This document shows positions 1-35,530 of a stretch of 35,530 bases of DNA, one piece after another; position 1 is the stretch's first letter, and every line of letters starts with the position of its first letter. This DNA is from a virus. The stretch covers positions 1-35,530 of IMG/VR virus record IMGVR_UViG_3300044971_000892; one strand, 5' to 3'. The notes beneath the pieces were generated by a model that was not told where the DNA came from, searched no databases, and worked only from the letters and a program-made list of their open reading frames with translations. The translations under genes were made by a program, and so were the position numbers.

Positions 1-157
1 TTGGGTACGCGGCGACGTTCGGAGATCCGTATCCGGTCGAATCGGTCATGGAGACCATTGATCGGTCGGCGTTCGACAGAACGCTGCGCGAACTGCCGGA
101 TGTGTTCGCACTCATCGGGCACGACCAATCGCGCGTGATCGCGCGCACCAAGAACGG
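1..157. repeat. Terminal direct repeat, left copy
   Basis: These 157 bases are the same as the last 157 bases of the window except at position 31, which is A here and C at the matching base 35404. Both copies lie inside the prohead protease gene and read in the same frame. The simplest reading is assembly overlap from a circular or circularly permuted genome, giving a unit of about 35,373 bp. A true terminal repeat inside a gene would be unusual. Confidence 0.95.
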
Positions 158-482
158 CACGCTGCGCCTGCAACCGGATCAGCGCGGGCTGCGCGTAGAG
201 ATCGCGCCCGTCGATACGCAGGAAAGCCGCGATGCCTTCGCGCTCGTCACCAGCGGAACCATCGACGCCATGTCGTTCGGCTTCCGCGTGCGAGACCAGA
301 AGTTTGACCGTCGTAACGGCGAAGTGCATCGGCTGATCACGGATGTCGATCTGTTCGAAGTGTCGCTCGTTGCGTTTCCCGCGAATCCGCAGGCGCGGCT
401 GTCGCAGCGCGCGAAGGATCTCGCCGCGCAGACGCAGCGGCGCGCTCCGTTCCTGATGCCGAACCCCATTCACAGGATCTGA
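1..482 (+). CDS. HK97-type prohead protease, 3' part
   Basis: This is the C-terminal part of a serine protease that assembles inside the prohead, matures capsid subunits and then degrades itself. The gene begins at 35271 at the other end of the window; joined across the repeat it encodes 194 residues, normal for the family. In joined numbering the histidine of GHDQSRVIAR is residue 75 and the serine of FEVSLVAFPAN is residue 156. They sit in the contexts expected for the catalytic pair of caudoviral prohead proteases (Peptidase U35-like). It lies between portal and capsid genes, the usual place. The stop is followed after two bases by the first capsid-like gene. The contig end splits the gene artificially. 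Confidence 0.93.
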   Translation, partial: GYAATFGDPYPVESVMETIDRSAFDRTLRELPDVFALIGHDQSRVIARTKNGTLRLQPDQRGLRVEIAPVDTQESRDAFALVTSGTIDAMSFGFRVRDQKFDRRNGEVHRLITDVDLFEVSLVAFPANPQARLSQRAKDLAAQTQRRAPFLMPNPIHRI

Positions 483-484
483 TC

Positions 485-1435
485 ATGGCGAAGAACGACG
501 GCGGTGGAGCCAAGTTGAACGAAGGCTCTTTCGACTACAAGGGTCTCACGCTCCGCGCGCAGGATCGCGTGTACGACACTTGGCTGCTGCAGCGGTGCAA
601 GATCGTTGAAGGCGATGCGATCTACCGGATGCTGGCAGATGGCAATACGGGCGTGAAGCAGCCGTACATCAAGACCCGCGACACCGTCGCGCAAGGCACC
701 GCCGAAGGCGCGACCAGCACCGAACAGAACTACACCTTCGGAGCCTTCTCCCCGAACTTCATCACGTTCCGTTCGCTGCAGACCGTCACGAACGAACTGC
801 TGCAGGACAGCGATGCGATGGATGTGCTGACCTCTGCGATGGCTGGCGAGATCGCGCAGAAGGTGCAGGGCTACCTGCTTGACCGAATCGGCAGCGACCT
901 CGCGGAATCTGATCCTGCGAATCGAATGGCGTTGGAGGCGGTAAACAATCCGACCTTCGTGACGCTGCGGCAGATGTTGAGCGGCACGGGCGCGTCGGGC
1001 GCAGGCACCGGATCAAGGGTGGTGGCGCAGGAAACCGAAGTGTGGAACTGCGAGGAGCGCAAGCGCATCCTGATTGCCTCGCACCCGAGCCTGCTGGAGC
1101 GGTTCTTTGAATCCAACAGCACGGGCAGCGCCATCACGCGGTTCCAGTCGATGGTGATGGTCGAAGACGGCACGCCTGCACCCATCTACGAGGTGCCGTG
1201 GTACACCGACGCGTCCATGCCGCTGGCGGCGACTATTTCGCCTACGCCGCAGGTGCTGATCTTCGATCCGCAGCGAGTGCTGCTTGTGTCCAAGGGATTG
1301 GTGATCCGCGTTGACACGGAATCGCGCATGGCATACAACCAGAGCGTCATCCACGCCACCTTCAGGGCTGCTGGTGCGTTGATGCAGGACACCGCAGCCG
1401 CTGGAATCTACACCGCTGACCCGGAAGCCGCATAA
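485..1435 (+). CDS. HK97-fold capsid-like protein, first of two (no delta domain)
   Basis: This 316-residue protein has the marks of an HK97-fold capsid subunit. A glycine/glutamate-rich E-loop-like stretch (about residues 70-85) leads into a beta segment and the helix containing VTNELLQDSD (101-110), the counterpart of the ELL-D-S motif of phage capsid proteins. The C-terminal half ends with a strand and helix typical of the A and P domains (about 258-305). It lacks the charged N-terminal coiled coil (delta domain) that the next gene has. AGGA precedes the ATG. It follows the protease directly and precedes the canonical capsid gene by 22 bases. It may be a second shell subunit, a pentamer-specific protein or a decoration protein; fold assignment is by pattern only. 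Confidence 0.72.
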   Translation: MAKNDGGGAKLNEGSFDYKGLTLRAQDRVYDTWLLQRCKIVEGDAIYRMLADGNTGVKQPYIKTRDTVAQGTAEGATSTEQNYTFGAFSPNFITFRSLQTVTNELLQDSDAMDVLTSAMAGEIAQKVQGYLLDRIGSDLAESDPANRMALEAVNNPTFVTLRQMLSGTGASGAGTGSRVVAQETEVWNCEERKRILIASHPSLLERFFESNSTGSAITRFQSMVMVEDGTPAPIYEVPWYTDASMPLAATISPTPQVLIFDPQRVLLVSKGLVIRVDTESRMAYNQSVIHATFRAAGALMQDTAAAGIYTADPEAA

Positions 1436-1457
1436 GGCACACATCAAAGGAACTCAC

Positions 1458-2756
1458 ATGACCATCCGAGAGATCACCGACGAGATTGGATCGCTGTACG
1501 AGCGCATGAAGAAGGCCGTCGAAGAGGCGGCTGGCGCGGGCGTGCCGATGAGCCCCGAGAAGGAGGAGGAGTACCAGAAGAACAACTCCCGCCTCACGGA
1601 CCTCATCAAGATGCGCGACCAGCAGTACGCGCTGCTCGACGCGCAGGCCAAGGCGACGTCTGCGCGCCGCGATGCCATCGGCATGATGGCCGAGGAGCGC
1701 AGCCTGTCCACGAAGGCGACGAACCGCCTTGAGAAGTTCCTTGACGGCGAGGAGTACCGCAGCGCGTTCCTGTCGTATCTCACGAAGGGCGGCGCGGGTC
1801 TCTCGGCTGACGAGGTGCGCGCGATGGCAGAGGGCACCGACGCGAACGGCGGCTACCTGCCCGCGACGGAGTTCTACAACCAGTTGATGAAGAAGCGGTT
1901 CCAGACCAACGCGATGCGTCAGGTCTGCTCGGTCATGCCGCTCGGCACCTTCAAGACGGATGTGGTGATTGAGTCGGGCTTCGGCACCGCGACCTACGCC
2001 GCCGAGGCGGCGGAGAAGACCGAGGACAGCCCGACCTTCAGCAACATCGTGCTGTCCCCGCACACGATGCGGTACTTCACGAAGATCAGCAACGAACTGC
2101 TGGCCGATGCTCCGACGCGCGGTCCCGGCTTCTCCATCGAATCCATTCTCGCGGATCAGATGGGCCGCGTCATGGGTGAGCGCGAGGAACTGGCGTTCGT
2201 CAGCGGCACGGGCAGCGGTCAGCCCTCGGGCATCCTGTCGTACATCACCGGATTCGCTGGCGGCGTGATCACCAAGGTCACGACGGCCACGAACAACGTG
2301 ATCGTGGCGCAGGATCTGCTGAACACCGTCTACAGCCTGCCGCGTCAGTATCGCGCGAACGCGAAGTGGGTGATGACCGATGCCATGTTCAGCAAGATCC
2401 GCGCGCTGCTGCAGGCGACGGCCATCACGACCTCCGGCGGCGGCGCATACGCGCCGTTCGCGTGGAGCATGGGCGACGGGCGGCTGCAGGACGGCGAGCC
2501 GGATCGCCTGCTCGGCTACCCGGTCGTGTGCGTGGCGCAGGGTCCGGCGTACCCGGCTGCGGGCACCGCGCGCGTCATGGCGGCGTTCGGCGACTGCTCC
2601 TACTACCACATCGGCGACCGCGAGTCGGTGAGCATCAAGGTCGCGCGTGAGACGTACCTCGCCAACAATCAGACGGGCTACTTCGGCTTCGCCCGCCACG
2701 ACGGCAAGGCCAGCGTGCTCGACGCGTTCCGGCACCTTGAGATCAAGGGCGCCTGA
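1458..2756 (+). CDS. HK97-type major capsid protein
   Basis: The main shell subunit, 432 residues. Residues 1 to about 100 are charged and helical, matching the delta domain that acts as an internal scaffold and is removed by the prohead protease. The mature part begins near GTDANGGYLPATEF and carries the E-loop (about 175-195), the motif KISNELLADAP in the spine-helix region, and VSGTGSGQPSGIL, a loop almost always present in this family. The ATG has a strong AAAGGA site eight bases upstream. It follows a smaller HK97-fold relative and precedes connector genes. No covalent crosslinking can be inferred from sequence alone. Confidence 0.96.
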   Translation: MTIREITDEIGSLYERMKKAVEEAAGAGVPMSPEKEEEYQKNNSRLTDLIKMRDQQYALLDAQAKATSARRDAIGMMAEERSLSTKATNRLEKFLDGEEYRSAFLSYLTKGGAGLSADEVRAMAEGTDANGGYLPATEFYNQLMKKRFQTNAMRQVCSVMPLGTFKTDVVIESGFGTATYAAEAAEKTEDSPTFSNIVLSPHTMRYFTKISNELLADAPTRGPGFSIESILADQMGRVMGEREELAFVSGTGSGQPSGILSYITGFAGGVITKVTTATNNVIVAQDLLNTVYSLPRQYRANAKWVMTDAMFSKIRALLQATAITTSGGGAYAPFAWSMGDGRLQDGEPDRLLGYPVVCVAQGPAYPAAGTARVMAAFGDCSYYHIGDRESVSIKVARETYLANNQTGYFGFARHDGKASVLDAFRHLEIKGA

Positions 2757-2818
2757 TCTGAACCCCCGGAAAGGGCGGCGGCGGGCTTCGGCTCGCCGCC
2801 GCCTTTCAGGAGCAACGC

Positions 2819-3031
2819 ATGAAGGTGAAGATCCTCGTCGGTCTGTCGTGCGCGGCTGGCACGTTCGCTGGTGGCGACATCGTGGACATCCCCGATGACA
2901 TCGGCGGGAGCCTGATCAAGTTCGGCCATGCCGAGGCCGTAGAAGAAACGAGAACGGCAGCGGCGCAGCCTGTCACGCGAAAGGCGACCAAGTGGCAGAA
3001 GCAAGACCGCGATTCAGATGGGTCCAACTGA
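2819..3031 (+). CDS. Small head-module protein, unknown function
   Basis: A 70-residue protein with a short beta-rich N-terminus (MKVKILVGLS), a VDIPDDIGGSLIKFGHAEAV segment and a charged, disordered tail. Short proteins of this pattern are common between the capsid and head-tail connector genes of siphoviruses, but their role is not established. It has a GGAGCAAC ribosome site, follows the capsid gene by 62 bases, and its last 40 bases overlap the next gene in another frame. I do not assign a function beyond membership of the head module. Confidence 0.75.
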   Translation: MKVKILVGLSCAAGTFAGGDIVDIPDDIGGSLIKFGHAEAVEETRTAAAQPVTRKATKWQKQDRDSDGSN

Positions 3032-3600
3032 GTGCACCTGCGTTCGAGCCGTTGACCACGGCAGAACTGAAGGCGCATCTGCGCGTGGACATCGGTGACG
3101 AAGACACGCTAATCGCTGCGCTGGGGGTGGCGGCGCGGGAATACTGCGAACGACAGACGGGCTACATCATTTCGGGCCGCTCGTTCTACTTTGAGGCAGC
3201 AGGCTTCCCGGAAGGCAATGGCGACATCGTGCTTCCGCTCGGGCCGTTCGCGGTGATCACGCAGGTCGGGTGGTATCCGTGCGAGGGCAACGGGCTCACC
3301 ATCGGCGTGGAAGACACGGACTACCGAGTGATCGGGGGACTAGGCCGGATTCGACCGATGCCGAAAGTAACGTCGTGGCCGTGCACCTTGCCGATTGCTG
3401 ACGCGGTGCAGATCACCGCGACAGTCGGTAGCAACAATGCCAACGGCGTGCCGCAGGTGGCGAAGCACGCGATCAGGTTGCTGGTCAGTCATTGGTTTGA
3501 GAACCGCGAAGCCGTCGTGAATGGCACCATCAGCACCGATGTCAGGATGACCGTGGATGCCCTGCTCTCGCCGCTGAAGGTGCGGGAGATGCTGCTGTGA
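2992..3600 (+). CDS. Head-tail connector protein (gp6-like)
   Basis: This 202-residue protein resembles the gp6/phiE125 gp8 family of adaptors that form a ring under the portal and extend its channel. The diagnostic part is near the N-terminus, LTTAELKAHLRVDIGDEDTL, followed by an alanine-rich helix with REYCERQTGY, which is the classic start of these proteins. The start is taken as GTG at 2992, overlapping the preceding small gene by 40 bases; no later good start precedes the conserved domain. Its stop overlaps the next start as GTGA, suggesting coupled translation within the connector operon. Confidence 0.85.
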   Translation: MAEARPRFRWVQLSAPAFEPLTTAELKAHLRVDIGDEDTLIAALGVAAREYCERQTGYIISGRSFYFEAAGFPEGNGDIVLPLGPFAVITQVGWYPCEGNGLTIGVEDTDYRVIGGLGRIRPMPKVTSWPCTLPIADAVQITATVGSNNANGVPQVAKHAIRLLVSHWFENREAVVNGTISTDVRMTVDALLSPLKVREMLL

Positions 3601-3932
3601 ACGAGCAGATCGGCGATCTGCGCGAGCGCGTCACCATCACCGAAGCCACTGCAGCAACGGATCAGATGGGTCAGCGCGTGATGACGTTCGGCACGCCGTT
3701 CACGCGATGGGCGAAGGTGGAGCAGGAACCAGCCAAGGAAGAACAGGTCTACGACGGCACCGAAGCCAAGCGGCGCATTCGCATCGTGCTGCGGAACGAA
3801 TGGGCTGGCGGGAAACTGTGGGACGAGCAGATGCGCGTCACATGGCGGGCAGCAACGTGGGATGTGGTGTCGGTACGCGAGATCGGCATTCAGCATCGGT
3901 GGCTGGAACTGACGGCGGAGCGACTCGTATGA
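3597..3932 (+). CDS. Head closure / head-tail adaptor protein
   Basis: A 111-residue, mostly beta protein matching the head-tail joining family (SPP1 gp16 / HK97-type stopper). It starts with IGDLRERVTI, the characteristic opening, and ends with a tract of strands in which WDVVSVREIG and RWLELTAERL align with the family pattern. Such proteins plug the connector after packaging and provide the surface that the tail docks on. The GTG start overlaps the upstream stop, and the stop overlaps the next ATG, so translation is probably coupled across the connector genes. Confidence 0.85.
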   Translation: MNEQIGDLRERVTITEATAATDQMGQRVMTFGTPFTRWAKVEQEPAKEEQVYDGTEAKRRIRIVLRNEWAGGKLWDEQMRVTWRAATWDVVSVREIGIQHRWLELTAERLV

Positions 3933-4465
3933 AGCGCATGGCGTCAAGCGAGATCAGCGTGAAGGTGACGGGCACCGAGCGCGTTCAGGCGAACATGAGA
4001 ACCGTCGCCAAGAGCGTGCAGGAAGCGATGTTTGGGCGTGCCGTGAAGCCGTCGCTGGAGATCATTCAGAAGGCGGCGAAGCAGAACGTCATGGGAGTGC
4101 CGAGCAAGAGCGGCGGAACCACGCGAACGCGAGAGGCAATCGCCAGCCGACTCAGCATCAAGTTGCAGCGGGCCACGGGATCGCGGCACGTCAGCCGGGG
4201 GCGGCTCGCCGTGTTCTACGGACGACCGCGCGGAACTGCGCCCAAGCAGGAAGCCGGGAAGACGCCGCCGCTGTGGGTGCGCGCATCCTTGGCGCACCTG
4301 ATTGAGTACGGCTACAAGTTGACGCACTTCTTCGGGCGCAAGGTCCGCACGCGCAGAATCCCGGAGCGTCCATTCATGCGCCCTGCCTTTGAGAGCAACC
4401 GCGCAGCGGCAGAGCGGAGGTTCTTGGCAGTCCTTCGCGGCGAGATCGGGCGGGCGCGACCGTGA
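3929..4465 (+). CDS. HK97 gp10-like tail-joining protein
   Basis: A 178-residue basic protein resembling HK97 gp10 and related minor proteins near the head-tail joint. It has an N-terminal strand-helix pattern (VKVTGTERVQANMRTVAKSV), an alanine/lysine-rich helix with KPSLEIIQKAAKQN, and a C-terminal RIPERPFMRPAFESN segment, where the P-x-RP-FMRPAF motif is typical. The ATG at 3929 overlaps the preceding stop (ATGA); a longer reading upstream would lie inside the previous gene and is rejected. The stop overlaps the next start in GTGA. Confidence 0.85.
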   Translation: MKRMASSEISVKVTGTERVQANMRTVAKSVQEAMFGRAVKPSLEIIQKAAKQNVMGVPSKSGGTTRTREAIASRLSIKLQRATGSRHVSRGRLAVFYGRPRGTAPKQEAGKTPPLWVRASLAHLIEYGYKLTHFFGRKVRTRRIPERPFMRPAFESNRAAAERRFLAVLRGEIGRARP

Positions 4466-4878
4466 ACATCCAAGCAGCCATCCGCAGCCGACTCGCCGCC
4501 TATGCGAACCTGACCGCGCTCGTCGGTGGGGCGACCCCGCGCATCTACCCGGAGGCCCGAGCGCAGGATGGCGCATTGCCTGCCATCGTCTACAGCATCA
4601 ACAACGAGGAGGCGATGAAGACGCTCGGGAAGGCGGTGGCGTGGAAAGCCGATCTTGAGATCGTCGCCATTGCGATGACCGCCGCCAGCGCGCAGGCCAT
4701 TTCCGAGCAGGTCGTGCTGGCATTGGATGGGTGGACTGGTACGGCTGCTAGCACCATCGTCATGCACTCCCTACACTCACGATCAGTCACGGCGTACAAC
4801 GCTCCGCAGGCTGGTGAAACGACGGGAGCCTTCCTGCAGACAACCGTATTCTCCGTGATGTACCAAGCATCAAACTGA
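4462..4878 (+). CDS. Tail terminator-like protein (DUF3168-type)
   Basis: A 138-residue protein of the DUF3168/gp17-like class of tail completion proteins, which cap the tail tube and bind the connector. Support comes from the N-terminal helix IQAAIRSRLAAYANLTALVG followed by RIYPEARAQDGALPAIVYSI, a motif in which a short loop precedes a conserved P-A-(I/V)-Y strand, and from its position directly before the tube genes. The GTG start overlaps the upstream gene. The ending ...TTVFSVMYQ is a beta strand, as expected in the family. Confidence 0.8.
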   Translation: MNIQAAIRSRLAAYANLTALVGGATPRIYPEARAQDGALPAIVYSINNEEAMKTLGKAVAWKADLEIVAIAMTAASAQAISEQVVLALDGWTGTAASTIVMHSLHSRSVTAYNAPQAGETTGAFLQTTVFSVMYQASN

Positions 4879-4893
4879 CAAGGAACCTGACTC

Positions 4894-5271
4894 ATGGCAA
4901 TCAGCGCATACAGCACGCAGTTCACCACCGGGCAGGGCGACATCATTGGCGAGGTCACCAGCATCTCGTTCAGCGGGATCAGCGCCGCCGAGATTGATGT
5001 CACTCAACTGTCCAGCACGGCGAAGCAGTACGTTCTCGGCACGATGGACGGAGGAACTGTCGAAGTGTCGTGCTTCACCACGACCTCCGCACCGACGCTC
5101 CCGACGAGCGGTGACGCCACGCCGACTTCATTCGTCCTGCGATTCGGTGCTTCAGGCCCGAACGTGACGTTCACCGGATACGTGCAGAACGTCGCCTTCG
5201 AAGCAGCGGTGGATGGCGCGGTCACCACGACCTACACCATTCGCATCACCGGAACCGTCACGGTCGCCTGA
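4894..5271 (+). CDS. Major tail tube-like protein, copy 1
   Basis: A 125-residue beta-rich protein. The core SISFSGISAAEIDVTQLSST (residues 24-43) followed by AKQYVLGTMDGGTVEV is the hallmark of lambda gpV-like tube subunits, in which G-E-(I/V) and a D-(V/L)-T-x-L-x-(S/D) strand shape the tube wall. It is the shortest of three paralogues. It has its own ribosome site (AAGGAACC) and follows the tail terminator gene by 15 bases. Any of the three might be the major tube subunit; this one and copy 2 are the closest pair. Confidence 0.8.
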   Translation: MAISAYSTQFTTGQGDIIGEVTSISFSGISAAEIDVTQLSSTAKQYVLGTMDGGTVEVSCFTTTSAPTLPTSGDATPTSFVLRFGASGPNVTFTGYVQNVAFEAAVDGAVTTTYTIRITGTVTVA

Positions 5272-5292
5272 TCCAAGCACGGAGGTCTCGCC

Positions 5293-5736
5293 ATGGCTGT
5301 AAGTGCATACAACACGCGGTTCATCAATCCGAGCACGAACGCGGAACTGACCCCGTCCACGCAGCCCGTCAAGGGCGAGATCCAGAGCATCTCGTTCAGC
5401 GGAGTCAGCGCAGCGGAGATTGATGTCACCCAACTGTCCAGCACGGCCAAGCAGTACGTGCTGGGCACGATGGACGGCGGCACGGTGGAGGTGACGGCAT
5501 TCATGACGAACGGCGCTGGGCTGACGCCTACGCTGCCTTCAAGCGGATCAGCCTCTCCGACTGCGATGAAGGTGATCTTCGGCAACGCAGACGCAGGAAA
5601 GGACGGCGTGACGCTCGCCTTCGATGCGTATGTCTCCAATACGGCGATGGAGGCCGCTGTGGACGGTGCGGTGCAGGTGACCTACACGCTGCGCATCAGC
5701 GGCCCGGTGACGGCGGCATACCTCAACCGCACGTAA
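5293..5736 (+). CDS. Major tail tube-like protein, copy 2
   Basis: A 147-residue paralogue of the preceding gene. The segment SISFSGVSAAEIDVTQLSST is nearly the same as in copy 1, and this similarity is also clear in the DNA around 5388-5480 against 4964-5055, so duplication or gene conversion was recent. Copy 2 has about ten extra residues near the N-terminus and about a dozen in the central loop (between TNGAGLTPTLPSSG and ASPTAMKVIF). GGAGG precedes the ATG. With copies 1 and 3 it may form a mixed tube, or one copy may serve the tail ends. Confidence 0.8.
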   Translation: MAVSAYNTRFINPSTNAELTPSTQPVKGEIQSISFSGVSAAEIDVTQLSSTAKQYVLGTMDGGTVEVTAFMTNGAGLTPTLPSSGSASPTAMKVIFGNADAGKDGVTLAFDAYVSNTAMEAAVDGAVQVTYTLRISGPVTAAYLNRT

Positions 5737-5738
5737 GG

Positions 5739-6260
5739 ATGTCCAATCCGTTCTATCCGCGATCCTCGCAAGGAACTCGGCTTACGGGCTGGTCGAAGTC
5801 GCCGACCAGCCCGCAGCCGTTCAGCGGAACCGAGCAGTCGCTGAATCTGCAAGGCGAGATCGCGGCGATCAGCATCGACGGGATCAGCGCCACCGAGATT
5901 GATGTGACCGCGTTGACGGACAACGCCAAGAAGTTCATTCTCGGCGTGCAGGATGGCGGGACGGTTACGGTGCAGGCGTTCGCCGTCACGCTCGGGGTCG
6001 GCGACGAAGGGTCGCTTCCGCAGACCGGGAACAGCACGCCACAGAACTTCCGGTTGCACTTCCCGAAGAAGCCGACGAACATCCTTGATCCGGAGTCGGA
6101 GTACGCCGTGGTGTTCATCTTCGCGGCGTACCTGCAGAGCGTGGCCTACGAAGCCGCCGTGGATGACGCCGTGCGGATCACCTACACGCTGCGGATCTCC
6201 GGTCCCGTGCAGGTGGATTGGACCTACACGACCCAAGACATCATCGCGCCGCCGCCGTAA
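5739..6260 (+). CDS. Tail tube-like protein, divergent copy 3
   Basis: A 173-residue third member of the series. It keeps GEIAAISIDGISATEIDVTA and AKKFILGVQDGGTVTV but has diverged at many positions. It carries a proline/serine-rich N-terminal extension of about 30 residues, an enlarged central loop, and a C-terminal tail ending in a proline run. It begins two bases after copy 2 with AAGG just before ATG. The extensions could mark a tube protein for the tail end or with a surface-exposed domain; this is inference from length and order. Confidence 0.75.
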   Translation: MSNPFYPRSSQGTRLTGWSKSPTSPQPFSGTEQSLNLQGEIAAISIDGISATEIDVTALTDNAKKFILGVQDGGTVTVQAFAVTLGVGDEGSLPQTGNSTPQNFRLHFPKKPTNILDPESEYAVVFIFAAYLQSVAYEAAVDDAVRITYTLRISGPVQVDWTYTTQDIIAPPP

Positions 6261-6279
6261 GCCGTGGTAGTCTGCCGCC

Positions 6280-6639
6280 ATGCACACCGACAAGGCCACC
6301 CTCCTATCGTTGAAGTCCCGGCTCGTCATCGAACCAGTGAAGGTCGAAGGGCTGGTTGCGCCAATCTTTGTTCGCGGGCTGACGGGCAAGGAGCGCGACT
6401 CGTTCGAGAACGCCTGCTTCGTGCAGCGCGGCAAGCAGCGCATCATGTCCACCGAGAACATTCGGGCGAAACTGCTGGTGCGATCAATCTGCGACGAGAA
6501 CGGCACGCGCCTGTTCAGCGATCTGGACGAAGGCGAACTCGGTGCTCTCCCGGCGCAGGTGCTGGATGTGCTGTTCACCGTGGCGCAGAAGTTGAGCGGG
6601 CTCGGCGCGAGCGATCTTGAGGAACTTCAGTCGGACTGA
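6280..6639 (+). CDS. Tail assembly chaperone, G-like
   Basis: A 119-residue acidic protein with the pattern of first tail assembly chaperones: a beta N-terminus (VIEPVKVEGLVAPIFVRGLT), GKERDSFENAC, and a helical C-terminus with DLDEGELGALPAQVLDVLF. These proteins coat the tape measure during tail assembly and are absent from the virion. Position between tube genes and tape measure is diagnostic. It ends at 6639, where an overlapping open stretch in the -1 frame encodes the T-like partner, so a fused G-T product is likely. Confidence 0.85.
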   Translation: MHTDKATLLSLKSRLVIEPVKVEGLVAPIFVRGLTGKERDSFENACFVQRGKQRIMSTENIRAKLLVRSICDENGTRLFSDLDEGELGALPAQVLDVLFTVAQKLSGLGASDLEELQSD

Positions 6640-6989
6640 CGCGGGGCGGATCGCGGCGGTTCTATTTCCGCCTCGCTCTCGCCCTAGGCTGCACAGTTCA
6701 CGAACTGCTGGAGCGCGTGTCATCCGCCGAACTGACGGAGTGGCTGGCGTTCGACCGCGTCGAGCCGATTGGCGCATGGCGGATGGACTACAACTTCGCC
6801 ATGCTGGCGGCGTTGTACGCCAACGGAAACAGGAAGAAGGGATCGAAGCCGTTCAAGACGGTGGACTTTATGCCGTTCCTGCCCGACAATGATCCCGGCG
6901 GCGAAGCGATGGCTCTCGCGATGTTCAATATGCTCGCGGCGCAGTCAGCCGCACGCGAGGCCGAGGAAACCGCGAAACGTAAGGGCTGA
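6621..6989 (+). CDS. Tail assembly chaperone, T-like (probably made by frameshift)
   Basis: In the -1 frame relative to the G-like gene, codons are open from 6621 (after a TGA at 6618-6620) to 6989. The product contains RFYFRLALALGCTVHELLER and then SSAELTEWLAFDRVEPIGAW, the conserved core of the T-type (DUF4035-like) chaperone. The conserved core begins upstream of the first ordinary start codon (GTG 6717), and no ATG, GTG or TTG precedes it in this frame. It is therefore probably translated as a -1 frameshift extension of the G-like protein between 6621 and 6637, as in lambda G-GT. No textbook slippery heptamer is visible; a CTG start at 6636 is an alternative. Confidence 0.7.
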   Translation, partial: GTSVGLTRGGSRRFYFRLALALGCTVHELLERVSSAELTEWLAFDRVEPIGAWRMDYNFAMLAALYANGNRKKGSKPFKTVDFMPFLPDNDPGGEAMALAMFNMLAAQSAAREAEETAKRKG

Positions 6990-6992
6990 CGC

Positions 6993-9900
6993 ATGGCAAC
7001 CGTAGGCAACTTGTTTGTCAATGTCGGCGCGTCTACGCGCGGGCTTGAGCAAGGGCTGAAGCGCGGGCAAGAGCAGGTCCGCAAGTTCGCCGCCGACAGC
7101 AACAAGGCGGCGGCATCCATTGCCAGCAACATCCCCGGAGTGGATGCGCTGTATGCGCGCGCCTCGCAGATGAAGGAACTCATGGGGGGATTCCGCTCCA
7201 TGTGGGATTCCTTCAATGGAGGAGTGAAAGCCGCAGCGGCGGAGCAGGCGAAACTGACGAAGGCGCTGGAGGAAAGCAAGGCGGCGCAGCAGGCTCTGGC
7301 GAGCGCGAAGGGAACGCGCAAGAACATCGGTCAGGCGCGGGCCATGCTGGCGCAAGCGGGCATCGACCCGAACAAGGCTGCGAAGGCGCTGTCAATCGTT
7401 GACACCACACCGATGCAGGAGAAGGTCGCCGCTGCGACCAAGATGGTGGCCGAGGCGCAGCGCGACCTGAATGCGGCGAAAGCAGCCAGCAAGGACGCAA
7501 CGGCAGTCAAGTTGGCGAACGATCTCGCGCAGTCGCGGGAAACGCTGCAGAAGGCGACGGCAGCGGCGGCGCATGAACAGGCGCGCCTCGCGGGAGCGCA
7601 AGCGTTCGCAGACAAGGCAGCGAAGGGTCGTGATCCCTACACGGGGCGAATGCTGAACGCGCAGAAGGCTGCGATGCTGCAGGCACGCGCGCAGAAGGAA
7701 CTGCAGGCGCAGGCCCAGCGCACCGCGATGGCCGTGGCGAAGCAGGGCGAAGCGCAGGAGGTCGTGAATGCGCTGATGAGCGGCGGGGTCGCCGTGCAAG
7801 GCGCGAAAGCCGTGGAGCAGGCCGAGCAGCGGCTGCTGCAGTCAACGCAAGCGCAGATCGCGGCGCAGAAGTCGCTCGGGAAGGTGCGACAGGAGAACCA
7901 GCAGAAGGAAGCCATGCGCGGCAAGTTGCGCGGCATGGGCATCGACATGACGAAGGGTCAGGCCGCGCTGCGGTTGCCTTCGCTCGCGCCGTTCCAATCA
8001 GCAGCGGCTGACGCAGCCAAGCGCGCGCAGGATCTCGGCAAGGAGATTGCTGACAACGCCAAGGGCTTCAAGATGTTCGGCTTGTCCATCGGGAAGGCAC
8101 TCGGCCCGCTCGGATTGGTCGGAGCAGCGTTTGTAGCAGCCACGGCAGGAGCCATCGCATTCACCGCGAGTCAAGCGAAGGCGATGGACGCGCTGCAGGA
8201 TCAGGCACTCGCCGCCGGAATGGGCGTGGAGGCGTTCCAGCGGCTGAATGCCATGTATCACGAAGTCGGCGTGGCGCAAGGTGTTGTGGAAACGGCAACC
8301 ATGCGGCTCGGCATCAAGTTGCAGGAGGCCGTGGACGGAAGCGAAGACGCGCGCGAATCGTTCAGCCGCATGGGCTTGGACTTCAAGGCTCTGGCGGCGG
8401 CGACACCGGATGCCGCGCTGGAAACGGTCATCGGCAAGATTCGGGAACTCGGCAATTCGCGCGAACGAGTCGCTGCATTGCGCGATGTGTTCGGCAAGTC
8501 AGGGATCGGCTTGGCAGCGGCTGCGAACGCGTCATCGGAGTCGCTTGCAGAAGCCGCAGACAACGCCCGCAGGCTCACGATTCCGGCTTCCGTAGTCAAC
8601 TCGCTCGCGCAGGTGAACGACAGGCTGGAAGCAGGCAAGAAGGCATTCAGCAACCTCGGCACCTACTTCGCGTCCACGTTCGCGCCCGTGGTGGACTCGC
8701 TTGCCAAGTCCATGATGGAGATGTTCGCAAGCGATCCGCAAGCGTGGGTCGGCGCGTTTCAATCCATCTCGCTGGCTCTTGCCGTCGTGTATGACTTGGT
8801 TGCCTCGCTCGTCAACACGCTGGCGGTCGTGTGGAATCTCATTCAGGCCATCGGCGGCGTGATCGTCGCGGGTATCGCCGGGGGCTTCGGCGTAGTGCTG
8901 AAGGCCATTCAGGCCATCGTCTACGGAGTGGAATGGCTGCTTGGAGCCTCGCACGACATCAGCGGCGCAATCAGCGAGGCCGCAGGAGTCGCGCTCGGCG
9001 CGGCAGCGGAAGCAGCAGTCGCAGCGGGACAAGACGTTGCGGAAGGCGTGCAGCGCGGCGTTGACGCGGTGAAGCCGGACGCGACGATGGCGGTCATGGA
9101 TGGCATCGCGCGAGGGTGGCAGCAGACGGCGGAGACCATGGAGGGGCATCCAGCCACCCTCGCGGCAAAGATGGATCAATCGTCCATCAAGGAAGTGGAA
9201 CGCGAACTACAGAGCCTGCGCGACAAGTTCCAGACAATGCAACTCGGCGAAAGCGAATCGGCCATCGCCAAGATGCAGAAGGGCGGCGCAAGCGAAGCGC
9301 AGATCGCAGAGGCGCGGGCGTTGCAGCGGCAGATTGCCGCGCTGGAGCAGATTGAGGCGGGCAACGAGCGGATCAGGGCGCTCAACGACGAGATCGCCAA
9401 GTTGACCATGACCGCTGCGGAGTTCGCGGAGTATGAAGCCGTCACCAAGCAAGGTCTGACGATGGCAGACGCGGCGCAGGTGCGCGCGTTGCAGGAGCAG
9501 TTGGATCTGCTGGAGAAGCAGAAGCAGGCGCGCGATGACATCGCCGCGAGCATCGCAGACCTGCAGCAGCGAGTGGACACGCTTGGCATGAGCGAAGCGC
9601 AGATCCTCACGATGAAGATGCAGCAGTTGGGCGCAACGGACGCGCAGATCGCGCAGGCGCAGCAGTTGCAGGCCATCCTTGACGCTGCCAAGGTGGATGA
9701 CGCGCTGAAGTCGCACTTCGACGCGCTGGAGAACAGGCTGCTGGAAGCGCAGGGCAATCAAGAGGAGATACTGCGCCGTCAGTTGGAGGGCATGGGCCTC
9801 GCAGGCGATGCGCTGGAGGATGCCCTGCAGCGGACGCTTGACATCGAAACGCAGATCACGGAGGCAGAGCGACTCAAGGCGAATCAGGAGCAGGTGGCGA

Positions 9901-10433
9901 GCACGCTTGAAGGTCTGACCGACCAGTTGGACAAGTTGAAACTGGGCGAGGCGGGCTACCTTGAGAAGCAGTTGCGGGAGGCCGGGGCGAGCCAGCAGGA
10001 GATAGCGAAGGCGCTGTCGATGCAGGCGGAGATCAGCGCGCTGGAGGACGCTGGCAAGGCTGACGCGACGGTAGCGAAGGCCGAGGAAATGAAGGCGGTG
10101 ACTGACACCATCGGCACGGCCATCGGCGGAATGAAGTTGGCGGGCATGGTGTCTGCAGGCGACCGCGTGCAGCGGGATCTGCTGGGAGAGGCGGAGTTGC
10201 AGACGGGATTCCTGTCGAACATCAGCGCGACGATGGAGGCAATGGTTGGATCAGGCAAGACGCCCGGAAGCGGCGTGCTGATGGCGGAGGAACAGCCGAA
10301 CGCCATCGCCACGACGGTTCCCGGCGGAATGGCGCGGCAGGAGATGGATACCCTGACGCTGATGAAGCAGGGCAATGAGTACCTGAAGCAGATCGCCGGA
10401 AACACCGCCGCCTTCACCGGAGTGCTGACCTAA
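6993..10433 (+). CDS. Tape measure protein
   Basis: The largest gene, 1146 residues, encoding the rod that sets tail length and occupies the tube until ejection. It is alanine/glutamine/lysine-rich with long predicted helices (about 20-350). A hydrophobic glycine-rich segment lies near residues 365-395 (LGPLGLVGAAFVAATAGA) and a longer one near 590-655 (VVYDLVASLVNTL to VIVAGIAGGFGVVLKA), as in most tape measures. The region 430-540 resembles the family's conserved globular part (GMGVEAFQRLNAMYHEVG). The C-terminal third contains about five degenerate repeats. No lysozyme or peptidase motif is visible. At the usual 0.15 nm per residue the tail would be roughly 170 nm. Confidence 0.95.
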   Translation: MATVGNLFVNVGASTRGLEQGLKRGQEQVRKFAADSNKAAASIASNIPGVDALYARASQMKELMGGFRSMWDSFNGGVKAAAAEQAKLTKALEESKAAQQALASAKGTRKNIGQARAMLAQAGIDPNKAAKALSIVDTTPMQEKVAAATKMVAEAQRDLNAAKAASKDATAVKLANDLAQSRETLQKATAAAAHEQARLAGAQAFADKAAKGRDPYTGRMLNAQKAAMLQARAQKELQAQAQRTAMAVAKQGEAQEVVNALMSGGVAVQGAKAVEQAEQRLLQSTQAQIAAQKSLGKVRQENQQKEAMRGKLRGMGIDMTKGQAALRLPSLAPFQSAAADAAKRAQDLGKEIADNAKGFKMFGLSIGKALGPLGLVGAAFVAATAGAIAFTASQAKAMDALQDQALAAGMGVEAFQRLNAMYHEVGVAQGVVETATMRLGIKLQEAVDGSEDARESFSRMGLDFKALAAATPDAALETVIGKIRELGNSRERVAALRDVFGKSGIGLAAAANASSESLAEAADNARRLTIPASVVNSLAQVNDRLEAGKKAFSNLGTYFASTFAPVVDSLAKSMMEMFASDPQAWVGAFQSISLALAVVYDLVASLVNTLAVVWNLIQAIGGVIVAGIAGGFGVVLKAIQAIVYGVEWLLGASHDISGAISEAAGVALGAAAEAAVAAGQDVAEGVQRGVDAVKPDATMAVMDGIARGWQQTAETMEGHPATLAAKMDQSSIKEVERELQSLRDKFQTMQLGESESAIAKMQKGGASEAQIAEARALQRQIAALEQIEAGNERIRALNDEIAKLTMTAAEFAEYEAVTKQGLTMADAAQVRALQEQLDLLEKQKQARDDIAASIADLQQRVDTLGMSEAQILTMKMQQLGATDAQIAQAQQLQAILDAAKVDDALKSHFDALENRLLEAQGNQEEILRRQLEGMGLAGDALEDALQRTLDIETQITEAERLKANQEQVASTLEGLTDQLDKLKLGEAGYLEKQLREAGASQQEIAKALSMQAEISALEDAGKADATVAKAEEMKAVTDTIGTAIGGMKLAGMVSAGDRVQRDLLGEAELQTGFLSNISATMEAMVGSGKTPGSGVLMAEEQPNAIATTVPGGMARQEMDTLTLMKQGNEYLKQIAGNTAAFTGVLT
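9184..10060 (+). repeat. Degenerate protein repeats in tape measure
   Basis: Residues about 731-1023 of the tape measure contain around five units of 50-60 residues with the shared pattern (L-x3-L-x2-L-G) then (G-A-S/T-x-x-Q-I-A-x-A-x-x-L-Q) then (I-x-A-L-E). Clear instances are GGASEAQIAEARALQRQIAA, LGATDAQIAQAQQLQAILDA and AGASQQEIAKALSMQAEISA. The units differ too much at DNA level for recent slippage, so they are an old duplication series kept as helical hairpins. Confidence 0.75.
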
Positions 10434-11218
10434 TGGCCGTGGTAGCAAACATCGTCGCCGTGAAGGCATCAGCCGGAGAAGGACAGACGCAACTGGTGCG
10501 TGAATATGTCATCACCGATGATGTCGCTGGCGGCGCAACCATCTCCTACACGAATGCACTGAATGCGATGCCCGCGCTCGGCGCGACGGCGAGCGTCGGA
10601 GGAGCGACGGCGAAGTGCCGATCTGTCGAAGTGTCTTCGGTGTCGGACGGCATCTCCAAGGTATGGACGGGCACCGCGACCTACCAGTATGTCGAAGAGC
10701 AGGATGATGACGAGAACTACAACAGAGTTGATATGAACACAGTCATCAACTTCGTTGATGTGTGGCGCATCGGGGCGAACTGGCCGAACCTCAACAACCC
10801 CGGGAACGGAGATATCGGTGGCACGCCTGTCGATGCCTGCGGCGAGCCTGTCAGCGCGACGGTCTTCAACCAAGAGATCAGCCTCGTCAACATCAAGCCG
10901 AACGCACAGACCGGAGCAATACTGAACGCGCTTGGAAAGCGAAACACAGAAACGCTCTTCGGTATCGCGGCTGGCTACGTGCTGTTCGTCGGAGCGTCAG
11001 CACGGCGAACAGCATCAAACTCATATGAGGTCACCTACCGTTTCATCTACGATGGCGCGGCGCATCTGCGGCAGATCTGCGCGCGCGATGTCGATGGTCA
11101 GCCGTTGCTGAATGCGCCTGATGCGAACGGGAATGCAACTGCGCGCCATGTCATGGCTCGACAGCCGTTCCCGAATACGGGCAACTTGACAAACCTGCTC
11201 GGCCTAGTCACACAATGA
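10433..11218 (+). CDS. Tail-tip region protein, unknown
   Basis: A 261-residue protein placed directly after the tape measure, where distal-tail and tail-tip genes lie. It is beta-rich at the N-terminus (QLVREYVITDDVAGGATISY). The middle is acidic (QYVEEQDDDENYNRVDMN). Towards the C-terminus AGYVLFVGASARRTASNSYE is followed by YRFIYDGAAHLRQICARDVD. This resembles structural proteins seen at the tail tip of related unclassified phages, but I recognise no named family. The ATG overlaps the last base of the tape measure stop and the gene's stop overlaps the next ATG, so it belongs to the tail operon. A role in the baseplate hub or distal tail is likely but unproven. Confidence 0.6.
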   Translation: MAVVANIVAVKASAGEGQTQLVREYVITDDVAGGATISYTNALNAMPALGATASVGGATAKCRSVEVSSVSDGISKVWTGTATYQYVEEQDDDENYNRVDMNTVINFVDVWRIGANWPNLNNPGNGDIGGTPVDACGEPVSATVFNQEISLVNIKPNAQTGAILNALGKRNTETLFGIAAGYVLFVGASARRTASNSYEVTYRFIYDGAAHLRQICARDVDGQPLLNAPDANGNATARHVMARQPFPNTGNLTNLLGLVTQ

Positions 11219-11844
11219 AGCCGACGATCACAAGAGGACTCGGCGCGCTGACGCCGCAAGTGTGGGCGCAGTTGTATGAGGTCGTTGAAGGGCAAGGCGC
11301 AGATGGCGGCGAGCGACTGAGCAGTCGCGGTCAGCGCACGCCCGGAGGCGACCGCCAGCGATTCCTCGCAAAGATCACGGGGAGCAATCAGATCACGGCG
11401 CGAGCCATATGGCGATACGAGTGGACGCAGGTACGCGTGCAGACGTCCGAAGGCGCAGCACCGACAATCACAGTAGTGGAGAACGGGCACACCGATTCAA
11501 CTCAAGGCGAAGCGTGGAACATCCTTGAGATGGGGAATACCGCGAACCTCGCGTTCGGCTACGGCGTGACTAACGGAGTCGCGCTGGCGAACTACGAAGG
11601 CTTCTCGTTCGGTCCGGTGCCAGAGGACACCATCGTGCAGATGTGGTTCTCGCGCGCGACGGATGGAAGCCTTCGGGCAGAGTTCATCTACATGAACCCC
11701 ATCAGCGGTCAGTGCCCGGAACCGCCAGCGCCATCCACGACGCCAGACTTCGGTACATTCAACGAGCCGACAACGACGAGCATTGACATGGCGACCTTCG
11801 GGAACCCGGCGGCGGTCGCGCACGACTACGGAACCTTCGAATAG
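11215..11844 (+). CDS. Tail protein with FGTF-type C-terminal motifs, unknown
   Basis: A 209-residue protein overlapping the previous gene by four bases (ATGA). The first 160 residues form a compact beta-rich domain (RAIWRYEWTQVRVQTSEG; WNILEMGNTANLAFGYGVTN; YEGFSFGPVPEDTIVQMW). The last 35 are a linker with repeated D-(F/Y)-G-T-F-like motifs: PDFGTF, MATFG, HDYGTFE. Such short aromatic tails often mediate attachment to a neighbouring structural protein. No family is recognised; location suggests a tail-tip or fibre-linking component. Confidence 0.55.
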   Translation: MKPTITRGLGALTPQVWAQLYEVVEGQGADGGERLSSRGQRTPGGDRQRFLAKITGSNQITARAIWRYEWTQVRVQTSEGAAPTITVVENGHTDSTQGEAWNILEMGNTANLAFGYGVTNGVALANYEGFSFGPVPEDTIVQMWFSRATDGSLRAEFIYMNPISGQCPEPPAPSTTPDFGTFNEPTTTSIDMATFGNPAAVAHDYGTFE

Positions 11845-11853
11845 GAGCACCAC

Positions 11854-12807
11854 ATGGCACTTCAGATCAGGCGTGGCACCGAGGCGCAGCGAACCTTCGT
11901 TCCGCTGCTTGCCGAACCCATCTTCGTGACCGACACGCAACGGCTGTTCATCGGAGATGGAACGACTTCAGGTGGCGTAGTCCCGAAGTGCGCGCCCATC
12001 GGCGCGGCGTCAGGCGACCTCGGTGGCAACTATCCGAGCCCGACTGTCGGTGGCCTGCATGGCAAGGCCGTCGAACTCGGAACGCCAAGCGATGGAGATG
12101 CGCTTGTGTATGAGTCTGGCGCGGCGCGCTGGGCGCACAAGCCAGCGGGCATCAACACGATTCCAGTTGAGAGCGGCACGCCGACCGATGGAGATGCGCT
12201 GATCTACGAGTCAGGCGCATCGCGCTGGGCGCACAAGCCCGCAGGCTTGGCAGGCATCGCGGTCGAATCGGGAACGCCAAGCGATGCCGATACGCTTGTC
12301 TACGAAACCACGAATGCTCGCTGGGCGCACAAGCCGTCCAACATCGCGGGCTTCGCGGTGGAATCCGGCACGCCAGCGAATAACGACGCACTCGTCTACA
12401 GCACGGCGAACGTGCGTTGGGAGCACAAGCATCCGGTCCTGGCGAGCACGGAATCGTTCATCACGGCCGATGTGGGATTGAACAACGCAACGTGGGTCAC
12501 CGTAACATCGGTATCCCTCGCCGCCGGAACATGGCTTGTGACGGGCAATCTCACGGCATCAGGAACCATGGACTACAACGCTGGGTGGATTCGGCTGTAT
12601 GACGGAACCGACACGGTGGCATCGGGAGCGTTCACGGGCATCATCGACTACGTCTGTGGCACGCACATCACGGCGATAGTGACGCTCGCCGCAACCACGA
12701 CCATATCGCTGGAAGGGCATGCGCACGATATGGGGATGACCGCCGTTCGGCGCGTGTATCCCGGCATCCTGAAGGCTACCGGGATCACCGCTGTTCGGAT
12801 CGCGTGA
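11854..12807 (+). CDS. Tail fibre protein with tandem repeats
   Basis: A 317-residue modular protein. Residues 3-41 (LQIRRGTEAQRTF to LFIGDGTTSGG) match the short N-terminal attachment module of phage fibres, with the signature (L-Q-x-R-R-G-T) ... (T-D-T-x-R-L-F-I-G-D-G-T). Residues 74 to about 195 contain four tandem 32-residue units, each with SGTP-x-D-x-D-x-LVYE-x-RWAHKP. The C-terminal 110 residues, beginning near ASTESFITADVG, form a beta-sandwich-like head that is the likely receptor-binding part. AGGAGCACC precedes the ATG. Its role would be host contact; specificity cannot be predicted. Confidence 0.78.
   Translation: MALQIRRGTEAQRTFVPLLAEPIFVTDTQRLFIGDGTTSGGVVPKCAPIGAASGDLGGNYPSPTVGGLHGKAVELGTPSDGDALVYESGAARWAHKPAGINTIPVESGTPTDGDALIYESGASRWAHKPAGLAGIAVESGTPSDADTLVYETTNARWAHKPSNIAGFAVESGTPANNDALVYSTANVRWEHKHPVLASTESFITADVGLNNATWVTVTSVSLAAGTWLVTGNLTASGTMDYNAGWIRLYDGTDTVASGAFTGIIDYVCGTHITAIVTLAATTTISLEGHAHDMGMTAVRRVYPGILKATGITAVRIA
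12073..12438 (+). repeat. Four 96-bp tandem repeats in fibre gene
   Basis: Units at 12073-12168, 12169-12264, 12265-12360 and a shorter last unit at 12361-12438 encode 32-residue repeats starting E-(L/S)-G-T-P and including RW-x-HKP. The period is exact at 96 bases, which keeps frame. The first two are most alike in DNA. Such arrays can expand or shrink by recombination, changing fibre shaft length. Confidence 0.9.
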
Positions 12808-13046
12808 CAAAGATTGGCACCGCTCGTAGGCTGACGCGCATGACCCTTGAGCAAGACAAGATCACCGTGCGGCTGTCGGCCCGCGATTGGATTGCCATTG
12901 CAGGCATCGCCATCAGCGTGCTGGGCGGGGTCTTGACGGCGTACCTGCACCATGACAGACTGCTCATGCAGATCGTCACCCAGCAGGCGGCAGCGAATGA
13001 ACGGCTCAACAAGATCGAATCCCAACTTGAAAGGAACCGACCATGA
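12804..13046 (+). CDS. Small membrane protein of lysis region (holin- or spanin-like)
   Basis: An 80-residue protein with one transmembrane segment (IAIAGIAISVLGGVLTAYL, about residues 30-48) followed by a helix rich in Q, E and K (IVTQQAAANERLNKIESQLE), so N-in/C-out topology with an outer coiled coil is plausible. It resembles XhlA-like haemolysin/holin partners in layout. GTG at 12804 overlaps the fibre gene stop; an internal ATG at 12840 would give 68 residues without losing the membrane segment. It is followed by a two-helix holin-like gene, hence the lysis reading. Confidence 0.6.
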   Translation: MTKIGTARRLTRMTLEQDKITVRLSARDWIAIAGIAISVLGGVLTAYLHHDRLLMQIVTQQAAANERLNKIESQLERNRP

Positions 13047-13252
13047 GCGGCATCACGGAAGCGATGAAGGGCAAGTCGTGGAAGACCACGGGCGCAGGCG
13101 TTGCCGCAATCATGGTCGCGGGCGGTGCTGCGCTGACCGCGCTGACGGACGCGAATCCGAACACGCAGCCGGATTGGGCGGCGCTGATTGCTGCCATCAT
13201 CGCGGGCATCGGACTGATCTTCGCGAAGGACAACAGCAAGCAGGCAGGCTGA
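13043..13252 (+). CDS. Holin-like protein, two membrane helices
   Basis: A 69-residue protein with two hydrophobic helices, TTGAGVAAIMVAGGAALTAL and WAALIAAIIAGIGLIFA, joined by a short polar turn (TDANPNTQPD). A basic start (KGKSWK) and charged end (KDNSKQAG) frame them. This is the layout of small class II holins, which form the membrane lesion that times lysis. The ribosome site is AAAGGAACC. It overlaps the preceding small membrane protein gene by four bases. Function is inferred from topology and context only; small phage membrane proteins with other roles look similar. Confidence 0.65.
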   Translation: MSGITEAMKGKSWKTTGAGVAAIMVAGGAALTALTDANPNTQPDWAALIAAIIAGIGLIFAKDNSKQAG

Positions 13253-13256
13253 TGCC

Positions 13257-13481
13257 GTGTCAGGCTTCCTCGCGGCACTACTGGACTCGTTCTTTCGCTG
13301 GCTTACGGGAATGGTGGAGCGACCGCATAAGGCGAGCGATGCTGCTGCTGATCACGGCAGCCTTGGCCGCGCTGGCCGTCGCATCAGCGATTGGCTGCGC
13401 GCGCACGGTGCTGGTCAGCGAGGGAAGTCCGATCAGGATCGGCCCGGAGATGACGGGGCGGGTCTACACCAAGACCGATGA
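13257..13481 (+). CDS. Possible small amphipathic protein overlapping a lipoprotein gene
   Basis: A GTG at 13257, four bases after the holin-like gene, opens a 74-residue frame. It begins SGFLAALLDSFFRWLTGMVE, a short amphipathic or membrane-peripheral helix, then PHKASDA and a basic C-terminus (GRAGRRISDWLRAHGAGQRG). Its last 143 bases overlap the lipoprotein gene in another frame. The N-terminal half looks like a real protein; the end may simply be readable noise. If real, the pair resembles overlapping spanin-type genes. The ATG at 13252 in a third reading is less convincing. Confidence 0.45.
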   Translation: MSGFLAALLDSFFRWLTGMVERPHKASDAAADHGSLGRAGRRISDWLRAHGAGQRGKSDQDRPGDDGAGLHQDR

Positions 13482-13569
13482 CGGCTGGCAGTTGAGTGAC
13501 AACCGGGTGCGCGTACCGGAGGGCTGGTACTGCGTGCCGCCGTCGTATGTTGAGGCACATCAGCCGTGA
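13339..13569 (+). CDS. Small phage lipoprotein (possible outer-membrane spanin partner)
   Basis: Starting at ATG 13339, with AAGG six bases upstream, the 76-residue product begins MLLLITAALAALAVASAIGC. This is a signal sequence ending at a cysteine in a near-lipobox (A-I-G-C), so lipidation is likely. The mature part (GRVYTKTDDGWQLSDNRVRV, then PEGWYC) resembles short lipoproteins found near holins in other phages. A role as the outer-membrane spanin is possible, which would imply a diderm host. The same frame is open further upstream (ATG 13252), but that extension has no lipoprotein logic. The stop overlaps the next GTG. Confidence 0.6.
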   Translation: MLLLITAALAALAVASAIGCARTVLVSEGSPIRIGPEMTGRVYTKTDDGWQLSDNRVRVPEGWYCVPPSYVEAHQP

Positions 13570-15467
13570 CGGCGATTCCGGCGATCTCTTGTTGCTGCGG
13601 CGGCGACCAAGAGCCTCCGCTGCCTGTCGGCCTGTATGTGAAGGCGTACGCTCAATACAGTTGCAAGCGGACGCACATCCATCAGAAGGTCGGCACAAGC
13701 AATTACACATTCCCGCAAGGGTATGTCACTGGCGCGACGCAGATCATCACGACAACGCAAGGCCCGTACCTATGCAACGAAGGCCAGCCTGACGAATACG
13801 AAGAGTCTTGCATTGATGTGTCGGGCAAGGTGGCGAACCCGGAAGCAGGCCCGCCGGGTGGCGGCTGCTACTTCAGCATGATCGTGTCGGAAGCCGAGCC
13901 GTTGCACCAGCGCATCAAGGCGCGAGTAAGACAACAGGCCGTCGTCTGCGGCGCGCAGAACTACGGGAACTGCAGGGAGCCCGGGCCAGCGATCAACCAG
14001 CAAGATGTGCCTGAATGCGAGTGCATCGAAAGCCTCGGTTCAGGCATTCAGATTCCAACGAGTGCGCGCGCGAGTTGCGAGTGTTGGTCGTACCCATGCA
14101 GCATTCCCGGAATACCGCAGCCATGCACGCCATGCCCGGAGCCCGATCCATTGTGCTCCTGCGGCAGCATGGTCTATCCCGGAGGCCCGCCAGTGATGGG
14201 CGGCGCGTCGTACTCATTCGTCGCAGAGAGCACGACGGAATACGACCAGACATTCCACTTCGTGCCATCAACGACCACGCTCCCGACCTACTTCACGGCG
14301 ACCTACAACTTCAAGTTCCCCACGACGCAAGGCGGCACGCAATATGTGAGTGCGACCGGGTCGCGTCGTGAACTGCGCGAGCGATATGTGCCTCCGGAGG
14401 GCGGCTTCGCCACATTACAGTTCCCGGAGACGCGCTGCATCGCGTGCTGCAAGGGCGAGCCGACGGGCCCGCCGATCACGGGTGGCTACATCGACTTCTT
14501 CAACGAGTCTCAATACAACACAGACTTCTACATCGTCATCAACGCTGCGGGAGCGAACTGGACGGTGTCGTGCAACGGGAGCCAGATTGTGCTGGTGAAG
14601 AACGGCACGGAGAGTTACAGCGTATCGCTGCAACAGACGATCAGCGCGATCCGGGCTGGCATCGCGGCGACTACGAGCAATCAAGTCGGCACTCAAGCAG
14701 GCAATATGCCAGCAGGGGCATATGGACAGCCAGCCAAGACTTCGGGCGTGCTGTCGCTTGCAACGGTTCAGCGAATCTACTTCCGGCGCATCGGCGATCC
14801 GTTTGAGGACTACCAGACGAAGTTCGCGCGGTATGCGATGAGCAACTTCGGCCCAGTATGGGGCACGGCCAACAGATCATCGTTTCAGGGAACCGATCTG
14901 CAGTTCGCGCAAGGCTTCAGCGCACAGCATCCGTACCCGTGCCCGAACAATGCGTCAGCGTTCGCTGATGATCTACTGCAGTCGGGCTTCGGATGCCCAG
15001 CCATTCCGTCAGCAGGAGCGGGCGCGCCTCCCAATCCCGTTCCGGGATGCGACACCGGAAACGTCTGCCAAGCAGGAAGCGACATCAGGCAGGTGGTGCG
15101 AGCAGCAACGCTGGTTCCGTTCGGCGCACCCGGGCAAGAGTTTGAATACTCAGACTACGGATGTCGTGACTCTTGCGACACCCCATGTTCAAGTGTCCAA
15201 TGCCAAGGCGGCGCGAGACTTGACTGCGAGAAGAGCGCAACCATCCTGCCTCCGGCGGGCTGGTACAACTGGATAGCCTGCATGGGCCAAGGCCAACAAC
15301 ATGAACCAATCCAGCCGACAGGGGGCATACTCTGCACGCCGCAATATGGCTGCGGGAACACCTGCGTAGAGATATGCCCCGGATCGAAGCAACCGCTGTT
15401 CCTGACGGCTCCGCCTAGCATCCACGGAAGATTCAAATACGCATGGTCGCTGCGCCGAATCGTGTAA
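13566..15467 (+). CDS. Very cysteine-rich large protein, unknown
   Basis: A 633-residue protein with about 36 cysteines, arranged in clusters: SCCCGG at the start, ECEC and SCECWSYPC, PCTPCPEPDPLCSCG (near residues 185-205), RCIACCKGE (near 295), and two dense groups near the C-terminus (CRDSCDTPCSSVQC; CTPQYGCGNTCVEICPG). The central part (about 210-440) has few cysteines and is beta-rich. I recognise no family. The clusters suggest disulphide- or metal-stabilised knots at both ends of a globular middle, consistent with an exposed structural or adhesive protein. It starts with GTG overlapping the lipoprotein stop and overlaps the following gene by 25 bases, so it is read with the late genes. 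Confidence 0.72.
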   Translation: MTAIPAISCCCGGDQEPPLPVGLYVKAYAQYSCKRTHIHQKVGTSNYTFPQGYVTGATQIITTTQGPYLCNEGQPDEYEESCIDVSGKVANPEAGPPGGGCYFSMIVSEAEPLHQRIKARVRQQAVVCGAQNYGNCREPGPAINQQDVPECECIESLGSGIQIPTSARASCECWSYPCSIPGIPQPCTPCPEPDPLCSCGSMVYPGGPPVMGGASYSFVAESTTEYDQTFHFVPSTTTLPTYFTATYNFKFPTTQGGTQYVSATGSRRELRERYVPPEGGFATLQFPETRCIACCKGEPTGPPITGGYIDFFNESQYNTDFYIVINAAGANWTVSCNGSQIVLVKNGTESYSVSLQQTISAIRAGIAATTSNQVGTQAGNMPAGAYGQPAKTSGVLSLATVQRIYFRRIGDPFEDYQTKFARYAMSNFGPVWGTANRSSFQGTDLQFAQGFSAQHPYPCPNNASAFADDLLQSGFGCPAIPSAGAGAPPNPVPGCDTGNVCQAGSDIRQVVRAATLVPFGAPGQEFEYSDYGCRDSCDTPCSSVQCQGGARLDCEKSATILPPAGWYNWIACMGQGQQHEPIQPTGGILCTPQYGCGNTCVEICPGSKQPLFLTAPPSIHGRFKYAWSLRRIV

Positions 15468-16027
15468 CCATCGTCACGCAAGCGGGCGAATGGGTGCTGC
15501 TGCTGCACTCCGATGGCACCGTGGAGCGCGAACGCTTCACGCCGATGGCGGCAGCAGATGCGTATGCGCTTGCGGAATCAACGCTGGAGCGAGTGCAGCA
15601 GGAGAACGCTGCGCATGAAGCGTTCAGCAAGCAGCAAGCCGAGATGGCTCAAGCGTTGGTCTTGCAGAACCACATGGACCCTGAAGTGCGAGCGAAGGCG
15701 AGGCGCGTGCTTGGCGTGCCTGAAGTGCTGCCGACCGATCCGCCGATGCCAGCACTCATCGCGCCGGAAGAGCCGTCGCTGTGGGCGAAGGCGAAGTCGT
15801 GGCTGAAGGCCGAGACGAGTTTGGTCGTGGACGGTGCCTTGACTCAGCAGGCGTACGAAGCGCGCATCGCGGCGTGCAAGGCGTGCGAGCATCTTGATCC
15901 GCGCGATGCGCCGCGTGTCGGCTTCTGCAAGGCGTGCGGATGCGGACGCAACGCGCGCGCAGAACTGACCGTCAAGGGCCGGATGCCAGCGGCGACCTGC
16001 CCGAAGGGGAAGTGGGTGGCGGGTTGA
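15443..16027 (+). CDS. Protein with C-terminal cysteine cluster, late operon end
   Basis: A 194-residue protein in three parts: a small beta N-terminus (VTIVTQAGEWVLLLHSDGTV), an alanine/glutamate-rich helix (about 30-90), and a C-terminal zinc-ribbon-like block with CKACEHLD, FCKACGCGRN and a final CPKGKW (about 147-192). The spacing C-x2-C ... C-x2-C-x-C ... C suggests metal binding. This block recurs at the end of other phage late operons in my recollection, but no function is established. It is the last plus-strand late gene and converges on the minus-strand operon with 56 bases of overlap. Confidence 0.7.
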   Translation: MVAAPNRVTIVTQAGEWVLLLHSDGTVERERFTPMAAADAYALAESTLERVQQENAAHEAFSKQQAEMAQALVLQNHMDPEVRAKARRVLGVPEVLPTDPPMPALIAPEEPSLWAKAKSWLKAETSLVVDGALTQQAYEARIAACKACEHLDPRDAPRVGFCKACGCGRNARAELTVKGRMPAATCPKGKWVAG

Positions 16028-16235
16028 GGTTGCGGACATACTGCTCCCAGCCGATGCGCCACAACTCCATCAAGTGAACTTGAGCGCGCGCCTTCGCAAG
16101 TTCATCTTCAACGCGGGCAAGATCATCAAGCACAGTGGCTAGCGTGATCCGGGGAATCTCGCAGACATCGCTGTCGGCGGCCCAGAGTATGTCAACGGCT
16201 TGGGCGCGGGCCGTCTTGACTGCACGGGCCTTCAC
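15972..16235 (-). CDS. Small helical protein, unknown, last gene of minus operon
   Basis: An 87-residue protein whose first 70 residues are helical (AVDILWAADSDVC; VLDDLARVEDELAKARAQVH) and whose tail is proline/serine-rich. The GTG start overlaps the stop of the upstream gene as GTGA, supporting translation. Its last 56 bases lie opposite the end of the plus-strand cysteine-cluster gene, which explains the unusual tail composition. Function unknown. Confidence 0.6.
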   Translation of the reverse strand: MKARAVKTARAQAVDILWAADSDVCEIPRITLATVLDDLARVEDELAKARAQVHLMELWRIGWEQYVRNLNPPPTSPSGRSPLASGP

Positions 16236-16507
16236 AGATCAACCCTTGGCGACTTTGGGTTCACGCGCAGGAACTTGCGGACTGCGTCCATGTCAAACAC
16301 CCCCGGCGAAGCGAGTCCGTAGCCATGTTCAGTGTGGACAATCGTCACCCCGAAGCGGCTGCGCGCGCGAACCAGCAGGAAACTCACGGCGCGTGGCGTG
16401 ATGTTCATGGCCTTGGCGAGATCAGCGCGCGTGCCAGTCGCGCCAGCGTCCAGCCGAACCATCAAGTGCAGGAGGCGGTGGGTGTCTTCAGTGATTGTGG
16501 TGTCCAT
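16232..16507 (-). CDS. Winged helix-turn-helix protein, probable regulator
   Basis: A 91-residue protein. Residues about 10-60 give a winged-helix pattern: helix HRLLHLMVRLDAG, then TRADLAKAMNITPRAVSFLL as the helix-turn-helix, then RFGVTIVHTEHGYGL as the wing. It therefore probably binds DNA. The start is set at ATG 16507 because ACGAGGA lies just upstream; a TTG at 16537 would add ten residues and overlap the upstream stop. It ends overlapping the next gene. Confidence 0.7.
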   Translation of the reverse strand: MDTTITEDTHRLLHLMVRLDAGATGTRADLAKAMNITPRAVSFLLVRARSRFGVTIVHTEHGYGLASPGVFDMDAVRKFLRVNPKSPRVDL

Positions 16508-16533
16508 CAGGGTCCTCGTATAGAAAGGCGCAA

Positions 16534-16884
16534 TCAACCCTCGCCGTCGTACAGGGCACGGCGAAGTGCGAGTTCACTCTTGATCTGCTGTTCACGGTTG
16601 AGATCAGTAGGTGTTCGATCATGCACGCTTGCAAGCGCGGCGTAAGAAACGGTCAGGCTTGCGAACTCGGCGTTCAGTTTGATGAGCGTGTCCCGCAAGG
16701 AGGCGCAAGATTCGCGCAGGGTCGCAATCTCATGGATCGTGCGCAGCAGCGAGACTCGGTCGGTGAACGCAGAGTCTTGGGCCTTCCGGCTGGCGAACCG
16801 AGAAAGCAACTCCGTCAATATGTCTGTGGTGCCAGCGCAGTAGGGCCGCGCATGATCTAGGACAGTGGATTCAGAGTCGTTCAT
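16534..16884 (-). CDS. Helical protein, unknown
   Basis: A 116-residue mostly helical protein. The middle (IHEIATLRESCASLRDTLIK and LNAEFASLTVSYAALASVHD) has heptad-like leucines, suggesting a coiled coil and self-association. ATGA overlap with the upstream gene supports its start. It lies between the ERDEAR-containing gene and a winged-helix gene. No family is recognised. Confidence 0.65.
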   Translation of the reverse strand: MNDSESTVLDHARPYCAGTTDILTELLSRFASRKAQDSAFTDRVSLLRTIHEIATLRESCASLRDTLIKLNAEFASLTVSYAALASVHDRTPTDLNREQQIKSELALRRALYDGEG

Positions 16885-17294
16885 GGGTGGCTCCGTACAA
16901 TCATCGGACGCACCATTGCAATACTTCGAATGTCAGTGCCCTTCCGTGTGGCGACCGCATTCTTAAGTGCTAGGGCGACCATGCTCCCGACTTGCTCGTA
17001 TTGCGTATTCGCGCGGTGGAGATCCTCTATAAATTCAGGTGTCATCACAAAGGTCGTGACAACCTTTACAGCGGCAAGCATGGAAAGGTCATGCCCGTGT
17101 TTCTTGGATGTCCGTTGATCTTGGTCAACCTCAATCGACACCACAATGTCGCACAGTCGTTGCCGCGCCTCGTCGCGCTCGGCGGTGAGGCGGGTGATGG
17201 TGTCGGCGGCGGCAGCAAGCATCTTCCACGGGGGGGGGTCATGCGCGGCAGCATCGGCTTCAGCGCGGAGCCATAGGACTAGGTCAGTGGTCAC
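16881..17294 (-). CDS. Unknown protein with ERDEAR module
   Basis: A 137-residue protein. An N-terminal helix pair (LVLWLRAEADAAAHDPPPWK; MLAAAADTITRL) leads to TAERDEARQRLCDIV, the short charged coiled-coil module that also occurs in two neighbouring genes. The C-terminal half (VKVVTTFVMTPEFIEDLHRA) looks globular and unrelated to the neighbours. The GTG start overlaps the upstream stop and the stop overlaps the downstream ATG. Function unknown. Confidence 0.65.
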   Translation of the reverse strand: MTTDLVLWLRAEADAAAHDPPPWKMLAAAADTITRLTAERDEARQRLCDIVVSIEVDQDQRTSKKHGHDLSMLAAVKVVTTFVMTPEFIEDLHRANTQYEQVGSMVALALKNAVATRKGTDIRSIAMVRPMIVRSHP

Positions 17295-17590
17295 GGGTGC
17301 ATTCCTTCACATTGCGAAAGTAGAGCGTGTATGGCGTATAGACTGATTCGTTGATGACCGTTGGCAACCAGCGAGAGGTAGGTCGGTGATAGTCCAGTCG
17401 CGCGTGCGAGTTGCCGCAGGCTTCGTCCGCGCTTTGCCAGTTCAATAGCCTTTGGTCCGTGCCACTGCAGCGCGTGAATGTCGTATTCGTGGTGCGCGAC
17501 GAGTTTGCATACAACGGCAGCGAGCGCCTTGGTCCCTTTGGGGGCGTTACGACTCATGGTGGCGGGCTTGAGGTTTCTAGTGGCGCTCAC
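17291..17590 (-). CDS. XRE-like helix-turn-helix protein
   Basis: A 99-residue protein whose C-terminal half matches a lambda-repressor-like helix-turn-helix: KAIELAKRGRSLRQLARATG followed by LSPTYLSLVANGHQRISLYA, with LRQLARATGLSPTYLSLVANG as the likely recognition unit. The first 45 residues are basic. It is a candidate transcription regulator of this phage. GTG at 17590 overlaps the upstream stop; an internal ATG at 17557 is a possible alternative start. Confidence 0.72.
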   Translation of the reverse strand: MSATRNLKPATMSRNAPKGTKALAAVVCKLVAHHEYDIHALQWHGPKAIELAKRGRSLRQLARATGLSPTYLSLVANGHQRISLYAIHALLSQCEGMHP

Positions 17591-17931
17591 TTGCCCCCCT
17601 CCTTCCAGCAGTCCCAGCCTCGCTCAATGGCAAGCCGCTGCGGTTCTCGTCCGTATCTAGTGATCCAGCCCCCGGTGAGTTTGCAGACTTCCCGCCTCGC
17701 CTCGTCGCGCTCGGCGCGTAGCGCGTTCTGCTCCTGCCGAAGGTGAATCAGCGATTGAAGCGACTCGCCGATTGCCCGCCGTGCCTCGCCATACTCCTGC
17801 CGCAGCCGTTCGATCTCCCTGATCGCGCAGTGGATGTAGTGCGCTGCGGTGGCGGGGGAGTCGAATCGTCCTCCGTCCTCAATGGTTGCGGCGATCTGCT
17901 GTAGTCGGGGGATGGGGTCGAAGTCGCTCAC
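17587..17931 (-). CDS. Unknown protein, ERDEAR coiled coil and WDC tail
   Basis: A 114-residue protein. It has an N-terminal helical region (AATIEDGGRFDSPATAAHYI), a long coiled coil (EIERLRQEYGEARRAIGESL through ALRAERDEARREVCKLTG), and a C-terminal tail ending AIERGWDCWKEGGK. The tail and the ERDEARR-x2-C segment are shared with the upstream neighbour. The GTG start at 17931 overlaps the upstream stop; an earlier in-frame ATG lies inside the upstream gene and is rejected. Function unknown. Confidence 0.68.
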   Translation of the reverse strand: MSDFDPIPRLQQIAATIEDGGRFDSPATAAHYIHCAIREIERLRQEYGEARRAIGESLQSLIHLRQEQNALRAERDEARREVCKLTGGWITRYGREPQRLAIERGWDCWKEGGK

Positions 17932-18422
17932 TTGCCGTCCTCCTTGAAGCAGTCCCAATCCATGCGAACGGCATATTGCTGCGGACTACACGGCGGAAAC
18001 ACGATGCACTCCGCTTCCATCTCGCAGATTCTCCGCCTCGCCTCGTCGCGCTCGGCGCGGAGCGTGTCACACAGGGCACACATCGCGGCAAGTTCAGCGC
18101 GCACATCGCGGCGCGTGCTTCCATTGGTCTCGCTTGGCATGGATTCACGCCAGACCCGGGCAAGTCGATTGGAGCGGGTGGCGCGGCGGCCTTCAGTAAC
18201 GATCAAGTTCCTCCGCATCAACCAGTTCACCGCCGCGGAGCAGGTCTGGTGCGTCAACCCATGACGCTGTTCAAGTTCATCACAAGTGCTTGGGCACTCG
18301 CGTATTGACTGCAACAGCATCAAGGCAACGGTGGGCCGGGAAGCAACAGCGGACTCAAACGCGAGATCCTGTGTCTCCCAGCGCGTTTCTTGCTTGCGGG
18401 TTCGTCGGGGGAAGTCAGGCAT
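17928..18422 (-). CDS. Winged-helix protein fused to ERDEAR/WDC module
   Basis: A 164-residue protein. Residues about 30-85 are a winged helix (VALMLLQSIRECPSTCDELE, GLTHQTCSAAVNWLMRRNLI, then a basic wing), so DNA binding is likely. A second helical part (VRAELAAMCALCDTLRAERD then EARRRICEME) and the tail AVRMDWDCFKEDGK follow, paralogous to the downstream gene. The ATG has ACAGGAG seven bases upstream. It may be a regulator whose C-terminal module binds a partner shared with its neighbour. Confidence 0.68.
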   Translation of the reverse strand: MPDFPRRTRKQETRWETQDLAFESAVASRPTVALMLLQSIRECPSTCDELEQRHGLTHQTCSAAVNWLMRRNLIVTEGRRATRSNRLARVWRESMPSETNGSTRRDVRAELAAMCALCDTLRAERDEARRRICEMEAECIVFPPCSPQQYAVRMDWDCFKEDGK

Positions 18423-18672
18423 CGTAGGCTCCTGTGACAGGCATTGACAGGCGAGGCACGCGACTCACGCGCACCGTTGTCGGTGCCACGATTCGGAGTC
18501 GGGCCTTCTTCAAGGCGGCTCCGCATCGGCATGGCTTGAGGCCAGAGGCCAGTTCTACGAACACGGTTGTCGTATCACCGTTCGGAAGTGCAAAGGTCAA
18601 CTGCACGGCCTCTGCGTCACTCGCGTCATTGACCCGCACGGTCAACACCAGATTCCCATAGGGGTCACTCAT
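18415..18672 (-). CDS. Small beta-rich protein, unknown
   Basis: An 85-residue protein with a beta-rich N-terminus (GNLVLTVRVNDASDAEAVQL, TFALPNGDTTTVFVEL) and a short C-R-C motif (LKPCRCGAAL) near residue 49 before a basic C-terminus. It overlaps both neighbours by eight bases (ATGAGTGA type upstream), as in a tightly coupled operon. No family is recognised. Confidence 0.62.
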   Translation of the reverse strand: MSDPYGNLVLTVRVNDASDAEAVQLTFALPNGDTTTVFVELASGLKPCRCGAALKKARLRIVAPTTVRVSRVPRLSMPVTGAYDA

Positions 18673-19015
18673 CGAAATCTCCGTTCAAGGTGTCAATGAG
18701 TTCGTGGGTCAGGCCCGCCATCAAGACAGCGCCAAAGAGTTCTTTCGCGGCAGATGCAGGCATCTCCTGATACGGGGCGTAGCAGATCAATTCCCATGCA
18801 GAGTCAGCAACGCTCGGCACGCGCATCAAGATGCGGGCACTCAAGCGCCACTTTTGCCGAGTGGTGCCGTCTATCGTCAGAATCTCATGGCAGGCGTGCG
18901 TTTCTAGGGCGACCATCGCATCATCGGGCGAGTGCAAGCGAGCCTGCTCGTCCAAGATTGCGCGGTCAGCATCAGTAACAGTGACCCGTTTGGGGGTGGC
19001 GTTCAAGAAGCCCAT
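18665..19015 (-). CDS. Unknown protein of minus operon
   Basis: A 116-residue protein with an N-terminal helix (VTVTDADRAILDEQARLHSP) and a beta-rich middle (LTIDGTTRQKWRLSARILMR). The C-terminus is helical (AAKELFGAVLMAGLTHELID). The start at 19015 is chosen because AAGGAG lies seven bases upstream, directly after a hairpin of the type found in the repeated leaders. Longer readings would begin inside that hairpin. Function unknown. Confidence 0.65.
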   Translation of the reverse strand: MGFLNATPKRVTVTDADRAILDEQARLHSPDDAMVALETHACHEILTIDGTTRQKWRLSARILMRVPSVADSAWELICYAPYQEMPASAAKELFGAVLMAGLTHELIDTLNGDFDE

Positions 19016-19046
19016 GTCAATCTCCTTCGGCTTGCATCCGGCAAGC
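19016..19046 (-). promoter_or_regulatory. Promoterless single-hairpin leader (copy D)
   Basis: On the minus strand GCTTGC-CGGAT-GCAAGC (19046-19030) forms a six-pair stem with the same CGGAT loop as hairpin 2 of the full modules, followed by AAGGAGATTGAC and ATG. The stem differs from CCTGC/GCAGG but stays paired, so pairing rather than sequence is conserved. No operator or -35/-10 is seen here, so it appears to act at the RNA level inside an operon. Confidence 0.7.
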
Positions 19047-19075
19047 GCGGCCAGCAAATCATTCGCTGGGTCGGA

Positions 19076-19333
19076 TTAGTCCATCTCAATGGGGTGCCCT
19101 GCCATCCAAGGCGGGGCGCAATCAGCGCGCTCAACGGGCGCGGCTTGCGGGAGGCGTGCCAAATCCCACGCCTTCTCAAAGGCGTTGATGTCTGCAAGCA
19201 CCTGCGTCGCTACCTCAACACTCGCGCCAGCGGCGCGGCGCGTTTCAATGTGCAGGCGCATTGCATCTCGCAGGACCGGGCAGGCGCACCACATCTTGTC
19301 TACCGTAGCATTCAAGCGCATCTCGTTGCTCAT
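19076..19333 (-). CDS. Small helical protein, unknown
   Basis: An 85-residue protein that is mainly helical (DAMRLHIETRRAAGASVEVA, TQVLADINAFEKAWDLARLP) with cysteines near residues 16, 18 and 71. The ATG at 19333 follows a full repeated promoter-leader module (copy A), whose AGGAGA is at the right distance; an upstream in-frame ATG lies within the leader's hairpins and is rejected. It is the first gene of the long minus-strand operon. Function unknown. Confidence 0.68.
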   Translation of the reverse strand: MSNEMRLNATVDKMWCACPVLRDAMRLHIETRRAAGASVEVATQVLADINAFEKAWDLARLPQAAPVERADCAPPWMAGHPIEMD

Positions 19334-19422
19334 TGTCAGTCTCCTTGTCCTGCATCCGGCAGGCTCGGGCACCGCATCTTGCGGCGCTCATAGAGTCTAC
19401 CCCCGATCAGCCGGGAGTGCAA
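19334..19422 (-). promoter_or_regulatory. Promoter-operator-twin-hairpin leader, copy A
   Basis: The -35 is TTGCAC (19422-19417) and the -10 is TAGACT (19399-19394), with 17 bases between. The spacer holds TCCCG-GCTGAT-CGGGG, one mismatch from the CCCCG-N6-CGGGG consensus. The leader has hairpin 1 (CCGC-AAGAT-GCGG) and hairpin 2 (CCTGC-CGGAT-GCAGG), then AAGGAGA and the ATG at 19333. It drives the minus operon downstream. Confidence 0.85.
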
Positions 19423-19431
19423 GTGGCAGTG

Positions 19432-19683
19432 TTACGATTTCTGCGCAGGTTGAATCTTGCACAGGTCTTGGATCCGCTTGGCCTCGCGGGTCAAGGCCGC
19501 AGCCCGCTCAATCAGGTCGCTGGCATTCAACCAAGCGGCATTGAGGAAGTCCTCGTCAGCGGTCGTTGAGCCACACTTGCTCAACTGCGTCAGCGTCACA
19601 CCCAGACGCGCGGTCGCGTCAATGATGTCGCTGCGGATCTTGCGGATGCTGGCCTGCGTGGCGGTGATTTCGGTGCGGGTCAC
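19432..19683 (-). CDS. Small helical protein, unknown
   Basis: An 83-residue protein, almost entirely helical (QASIRKIRSDIIDATARLGV, TLTQLSKCGSTT, LIERAAALTREAKRIQDLCK), so it probably forms a coiled coil or helical bundle. The GTG start overlaps the stop of its upstream neighbour as GTGA. Its stop sits ten bases before the -35 of copy A. No family is recognised. Confidence 0.65.
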   Translation of the reverse strand: MTRTEITATQASIRKIRSDIIDATARLGVTLTQLSKCGSTTADEDFLNAAWLNASDLIERAAALTREAKRIQDLCKIQPAQKS

Positions 19684-19943
19684 TTGCTGTCCTTTCGCTT
19701 GGCCGCCGCATACGCCTTCGCAGCCCGCTCGGCGCGGCGAATGTATTCCCAGCGGTCGCTGCTGCCAATCTCGTACAACTCGCCGATACGGTCAACCACT
19801 TCATCCACGGCGGCGTTGATCGCCTCAATGCCGCACTGCATCAGCAGGGCGACTCCATCGGGGTTGTAGGCAAAGTGGTGGTACAGAATTCCGCTCACAG
19901 CCTCTTGCGAACTAGTCAGGCGGCGGTCATTGGTCATGCTCAT
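19680..19943 (-). CDS. Small helical protein, unknown
   Basis: An 87-residue protein, first gene of a two-gene unit behind module copy B. It reads SSQEAVSGILYHHFAYNPDG, then AINAAVDEVVDRIGELYEIG and a basic C-terminus (YIRRAERAAKAYAAAKRKDS). The ATG at 19943 is eight bases after AGGAGA. A second in-frame ATG two codons later is equally possible. The basic helical tail could contact nucleic acid, but this is only a suggestion. Confidence 0.66.
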   Translation of the reverse strand: MSMTNDRRLTSSQEAVSGILYHHFAYNPDGVALLMQCGIEAINAAVDEVVDRIGELYEIGSSDRWEYIRRAERAAKAYAAAKRKDSK

Positions 19944-20032
19944 CGGTCAGTCTCCTAGCCCTGCATACGGCAGGTTCGGTGGCCGCATCTTGCGGCGCTC
20001 GTTGATTCTACCCCCGATCAAACGGGGCGCAA
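19944..20032 (-). promoter_or_regulatory. Promoter-operator-twin-hairpin leader, copy B
   Basis: The -35 is TTGCGC (20032-20027) and the -10 TAGAAT (20010-20005), with a 16-base spacer containing CCCCG-TTTGAT-CGGGG (the first C is shared with the -35). The leader has hairpin 1 GCCGC-AAGAT-GCGGC and hairpin 2 CCTGC-CGTAT-GCAGG, then AGGAGACTGACCG and ATG. The loop of hairpin 2 has lost its GGA. Confidence 0.87.
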
Positions 20033-20036
20033 GTCG

Positions 20037-20297
20037 TTACGCAGCATTCGGGGAAATATTCTTGTCTTTCTGCTGAAGCATCTCCACGGCTCGCGTGGCT
20101 TCGCGCAGCGTCGCGTGGTCATCAATGCAAGTCCACGCATCCCAGACATCTCCCGGCAGCGCAAGATTGGTTCGCCTGTTCACCGTCCAGCGGCGCGCGC
20201 CACGGTCGCCAAACTCCCGGCAGACCATGTACACACTGGAGGCAAGGCCCACGCCGCTCACATACAGCAGGACTCCGTTGAGGCGCACGCGCTTCAC
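20037..20297 (-). CDS. Small basic protein, unknown
   Basis: An 86-residue protein with a beta-rich start (RVRLNGVLLYVSGVGLASSV) and a basic centre (REFGDRGARRWTVNRRTNLA). It has two tryptophans in GDVWDAWTCIDDHATLREAT and a helical end. The GTG start overlaps the upstream stop. It is the second gene behind module copy C. The pattern resembles small phage proteins of unknown role; I assign none. Confidence 0.63.
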   Translation of the reverse strand: MKRVRLNGVLLYVSGVGLASSVYMVCREFGDRGARRWTVNRRTNLALPGDVWDAWTCIDDHATLREATRAVEMLQQKDKNISPNAA

Positions 20298-20476
20298 GCT
20301 GCACCTCCTTCCTGCCAGATGGTGCCGCCCCGTCGGCGCAGCAGGTCTTCTGCCCGCTCGCGGCGCACGCCGTACTCGGCGCGCCAGCCGTCCTCGCTAC
20401 GCCAGTTCCAGTCCCGATCCGGGCCAAGCATCGCGTCAGCAATCAGCCGCATCCGGTCAAGTTCAGCGTCAGTCAT
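20294..20476 (-). CDS. Very small acidic/basic protein, unknown
   Basis: A 60-residue protein (DAELDRMRLIADAMLGPDRD, WNWRSEDGWRAEYGVRRERA, then EDLLRRRGGTIW). The W-N-W-R and DGW-RAEYGVRR motifs suggest a compact helical domain. It sits behind module copy C with AGGAGA nine bases before the ATG. It overlaps the next gene by four bases. Function unknown. Confidence 0.62.
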   Translation of the reverse strand: MTDAELDRMRLIADAMLGPDRDWNWRSEDGWRAEYGVRRERAEDLLRRRGGTIWQEGGAA

Positions 20477-20563
20477 GGCAGTCTCCTACTCCTGCGTCCG
20501 GCAGGCGCGGTGGCCGCATCTTGCGGCGCTCATATAGAGTAGCACATCCCGTCGTTGAAGCAA
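20477..20563 (-). promoter_or_regulatory. Promoter with twin-hairpin leader but no operator, copy C
   Basis: The -35 is TTGCTT (20563-20558) and the -10 TACTCT (20541-20536), 16 bases apart. The leader is complete: hairpin 1 GCCGC-AAGAT-GCGGC, hairpin 2 CCTGC-CGGAC-GCAGG, then AGGAGACTGCC and ATG. The spacer (CAACGACGGGATGTGC) lacks the CCCCG-N6-CGGGG palindrome, so this copy should escape control at that site while keeping the RNA-level signal. Confidence 0.8.
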
Positions 20564-20594
20564 GTGGTGCAGTGCATCAATCTTGCGAGATTGA

Positions 20595-21053
20595 TTAGAT
20601 TTCTTTTCGCTTGCGGCGCAGGAAGTCAACGGCAATCGCCAGAGTGCGCTCTCGGTTCAAGAACGGGAACCGCTGGCGTGCCAGCCGGATCTCTTCCGGC
20701 GTTGCCGTGATCATGATTTCGGCGGCCCAGCGATCCCATTCAGCCAACTCGGCATCAGTGGGCGGCTGCGCGCGGTCGATCACTTTGCGCGTCTGGACAA
20801 GCATCTGCTTCTGTTGCGTGCGCTCTATGTAGAGGTCATTGATCCGGTTGTAGACCGGGCGGCCCGCCTTCTCCGCAGCAGCCTCCATGCGGTGCTGCTT
20901 GATCGCGTCTTGCAACTTGTCTTGATACAGTCCTTCCCAGCGATCCCAGAGCCATTTGATGGTCTGGGGAGTCGGCTTCCACTCGGGCCACAGGCCCAAG
21001 ATCATCTGCCAAGTCTCATGCCATTTCGGTATCGGGGGTGGTGGTGGCTTCAT
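20595..21053 (-). CDS. Helical basic protein, possible replication/helicase-loader role
   Basis: A 152-residue protein. It starts MKPPPPPIPKWHETWQMI and continues WPEWKPTPQTIKWLWDRWEG and LYQDKLQDAIKQHRMEAAAE, a tryptophan-rich helical layout like that of small phage helicase loaders (W-x2-L ... Y/W-x2-L-x3-L-x4-L-x2-A-I-x2-H). The C-terminus is basic and helical (ARQRFPFLNRERTLAIAVDF then LRRKRKEI). The resemblance is weak. The start at 21053 is preferred because it sits just after a -10 box; an upstream ATG at 21122 lies in a terminator-like hairpin. It is the first gene of the minus arm. Confidence 0.6.
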   Translation of the reverse strand: MKPPPPPIPKWHETWQMILGLWPEWKPTPQTIKWLWDRWEGLYQDKLQDAIKQHRMEAAAEKAGRPVYNRINDLYIERTQQKQMLVQTRKVIDRAQPPTDAELAEWDRWAAEIMITATPEEIRLARQRFPFLNRERTLAIAVDFLRRKRKEI

Positions 21054-21089
21054 GGCGCGGGACTCTAACGAGCGATTCCGCGAATGCAA
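21054..21089 (-). promoter_or_regulatory. Promoter for the first minus-strand gene, leaderless
   Basis: TTGCAT (21089-21084) and TAGAGT (21067-21062) are 16 bases apart. The start codon at 21053 is eight bases after the -10, so the expected transcript begins within about two bases of the ATG, and no Shine-Dalgarno site is possible. The spacer contains GCG-GAAT-CGC rather than the CCCCG-N6-CGGGG operator of the module promoters. Confidence 0.65.
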
Positions 21090-21099
21090 GTCCCCAAAG

Positions 21100-21129
21100 A
21101 AAAACCGCTGATGCTTTCGCAATCAGCGG
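21100..21129 (-). terminator. Hairpin with T-run on minus strand
   Basis: CCGCTGAT and ATCAGCGG (21129-21122 and 21112-21105) form an eight-pair stem around a nine-base loop, followed on the minus strand by TTTTTCTTT. It would stop minus-strand transcription arriving from the divergent region, insulating the promoter at 21054-21089. Confidence 0.75.
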
Positions 21130-21533
21130 CGTTTGCTCTTGCGCTCCACCGGGATGCCAGTAGAGTGCGCGGCGGCTATTCCTAGAGCGTTTGCATTCTA
21201 CCGCTCAAGTGTCTGGGGAGAAGCGGTGCGCCGCATGAATGCTGCAATGGCCCCTCGGCACGGTTGGGGGGGATCTGTAGTGCTTGTCGCGGGATCTGAC
21301 CCTACCCCGCGCCGCCATGCGGCTGTCTGCATGACGCGCTCCCTAGAGGTGGAGGCGGCTGGAACGACCAGCGAAATGGTGGAAACCTCTACAAGGCGAA
21401 GGACGCGGCTCCGTTGGGCTGATCTTTGCGCATGGCCCGAGCAGGGTCATGCTCTGCTACCGCCCACCATTGAACTGGAACAGCCCCGCCGCAGATAGCG
21501 CGAAAAAAGATTGCCCGAATTGCGGCAAGCCTA
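21130..21533. other. Divergent intergenic region between the two early arms
   Basis: About 400 bases between the minus-strand terminator and the -35 of module copy E. It contains no convincing long gene: open frames in it (for example a plus frame at 21133-21498) have arginine-rich, atypical translations. There is a candidate mini-gene near its end. This is the largest gene-poor stretch and is flanked by divergent early promoters, a common position for a replication origin or regulatory region, but no iterons or AT-rich element were recognised. Confidence 0.5.
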
Positions 21534-21568
21534 TTGCCACCCCGAGGATTCGGGGTTACAGTATGTGA
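21449..21568 (+). CDS. Candidate mini-gene with CPNCGKPI zinc-knuckle motif
   Basis: An ATG at 21449 opens 39 codons ending KKDCPNCGKPIATPRIRGYS and M before TGA at 21566. The C-P-N-C-G-K-P motif is half of a zinc ribbon. GCAGGG lies just upstream of the ATG. It overlaps the -35, operator and -10 of module copy E, which is unusual. The frame is open upstream to about 21350, so the piece could be a remnant of a longer zinc-finger protein. Weakly supported. Confidence 0.3.
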   Translation: MLCYRPPLNWNSPAADSAKKDCPNCGKPIATPRIRGYSM

Positions 21569-21624
21569 GTGCTGCAAGACGCAGTGCCCGAGCCTGCCGG
21601 ACGCAGGGCATAGGAGATTGACCG
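21534..21624 (+). promoter_or_regulatory. Promoter-operator-twin-hairpin leader, copy E
   Basis: The -35 is TTGCCA (21534-21539) and the -10 TACAGT (21557-21562), with a 17-base spacer holding CCCCG-AGGATT-CGGGG. The leader has hairpin 1 CTGC-AAGAC-GCAG and hairpin 2 CCTGC-CGGAC-GCAGG, then AGGAGATTGACCG and the ATG at 21625. It starts the plus-strand early arm. Confidence 0.87.
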
Positions 21625-22650
21625 ATGCATGAGATTCGCAAGAATGATGGGCTGGTGCTGGCCGAGAACGCGGCATGGCACGGACTTGGAACCGTGGTGG
21701 CCTCTGCCCCGAATCCGTTTGCCGCTCTGCGGCTGGCGAACATGGAGTGGCAGGTGCTTGAGTCTGACGCGCTGGCTGGCACCTTCAACAGCGACAGCAA
21801 CGATCCGCGCCGGGTGATCACCGGAACGCACAAGATGCTGGTGCGTAGTGATGACTACTCCATGCTGGGCGTGGTGGGCACGGATTACAGCCCCGTCCAG
21901 AATGAAACGCTGGCAGAACTGGCCTACGCCTTCCGTAAGGCTGGCGAGGATGTTGGCGTTGAGGTTGAGTCAGCGGGCAGCATTCGCGGGGGCCGCCGAG
22001 TGTGGATGCTGCTGCGGGGTCCTAGCGTTGACATGACCGGACGGGATGACATGGCGCATCCCTACTTGATGCTTGCCAACTCCCATGACGGAACGATGGC
22101 GCTGCGCGTGCTGCCGACGAGCGTGCGAGTCGTGTGCAGCAATACCTTCCATGCCGCGATCAACAGTGAGCGCAAGGCTTGGGCCTTCCGGCACACCCAC
22201 AACATCTCCAACCGGATTGAAGACCTGAAGGTGGACATTGACCGCTGGTACAAGACCATCGACACCGGGCGGCAGGAAGCGGTGCGCATGGCTGCGACTG
22301 CGGTGAACCGGGAAACCGTCCGTAATCTGTGGACGGATGTGCTGACCCGCCTTGATGGCGAGATCCCCAGCAATCCCAAGACGGGCTGGGAAGAGCGCAA
22401 GAAGGAGCGTGCCGTGGAGTTCCTTGCGCACTGCGCCCAGACCTTTGACAGCGAGGGCGGGCGCTACGGGTACAACGCATGGACGGCGGTGAACGCGGCG
22501 ACCAACGCGATTCAACACTACCGAGCAGGCAAGGCTCTGCGCAGCGCCCGCCACGACAGGCAGGCGATGGCGTATGCTGCATGGGACGGTGCTACGGCTG
22601 ACGCGACGGCAGAAGCCTTCGCCGCCGCCTACGACACGCTGCTGAAGTGA
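21625..22650 (+). CDS. DUF932-family phage/plasmid protein
   Basis: A 341-residue protein of the DUF932 (TIGR03299-type) family found on phages and plasmids. The recognisable parts are the N-terminal AAWHGLGTVV motif, the middle GTDYSPVQNETLAELAYAFR and SAGSIRGGRRVWMLLRGPSV, and LPTSVRVVCSNTFHAAINS, all highly characteristic. Its biochemical function is not established; it is often found with recombination genes, as here. It is alone between module copy E and a terminator, so it forms a single-gene transcript. AGGAGA lies eight bases before the ATG. Confidence 0.93.
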   Translation: MHEIRKNDGLVLAENAAWHGLGTVVASAPNPFAALRLANMEWQVLESDALAGTFNSDSNDPRRVITGTHKMLVRSDDYSMLGVVGTDYSPVQNETLAELAYAFRKAGEDVGVEVESAGSIRGGRRVWMLLRGPSVDMTGRDDMAHPYLMLANSHDGTMALRVLPTSVRVVCSNTFHAAINSERKAWAFRHTHNISNRIEDLKVDIDRWYKTIDTGRQEAVRMAATAVNRETVRNLWTDVLTRLDGEIPSNPKTGWEERKKERAVEFLAHCAQTFDSEGGRYGYNAWTAVNAATNAIQHYRAGKALRSARHDRQAMAYAAWDGATADATAEAFAAAYDTLLK

Positions 22651-22671
22651 GGCCATCCAAGCCCCCGGAAG

Positions 22672-22708
22672 CCTGCCCGGTGACTGAAAAGTCCCGGGCA
22701 GGTTTTCA
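22672..22708 (+). terminator. Intrinsic terminator after DUF932 gene
   Basis: CCTGCCCGG (22672-22680) and CCGGGCAGG (22694-22702) form a nine-pair GC-rich stem, extended inside by GACT/AGTC around a short loop, followed by TTTTCATT. It ends the DUF932 transcript before the next promoter. Confidence 0.88.
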
Positions 22709-22728
22709 TTGAAATGCGCCCATGCGAC

Positions 22729-22818
22729 TTGCGCCCCCGGCAGATCGGGGGTAGAATCACGGAGTGCTGCAAGATGCAGCGCCCGAGCCTGCCGGATGCA
22801 GGGACAGGAGATTGCCTG
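22729..22818 (+). promoter_or_regulatory. Promoter-operator-twin-hairpin leader, copy F
   Basis: The -35 is TTGCGC (22729-22734) and the -10 TAGAAT (22752-22757), with a 17-base spacer carrying CCCCG-GCAGAT-CGGGG. The leader has hairpin 1 GCTGC-AAGAT-GCAGC and hairpin 2 CCTGC-CGGAT-GCAGG, then ACAGGAGATTGCCTG and the ATG at 22819. Confidence 0.9.
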
Positions 22819-23130
22819 ATGAGCCAGATAGTGCAGATGACCCGATCCGTGCGCCTGTGGGATTCCCTGCTCCGCGAGGTTGACGGGAGCCGCGAACGAG
22901 CGGCAATGCTCTTTGATTCCAGCATGGATCAACTGGTGACAGATGGGTGCAAGGAATCCAAGAGAGCGATGCGCATCGCGGAACTGTGCCGCAAGGCAGA
23001 GGCGCAGGAGATTCGGCGCTACTGGCGTGAGTACCAGCAGCATCGGGCAAGCATGAGCGAGGAGGAATGGGATGCGGAAGCCCTAATCGCTGAACAGCAG
23101 AGCGTCTACTTCGGCGGGCTGGGCGTTTGA
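22819..23130 (+). CDS. Small helical protein, unknown
   Basis: A 103-residue protein, helical throughout (RSVRLWDSLLREVDGSRERA, KRAMRIAELCRKAEAQEIRR, then YWREYQQHRASMSEEEWDAE). It stands alone between module copies F and G. An earlier in-frame ATG at 22714 is rejected because it would run through the promoter and leader. Function unknown; the helix-rich charged composition would fit a small DNA- or protein-binding early protein. Confidence 0.68.
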   Translation: MSQIVQMTRSVRLWDSLLREVDGSRERAAMLFDSSMDQLVTDGCKESKRAMRIAELCRKAEAQEIRRYWREYQQHRASMSEEEWDAEALIAEQQSVYFGGLGV

Positions 23131-23167
23131 TGGCGCAGAAAATCTCCGCGAAATACACCCCAGCCAC

Positions 23168-23259
23168 TTGCGCCCCCGAGTAATCGGGGGTATCATCAAT
23201 GAGCGCCAGCCGGATGCTGGTGCCCGAGCCTGCCGGACGCAGGAACAGGAGACTGACTG
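23168..23259 (+). promoter_or_regulatory. Promoter-operator-twin-hairpin leader, copy G
   Basis: The -35 is TTGCGC (23168-23173) and the -10 TATCAT (23191-23196), 17 bases apart, with CCCCG-AGTAAT-CGGGG in the spacer (seven-base half-sites, the best palindrome of the set). Hairpin 1 here is CCAGC-CGGAT-GCTGG (23206-23220), different in both strands of the stem and in its loop from the other copies. Hairpin 2 is CCTGC-CGGAC-GCAGG (23229-23243). AGGAGA at 23247-23252 precedes the ATG at 23260. Confidence 0.9.
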
Positions 23260-23568
23260 ATGACTACGGCGAAGACTTACATTGTGGCGACGCAGGTGCG
23301 CGAGAACTACGGAGCGCACGATTGGGATGGCACTGGCGAATGCCCGCAGTATTGGAAGTTCAAGGGCGGCCACGACTATCGGGTGCAAGCGGATTCCTTG
23401 GAGTCCGCGATGCAGATTGTGCAGCAGAAGCACGGTAGGAAGGACAACTACTACGAGGAGTATGTCATTGACGGGCAGCCGCAAGCGGACTTCGACGCGG
23501 CTCTTGCCACGCTAGACCAAGAAGCGCGGGAGTTCTTCAAGGGCAGGGTCATTGAGGTGGCGGCCTGA
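23260..23568 (+). CDS. Conserved small phage protein, unknown
   Basis: A 102-residue protein. The N-terminal half is distinctive: YIVATQVRENYGAHDWDGTG then ECPQYWKFKGGHDYRV. The pattern (Q-V-R-E-N-Y-G-A-H) plus (D-G-x-G-x-C-P-Q-Y-W-K) recurs in uncharacterised proteins of other phages, as I recall. The C-terminus is helical (AALATLDQEAREFFKGRVIE). It heads a three-gene unit with the ERF and Gp157-like genes. Function unknown; the unit suggests recombination or early DNA metabolism. Confidence 0.72.
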   Translation: MTTAKTYIVATQVRENYGAHDWDGTGECPQYWKFKGGHDYRVQADSLESAMQIVQQKHGRKDNYYEEYVIDGQPQADFDAALATLDQEAREFFKGRVIEVAA

Positions 23569-23585
23569 CCGCAAGGAGCAACGAC

Positions 23586-24401
23586 ATGGAAACGAGCGAA
23601 CACATCGGCGCGATCGCTGGAGCCTTGGCGAAAGCGCATCTCAAGATTGAGAACCCTGAACTGGATGGGCAGAACCCGCACTACAAGAGCAGGTTTAGCA
23701 CGCTGGCGGCGGTCCTGAACGCAGTAAGGAAGCCCCTCGCCGAGCAGGGGATTGCACTGCTCCAGTCCGTGGCGCTGGAAGACGGCAAGGTGAGGGTGAC
23801 CACGAACCTAGTGCATTCATCCGGTGAGTGGATGCGGGAAACGATGGCGTTCCCGCTGCAAGGAAATGCCACGGTCCAGCAGGCCGGATCGACGGTGACC
23901 TATCTCCGCAGATACTCCCTGATTTCGCTGTGTGGGATTGTGGGGGACCCGCATCAAGACGATGACGGGGAGGCGGACGCAGCGGCGCGCGAGGAAAGCA
24001 AGCCAGTCCGTGCGGCCCCGATTCCGCGAAAGGAGGTCAAGCAGGAGCGCCCCCGGCGAGAGGAGCCGCCAAGCCAGCGCGAGGAAGTCAAGCAGGAGGC
24101 GGCCCCGGCAGTGCCGGACAAGTTCCCCGATGATGGCGAGTTCCTCGTGACCATCAAGCGAGTGGTTCGAAGGCAGGGCCGAAAGACGGCGGTGCAGGTA
24201 GAGAGCGCTGAGCATGGGCTGTGCTGGGTCTCCACGATGGTGGATGGCTATGCGGACTTCTTGCAAGAACGGGTGAATGAGCAGATGACGCTGGGTCTGC
24301 AGAGGCAGGGCGTTGCGATGGAACTGACCCACATCCGTTCAGCGGCGGCTGCGGTGAAGCAGCCTGTGATTGAAGCGACCAAGGAAGAACTCCCATTCTG
24401 A
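23586..24401 (+). CDS. erf: ERF-family single-strand annealing protein
   Basis: A 271-residue phage recombinase of the ERF superfamily, which anneals complementary single strands and serves recombination-dependent replication, end joining or circularisation. The diagnostic parts are IGAIAGALAKAHLKIENPEL, HYKSRFSTLAAVLNAVRKPL, GIALLQSV and QQAGSTVTYLRRYSLISLCG (about residues 95-120). The C-terminal half (about 130-185) is charged and disordered. It then ends in a small beta-rich domain of unknown role (FLVTIKRVVRRQGRKTAVQV). Ribosome site AAGGAGC. The gene symbol is used by homology, not because the product has been tested. Confidence 0.9.
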   Translation: METSEHIGAIAGALAKAHLKIENPELDGQNPHYKSRFSTLAAVLNAVRKPLAEQGIALLQSVALEDGKVRVTTNLVHSSGEWMRETMAFPLQGNATVQQAGSTVTYLRRYSLISLCGIVGDPHQDDDGEADAAAREESKPVRAAPIPRKEVKQERPRREEPPSQREEVKQEAAPAVPDKFPDDGEFLVTIKRVVRRQGRKTAVQVESAEHGLCWVSTMVDGYADFLQERVNEQMTLGLQRQGVAMELTHIRSAAAAVKQPVIEATKEELPF

Positions 24402-24411
24402 AAGGGACACG

Positions 24412-24921
24412 ATGAGTCTGTACGCGATTGACATGGAGATGCAGGCTGTCTTGGATGCCATGCTGGACGGTGGCGTAGACAGCCCCGAGGCGATGGAGGC
24501 CCTGAACCAGCATCTGGCGGGCTTGGAATCCATGCTGCACCAGAAGGCGGAGAAGTACGCGTCTTTGATCCGCGAGTTGGAGGTGCGTTCCAAGGCCCGT
24601 GCAGAGGAAGCGGCGCGAATCAGGGCGCTAGCAACCGTTGACGGGAACCTCGCAACGCGACTCAAAGAGCGGCTGAAGGAGGTCATGGAGCGCACTGGCA
24701 CGACCCGAATTGAGACTCACCTCTTCCGGCTGTCGGTGGCAGCGAACGGCGGCAAGCAGCCGATGACCATTGAGGAAACGGCGGTGCCGGAACTGCCAAA
24801 GGAATTCACTGTCACTACGGTGGAGCCTGACCGCGAGCGCATCCGTGCTGCGCTAGAATCCGGCATGATGATTCCCGGCTGCACCTTGCTCCCGCGAGGA
24901 ACCAGCCTGCGAATCAAGTAA
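24412..24921 (+). CDS. Siphovirus Gp157-like protein
   Basis: A 169-residue protein matching the Gp157 family of phages. The N-terminal half is helical (MEALNQHLAGLESMLHQKAE then KYASLIRELEVRSKARAEEA). The C-terminal half is the characteristic segment LKEVMERTGTTRIETHLFRL, SVAANGGKQPM and ELPKEFTV, then a repeat-like EPDRERIRAALESG ending IPGCTLLPRGTSLRIK. The family has been associated with phage resistance in lactic streptococci, but its mechanism is not known. Here it follows ERF, a frequent pairing. The ATG at 24412 has AAAGGGA upstream; an earlier in-frame ATG overlaps the ERF gene and is rejected. Confidence 0.88.
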   Translation: MSLYAIDMEMQAVLDAMLDGGVDSPEAMEALNQHLAGLESMLHQKAEKYASLIRELEVRSKARAEEAARIRALATVDGNLATRLKERLKEVMERTGTTRIETHLFRLSVAANGGKQPMTIEETAVPELPKEFTVTTVEPDRERIRAALESGMMIPGCTLLPRGTSLRIK

Positions 24922-24934
24922 CCGCCCATCTTGA

Positions 24935-25012
24935 CTCGCCAGAAATGGCGAGCCAGTCTCCCCCCGCGCACTTGGCCCCCACGACGGAAGGCCCGTGCGC
25001 GGGGGTTTTCTT
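24935..25012 (+). terminator. Hairpin with GAAA loop plus strong intrinsic terminator
   Basis: CTCGCCA-GAAA-TGGCGAG (24935-24952) is a seven-pair hairpin with a GNRA tetraloop, just after the Gp157-like gene. It is followed by CCCCCGCGCAC (24961-24971) pairing with GTGCGCGGGGG (24995-25005) and the run TTTTCTTTTC. The second is a strong terminator for the 23260-24921 unit. The first could stabilise the 3' end of the message. Confidence 0.9.
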
Positions 25013-25044
25013 TTCATCTTTCGTAGAAAGACGGGCCAATGGAC

Positions 25045-25133
25045 TTGCGCCCCGTTTGATCGGGGGTACTCTATAGGGGTGCCGCAAGATGCGGTGCCCG
25101 AGCCTGCCGGACGCAGGAACAGGAGACTGACTG
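25045..25133 (+). promoter_or_regulatory. Promoter-operator-twin-hairpin leader, copy H
   Basis: The -35 is TTGCGC (25045-25050) and the -10 TACTCT (25067-25072), 16 bases apart, with CCCCG-TTTGAT-CGGGG (first C shared with the -35), the same operator as copy B. Hairpin 1 is GCCGC-AAGAT-GCGGT and hairpin 2 CCTGC-CGGAC-GCAGG. The ACAGGAGACTGACTG before the ATG is the same as in copy G. Confidence 0.9.
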
Positions 25134-25418
25134 ATGAGAACCAAGGCATATACGGAGTGCGGGAATCTAGGGTGGAAGATGGCGAAGGACGCGGCTGCCT
25201 TGCGCAAGGCCATGATGGACTTCGCGGATGAGCAGCAGGTGCTGCAGGAGGTGCTGGCTGAACTGCAAGGAGTGTGTCCAACGGCGGCCCAGCGTATGAG
25301 CGTGGCGGACTGCGAGTCGCGTTTGATTCGGCTTGCCAACCGGATTGAGGATCTCGCGACGGGGTTGAGCGCAAGCGCCATTGAGGTCCGCACGGTACTG
25401 AACGGAGGCGAACTGTGA
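25134..25418 (+). CDS. Helical protein, unknown
   Basis: A 94-residue protein, mainly helical (LGWKMAKDAAALRKAMMDFA, DEQQVLQEVLAELQGVCPTA, then MSVADCESRLIRLANRIEDL). It heads a three-gene unit with overlapping starts (25134, 25415, 25792). The heptad-like leucines suggest self-association. No family is recognised. Confidence 0.65.
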   Translation: MRTKAYTECGNLGWKMAKDAAALRKAMMDFADEQQVLQEVLAELQGVCPTAAQRMSVADCESRLIRLANRIEDLATGLSASAIEVRTVLNGGEL

Positions 25419-25795
25419 ACACGCAAGCCAAGAAGCGCGACGAGGAAATGATTGCCGAGTGCCTGCGCATCTATGAACGCGCCCGCACAAAGATTGCGCC
25501 GTACAAGCCGTTGATGGCGCAGCGACAGGAGCGCATGGACGCGTTGAAGAAGTTCGCGGCACTGCTGAATCAACAGTGGAAGGAGATTCACCAGATGAAA
25601 CACGCGGGCGGCGCGAAGGACTATTGCGCGAGTCTGCAGGCGACGATTGATGCGCTGCACCGATCAGCAACAGAAGAGTTGGGCGACCACCATATGGAAC
25701 TGACCGCCATGATGGACGAGATTGCGGACTACTCCAAGGACCTGCGCAAGATGGGCACATACCTCAAGGCGCAGGGCGTGGAGGTGCCAGAATGA
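25415..25795 (+). CDS. Long coiled-coil protein, unknown
   Basis: A 126-residue, almost wholly helical charged protein (KRDEEMIAECLRIYERARTK, MAQRQERMDALKKFAALLNQ, SLQATIDALHRSATEELGDH). It begins with GTG overlapping the preceding stop and ends in an ATGA overlap with the next gene. The composition suggests an elongated coiled coil. It has no recognisable domain, and a function cannot be assigned. Confidence 0.65.
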   Translation: MNTQAKKRDEEMIAECLRIYERARTKIAPYKPLMAQRQERMDALKKFAALLNQQWKEIHQMKHAGGAKDYCASLQATIDALHRSATEELGDHHMELTAMMDEIADYSKDLRKMGTYLKAQGVEVPE

Positions 25796-26043
25796 GCAGC
25801 AAGAAGTCAGTGAGCGCAAGCAAGGCTCCCACTCCAAAGAAAGCCGGATGCCGCTATCCAGCGGTGAAGGTGCGGTTGAGTGGGAGTGACGGCAATGCCT
25901 TTGCCGTCATGGGGCGAGTCTTGCGGGCGCTCAAAGAGGCAGGCGTGCCAGCCAAGGAGCAGAATCTGTTCTGCAAGCAAGCCATGAGCGGGTCGTACCT
26001 TGAACTGCTGGCGACCTGCTGCAAGTGGGTGCAGGTGCGATGA
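25792..26043 (+). CDS. Small conserved phage protein, unknown
   Basis: An 83-residue protein. After a lysine/serine-rich start, PAVKVRLSGSDGNAFAVMGR then VLRALKEAGVPAKEQNLFCK and LELLATCCKWVQV match a pattern recurrent in uncharacterised phage and plasmid proteins (V-x-L-x-G-x-D-G-N-A-F-A-(V/I)-(M/L)-G-x-V). The conserved GNAF and the final CCKWV stand out. ATGA overlap with the upstream gene. It ends 33 bases before the -35 of the repressor-like gene. Confidence 0.75.
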   Translation: MSSKKSVSASKAPTPKKAGCRYPAVKVRLSGSDGNAFAVMGRVLRALKEAGVPAKEQNLFCKQAMSGSYLELLATCCKWVQVR

Positions 26044-26076
26044 CGGCAAGAAAGTGATGAAGTGGCCGCCCCGGAG

Positions 26077-26111
26077 TTGCGGCCCCCGACTTGCCGGGGT
26101 AAGATGCAGTC
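26077..26111 (+). promoter_or_regulatory. Operator-containing leaderless promoter, copy I
   Basis: The -35 is TTGCGG (26077-26082), the -10 TAAGAT (26100-26105), and the 17-base spacer holds CCCCG-ACTTGC-CGGGG. The ATG at 26112 lies just six bases after the -10, so the expected transcription start coincides with the start codon. The twin-hairpin leader and Shine-Dalgarno site of the other copies are absent. Confidence 0.82.
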
Positions 26112-26375
26112 ATGCGGCCACGACGGGTCAAAGAACCTGCAGATATCCGTGACACCATCCTGAAGGAACTGCAGCGGGTCAACAAGACCCGCTACCGTTT
26201 CGCCGTGGAGTGCGTGGCGGCGGGAATCTGCCAGCATCACACGGTAGACGAACTACTCGCATCAACGGACAGCAAGCGGAGCCCGTCACTGCCCAAGGCG
26301 ATCGCGCTGCTTGACGCAGCGGGGCTGGAACTCGTCATTCGAAGCAAGGAAAGGAAGCAGCGGCATGAAGATTGA
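26112..26375 (+). CDS. Small repressor-like helix-turn-helix protein, leaderless
   Basis: An 87-residue basic protein. An N-terminal helix (DIRDTILKELQRVNKTRYRF) is followed by AVECVAAGICQHHTVDELLA as a likely helix-turn-helix. A helix with PSLPKAIALLDAAGLELVIR then matches the last helix of XRE-type repressor domains, which often reads L-x-x-(I/L)-L-x-A-L-G-L-E-L. Its own promoter contains the CCCCG-N6-CGGGG palindrome, and it appears leaderless, as is lambda cI from PRM. It is the best candidate for the regulator of the whole module set, binding its own operator too. Its last 11 bases overlap the next gene. Assignment is by fold pattern and context. Confidence 0.62.
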   Translation: MRPRRVKEPADIRDTILKELQRVNKTRYRFAVECVAAGICQHHTVDELLASTDSKRSPSLPKAIALLDAAGLELVIRSKERKQRHED

Positions 26376-26934
26376 GCAAGTGGACATCAACAGCCTGACC
26401 AGTGATCCGGCTAATGTGCGCACCCACAACGAGAAGAACCTCGCCGCCATCAAGGGAAGCCTCGCGAAGTTCGGCCAGCAGAAGCCAATCGTGGTCAACC
26501 GGGAGGGGGTCGTAGTCGCTGGCAACGGGTTCTTGATGGCAGCGCGGGCGCTCGGCTGGAAGAAGGTGTTCGTCACGCGCACGGATCTCCCCGCCTCCCA
26601 GCAGACGGCGTTTGCCATCGCAGACAACCGATCCGCGGAACTCGCGGAGTGGGATATGGACGCGGTCAAGCAGCAACTCGCGGCGCTGCAGATCGAAGAT
26701 GCTGAACTGGCTGCGGCAACGGGGTTTGACTATGACGAACTCACCAAGTTCGTTGATGATGCACCCGGCGAGAACGCGCTGGCCCCGGTCATCTCGTACA
26801 CGATCATCTTTGACAGCGATGAGCAGCAGCAGGCGTGGTTTGAATTCATCAAGGATCTGAAGGATCAGTACCCGGATGCCATGACCAACGGTGAGCGGCT
26901 GGCGGCGTTTCTCGCAGATCAGGCTGGCCGCTAG
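26365..26934 (+). CDS. ParB-like nuclease-domain protein 1
   Basis: A 189-residue protein of the ParB/sulfiredoxin superfamily. The N-terminal domain reads DINSLTSDPANVRTHNEKNL, AIKGSLAKFGQQKPIVVNRE and VVVAGNGFLMAARALGWKKV, where V-A-G-N-G-x3-A-A is the nucleotide-binding signature. It continues LPASQQTAFAIADNRSAELA, a typical ParB-type extension. The C-terminal part (YTIIFDSDEQQQAWFEFIKD) is the adaptor common in phage ParB proteins that accompany DNA-modifying enzymes. Starts at ATG 26365 with AAGGAAG; earlier in-frame starts lie inside the repressor-like gene. Confidence 0.88.
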   Translation: MKIEQVDINSLTSDPANVRTHNEKNLAAIKGSLAKFGQQKPIVVNREGVVVAGNGFLMAARALGWKKVFVTRTDLPASQQTAFAIADNRSAELAEWDMDAVKQQLAALQIEDAELAAATGFDYDELTKFVDDAPGENALAPVISYTIIFDSDEQQQAWFEFIKDLKDQYPDAMTNGERLAAFLADQAGR

Positions 26935-26964
26935 GCGCAGCGCAAGTAGGAGCGGCAGCAGCCC

Positions 26965-28008
26965 ATGACCCGCATCAAGCGATTCATTGAGAAGGATGTG
27001 CTGTCCGCAGCCCGCGAACGCATCAGCCACATCTATGACATCTATGACACGGTCGCGGTGTCATTCTCTGGCGGGAAGGATTCGCTGGTAGTCCTGCACC
27101 TCGCGCTGGAGGAGCAGAAGCGGCGCGGCATCGCCAAGTTGAAGGTGGTCTTCCGTGACGAGGAACTGATACCGGACAGCGTCATCAACTTCGTGGACGG
27201 CTATCGCCGCCGCGAGGACATTGAGATGCAGTGGTTCTGCGTGCCGCTCAAGAGCGCGAAGTACATCCTTGGCCGGACCTACGACTATGTCCAGTGGGCT
27301 GAAGACCGACCCCATGTCCGCGCCATGCCGGAATGGGGCATCAAGGCTCCGCAGCCCGGAATGGTGTTTGACCAGTACACAATGGATGAGTTCGCCTGCC
27401 GCCCCTACAGCGGCAAAGTCTGCCTCATGACGGGGATCAGGGCGGCAGAAAGTTTGATCCGCTTCCGTTCGTCGGTCAACAAGTTGAACGAGAACTACCT
27501 GACCCACACAGAGACCCGGCGAATCATGCTGGGCAAGCCGATCTACGATTGGCAGGAGAACGACATCTTCCGCTATCTGTACGACAGCGGGGTGTCATAT
27601 GCGAGGCTCTACGACGCGCAGGCGATGGCGGGTGAGTCATTGCGGGTGTCCACGCCATTGCACGCGGAGGCCGCGAAGAAGTTAGACCGCTGGCGGGTGC
27701 TTGACCCGGTGTTCTATGACCGAGTGCTGAAGGTGTTCCCCGAGGTAGCCGTGCAGGCGCGGTACTGGAATGACTTGGACAGGGCGGCGCTTGTGAAGGT
27801 GTATGGCAATGACTTCGCCGGAGTCCGGCGGTATGTCCATGAGTGCATCACCGACCAGTCGCAGCAGGAGTCTGCCTTGGCGCGCTTGGATGTCATTGAG
27901 GGTATGGCAGCCAAGAACCCGCGAATCTATCCACCAGCGTATGTCCTGAAGTACATCATCGGCGGCCAATACAAGCGAATGCTCCTGCCCATGCAGGGCG
28001 GGAAGTAG
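26965..28008 (+). CDS. PAPS-reductase-family protein, IbrA-like
   Basis: A 347-residue protein of the phosphoadenosine phosphosulfate reductase superfamily. The PP-loop motif SFSGGKDS at residues 33-40 binds ATP-type nucleotides and is followed by LVVLHLALEEQKRRGIAKLK and FRDEELIPDSVINFV. The later part (VCLMTGIRAAESLIRFRS, LGKPIYDWQENDIFRYLYDS) is typical of the IbrA/DndC-like branch rather than sulfate-assimilation enzymes. In phages this branch accompanies ParB-like proteins and is suspected in DNA modification or regulation. It is flanked here by two ParB-type genes. The C-terminal third is helical and family-specific. Confidence 0.87.
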   Translation: MTRIKRFIEKDVLSAARERISHIYDIYDTVAVSFSGGKDSLVVLHLALEEQKRRGIAKLKVVFRDEELIPDSVINFVDGYRRREDIEMQWFCVPLKSAKYILGRTYDYVQWAEDRPHVRAMPEWGIKAPQPGMVFDQYTMDEFACRPYSGKVCLMTGIRAAESLIRFRSSVNKLNENYLTHTETRRIMLGKPIYDWQENDIFRYLYDSGVSYARLYDAQAMAGESLRVSTPLHAEAAKKLDRWRVLDPVFYDRVLKVFPEVAVQARYWNDLDRAALVKVYGNDFAGVRRYVHECITDQSQQESALARLDVIEGMAAKNPRIYPPAYVLKYIIGGQYKRMLLPMQGGK

Positions 28009-28016
28009 GACGGCAC

Positions 28017-28547
28017 ATGAATCCAAGCGAGTCGCAAGACCCAATCAACCGGATTGAATGGCGCAACGCAGCAGCGTTGAACGCCAATGACTACAACCCG
28101 AATGTCGTTCTCACGCCGGAAATGAGGCTGCTGGAGCGCAGCATCCTGCGAACGGGGTGGGTGCAGCCCGTCCTGATCACCAAGGCGGGGGTCATCATTG
28201 ATGGCTTCCACCGCGTGACCCTGTCCCGGATGTCAGAGCCGCTGAAGAAGGTCTACAAGGGCATGGTGCCGTGCGCGGTCATGGACATTGACAGGCCGAC
28301 GGCAATGATCCTGACCATCAGAATGAACCGGGCAAAGGGAAGCCATGTCGCACTGCGCATGAGTGAAATCGTGGCCGAACTGGTCAACTTGCATGGTCTT
28401 GACCCGCAGCAGGTCGCCGCCGAGATTGGGGCCGAGGCCAATGAGATTGACCTCCTCCTCCAGCAGGATGTCTTCAAGGTCAAGAAGATCGCTGACTGGA
28501 AATACTCCAAGGCATGGGTGCCAGCCGAAACCAAGAACCGTCGATGA
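28017..28547 (+). CDS. ParB-like protein 2, IbrB-like
   Basis: A 176-residue ParB-superfamily protein. NDYNPNVVLTPEMRLLERSI, then LRTGWVQPVLITKAGVIIDG and FHRVTLSRMS form the nuclease/nucleotidase core, with the conserved D-G-F-H-R. The later TIRMNRAKGSHVALRMSEIV, AAEIGAEANEIDLLLQQDVF and YSKAWVPA are specific to the IbrB type. It lies directly after the IbrA-like gene, reproducing the known ibrA-ibrB order of phage and enterobacterial islands. Partners are thought to act together, but the reaction is unknown. It is followed by a GNAT enzyme. Confidence 0.86.
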   Translation: MNPSESQDPINRIEWRNAAALNANDYNPNVVLTPEMRLLERSILRTGWVQPVLITKAGVIIDGFHRVTLSRMSEPLKKVYKGMVPCAVMDIDRPTAMILTIRMNRAKGSHVALRMSEIVAELVNLHGLDPQQVAAEIGAEANEIDLLLQQDVFKVKKIADWKYSKAWVPAETKNRR

Positions 28548-28557
28548 GGGGGCAGCC

Positions 28558-28941
28558 GTGGCGATACGGATCATGGAGTGCGGGTTCGCTGACATCATGA
28601 GCCTCGCTGGCAAGGCGGCCAGAGAGAGGGTCTCTATCAGCAACACCAGCAAGACGCAGTGGTTCACCGTTCACTACGAGGGCAAACGGATCAAGGCGTG
28701 CGCAGGGGCGATGGCCGTGCCCGGGGCGGGATTCAGGATCAAAGGCGTATGGGTTGATCCCCCAATGCGCGGGAAGGGCGTTGGAGAGGCTTTGGTGGAT
28801 GAAATCAGGAAGTACGCTGACAGGCGATCAGCGGCCTTCTTGGAGGCGTTCGCGTACAACGCCGAGTTCTACAAGCGGAAGGGGTTCATCATGATTGGCA
28901 CACTGCCGAACGGCGCAGCCAAGATGAGGCTCCCCCTATGA
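28558..28941 (+). CDS. GNAT-fold N-acetyltransferase
   Basis: A 127-residue single-domain GNAT enzyme. The acetyl-CoA binding motif A is GVWVDPPMRGKGVGEALVDE (R-G-K-G-V-G), followed by helix DEIRKYADRRSA and the strand-helix LEAFAYNAEFYKRKGFIMIG, which is the usual motif B. The GTG at 28558 is chosen because GAGGGGG precedes it; the ATG at 28573 is possible. It lies inside the ParB/PAPS block, so an acyl-transfer step on a nucleic acid or on a block protein is conceivable; Mu Mom, a DNA-modifying enzyme, also has a GNAT fold, but this sequence lacks a clear Mom pattern. Confidence 0.85.
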   Translation: MAIRIMECGFADIMSLAGKAARERVSISNTSKTQWFTVHYEGKRIKACAGAMAVPGAGFRIKGVWVDPPMRGKGVGEALVDEIRKYADRRSAAFLEAFAYNAEFYKRKGFIMIGTLPNGAAKMRLPL

Positions 28942-29378
28942 AGTCCTACAACGGGTTCACCCCGGCGCAGCGGATGGCGGCCCTGCACTGGCTGAAGCGA
29001 GAGTATTCAGCAGGACGAAGAAGCCCGCCGCAAGAGTGCCAAGCGTGCAAGCAGCGCGCTGGAATCATTGAGGCACATTCGGAGAACTACGCGGAGCCGT
29101 ATGGCGATCACATAGGCGCATTCGCGTTCTGCTACTTCTGCCACATGATGGTTCATTGTCGCTTCAGCGCGCTGCACCAGTGGAACACATACAGGGACTT
29201 GATCGCAGCGGGCTATCAAATGACCCCGACGCGGACGCGCGACTTCAAAACCATCAAGCGGTTCTTAAGCCACCCGCATGATTATCCCTGCGAGCAGGTC
29301 AACCAGCCGAGATCGCATTCAGTCCTAGATGACATTCATCAAACCAAGCCGCAGGAGGAGCATCATGTCCAAGACTGA
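28938..29378 (+). CDS. HNH-like zinc protein of phage accessory block
   Basis: A 146-residue protein. Residues 34-73 contain CQACKQRAGIIEAHSENYAE and FCYFCHMMVH, the C-x2-C ... H-x-E ... C-x2-C-H pattern of HNH-like or zinc-binding phage proteins; the final H could be the metal ligand of an HNH site. The C-terminal third (TRTRDFKTIKRFLSHPHDYP) is basic. ATGA overlap with the GNAT gene. Whether it cuts DNA is uncertain; some relatives are thought to be structural or RNA-binding. It overlaps the start of the next gene by 14 bases. Confidence 0.72.
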   Translation: MKSYNGFTPAQRMAALHWLKREYSAGRRSPPQECQACKQRAGIIEAHSENYAEPYGDHIGAFAFCYFCHMMVHCRFSALHQWNTYRDLIAAGYQMTPTRTRDFKTIKRFLSHPHDYPCEQVNQPRSHSVLDDIHQTKPQEEHHVQD

Positions 29379-30117
29379 CAGCCAAGCAAAAGTCATTCAT
29401 GTAGACCGCGACCAGATCGCCATTGACGCGGGGATGCAGAGCCGCGCAGCCATGAACGAACACGCGATTGAGGAGTACCGGGCCGCGATGCTGGAGGGGC
29501 AGGTATTCCCGCCGTGCTTGCTGGTGGACACGGGGAGCGAACTGCTGCTCTGTGATGGGTTCCATCGCCTGCACGCCTATGAGCGCGCGGGCATCAAGAC
29601 CGTGCCCTGCTTCATCAAGCACGGCACCAGAGAGCAGGCGCAGTGGCAGGCCGCCGCGCAGAATGTCACTCACGGAGTGCGCAGGACCAACGATGACAAG
29701 CGTCGCGCTGTCCTCATGGCGGTGCAGGTCAAGCCTGACGCAAGCCTGCGTGACATCGCCACCCATTGCGGGGTGACCCACGAAATGGTCAGGCAGGTCA
29801 AACTCGGCCTCGCATCACAGGAGATTGAAGCGATCCCAGATGCAGCCGAGCGCCTGCTGAAGGAAGTGAATGAGGATCCAATGGCGGTCGCCGCCGCTGC
29901 TCACGCGAAGGCGACCGTCGCCGTGACCAAGGCGGTTGACACCCTCCAGCGCATCATGGCCTCGCGACACGGGGCGCACATTGATGGTGACGCGCTGCAG
30001 GAAGCACTGGCGCGGGTGATGGCCGTGCTTGAAGATGCGGCCCCAGCAGCCATCTGCGAAGTCTGCCACGGCACGGGCTGCGAAGAGTGCAAGGGAGCGG
30101 GCTGGGTTCCGCGATAA
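29365..30117 (+). CDS. ParB-like protein 3 with helix-turn-helix and zinc-type tail
   Basis: A 250-residue protein. The N-terminal ParB-type core contains EYRAAMLEGQVFPPCLLVDT and LLLCDGFHRLHAYERAGIKT. A helix-turn-helix-like part follows (ASLRDIATHCGVTHEMVRQV). The tail (CEVCHGTGCEECKGAGW) is two C-x2-C-x-G-x-G motifs like the DnaJ zinc finger. A strong GCAGGAGGAG site precedes ATG 29365. The combination of nuclease, DNA-binding and zinc-type parts is unusual and suggests a regulator or modifier acting on DNA, with the tail as protein-interaction or metal site. Confidence 0.8.
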   Translation: MSKTDSQAKVIHVDRDQIAIDAGMQSRAAMNEHAIEEYRAAMLEGQVFPPCLLVDTGSELLLCDGFHRLHAYERAGIKTVPCFIKHGTREQAQWQAAAQNVTHGVRRTNDDKRRAVLMAVQVKPDASLRDIATHCGVTHEMVRQVKLGLASQEIEAIPDAAERLLKEVNEDPMAVAAAAHAKATVAVTKAVDTLQRIMASRHGAHIDGDALQEALARVMAVLEDAAPAAICEVCHGTGCEECKGAGWVPR

Positions 30118-30119
30118 GC

Positions 30120-30365
30120 ATGGCGAAGCAAGGCGACGAACGCGCTCCGCAGGACACGGACACTGCCTCATGCGAGGAGTGTGAGCGCCGCCGCCTCGCA
30201 TTTGAGAAGCGGGCGCACCAGTGGCTTGAAACCATCACTTGGACAGATGATGAGTTGCGCAAGATCTTGGCGTTCTTGGACTACCACAGGAGCCGAAGTG
30301 AACGGCGTGCGTTCATTGAAACCTTGAGAAGGAGGCTGTGGTGGATCCTGACCAACATGAAATAG
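30120..30365 (+). CDS. Small charged protein, unknown
   Basis: An 81-residue protein. The first 25 residues are polar with one C-x2-C (SCEECERRR), followed by helices FEKRAHQWLETITWTDDELR, KILAFLDYHRSRSERRAFIE and a basic end. It fills the gap between ParB-like gene 3 and the resolvase gene and overlaps the latter by 25 bases. ATG 30120 has only a weak ribosome site, so translation may depend on the upstream gene. Function unknown. Confidence 0.6.
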   Translation: MAKQGDERAPQDTDTASCEECERRRLAFEKRAHQWLETITWTDDELRKILAFLDYHRSRSERRAFIETLRRRLWWILTNMK

Positions 30366-30802
30366 GTCGCCGAACCATGGTCGTGATGGGCAAGCCCATC
30401 CCGCAGCCACGACACCGTGCAACCGTCAGGGGCGGGTTCGTCAAGATGTATCTCCCGGCTGACCACCCGGTGCAGGCGTACAAGAAGGCAATCATTGAGG
30501 AGGCGCGTCGCGCCAAACTCCCGACCATTGAGGGGCCAGTGAGGCTGGACATCCTCTTCTCCTTCTGCAAGAAGCCGTGTCGCGGCAGGCAGTTCCGCAT
30601 CAGCAAGCCCGACCTAGACAACCTAGAGAAAGCCGTCATGGACGCGCTGACGAACGCAGGGGTCTGGAGCGATGATGCGCAGGTCGTAGAGAAGCACACT
30701 GTCAAGATCAATGGCCTGCTGGATGCCACCAGCATCTTCGTGTCCAGCCTGCCGTTCACCCCGCTAGAGGATCAGGGATGCCGTGGCGACCCCCAGCAGT
30801 GA
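30341..30802 (+). CDS. rusA: RusA-family Holliday junction resolvase
   Basis: A 153-residue endonuclease of the RusA family, which cuts four-way DNA junctions made during recombination or replication, here probably before packaging. The beta start (RTMVVMGKPIPQPRHRATVR) and ISKPDLDNLEKAVMDALTNA followed by GVWSDDAQV are the diagnostic signature; aspartates near residues 91, 93 and 111-112 are the likely metal ligands. GTG 30341 is preferred over GTG 30338 because GGAGG is at better spacing. It overlaps the next gene by 25 bases. Confidence 0.9.
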   Translation: MDPDQHEIGRRTMVVMGKPIPQPRHRATVRGGFVKMYLPADHPVQAYKKAIIEEARRAKLPTIEGPVRLDILFSFCKKPCRGRQFRISKPDLDNLEKAVMDALTNAGVWSDDAQVVEKHTVKINGLLDATSIFVSSLPFTPLEDQGCRGDPQQ

Positions 30803-31485
30803 ACTCCCGCTACAACGCGCAGTGGGACCGCATCCGCAAGTCAGTGCTGTCACAGGAACCGCTCTGCAGGCTATGCCTCTCCACGGGCCGAACTGTCCCA
30901 GCGACCGTGGTCGATCACATCACCCCTCTAGCCGAGGGTGGCACGCATGAGCAGGCGAATCTGCAGCCCCTGTGCAAGCGATGCCACGACAGCATCAAGA
31001 CCCCCGCAGATGTCAAAGAGCGCAAGAAGGCTGAAGCCAAAGGAACCTGTACCATTCTCCTGCACCCGCCGACTCCGCAGAGCATCCACCCGTCAACCGT
31101 TGACGCGGTTGCGATGCGGCGCGGATTGATGGGGTGGATGCCAGCACAGACAGCGCATCAAATCGGCCTCGCAGCAGCGGATGGGGTGGCAACCGCATGG
31201 TTCCGTGGCGAACTTGACCGAGACATCACCATCAGTATGGACTGCGACCAGCGTGCTGGGCTACTCGCGGCCCGGTTCCAGTGCGCTATCAAGCCCGTTG
31301 ACATCAAGCCGGAAGAGTTGCGGTCAATGTTGGAGCAGGTGCCAGCAGGAACGCGGCGATGGCTTGAGGAACGCGCCTCACAGCGACGAGCCCGAGCGTC
31401 AATCAATGACAGACGAGGCCCGCAAGACGAAACGAGCGTGATGAGGAAGCAAGAGGGGGGTAGGGGTGTCGAACTTTCTGCTTGA
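30778..31485 (+). CDS. HNH endonuclease with long C-terminal extension
   Basis: A 235-residue protein. The HNH domain is at residues 28-75: CRLCLSTGRTVPATVVDHIT, then PLAEGGTHEQANLQPLCKRC with His47, Asn61 and His70 as the H-N-H residues and four cysteines forming the zinc site. HNH proteins beside the terminase genes are typical of phages that use cohesive ends, where they help the terminase cut DNA. Residues about 100-235 form an extra domain of unknown role (TISMDCDQRAGLLAARFQCA and a basic tail). The gene begins overlapping RusA. Confidence 0.87.
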   Translation: MPWRPPAVNSRYNAQWDRIRKSVLSQEPLCRLCLSTGRTVPATVVDHITPLAEGGTHEQANLQPLCKRCHDSIKTPADVKERKKAEAKGTCTILLHPPTPQSIHPSTVDAVAMRRGLMGWMPAQTAHQIGLAAADGVATAWFRGELDRDITISMDCDQRAGLLAARFQCAIKPVDIKPEELRSMLEQVPAGTRRWLEERASQRRARASINDRRGPQDETSVMRKQEGGRGVELSA

Positions 31486-31558
31486 GGCTAAACCACCGTC
31501 CCCGCGACTTTCCCATGCACGCTCCCGGGTTAGCCGGAAATCTTGAGCGCAAACGCTG

Positions 31559-32035
31559 ATGCCCGGACCTCCACCCAAACCGACCCCCCTGCTCAAGTTG
31601 AGCGGTTCATGGCGCGCCCAGAAGCGCAAGGGCGAACCCACGGCCCCTACCGGGACTCCCAAGCCTCCCAAATGGCTCACGCCTGAAACGCTTGAGGCGT
31701 GGCAGGAACTGGTTGCGGCGATAGAGCCGATGCGGGTGCTGACTCAATCAGACGCTTTGGCCTTGGCGCAGGCCGCCGAGTATCTTGCCAAGTGGAAGCG
31801 AATGACTGCCAAGGTCGCACAGATGGGCGAGGTCATCGCAATCAGAGACGCGGCTGGGAATGTCACAGGCTTCAGGCAGTCGCCATTCGCAGCCCTACAA
31901 ATGCAGTATGGCGGAATGCTGCACAGATTCATGAGTGAGTTTGGCCTCTCCCCGAGTGCCCGAGCAAGGCTGACAGGTGCCACGGAAACCCAAGAAAACA
32001 CCTCCTTCTTCACCAAGCAGCCCTCGCGTCGGTAA
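31559..32035 (+). CDS. terS: Terminase small subunit, P27-like
   Basis: A 158-residue small terminase subunit that recognises the packaging site and delivers DNA to the motor. The N-terminus MPGPPPKPTPLLKLSG then SWRAQKRKGEP is the classic start of the P27 family (M-x-G-x-x-P-K-P-x-x-L-K-L-x-x). Helical part ALALAQAAEYLAKWKRMTAK follows, then QYGGMLHRFMSEFGLSPSAR near the end, the usual oligomerisation/interaction region. It lies between the HNH and large terminase genes; its last 59 bases overlap TerL in a different frame. Confidence 0.9.
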   Translation: MPGPPPKPTPLLKLSGSWRAQKRKGEPTAPTGTPKPPKWLTPETLEAWQELVAAIEPMRVLTQSDALALAQAAEYLAKWKRMTAKVAQMGEVIAIRDAAGNVTGFRQSPFAALQMQYGGMLHRFMSEFGLSPSARARLTGATETQENTSFFTKQPSRR

Positions 32036-33635
32036 GTGGAGCCCGGAGCGGTTCAACACGCTGCCGAGATACGACGCGATCAAGACGGCGGGCCAGAGCG
32101 AATGGAACCCGGCGACGGCAAAGCACGCCATCCAGTTCATTGAGGGGCTGTGCAAGTTCACCGAAGGATCATGGGCTGGGAAGCCGTTTGTCTTGCTGCC
32201 GTGGCAGAGGGCGCTGGTGGCAAATCTGTACGGCTGGATCAAGCCTGATGGCACGCGCCGATACAGGCAGGCGCACATCCTTGTCCCACGCAAGGCTGGA
32301 AAGACCGAGTTGGCTGCGGCACTCGCGCTCTACCACTTACTCGCAGACGAGGAGCCGACTCCAGAAGTCGTTGGCATTGCGAGAGATAGATCGCAGGCGG
32401 GACTCTGCCTGCGGCGCGCGATGCGCATGGCGGCGCAAGAGCCGCTGTTGTCTGCGAGGACGGAGCCATATCAAAGCCGCCTGACCGCACCGCAGGTCTA
32501 CGGGGTCTACAAGGTGCTGTCAGCAGACGCTCCCGGCGCGCACGGCTTGAATGTGAGCGCCTGCATCGCAGACGAGATTCACGCTATGGAGAACAGGCGT
32601 GATCTCTGGGAGGCCGTCATGACATCAATGGGCGCAAGGCGGCAGCCGCTCATGATCAGCATCACGACCGCAGGAGTGCTTCGCGAATCACTTGAGCATG
32701 ACCTGTTCCAGTATGCGTTGAGGGTCTGCGATGGGGTCATCGACAATCCAGCGTTCCTGCCATGCCTGCACTTCGCGGATGCGGCTGATGACTGGCGACT
32801 GGAGTCAACATGGCGGAAGGCCAATCCAAGTTTGACTTGCACCTCCACGCTTGACTGGTATCGCCAAGAGGCGCAGCGTGCGCATGACCAGCCATCGTAT
32901 GAGTCGCCGTTTCGAACCTACTACCTTTGCCAGCACATCACAGCGGCAGAGCGTTGGATTCGAATGGCTGATTGGGATGCGTGCGAGGAGCAGTTCGATG
33001 TAGAGCGGCTGCGCGGATTGCCGTGCTATCTCGGCATCGACCTCGCGCAAACGACTGACATTTCCAGCATTTCTTGCGTCTGGCTTGATGGCGACTCTCT
33101 GTATGTCAAAAACTGGAACTACGCTCCTGAAGTCGGCGCGACCAACAGGATGCGCAAGGACGGCGTGCCATATGTTGAATGGGCGAGGCGCGGCTGGATG
33201 ACGCTGACCCCCGGCGATACGACCGACTACTCGTATCTGGTCAGCCAGATTGAAAGGATCGCAGCCCAACACAAAGTCAAGATGGTGGCATATGACCCCT
33301 ACAACGCGCAGAACCTTGCGAATGACCTAGAGCATCGGGGCATTCCGGTCGTGCGAGTGCCGCAGTCATTCTTGAATCTTGCAACGCCGACGAGAATGTG
33401 GGAGCAAGCCATCGTGTCCCGCCGCCTGCGGCATGATGGGAACCCGGTGCTTTCATGGGCAATGTCAAACTGCGTGGTTGATCGCGACGCGAACGACAAC
33501 CCAAGGCCCAGCAAGCGTCGTTCAGTGGAGAGGATTGACCCCGTAATCGCTGGAATCATCGCCATAGCGGCTAGCCTGCACGACGAAAAACCACAACCGA
33601 GCGTCTACAACGAACGAGGCTTGATATGGCTCTAA
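31977..33635 (+). CDS. terL: Terminase large subunit
   Basis: A 552-residue packaging motor. ATPase domain: Walker A region VPRKAGKTE at residues 103-111, Walker B ACIADEIHAM with Asp199 and Glu200, and a C-motif around SITTAG near 228-233. Nuclease domain: Asp355 in GIDLAQTTDIS, Asp440 in VAYDPYNA, and Asp521 in ERIDPVIAGIIA, which fit the RNase H-fold metal site. The type is YmfN/HK97-like. GTG at 31977 overlaps TerS by 59 bases. The last ten bases overlap the portal gene. Confidence 0.96.
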   Translation: MPRKPKKTPPSSPSSPRVGKWSPERFNTLPRYDAIKTAGQSEWNPATAKHAIQFIEGLCKFTEGSWAGKPFVLLPWQRALVANLYGWIKPDGTRRYRQAHILVPRKAGKTELAAALALYHLLADEEPTPEVVGIARDRSQAGLCLRRAMRMAAQEPLLSARTEPYQSRLTAPQVYGVYKVLSADAPGAHGLNVSACIADEIHAMENRRDLWEAVMTSMGARRQPLMISITTAGVLRESLEHDLFQYALRVCDGVIDNPAFLPCLHFADAADDWRLESTWRKANPSLTCTSTLDWYRQEAQRAHDQPSYESPFRTYYLCQHITAAERWIRMADWDACEEQFDVERLRGLPCYLGIDLAQTTDISSISCVWLDGDSLYVKNWNYAPEVGATNRMRKDGVPYVEWARRGWMTLTPGDTTDYSYLVSQIERIAAQHKVKMVAYDPYNAQNLANDLEHRGIPVVRVPQSFLNLATPTRMWEQAIVSRRLRHDGNPVLSWAMSNCVVDRDANDNPRPSKRRSVERIDPVIAGIIAIAASLHDEKPQPSVYNERGLIWL

Positions 33636-35278
33636 AGATCCCCTTTCTCGGCACACTTGAACTGCGGCGATTCGACTCTACCGTGCCAGTGGGCCAGCCG
33701 ACTACGGGCGGTCTGCAGATCTATACGGGCATCGTTTCTGACACTGGAAAGGCGATCACCCCGACGGTGGCGCTTTCATGCGTCACCGTGAATGCCTGCG
33801 TGCAGGCGATTGCAACGGAACTCGCGAAGTTGCCGTGGAGTGTCTTGAGCCGGAACGATGACGGGCGCAGGGTTCGTACTGAACACCCCGTGCATCGTCT
33901 ATTGAATGTTGCGCCGAACCAGCAGATGACTTCGCTGGCGTGGCGCGAACTCATGCTCACCAGCGCCTGTCTGACAGGCAACGCCTACAGCCTGATTGAG
34001 CGCACGCCGGATGGCCGCCCGATGGCGTTGCACTTCCTTCGGCCGGATCTGATGGAGGTGCAGCGAATCGGCACGGGCGAGGTCGCCTACATGTACGGTG
34101 GCGGGCGCGACGAGCAGGGGCGCGCCGTCTTCAGCAGCAACGAGATCTTCCACCTGATGTGGATGTCGCCGGATGGTCTGCTGGGCTACTCGCCGCTGTC
34201 GTTCGCGCGGCAAGCCATCGGTCTGTCTATCGCAGCAGAGGCGTTCGGTGCGTCGTACTGGCGCAATGCCAGCCGCCCGAGCGGCGTGCTTTCGACGGAG
34301 AAGGAACTCACGCCCGAGGCCGTGCAGCGGATGCGTGAATCGTGGGAGGCGCGGATGCGCGGAGTGGAAAGCGCGGGCGCGATTGCCGTGCTGGAGGGCG
34401 GGCTGAAGTACCAGCAGATCAGTCTGTCGCCGCAGGATTCGCAATGGCTGGAGGGTCGTGCGTTCCAGCGCGAGGAGATCTGCGCCATGTTCCGCGTCCC
34501 ACCGAGCGTCATCGGCATGGGGCAGAAGCAGTCCTACGCCAGCGCGGAGCAGGCGAACCGCGAATGGGTCACGAACTGCCTTTCTTCGTGGGCTGCGCGG
34601 CTTGAAGCCGAGGCGCGCCGCAAGTTGTTCCGAGCAGACGAGCGGCTGGATACAGAGATCAGTTTCGATGCGATGCTTCGCGCCGACATGATGACGCGGT
34701 ATCGCGGCTTCAGCATCGCGCGGCAGTTCGGATTCATGTCGGTGAACGAGATTCGCGCCGAGATCGGGCGCAATGCCATCGGGCCGGATGGCGATGTGTT
34801 CCTGCAGCCAGCGAACATGGTTCCGGCGGCTACGCCGTACGGCGGCGACAACTTCGTGGATCTGACGGAGCCGGACCTGCTCGGCGACGAACCGGACACC
34901 GAGCCATCGGAAGAACGTGCGCTGACGCTGGAGGAGATTGATCTGCGGCCCACGGAAGCGATGGCGGGCAACGCCAAGCGTGGGCTGGAACTGCGCCGCG
35001 AATACGGGCGCGGCGGCACCGCCGTCGGCGTGGCGCGAGCGCGCGACATCGCCAACCGCGCGCGGCTGTCGCCGGATACCGTGATGCGCATGGTCTCGTA
35101 CTTCGCGCGGCACGAAGTGGACAAGGCGGCGAGCGGCTGGAAGCAGGGCGAACAAGGGTATCCGTCTGCCGGGCTCGTAGCGTGGCTGTTGTGGGGGGGA
35201 GATTCGGCCCGCAGTTGGGCAGAAGCGAAGGCCAAGCAGATCAAGCGTGCCCGTGGTGAGGAGGATGGCAATGACTGA
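33626..35278 (+). CDS. Portal protein (HK97 family) with extra C-terminal domain
   Basis: A 550-residue portal. It has TVALSCVTVNACVQAIATEL near the N-terminus, DGLLGYSPLSFARQAIG in the middle and EICAMFRVPPSVIGMGQKQS towards the end of the core, all typical of HK97-type portals, which form the dodecameric entry ring at one vertex. After about residue 430, there is an added domain: AKRGLELRREYGRGGTAVGV, MVSYFARHEVDKAASGWKQG and YPSAGLVAWLLWGGDSARSW. The same domain occurs alone or fused to other head proteins in phages, and its role is unknown. The stop overlaps the protease start by eight bases. Confidence 0.94.
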   Translation: MALKIPFLGTLELRRFDSTVPVGQPTTGGLQIYTGIVSDTGKAITPTVALSCVTVNACVQAIATELAKLPWSVLSRNDDGRRVRTEHPVHRLLNVAPNQQMTSLAWRELMLTSACLTGNAYSLIERTPDGRPMALHFLRPDLMEVQRIGTGEVAYMYGGGRDEQGRAVFSSNEIFHLMWMSPDGLLGYSPLSFARQAIGLSIAAEAFGASYWRNASRPSGVLSTEKELTPEAVQRMRESWEARMRGVESAGAIAVLEGGLKYQQISLSPQDSQWLEGRAFQREEICAMFRVPPSVIGMGQKQSYASAEQANREWVTNCLSSWAARLEAEARRKLFRADERLDTEISFDAMLRADMMTRYRGFSIARQFGFMSVNEIRAEIGRNAIGPDGDVFLQPANMVPAATPYGGDNFVDLTEPDLLGDEPDTEPSEERALTLEEIDLRPTEAMAGNAKRGLELRREYGRGGTAVGVARARDIANRARLSPDTVMRMVSYFARHEVDKAASGWKQGEQGYPSAGLVAWLLWGGDSARSWAEAKAKQIKRARGEEDGND

Positions 35279-35530
35279 CGCGATGCGCTACCGTGCTGCC
35301 ATGCAGGCCGACATTGAACTGCGAACCGCCGCCGTAACATTGGAGGAGCGCGAAGCCGCGCCTCCGGTGCTCGTTGGGTACGCGGCGACGTTCGGAGATC
35401 CGTCTCCGGTCGAATCGGTCATGGAGACCATTGATCGGTCGGCGTTCGACAGAACGCTGCGCGAACTGCCGGATGTGTTCGCACTCATCGGGCACGACCA
35501 ATCGCGCGTGATCGCGCGCACCAAGAACGG
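35271..35530 (+). CDS. HK97-type prohead protease, 5' part
   Basis: The N-terminal part of the protease gene completed at bases 1-482. It starts at ATG 35271 with GAGGAGG nine bases upstream, overlapping the portal gene by eight bases; ATG 35283 is a weaker alternative. This part contains the E-L-R-T-A-A start, VGYAATFGDPSPVESVMETI and the catalytic histidine in ALIGHDQSRVIART (residue 75 of 194). It differs at one codon from the left copy: Ser at residue 45 here and Tyr there. Confidence 0.93.
   Translation, partial: MTDAMRYRAAMQADIELRTAAVTLEEREAAPPVLVGYAATFGDPSPVESVMETIDRSAFDRTLRELPDVFALIGHDQSRVIARTKN
35374..35530. repeat. Terminal direct repeat, right copy
   Basis: The right copy of the 157-base overlap, matching bases 1-157 except C at 35404 (A at 31). 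It lets the two contig ends be joined into a circle of about 35,373 bp, restoring an intact protease gene of 195 codons including stop. Confidence 0.95.

Follow-up and report, generated by a model that had tools for sequence, protein, structure and literature searches.

A repeated two-hairpin leader in a phage genome

The window, which is the whole 35,530-nt stretch of IMG/VR virus record IMGVR_UViG_3300044971_000892 analysed here, contains eight copies (A-H) of an element of about 55 nt, each located immediately 5′ of an AGGAGA and an ATG (Table 1). Seven of them (A, B, C, E, F, G and H) lie downstream of sigma-70-like promoters, and copy D is internal to an operon. All eight had been reported in the initial annotation and were found in place. 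The element is organized as hairpin 1, a CCG linker, hairpin 2, AGGAGA and ATG; the hairpins together span about 40 nt and are plain stems without a bulge, of 7-8 bp in hairpin 1 and 4-6 bp in hairpin 2. When the window was searched for the hairpin-2 motif allowing ≤3 mismatches, 6 matches were obtained, against 0 in 100 shuffles, which excludes chance as the source of the element.

The stem cores first proposed for hairpin 1 were confirmed (CTGC-AAGAY-GCAG in E and F, CCGC-AAGAT-GCGG in A, B, C and H, CCAGC-CGGAT-GCTGG in G), and the hairpin proved longer than described, as in GUGCUGC-AAGAU-GCAGCGC of copy F. B and C have lost the two outer pairs and form only 5 bp. The hairpin-2 loop CGGAY holds generally but not in copy B, which has CGTAT. 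Copy D had been described as a promoterless single copy of hairpin 2; it does lack a promoter, following gene A inside the operon, but hairpin 1 is also present, with a wholly different 7-bp stem (CCAGCGA-AUGAU-UUGCUGG) ahead of hairpin 2 (GCTTGC-CGGAT-GCAAGC). The D element recurs in contig G001 (L231 2823-2881).

Table 1 Leaders, promoters and associated genes in the window.
Feature	Position	Strand	Details
Leader A	19331..19387	-	predicted +1 at 19387; hairpin 1, CCG, hairpin 2, AGGAGA; ATG 19333-19331; CM R2 83.1 bits
Gene behind leader A	19076-19333	-	85 aa
Promoter A	19394..19422	-	TTGCAC-17-TAGACT; spacer palindrome CTCCCG-N4-ATCGGGGG
Leader B	19941..19998	-	loop 2 CGTAT; hairpin 1 5 bp; CM R2 73.2 bits
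Gene behind leader B	19680-19943	-	87 aa
Promoter B	20005..20032	-	TTGCGC-16-TAGAAT; palindrome present
Leader C	20474..20529	-	CM R2 72.1 bits
Gene behind leader C	20294-20476	-	60 aa
Promoter C	20536..20563	-	TTGCTT-16-TACTCT; palindrome degraded
Leader D	19013..19069	-	operon-internal, without promoter; both hairpins; AAGGAGA; ATG 19015; CM R2 50.8 bits
Gene behind leader D	18665-19015	-	116 aa
Leader E	21569..21627	+	CM R2 75.4 bits
Gene behind leader E	21625-22650	+	DUF932 protein (Pfam PF06067)
Promoter E	21534..21562	+	TTGCCA-17-TACAGT; CCCCG-N4-TTCGGGG
Leader F	22764..22821	+	CM R2 78.6 bits
Gene behind leader F	22819-23130	+	103 aa
Promoter F	22729..22757	+	TTGCGC-17-TAGAAT; perfect CCCCCG/CGGGGG palindrome
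Leader G	23203..23262	+	hairpin 1 8 bp, loop CGGAT as in loop 2; CM R2 72.0 bits
Operon behind leader G	23260-24921	+	102-aa gene, ERF recombinase (PF04404), Gam-like (phrog_253)
Promoter G	23168..23196	+	TTGCGC-17-TATCAT; palindrome present
Leader H	25079..25136	+	CM R2 82.7 bits
Gene behind leader H	25134-25418	+	94 aa
Promoter H	25045..25072	+	TTGCGC-16-TACTCT; palindrome present
Promoter-operator without leader	26077..26105	+	TTGCGG-17-TAAGAT; predicted +1 = A of ATG 26112; conserved in G001-G003
87-aa small protein, candidate regulator	26112..26375	+	predicted leaderless mRNA

Narrow distribution of the element

Covariance model R2 recovered 26 copies in four IMG/VR phage contigs, all scoring at least 44.6 bits, with the best unrelated match at about 31 bits. 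Every copy lies directly 5′ of the ATG of an open reading frame, and each contig carries 5-8 of them, a regulon-like arrangement. Protein scans with the ERF recombinase and a 152-aa protein returned the same three relatives and no others. The distribution is narrow. A loose-pattern scan of genome contigs gave chance matches, the best of which (28.8 bits) falls by eye inside a nuoA-like coding region; pattern matches in other viral contigs reached ≤31.2 bits and were apparently coding, lacked hairpin 1 or paired it poorly (L254).

The leader matches none of the libraries searched, namely Rfam, INPHARED and the put elements of HK022. Rfam 15 gave 0 matches in the window at gathering scores, in agreement with the earlier view that no named family has this structure. 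Beyond chance-level matches, the INPHARED DNA search gave no more than a short match to coding DNA of phage C48C1, the plasmid DNA search gave no match, and the leader is absent from Methylophilaceae phage P19250A, the nearest phage by ERF protein. No family match, and no recognizable RNA-binding protein, was obtained for the conserved small proteins; the AlphaFold predictions for the 85-aa and 87-aa proteins were of too low a quality to use (pLDDT 53 and 57). Pairing between the leader and a neighbouring conserved non-coding RNA was not clearly above that of shuffled sequences.

Covariation supports a selected RNA fold

The initial annotation took compensatory changes among the copies as evidence of a selected RNA structure, to be abandoned if the covariation disappeared with homologues; when these were added, the signal became stronger. 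Among 18 sequences, two-sided changes occur at 5 pairs (shuffled mean 2.9), and the covariation score is 0.377 compared with 0.178 for shuffled alignments. Under a tree-aware null with 23 distinct sequences, the four highest-ranking column pairs among all those tested belong to the stems, and by parsimony 8 stem pairs account for 14 double changes from one paired state to another. Pair 4 of hairpin 1 is CG in 15 copies, AU in 7 and GC in 4, hence paired in 26/26; pairs 2-4 of hairpin 2 are likewise paired in 26/26, with CG/UA and GC/CG exchanges. Since relatives keep the fold while the letters change, the RNA shape is under selection, and selection on the fold itself is well supported.

The stems thus vary with compensation, while over the 26 copies the CCG linker is invariant and the loops nearly so. 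The consensus is A[A/U]GAY for the hairpin-1 loop and CGGAY for the hairpin-2 loop; copy G of both G000 and G001 carries CGGAT in hairpin 1 as well.

The mean unpaired probability of the Shine-Dalgarno sequence is 0.60, against 0.62 in shuffled leaders, neither hidden nor exposed beyond chance; the fold alone therefore neither hides nor opens it. A riboswitch or thermometer acting in this way is unsupported, given that accessibility is not lowered in the predicted fold, which represents the unliganded state.

Promoters and leaders are separable

The promoters carry a palindrome, CCCCCG-N4-ATCGGGGG, between the -35 and -10 elements, degraded in C. It is a DNA-level feature separate from the leader and is taken as a shared operator; these promoters are presumably repressor-controlled. 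In 20 of the 24 promoter-borne copies, the 7-bp stem of hairpin 1 begins at nucleotide 7 past the -10 element, and in the remaining ones within 2 nt of that point; hairpin 1 therefore begins at the +1, a predicted rather than mapped position, in nearly all of them.

The promoter-operator at 26077, like its orthologues, has no leader; it drives the 87-aa gene at 26112, and the mRNA of this regulator-like gene is predicted to be leaderless in all four phages. Its product appears HTH-like by eye, which neither HMM nor structural model confirmed. Given a leader without a promoter (D) and a promoter without a leader (26077 and its orthologues), the leader is not a passive appendage of the promoter.

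A possible RNA-level control of early phage messages

From these sequence features, the leader is probably a regulator, the folded RNA controlling how the message is used. The reading we favour, tentatively and with slightly less than even confidence, is that early mRNAs of the phage begin with a new RNA element acting in cis, whose 5′-protecting hairpin, together with a pair of similar loops recognized by a single factor, would mark a repressor-controlled regulon. Transcription from a sigma-70-type promoter family with a common palindromic operator, presumably under a repressor, would start on, or 1-2 nt from, the first base of hairpin 1. The 5′ end would thereby be folded into a stem, blocking pyrophosphate removal and 5′-end-dependent RNase attack and making the mRNA longer-lived; 5′-terminal hairpins are known to stabilise mRNA and impede RppH (PMC3997798). 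Against protection, in some copies, B and C among them, hairpin 1 lacks its outer pairs and leaves about 2 unpaired 5′ nucleotides, so protection should be weaker there, and with no promoter nearby hairpin 1 of D would be 5′-terminal only if the operon RNA were processed at that point.

The two loops can be regarded as versions of a single motif, N-R/U-G-A-Y on a closing C-G pair. Because conservation covers the loops and the invariant CCG but not the stems, a single factor, most simply a phage or host RNA-binding protein, may read both hairpins beside the ribosome site and would set translation or decay for the whole regulon jointly; we infer both that this factor exists and in which direction it would act. 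A more far-reaching proposal, which we hold as a conjecture with a reasonable minority chance, is that the twin loops, read by a dedicated RNA-binding factor, form a second, RNA-level switch over the repressor-controlled early regulon, which the candidate regulator gene would escape through its leaderless mRNA, and that the leaders represent a new multi-copy class of phage RNA.

Individual phage messages are known to bear structured leaders. A conserved fold that recurs on most early units of one phage and is backed by covariation is, to our knowledge, unusual. Should the loops bind a protein, the leader-bearing messages would make up an RNA regulon of the phage, and the element could serve as it stands as a portable 5′ leader. 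Because promoter and leader are separable, and the candidate regulator is predicted to be leaderless, each of the two control layers can be tested by itself.

Alternative readings and comparison with known systems

A passive role, in which the hairpins protect the 5′ end and fix the distance to the ribosome site with no loop-binding factor, is unlikely. It agrees with the stem of hairpin 1 lying at or within 2 nt of the predicted +1, as in the known 5′-terminal stabilisers (ompA, papA, and bla with an added 5′ hairpin; PMC3997798), and with the 4-7 nt between hairpin 2 and GGAGA in every copy. What sets the leaders apart from those stabilisers is that the copies form one related family, keep their loops and share a further conserved hairpin; a stabiliser needs no specific loop, which leaves the near-invariant loops and CCG beside stems that turn over, and the interchangeable loops of copy G, unexplained.

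Antitermination of the HK022 type, in which RNA polymerase, bound directly by the emerging two-hairpin transcript, ignores terminators, is quite unlikely. As with putL, situated immediately 3′ of its promoter (PMC9378689), two consecutive hairpins occur near the start of early transcripts, and terminator-like sites separate successive units (e.g. 24986-25011 and, by eye, 22672-22708). However, the put elements extend over about 70 nt, contain an RNA triplex and a bulge in addition to long stems, and number two per genome (putL and putR), in contrast to the shorter, more numerous leaders. Model R2 found no sequence-structure match in HK022 (NC_002166) up to E 10, most units here are short with their own promoters, and the strict AGGAGA-ATG coupling, fusing the leader to the ribosome site, points to an mRNA function.

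There is a slim chance that the CCG (26/26) pairs with the CGG of loop 2 (25/26) in an H-type pseudoknot, a compact fold that would act on the ribosome or sense a ligand. The spacing from CCG to the loop is 6-7 nt whatever the stem length, as such pairing would favour, but both partners are near invariant and covariation is uninformative, copy B (CGU) breaks one pair without compensation, and no alternative fold conceals the ribosome site.

Binding of host or phage CsrA/RsmA to GGA in the loops and ribosome site, repressing translation of the regulon, is very unlikely. Hairpin 2 resembles Csr/Rsm targets in its variable stem and conserved purine-rich GGA loop beside the ribosome site, and GGA occurs in nearly all copies of loop 2 and in AGGAGA. 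High-affinity sites, however, are ANGGAX hexaloops (PMC4005645), whereas the CGGAY pentaloop of hairpin 2 lacks the A, and in 24/26 copies loop 1 carries AGA or UGA instead of GGA.

A DNA-level origin, as protein-binding or recombination sites or as copies of a duplicated promoter cassette, was raised in the initial annotation and is already disfavoured to the point of being barely credible: the promoters do carry a DNA palindrome and several G002 copies share identical hairpin-1 stems, suggestive of cassette duplication or conversion, yet from genome to genome the stems undergo compensated substitutions around non-palindromic loops, with orientation and start-codon distance, like the loops, staying fixed, and promoter and leader each occur without the other.

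The reading of a factor-bound 5′ RNA element can finally be set beside the start-associated and extended start-associated sequences of cluster K mycobacteriophages (PMC3203893), which are likewise motifs repeated before many small genes and tied to translation starts. For the extended sequences, the authors saw little evidence of hairpin formation in the mRNA (PMC3203893); in contrast, pairing in the present leader is backed by covariation, and a promoter precedes every copy but D.

A two-hairpin leader in four related phages

The 35,530 bases of this IMG/VR virus record derive from a tailed phage, with genes for major head protein, tape measure, terminase and portal. They carry eight copies (A-H) of a leader made of two hairpins before AGGAGA and an ATG. 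A promoter, TTGNNN-16/17-TANNNT, precedes seven of the eight; D, which lacks one of its own, lies inside the operon headed by A. All the hairpins described in the initial annotation were found in these leaders, and the hairpin-2 motif (up to 3 mismatches) matched six times in the window against none in 100 shuffles. Three details needed correction: hairpin 1, taken as 4-5 bp, is 7-8 bp long (5 in B and C); loop 2 of B is CGTAT, not CGGAY; and D, described as a single hairpin, carries both, the first being CCAGCGA-AUGAU-UUGCUGG.

A loop-based pattern and protein search retrieved three more contigs: IMGVR 3300036770_002143 (G001), a very close relative, and 3300036978_000205 (G002) and 3300044623_000555 (G003), with ERF proteins ~55% identical and GC near 50% versus 62%. 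The covariance model R2, built from 18 leader copies, recovered 26 (eight in the window; seven, six and five in the other three contigs), all scoring at least 44.6 bits and each ending at an ORF's ATG. Eight of these lay outside the training set, and the four contigs held no other match below E 1. R2 reached a maximum of 28.8 bits in ~1.25 Mb of other sequence that had been chosen beforehand for containing the loop motif; the best match elsewhere, in viral stretch L022, scored 31.2 bits.

Weaker sites occur in other viral contigs. Before AAGGAGA-N5-ATG of a different phage gene, L020 and L021 carry the single hairpin ACCTGC-CGGAT-GCAGGT (C replacing the last T in L021; 25-28.5 bits), either a relative or chance. 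The same choice, distant relative or chance, applies to a weak 16.8-bit match in L254, where a 6-bp hairpin, GCCGCA-CGGAC-TGCGGC, lies between CCG and AGGAGA and hairpin 1 is poorly paired.

Coordinates of the leaders and associated features
Feature	Sequence	Position	Strand
Leaders A-H	window	19,013-25,136	
Leaders with the same hairpin-1 stem	L232 (G002)	3880, 4419, 5035, 7392	
85-aa protein, downstream in A/D operon	window	18415-18672	minus
87-aa gene (at 26,112) with its leader-type promoter	window	26077-26375	
~300-nt stretch	window	21085-21385	minus
~300-nt stretch	L231 (G001)	4365-4665	
~300-nt stretch	L232 (G002)	6530-6840	
~300-nt stretch	L234 (G003)	1055-1355	
Single-hairpin site	L020	7066-7124	
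Single-hairpin site	L021	314-365	
Weak model match	L254	9779-9839	minus

Covariation of the stems

Adding homologues bore out the covariation that had been read from the window. In the 18-copy alignment, paired cells made up 93.9%, against 83.3% shuffled and no more than 61% when partners were slid; two-sided changes fell at five pairs, and the covariation score was 0.377 versus 0.178 shuffled. Counts over all 26 copies overstate events because the hairpin-1 stem is identical in four G002 copies, a likeness suggesting that leader cassettes were recently duplicated or underwent gene conversion; the tree tests account for it.

Pair counts over the 26 copies, aligned almost without gaps
Stem pair	Pairs
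Hairpin 1, pair 4	CG 15, AU 7, GC 4
Hairpin 1, pair 3	CG 18, UA 4, GC 1, AU 1, GU 1, unpaired 1
Hairpin 1, pair 1	CG 23, AU 2, unpaired 1
Hairpin 2, pair 4	CG 22, UA 4 (26/26 paired)
Hairpin 2, pair 3	UA 18, CG 8 (26/26 paired)
Hairpin 2, pair 2	GC 24, CG 2 (26/26 paired)

For an R-scape-type null, the substitutions of each tree branch were moved to columns drawn at random among those carrying the same base (150 simulated alignments; column pairs at least 4 apart). The top four among all column pairs were stem pairs: no simulated alignment (0/150) reached the observed value for hairpin-1 pairs 3 and 4, and E was ~0.05 for hairpin-2 pair 3 and ~1 for pair 4. Parsimony counted 14 paired-to-paired double changes across eight stem pairs. 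These analyses are limited by a sample of 23 distinct sequences, by alignment on the structure by hand and by a neighbour-joining tree built from the leader itself.

Loops, transcript start and ribosome site

CCG directly follows the hairpin-1 stem in all 26 copies. Loop 1 is AAGAY in most, also AUGAY and, once or twice, AAGAUU or AGAU; 25 of the 26 have CGGAY as loop 2. Both are of one kind, N-R/U-G-A-Y, and in copy G hairpin 1 is topped by the loop-2 sequence, CGGAU. Such conserved loops atop changing stems suggest that something reads them.

In 20 of 24 promoter-borne copies the 7-bp hairpin-1 stem starts 7 nt after the -10 end (5, 6 or 8 nt in the other four), the expected +1, so that a paired base should open the message. 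Hairpins at the 5' terminus hinder RppH and stabilise mRNA (PMC3997798). Most G002 and G003 copies have a start-stop codon pair (ATG-TGA or ATG-TAA) at the predicted +1, just before and into hairpin 1; the window lacks this codon pair. The gap between the end of hairpin 2 and GGAGA is 4-7 nt. When 33 nt of coding sequence were included, the Shine-Dalgarno site had a mean predicted unpaired probability of 0.60, versus 0.62 with the upstream part shuffled; the leader by itself thus neither hides nor opens the site.

Promoters and neighbouring elements

The window promoters share the palindrome CCCCCG-N4-ATCGGGGG, with seven matches (one overlapping pair included) against 0.3 expected; in most G002 and G003 copies it reads CCCCG-N4-ATCGGTG. 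A promoter of this type, without leader, heads the 87-aa gene at 26,112, where the distance from -10 to ATG puts the predicted +1 on the A of ATG or 1-2 nt before in all four phages (G003 lacks the left palindrome half). The gene is predicted to be leaderless, an arrangement kept in all four. Its product looks like a small helix-turn-helix regulator, a candidate only; because Pfam and PHROGs matches are weak and mutually conflicting and the structure model is poor, a role as repressor of the regulon is a guess.

The 85-aa protein, which has CxC and a basic tail, is conserved in all four phages and has no family match. Between divergent early units lies a ~300-nt stretch, strongly conserved in the four phages and taken as non-coding because of its 1- to 4-nt indels. 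It ends in an intrinsic-terminator-like hairpin with a covarying stem, and shows two-sided changes at 11 of 66 consensus pairs. Rfam gave no match for it and pairing with the leaders no clear excess; we consider it a candidate phage small RNA.

Discussion

We infer that the leader genes are early genes from what they encode (ERF, Gam-like, small unknowns) and from where they lie. We propose that they form an early regulon under repressor control whose messages share an RNA leader: hairpin 1 would shield the 5' end, and the twin loops, next to the ribosome site, would bind one factor, setting translation or decay of all the messages. The fold of the leader, its location and its distribution are demonstrated; the +1, the shielding and the factor are deduced. 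Alternatively, the leader could be a passive stabiliser. A ribosome-side pseudoknot, in which CCG could pair with the CGG of loop 2, neither of which varies, is a further rival, as is put-like antitermination. Csr-type sites are another, but the loop sequence does not match that of Csr sites. A DNA-level feature is disfavoured by the stem covariation and by the separability of promoter and leader, the promoter of the gene at 26,112 having no leader and leader D no promoter.

The leader was not found in Rfam, and the literature searched, with incomplete coverage, gave no description of one like it. Its layout resembles HK022 put, but size and stem features do not fit, and a search of HK022 with R2 gave no match. 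In distribution the leader is also like the start-associated sequences described in cluster K mycobacteriophages, but in that study an mRNA hairpin received little support (PMC3203893).
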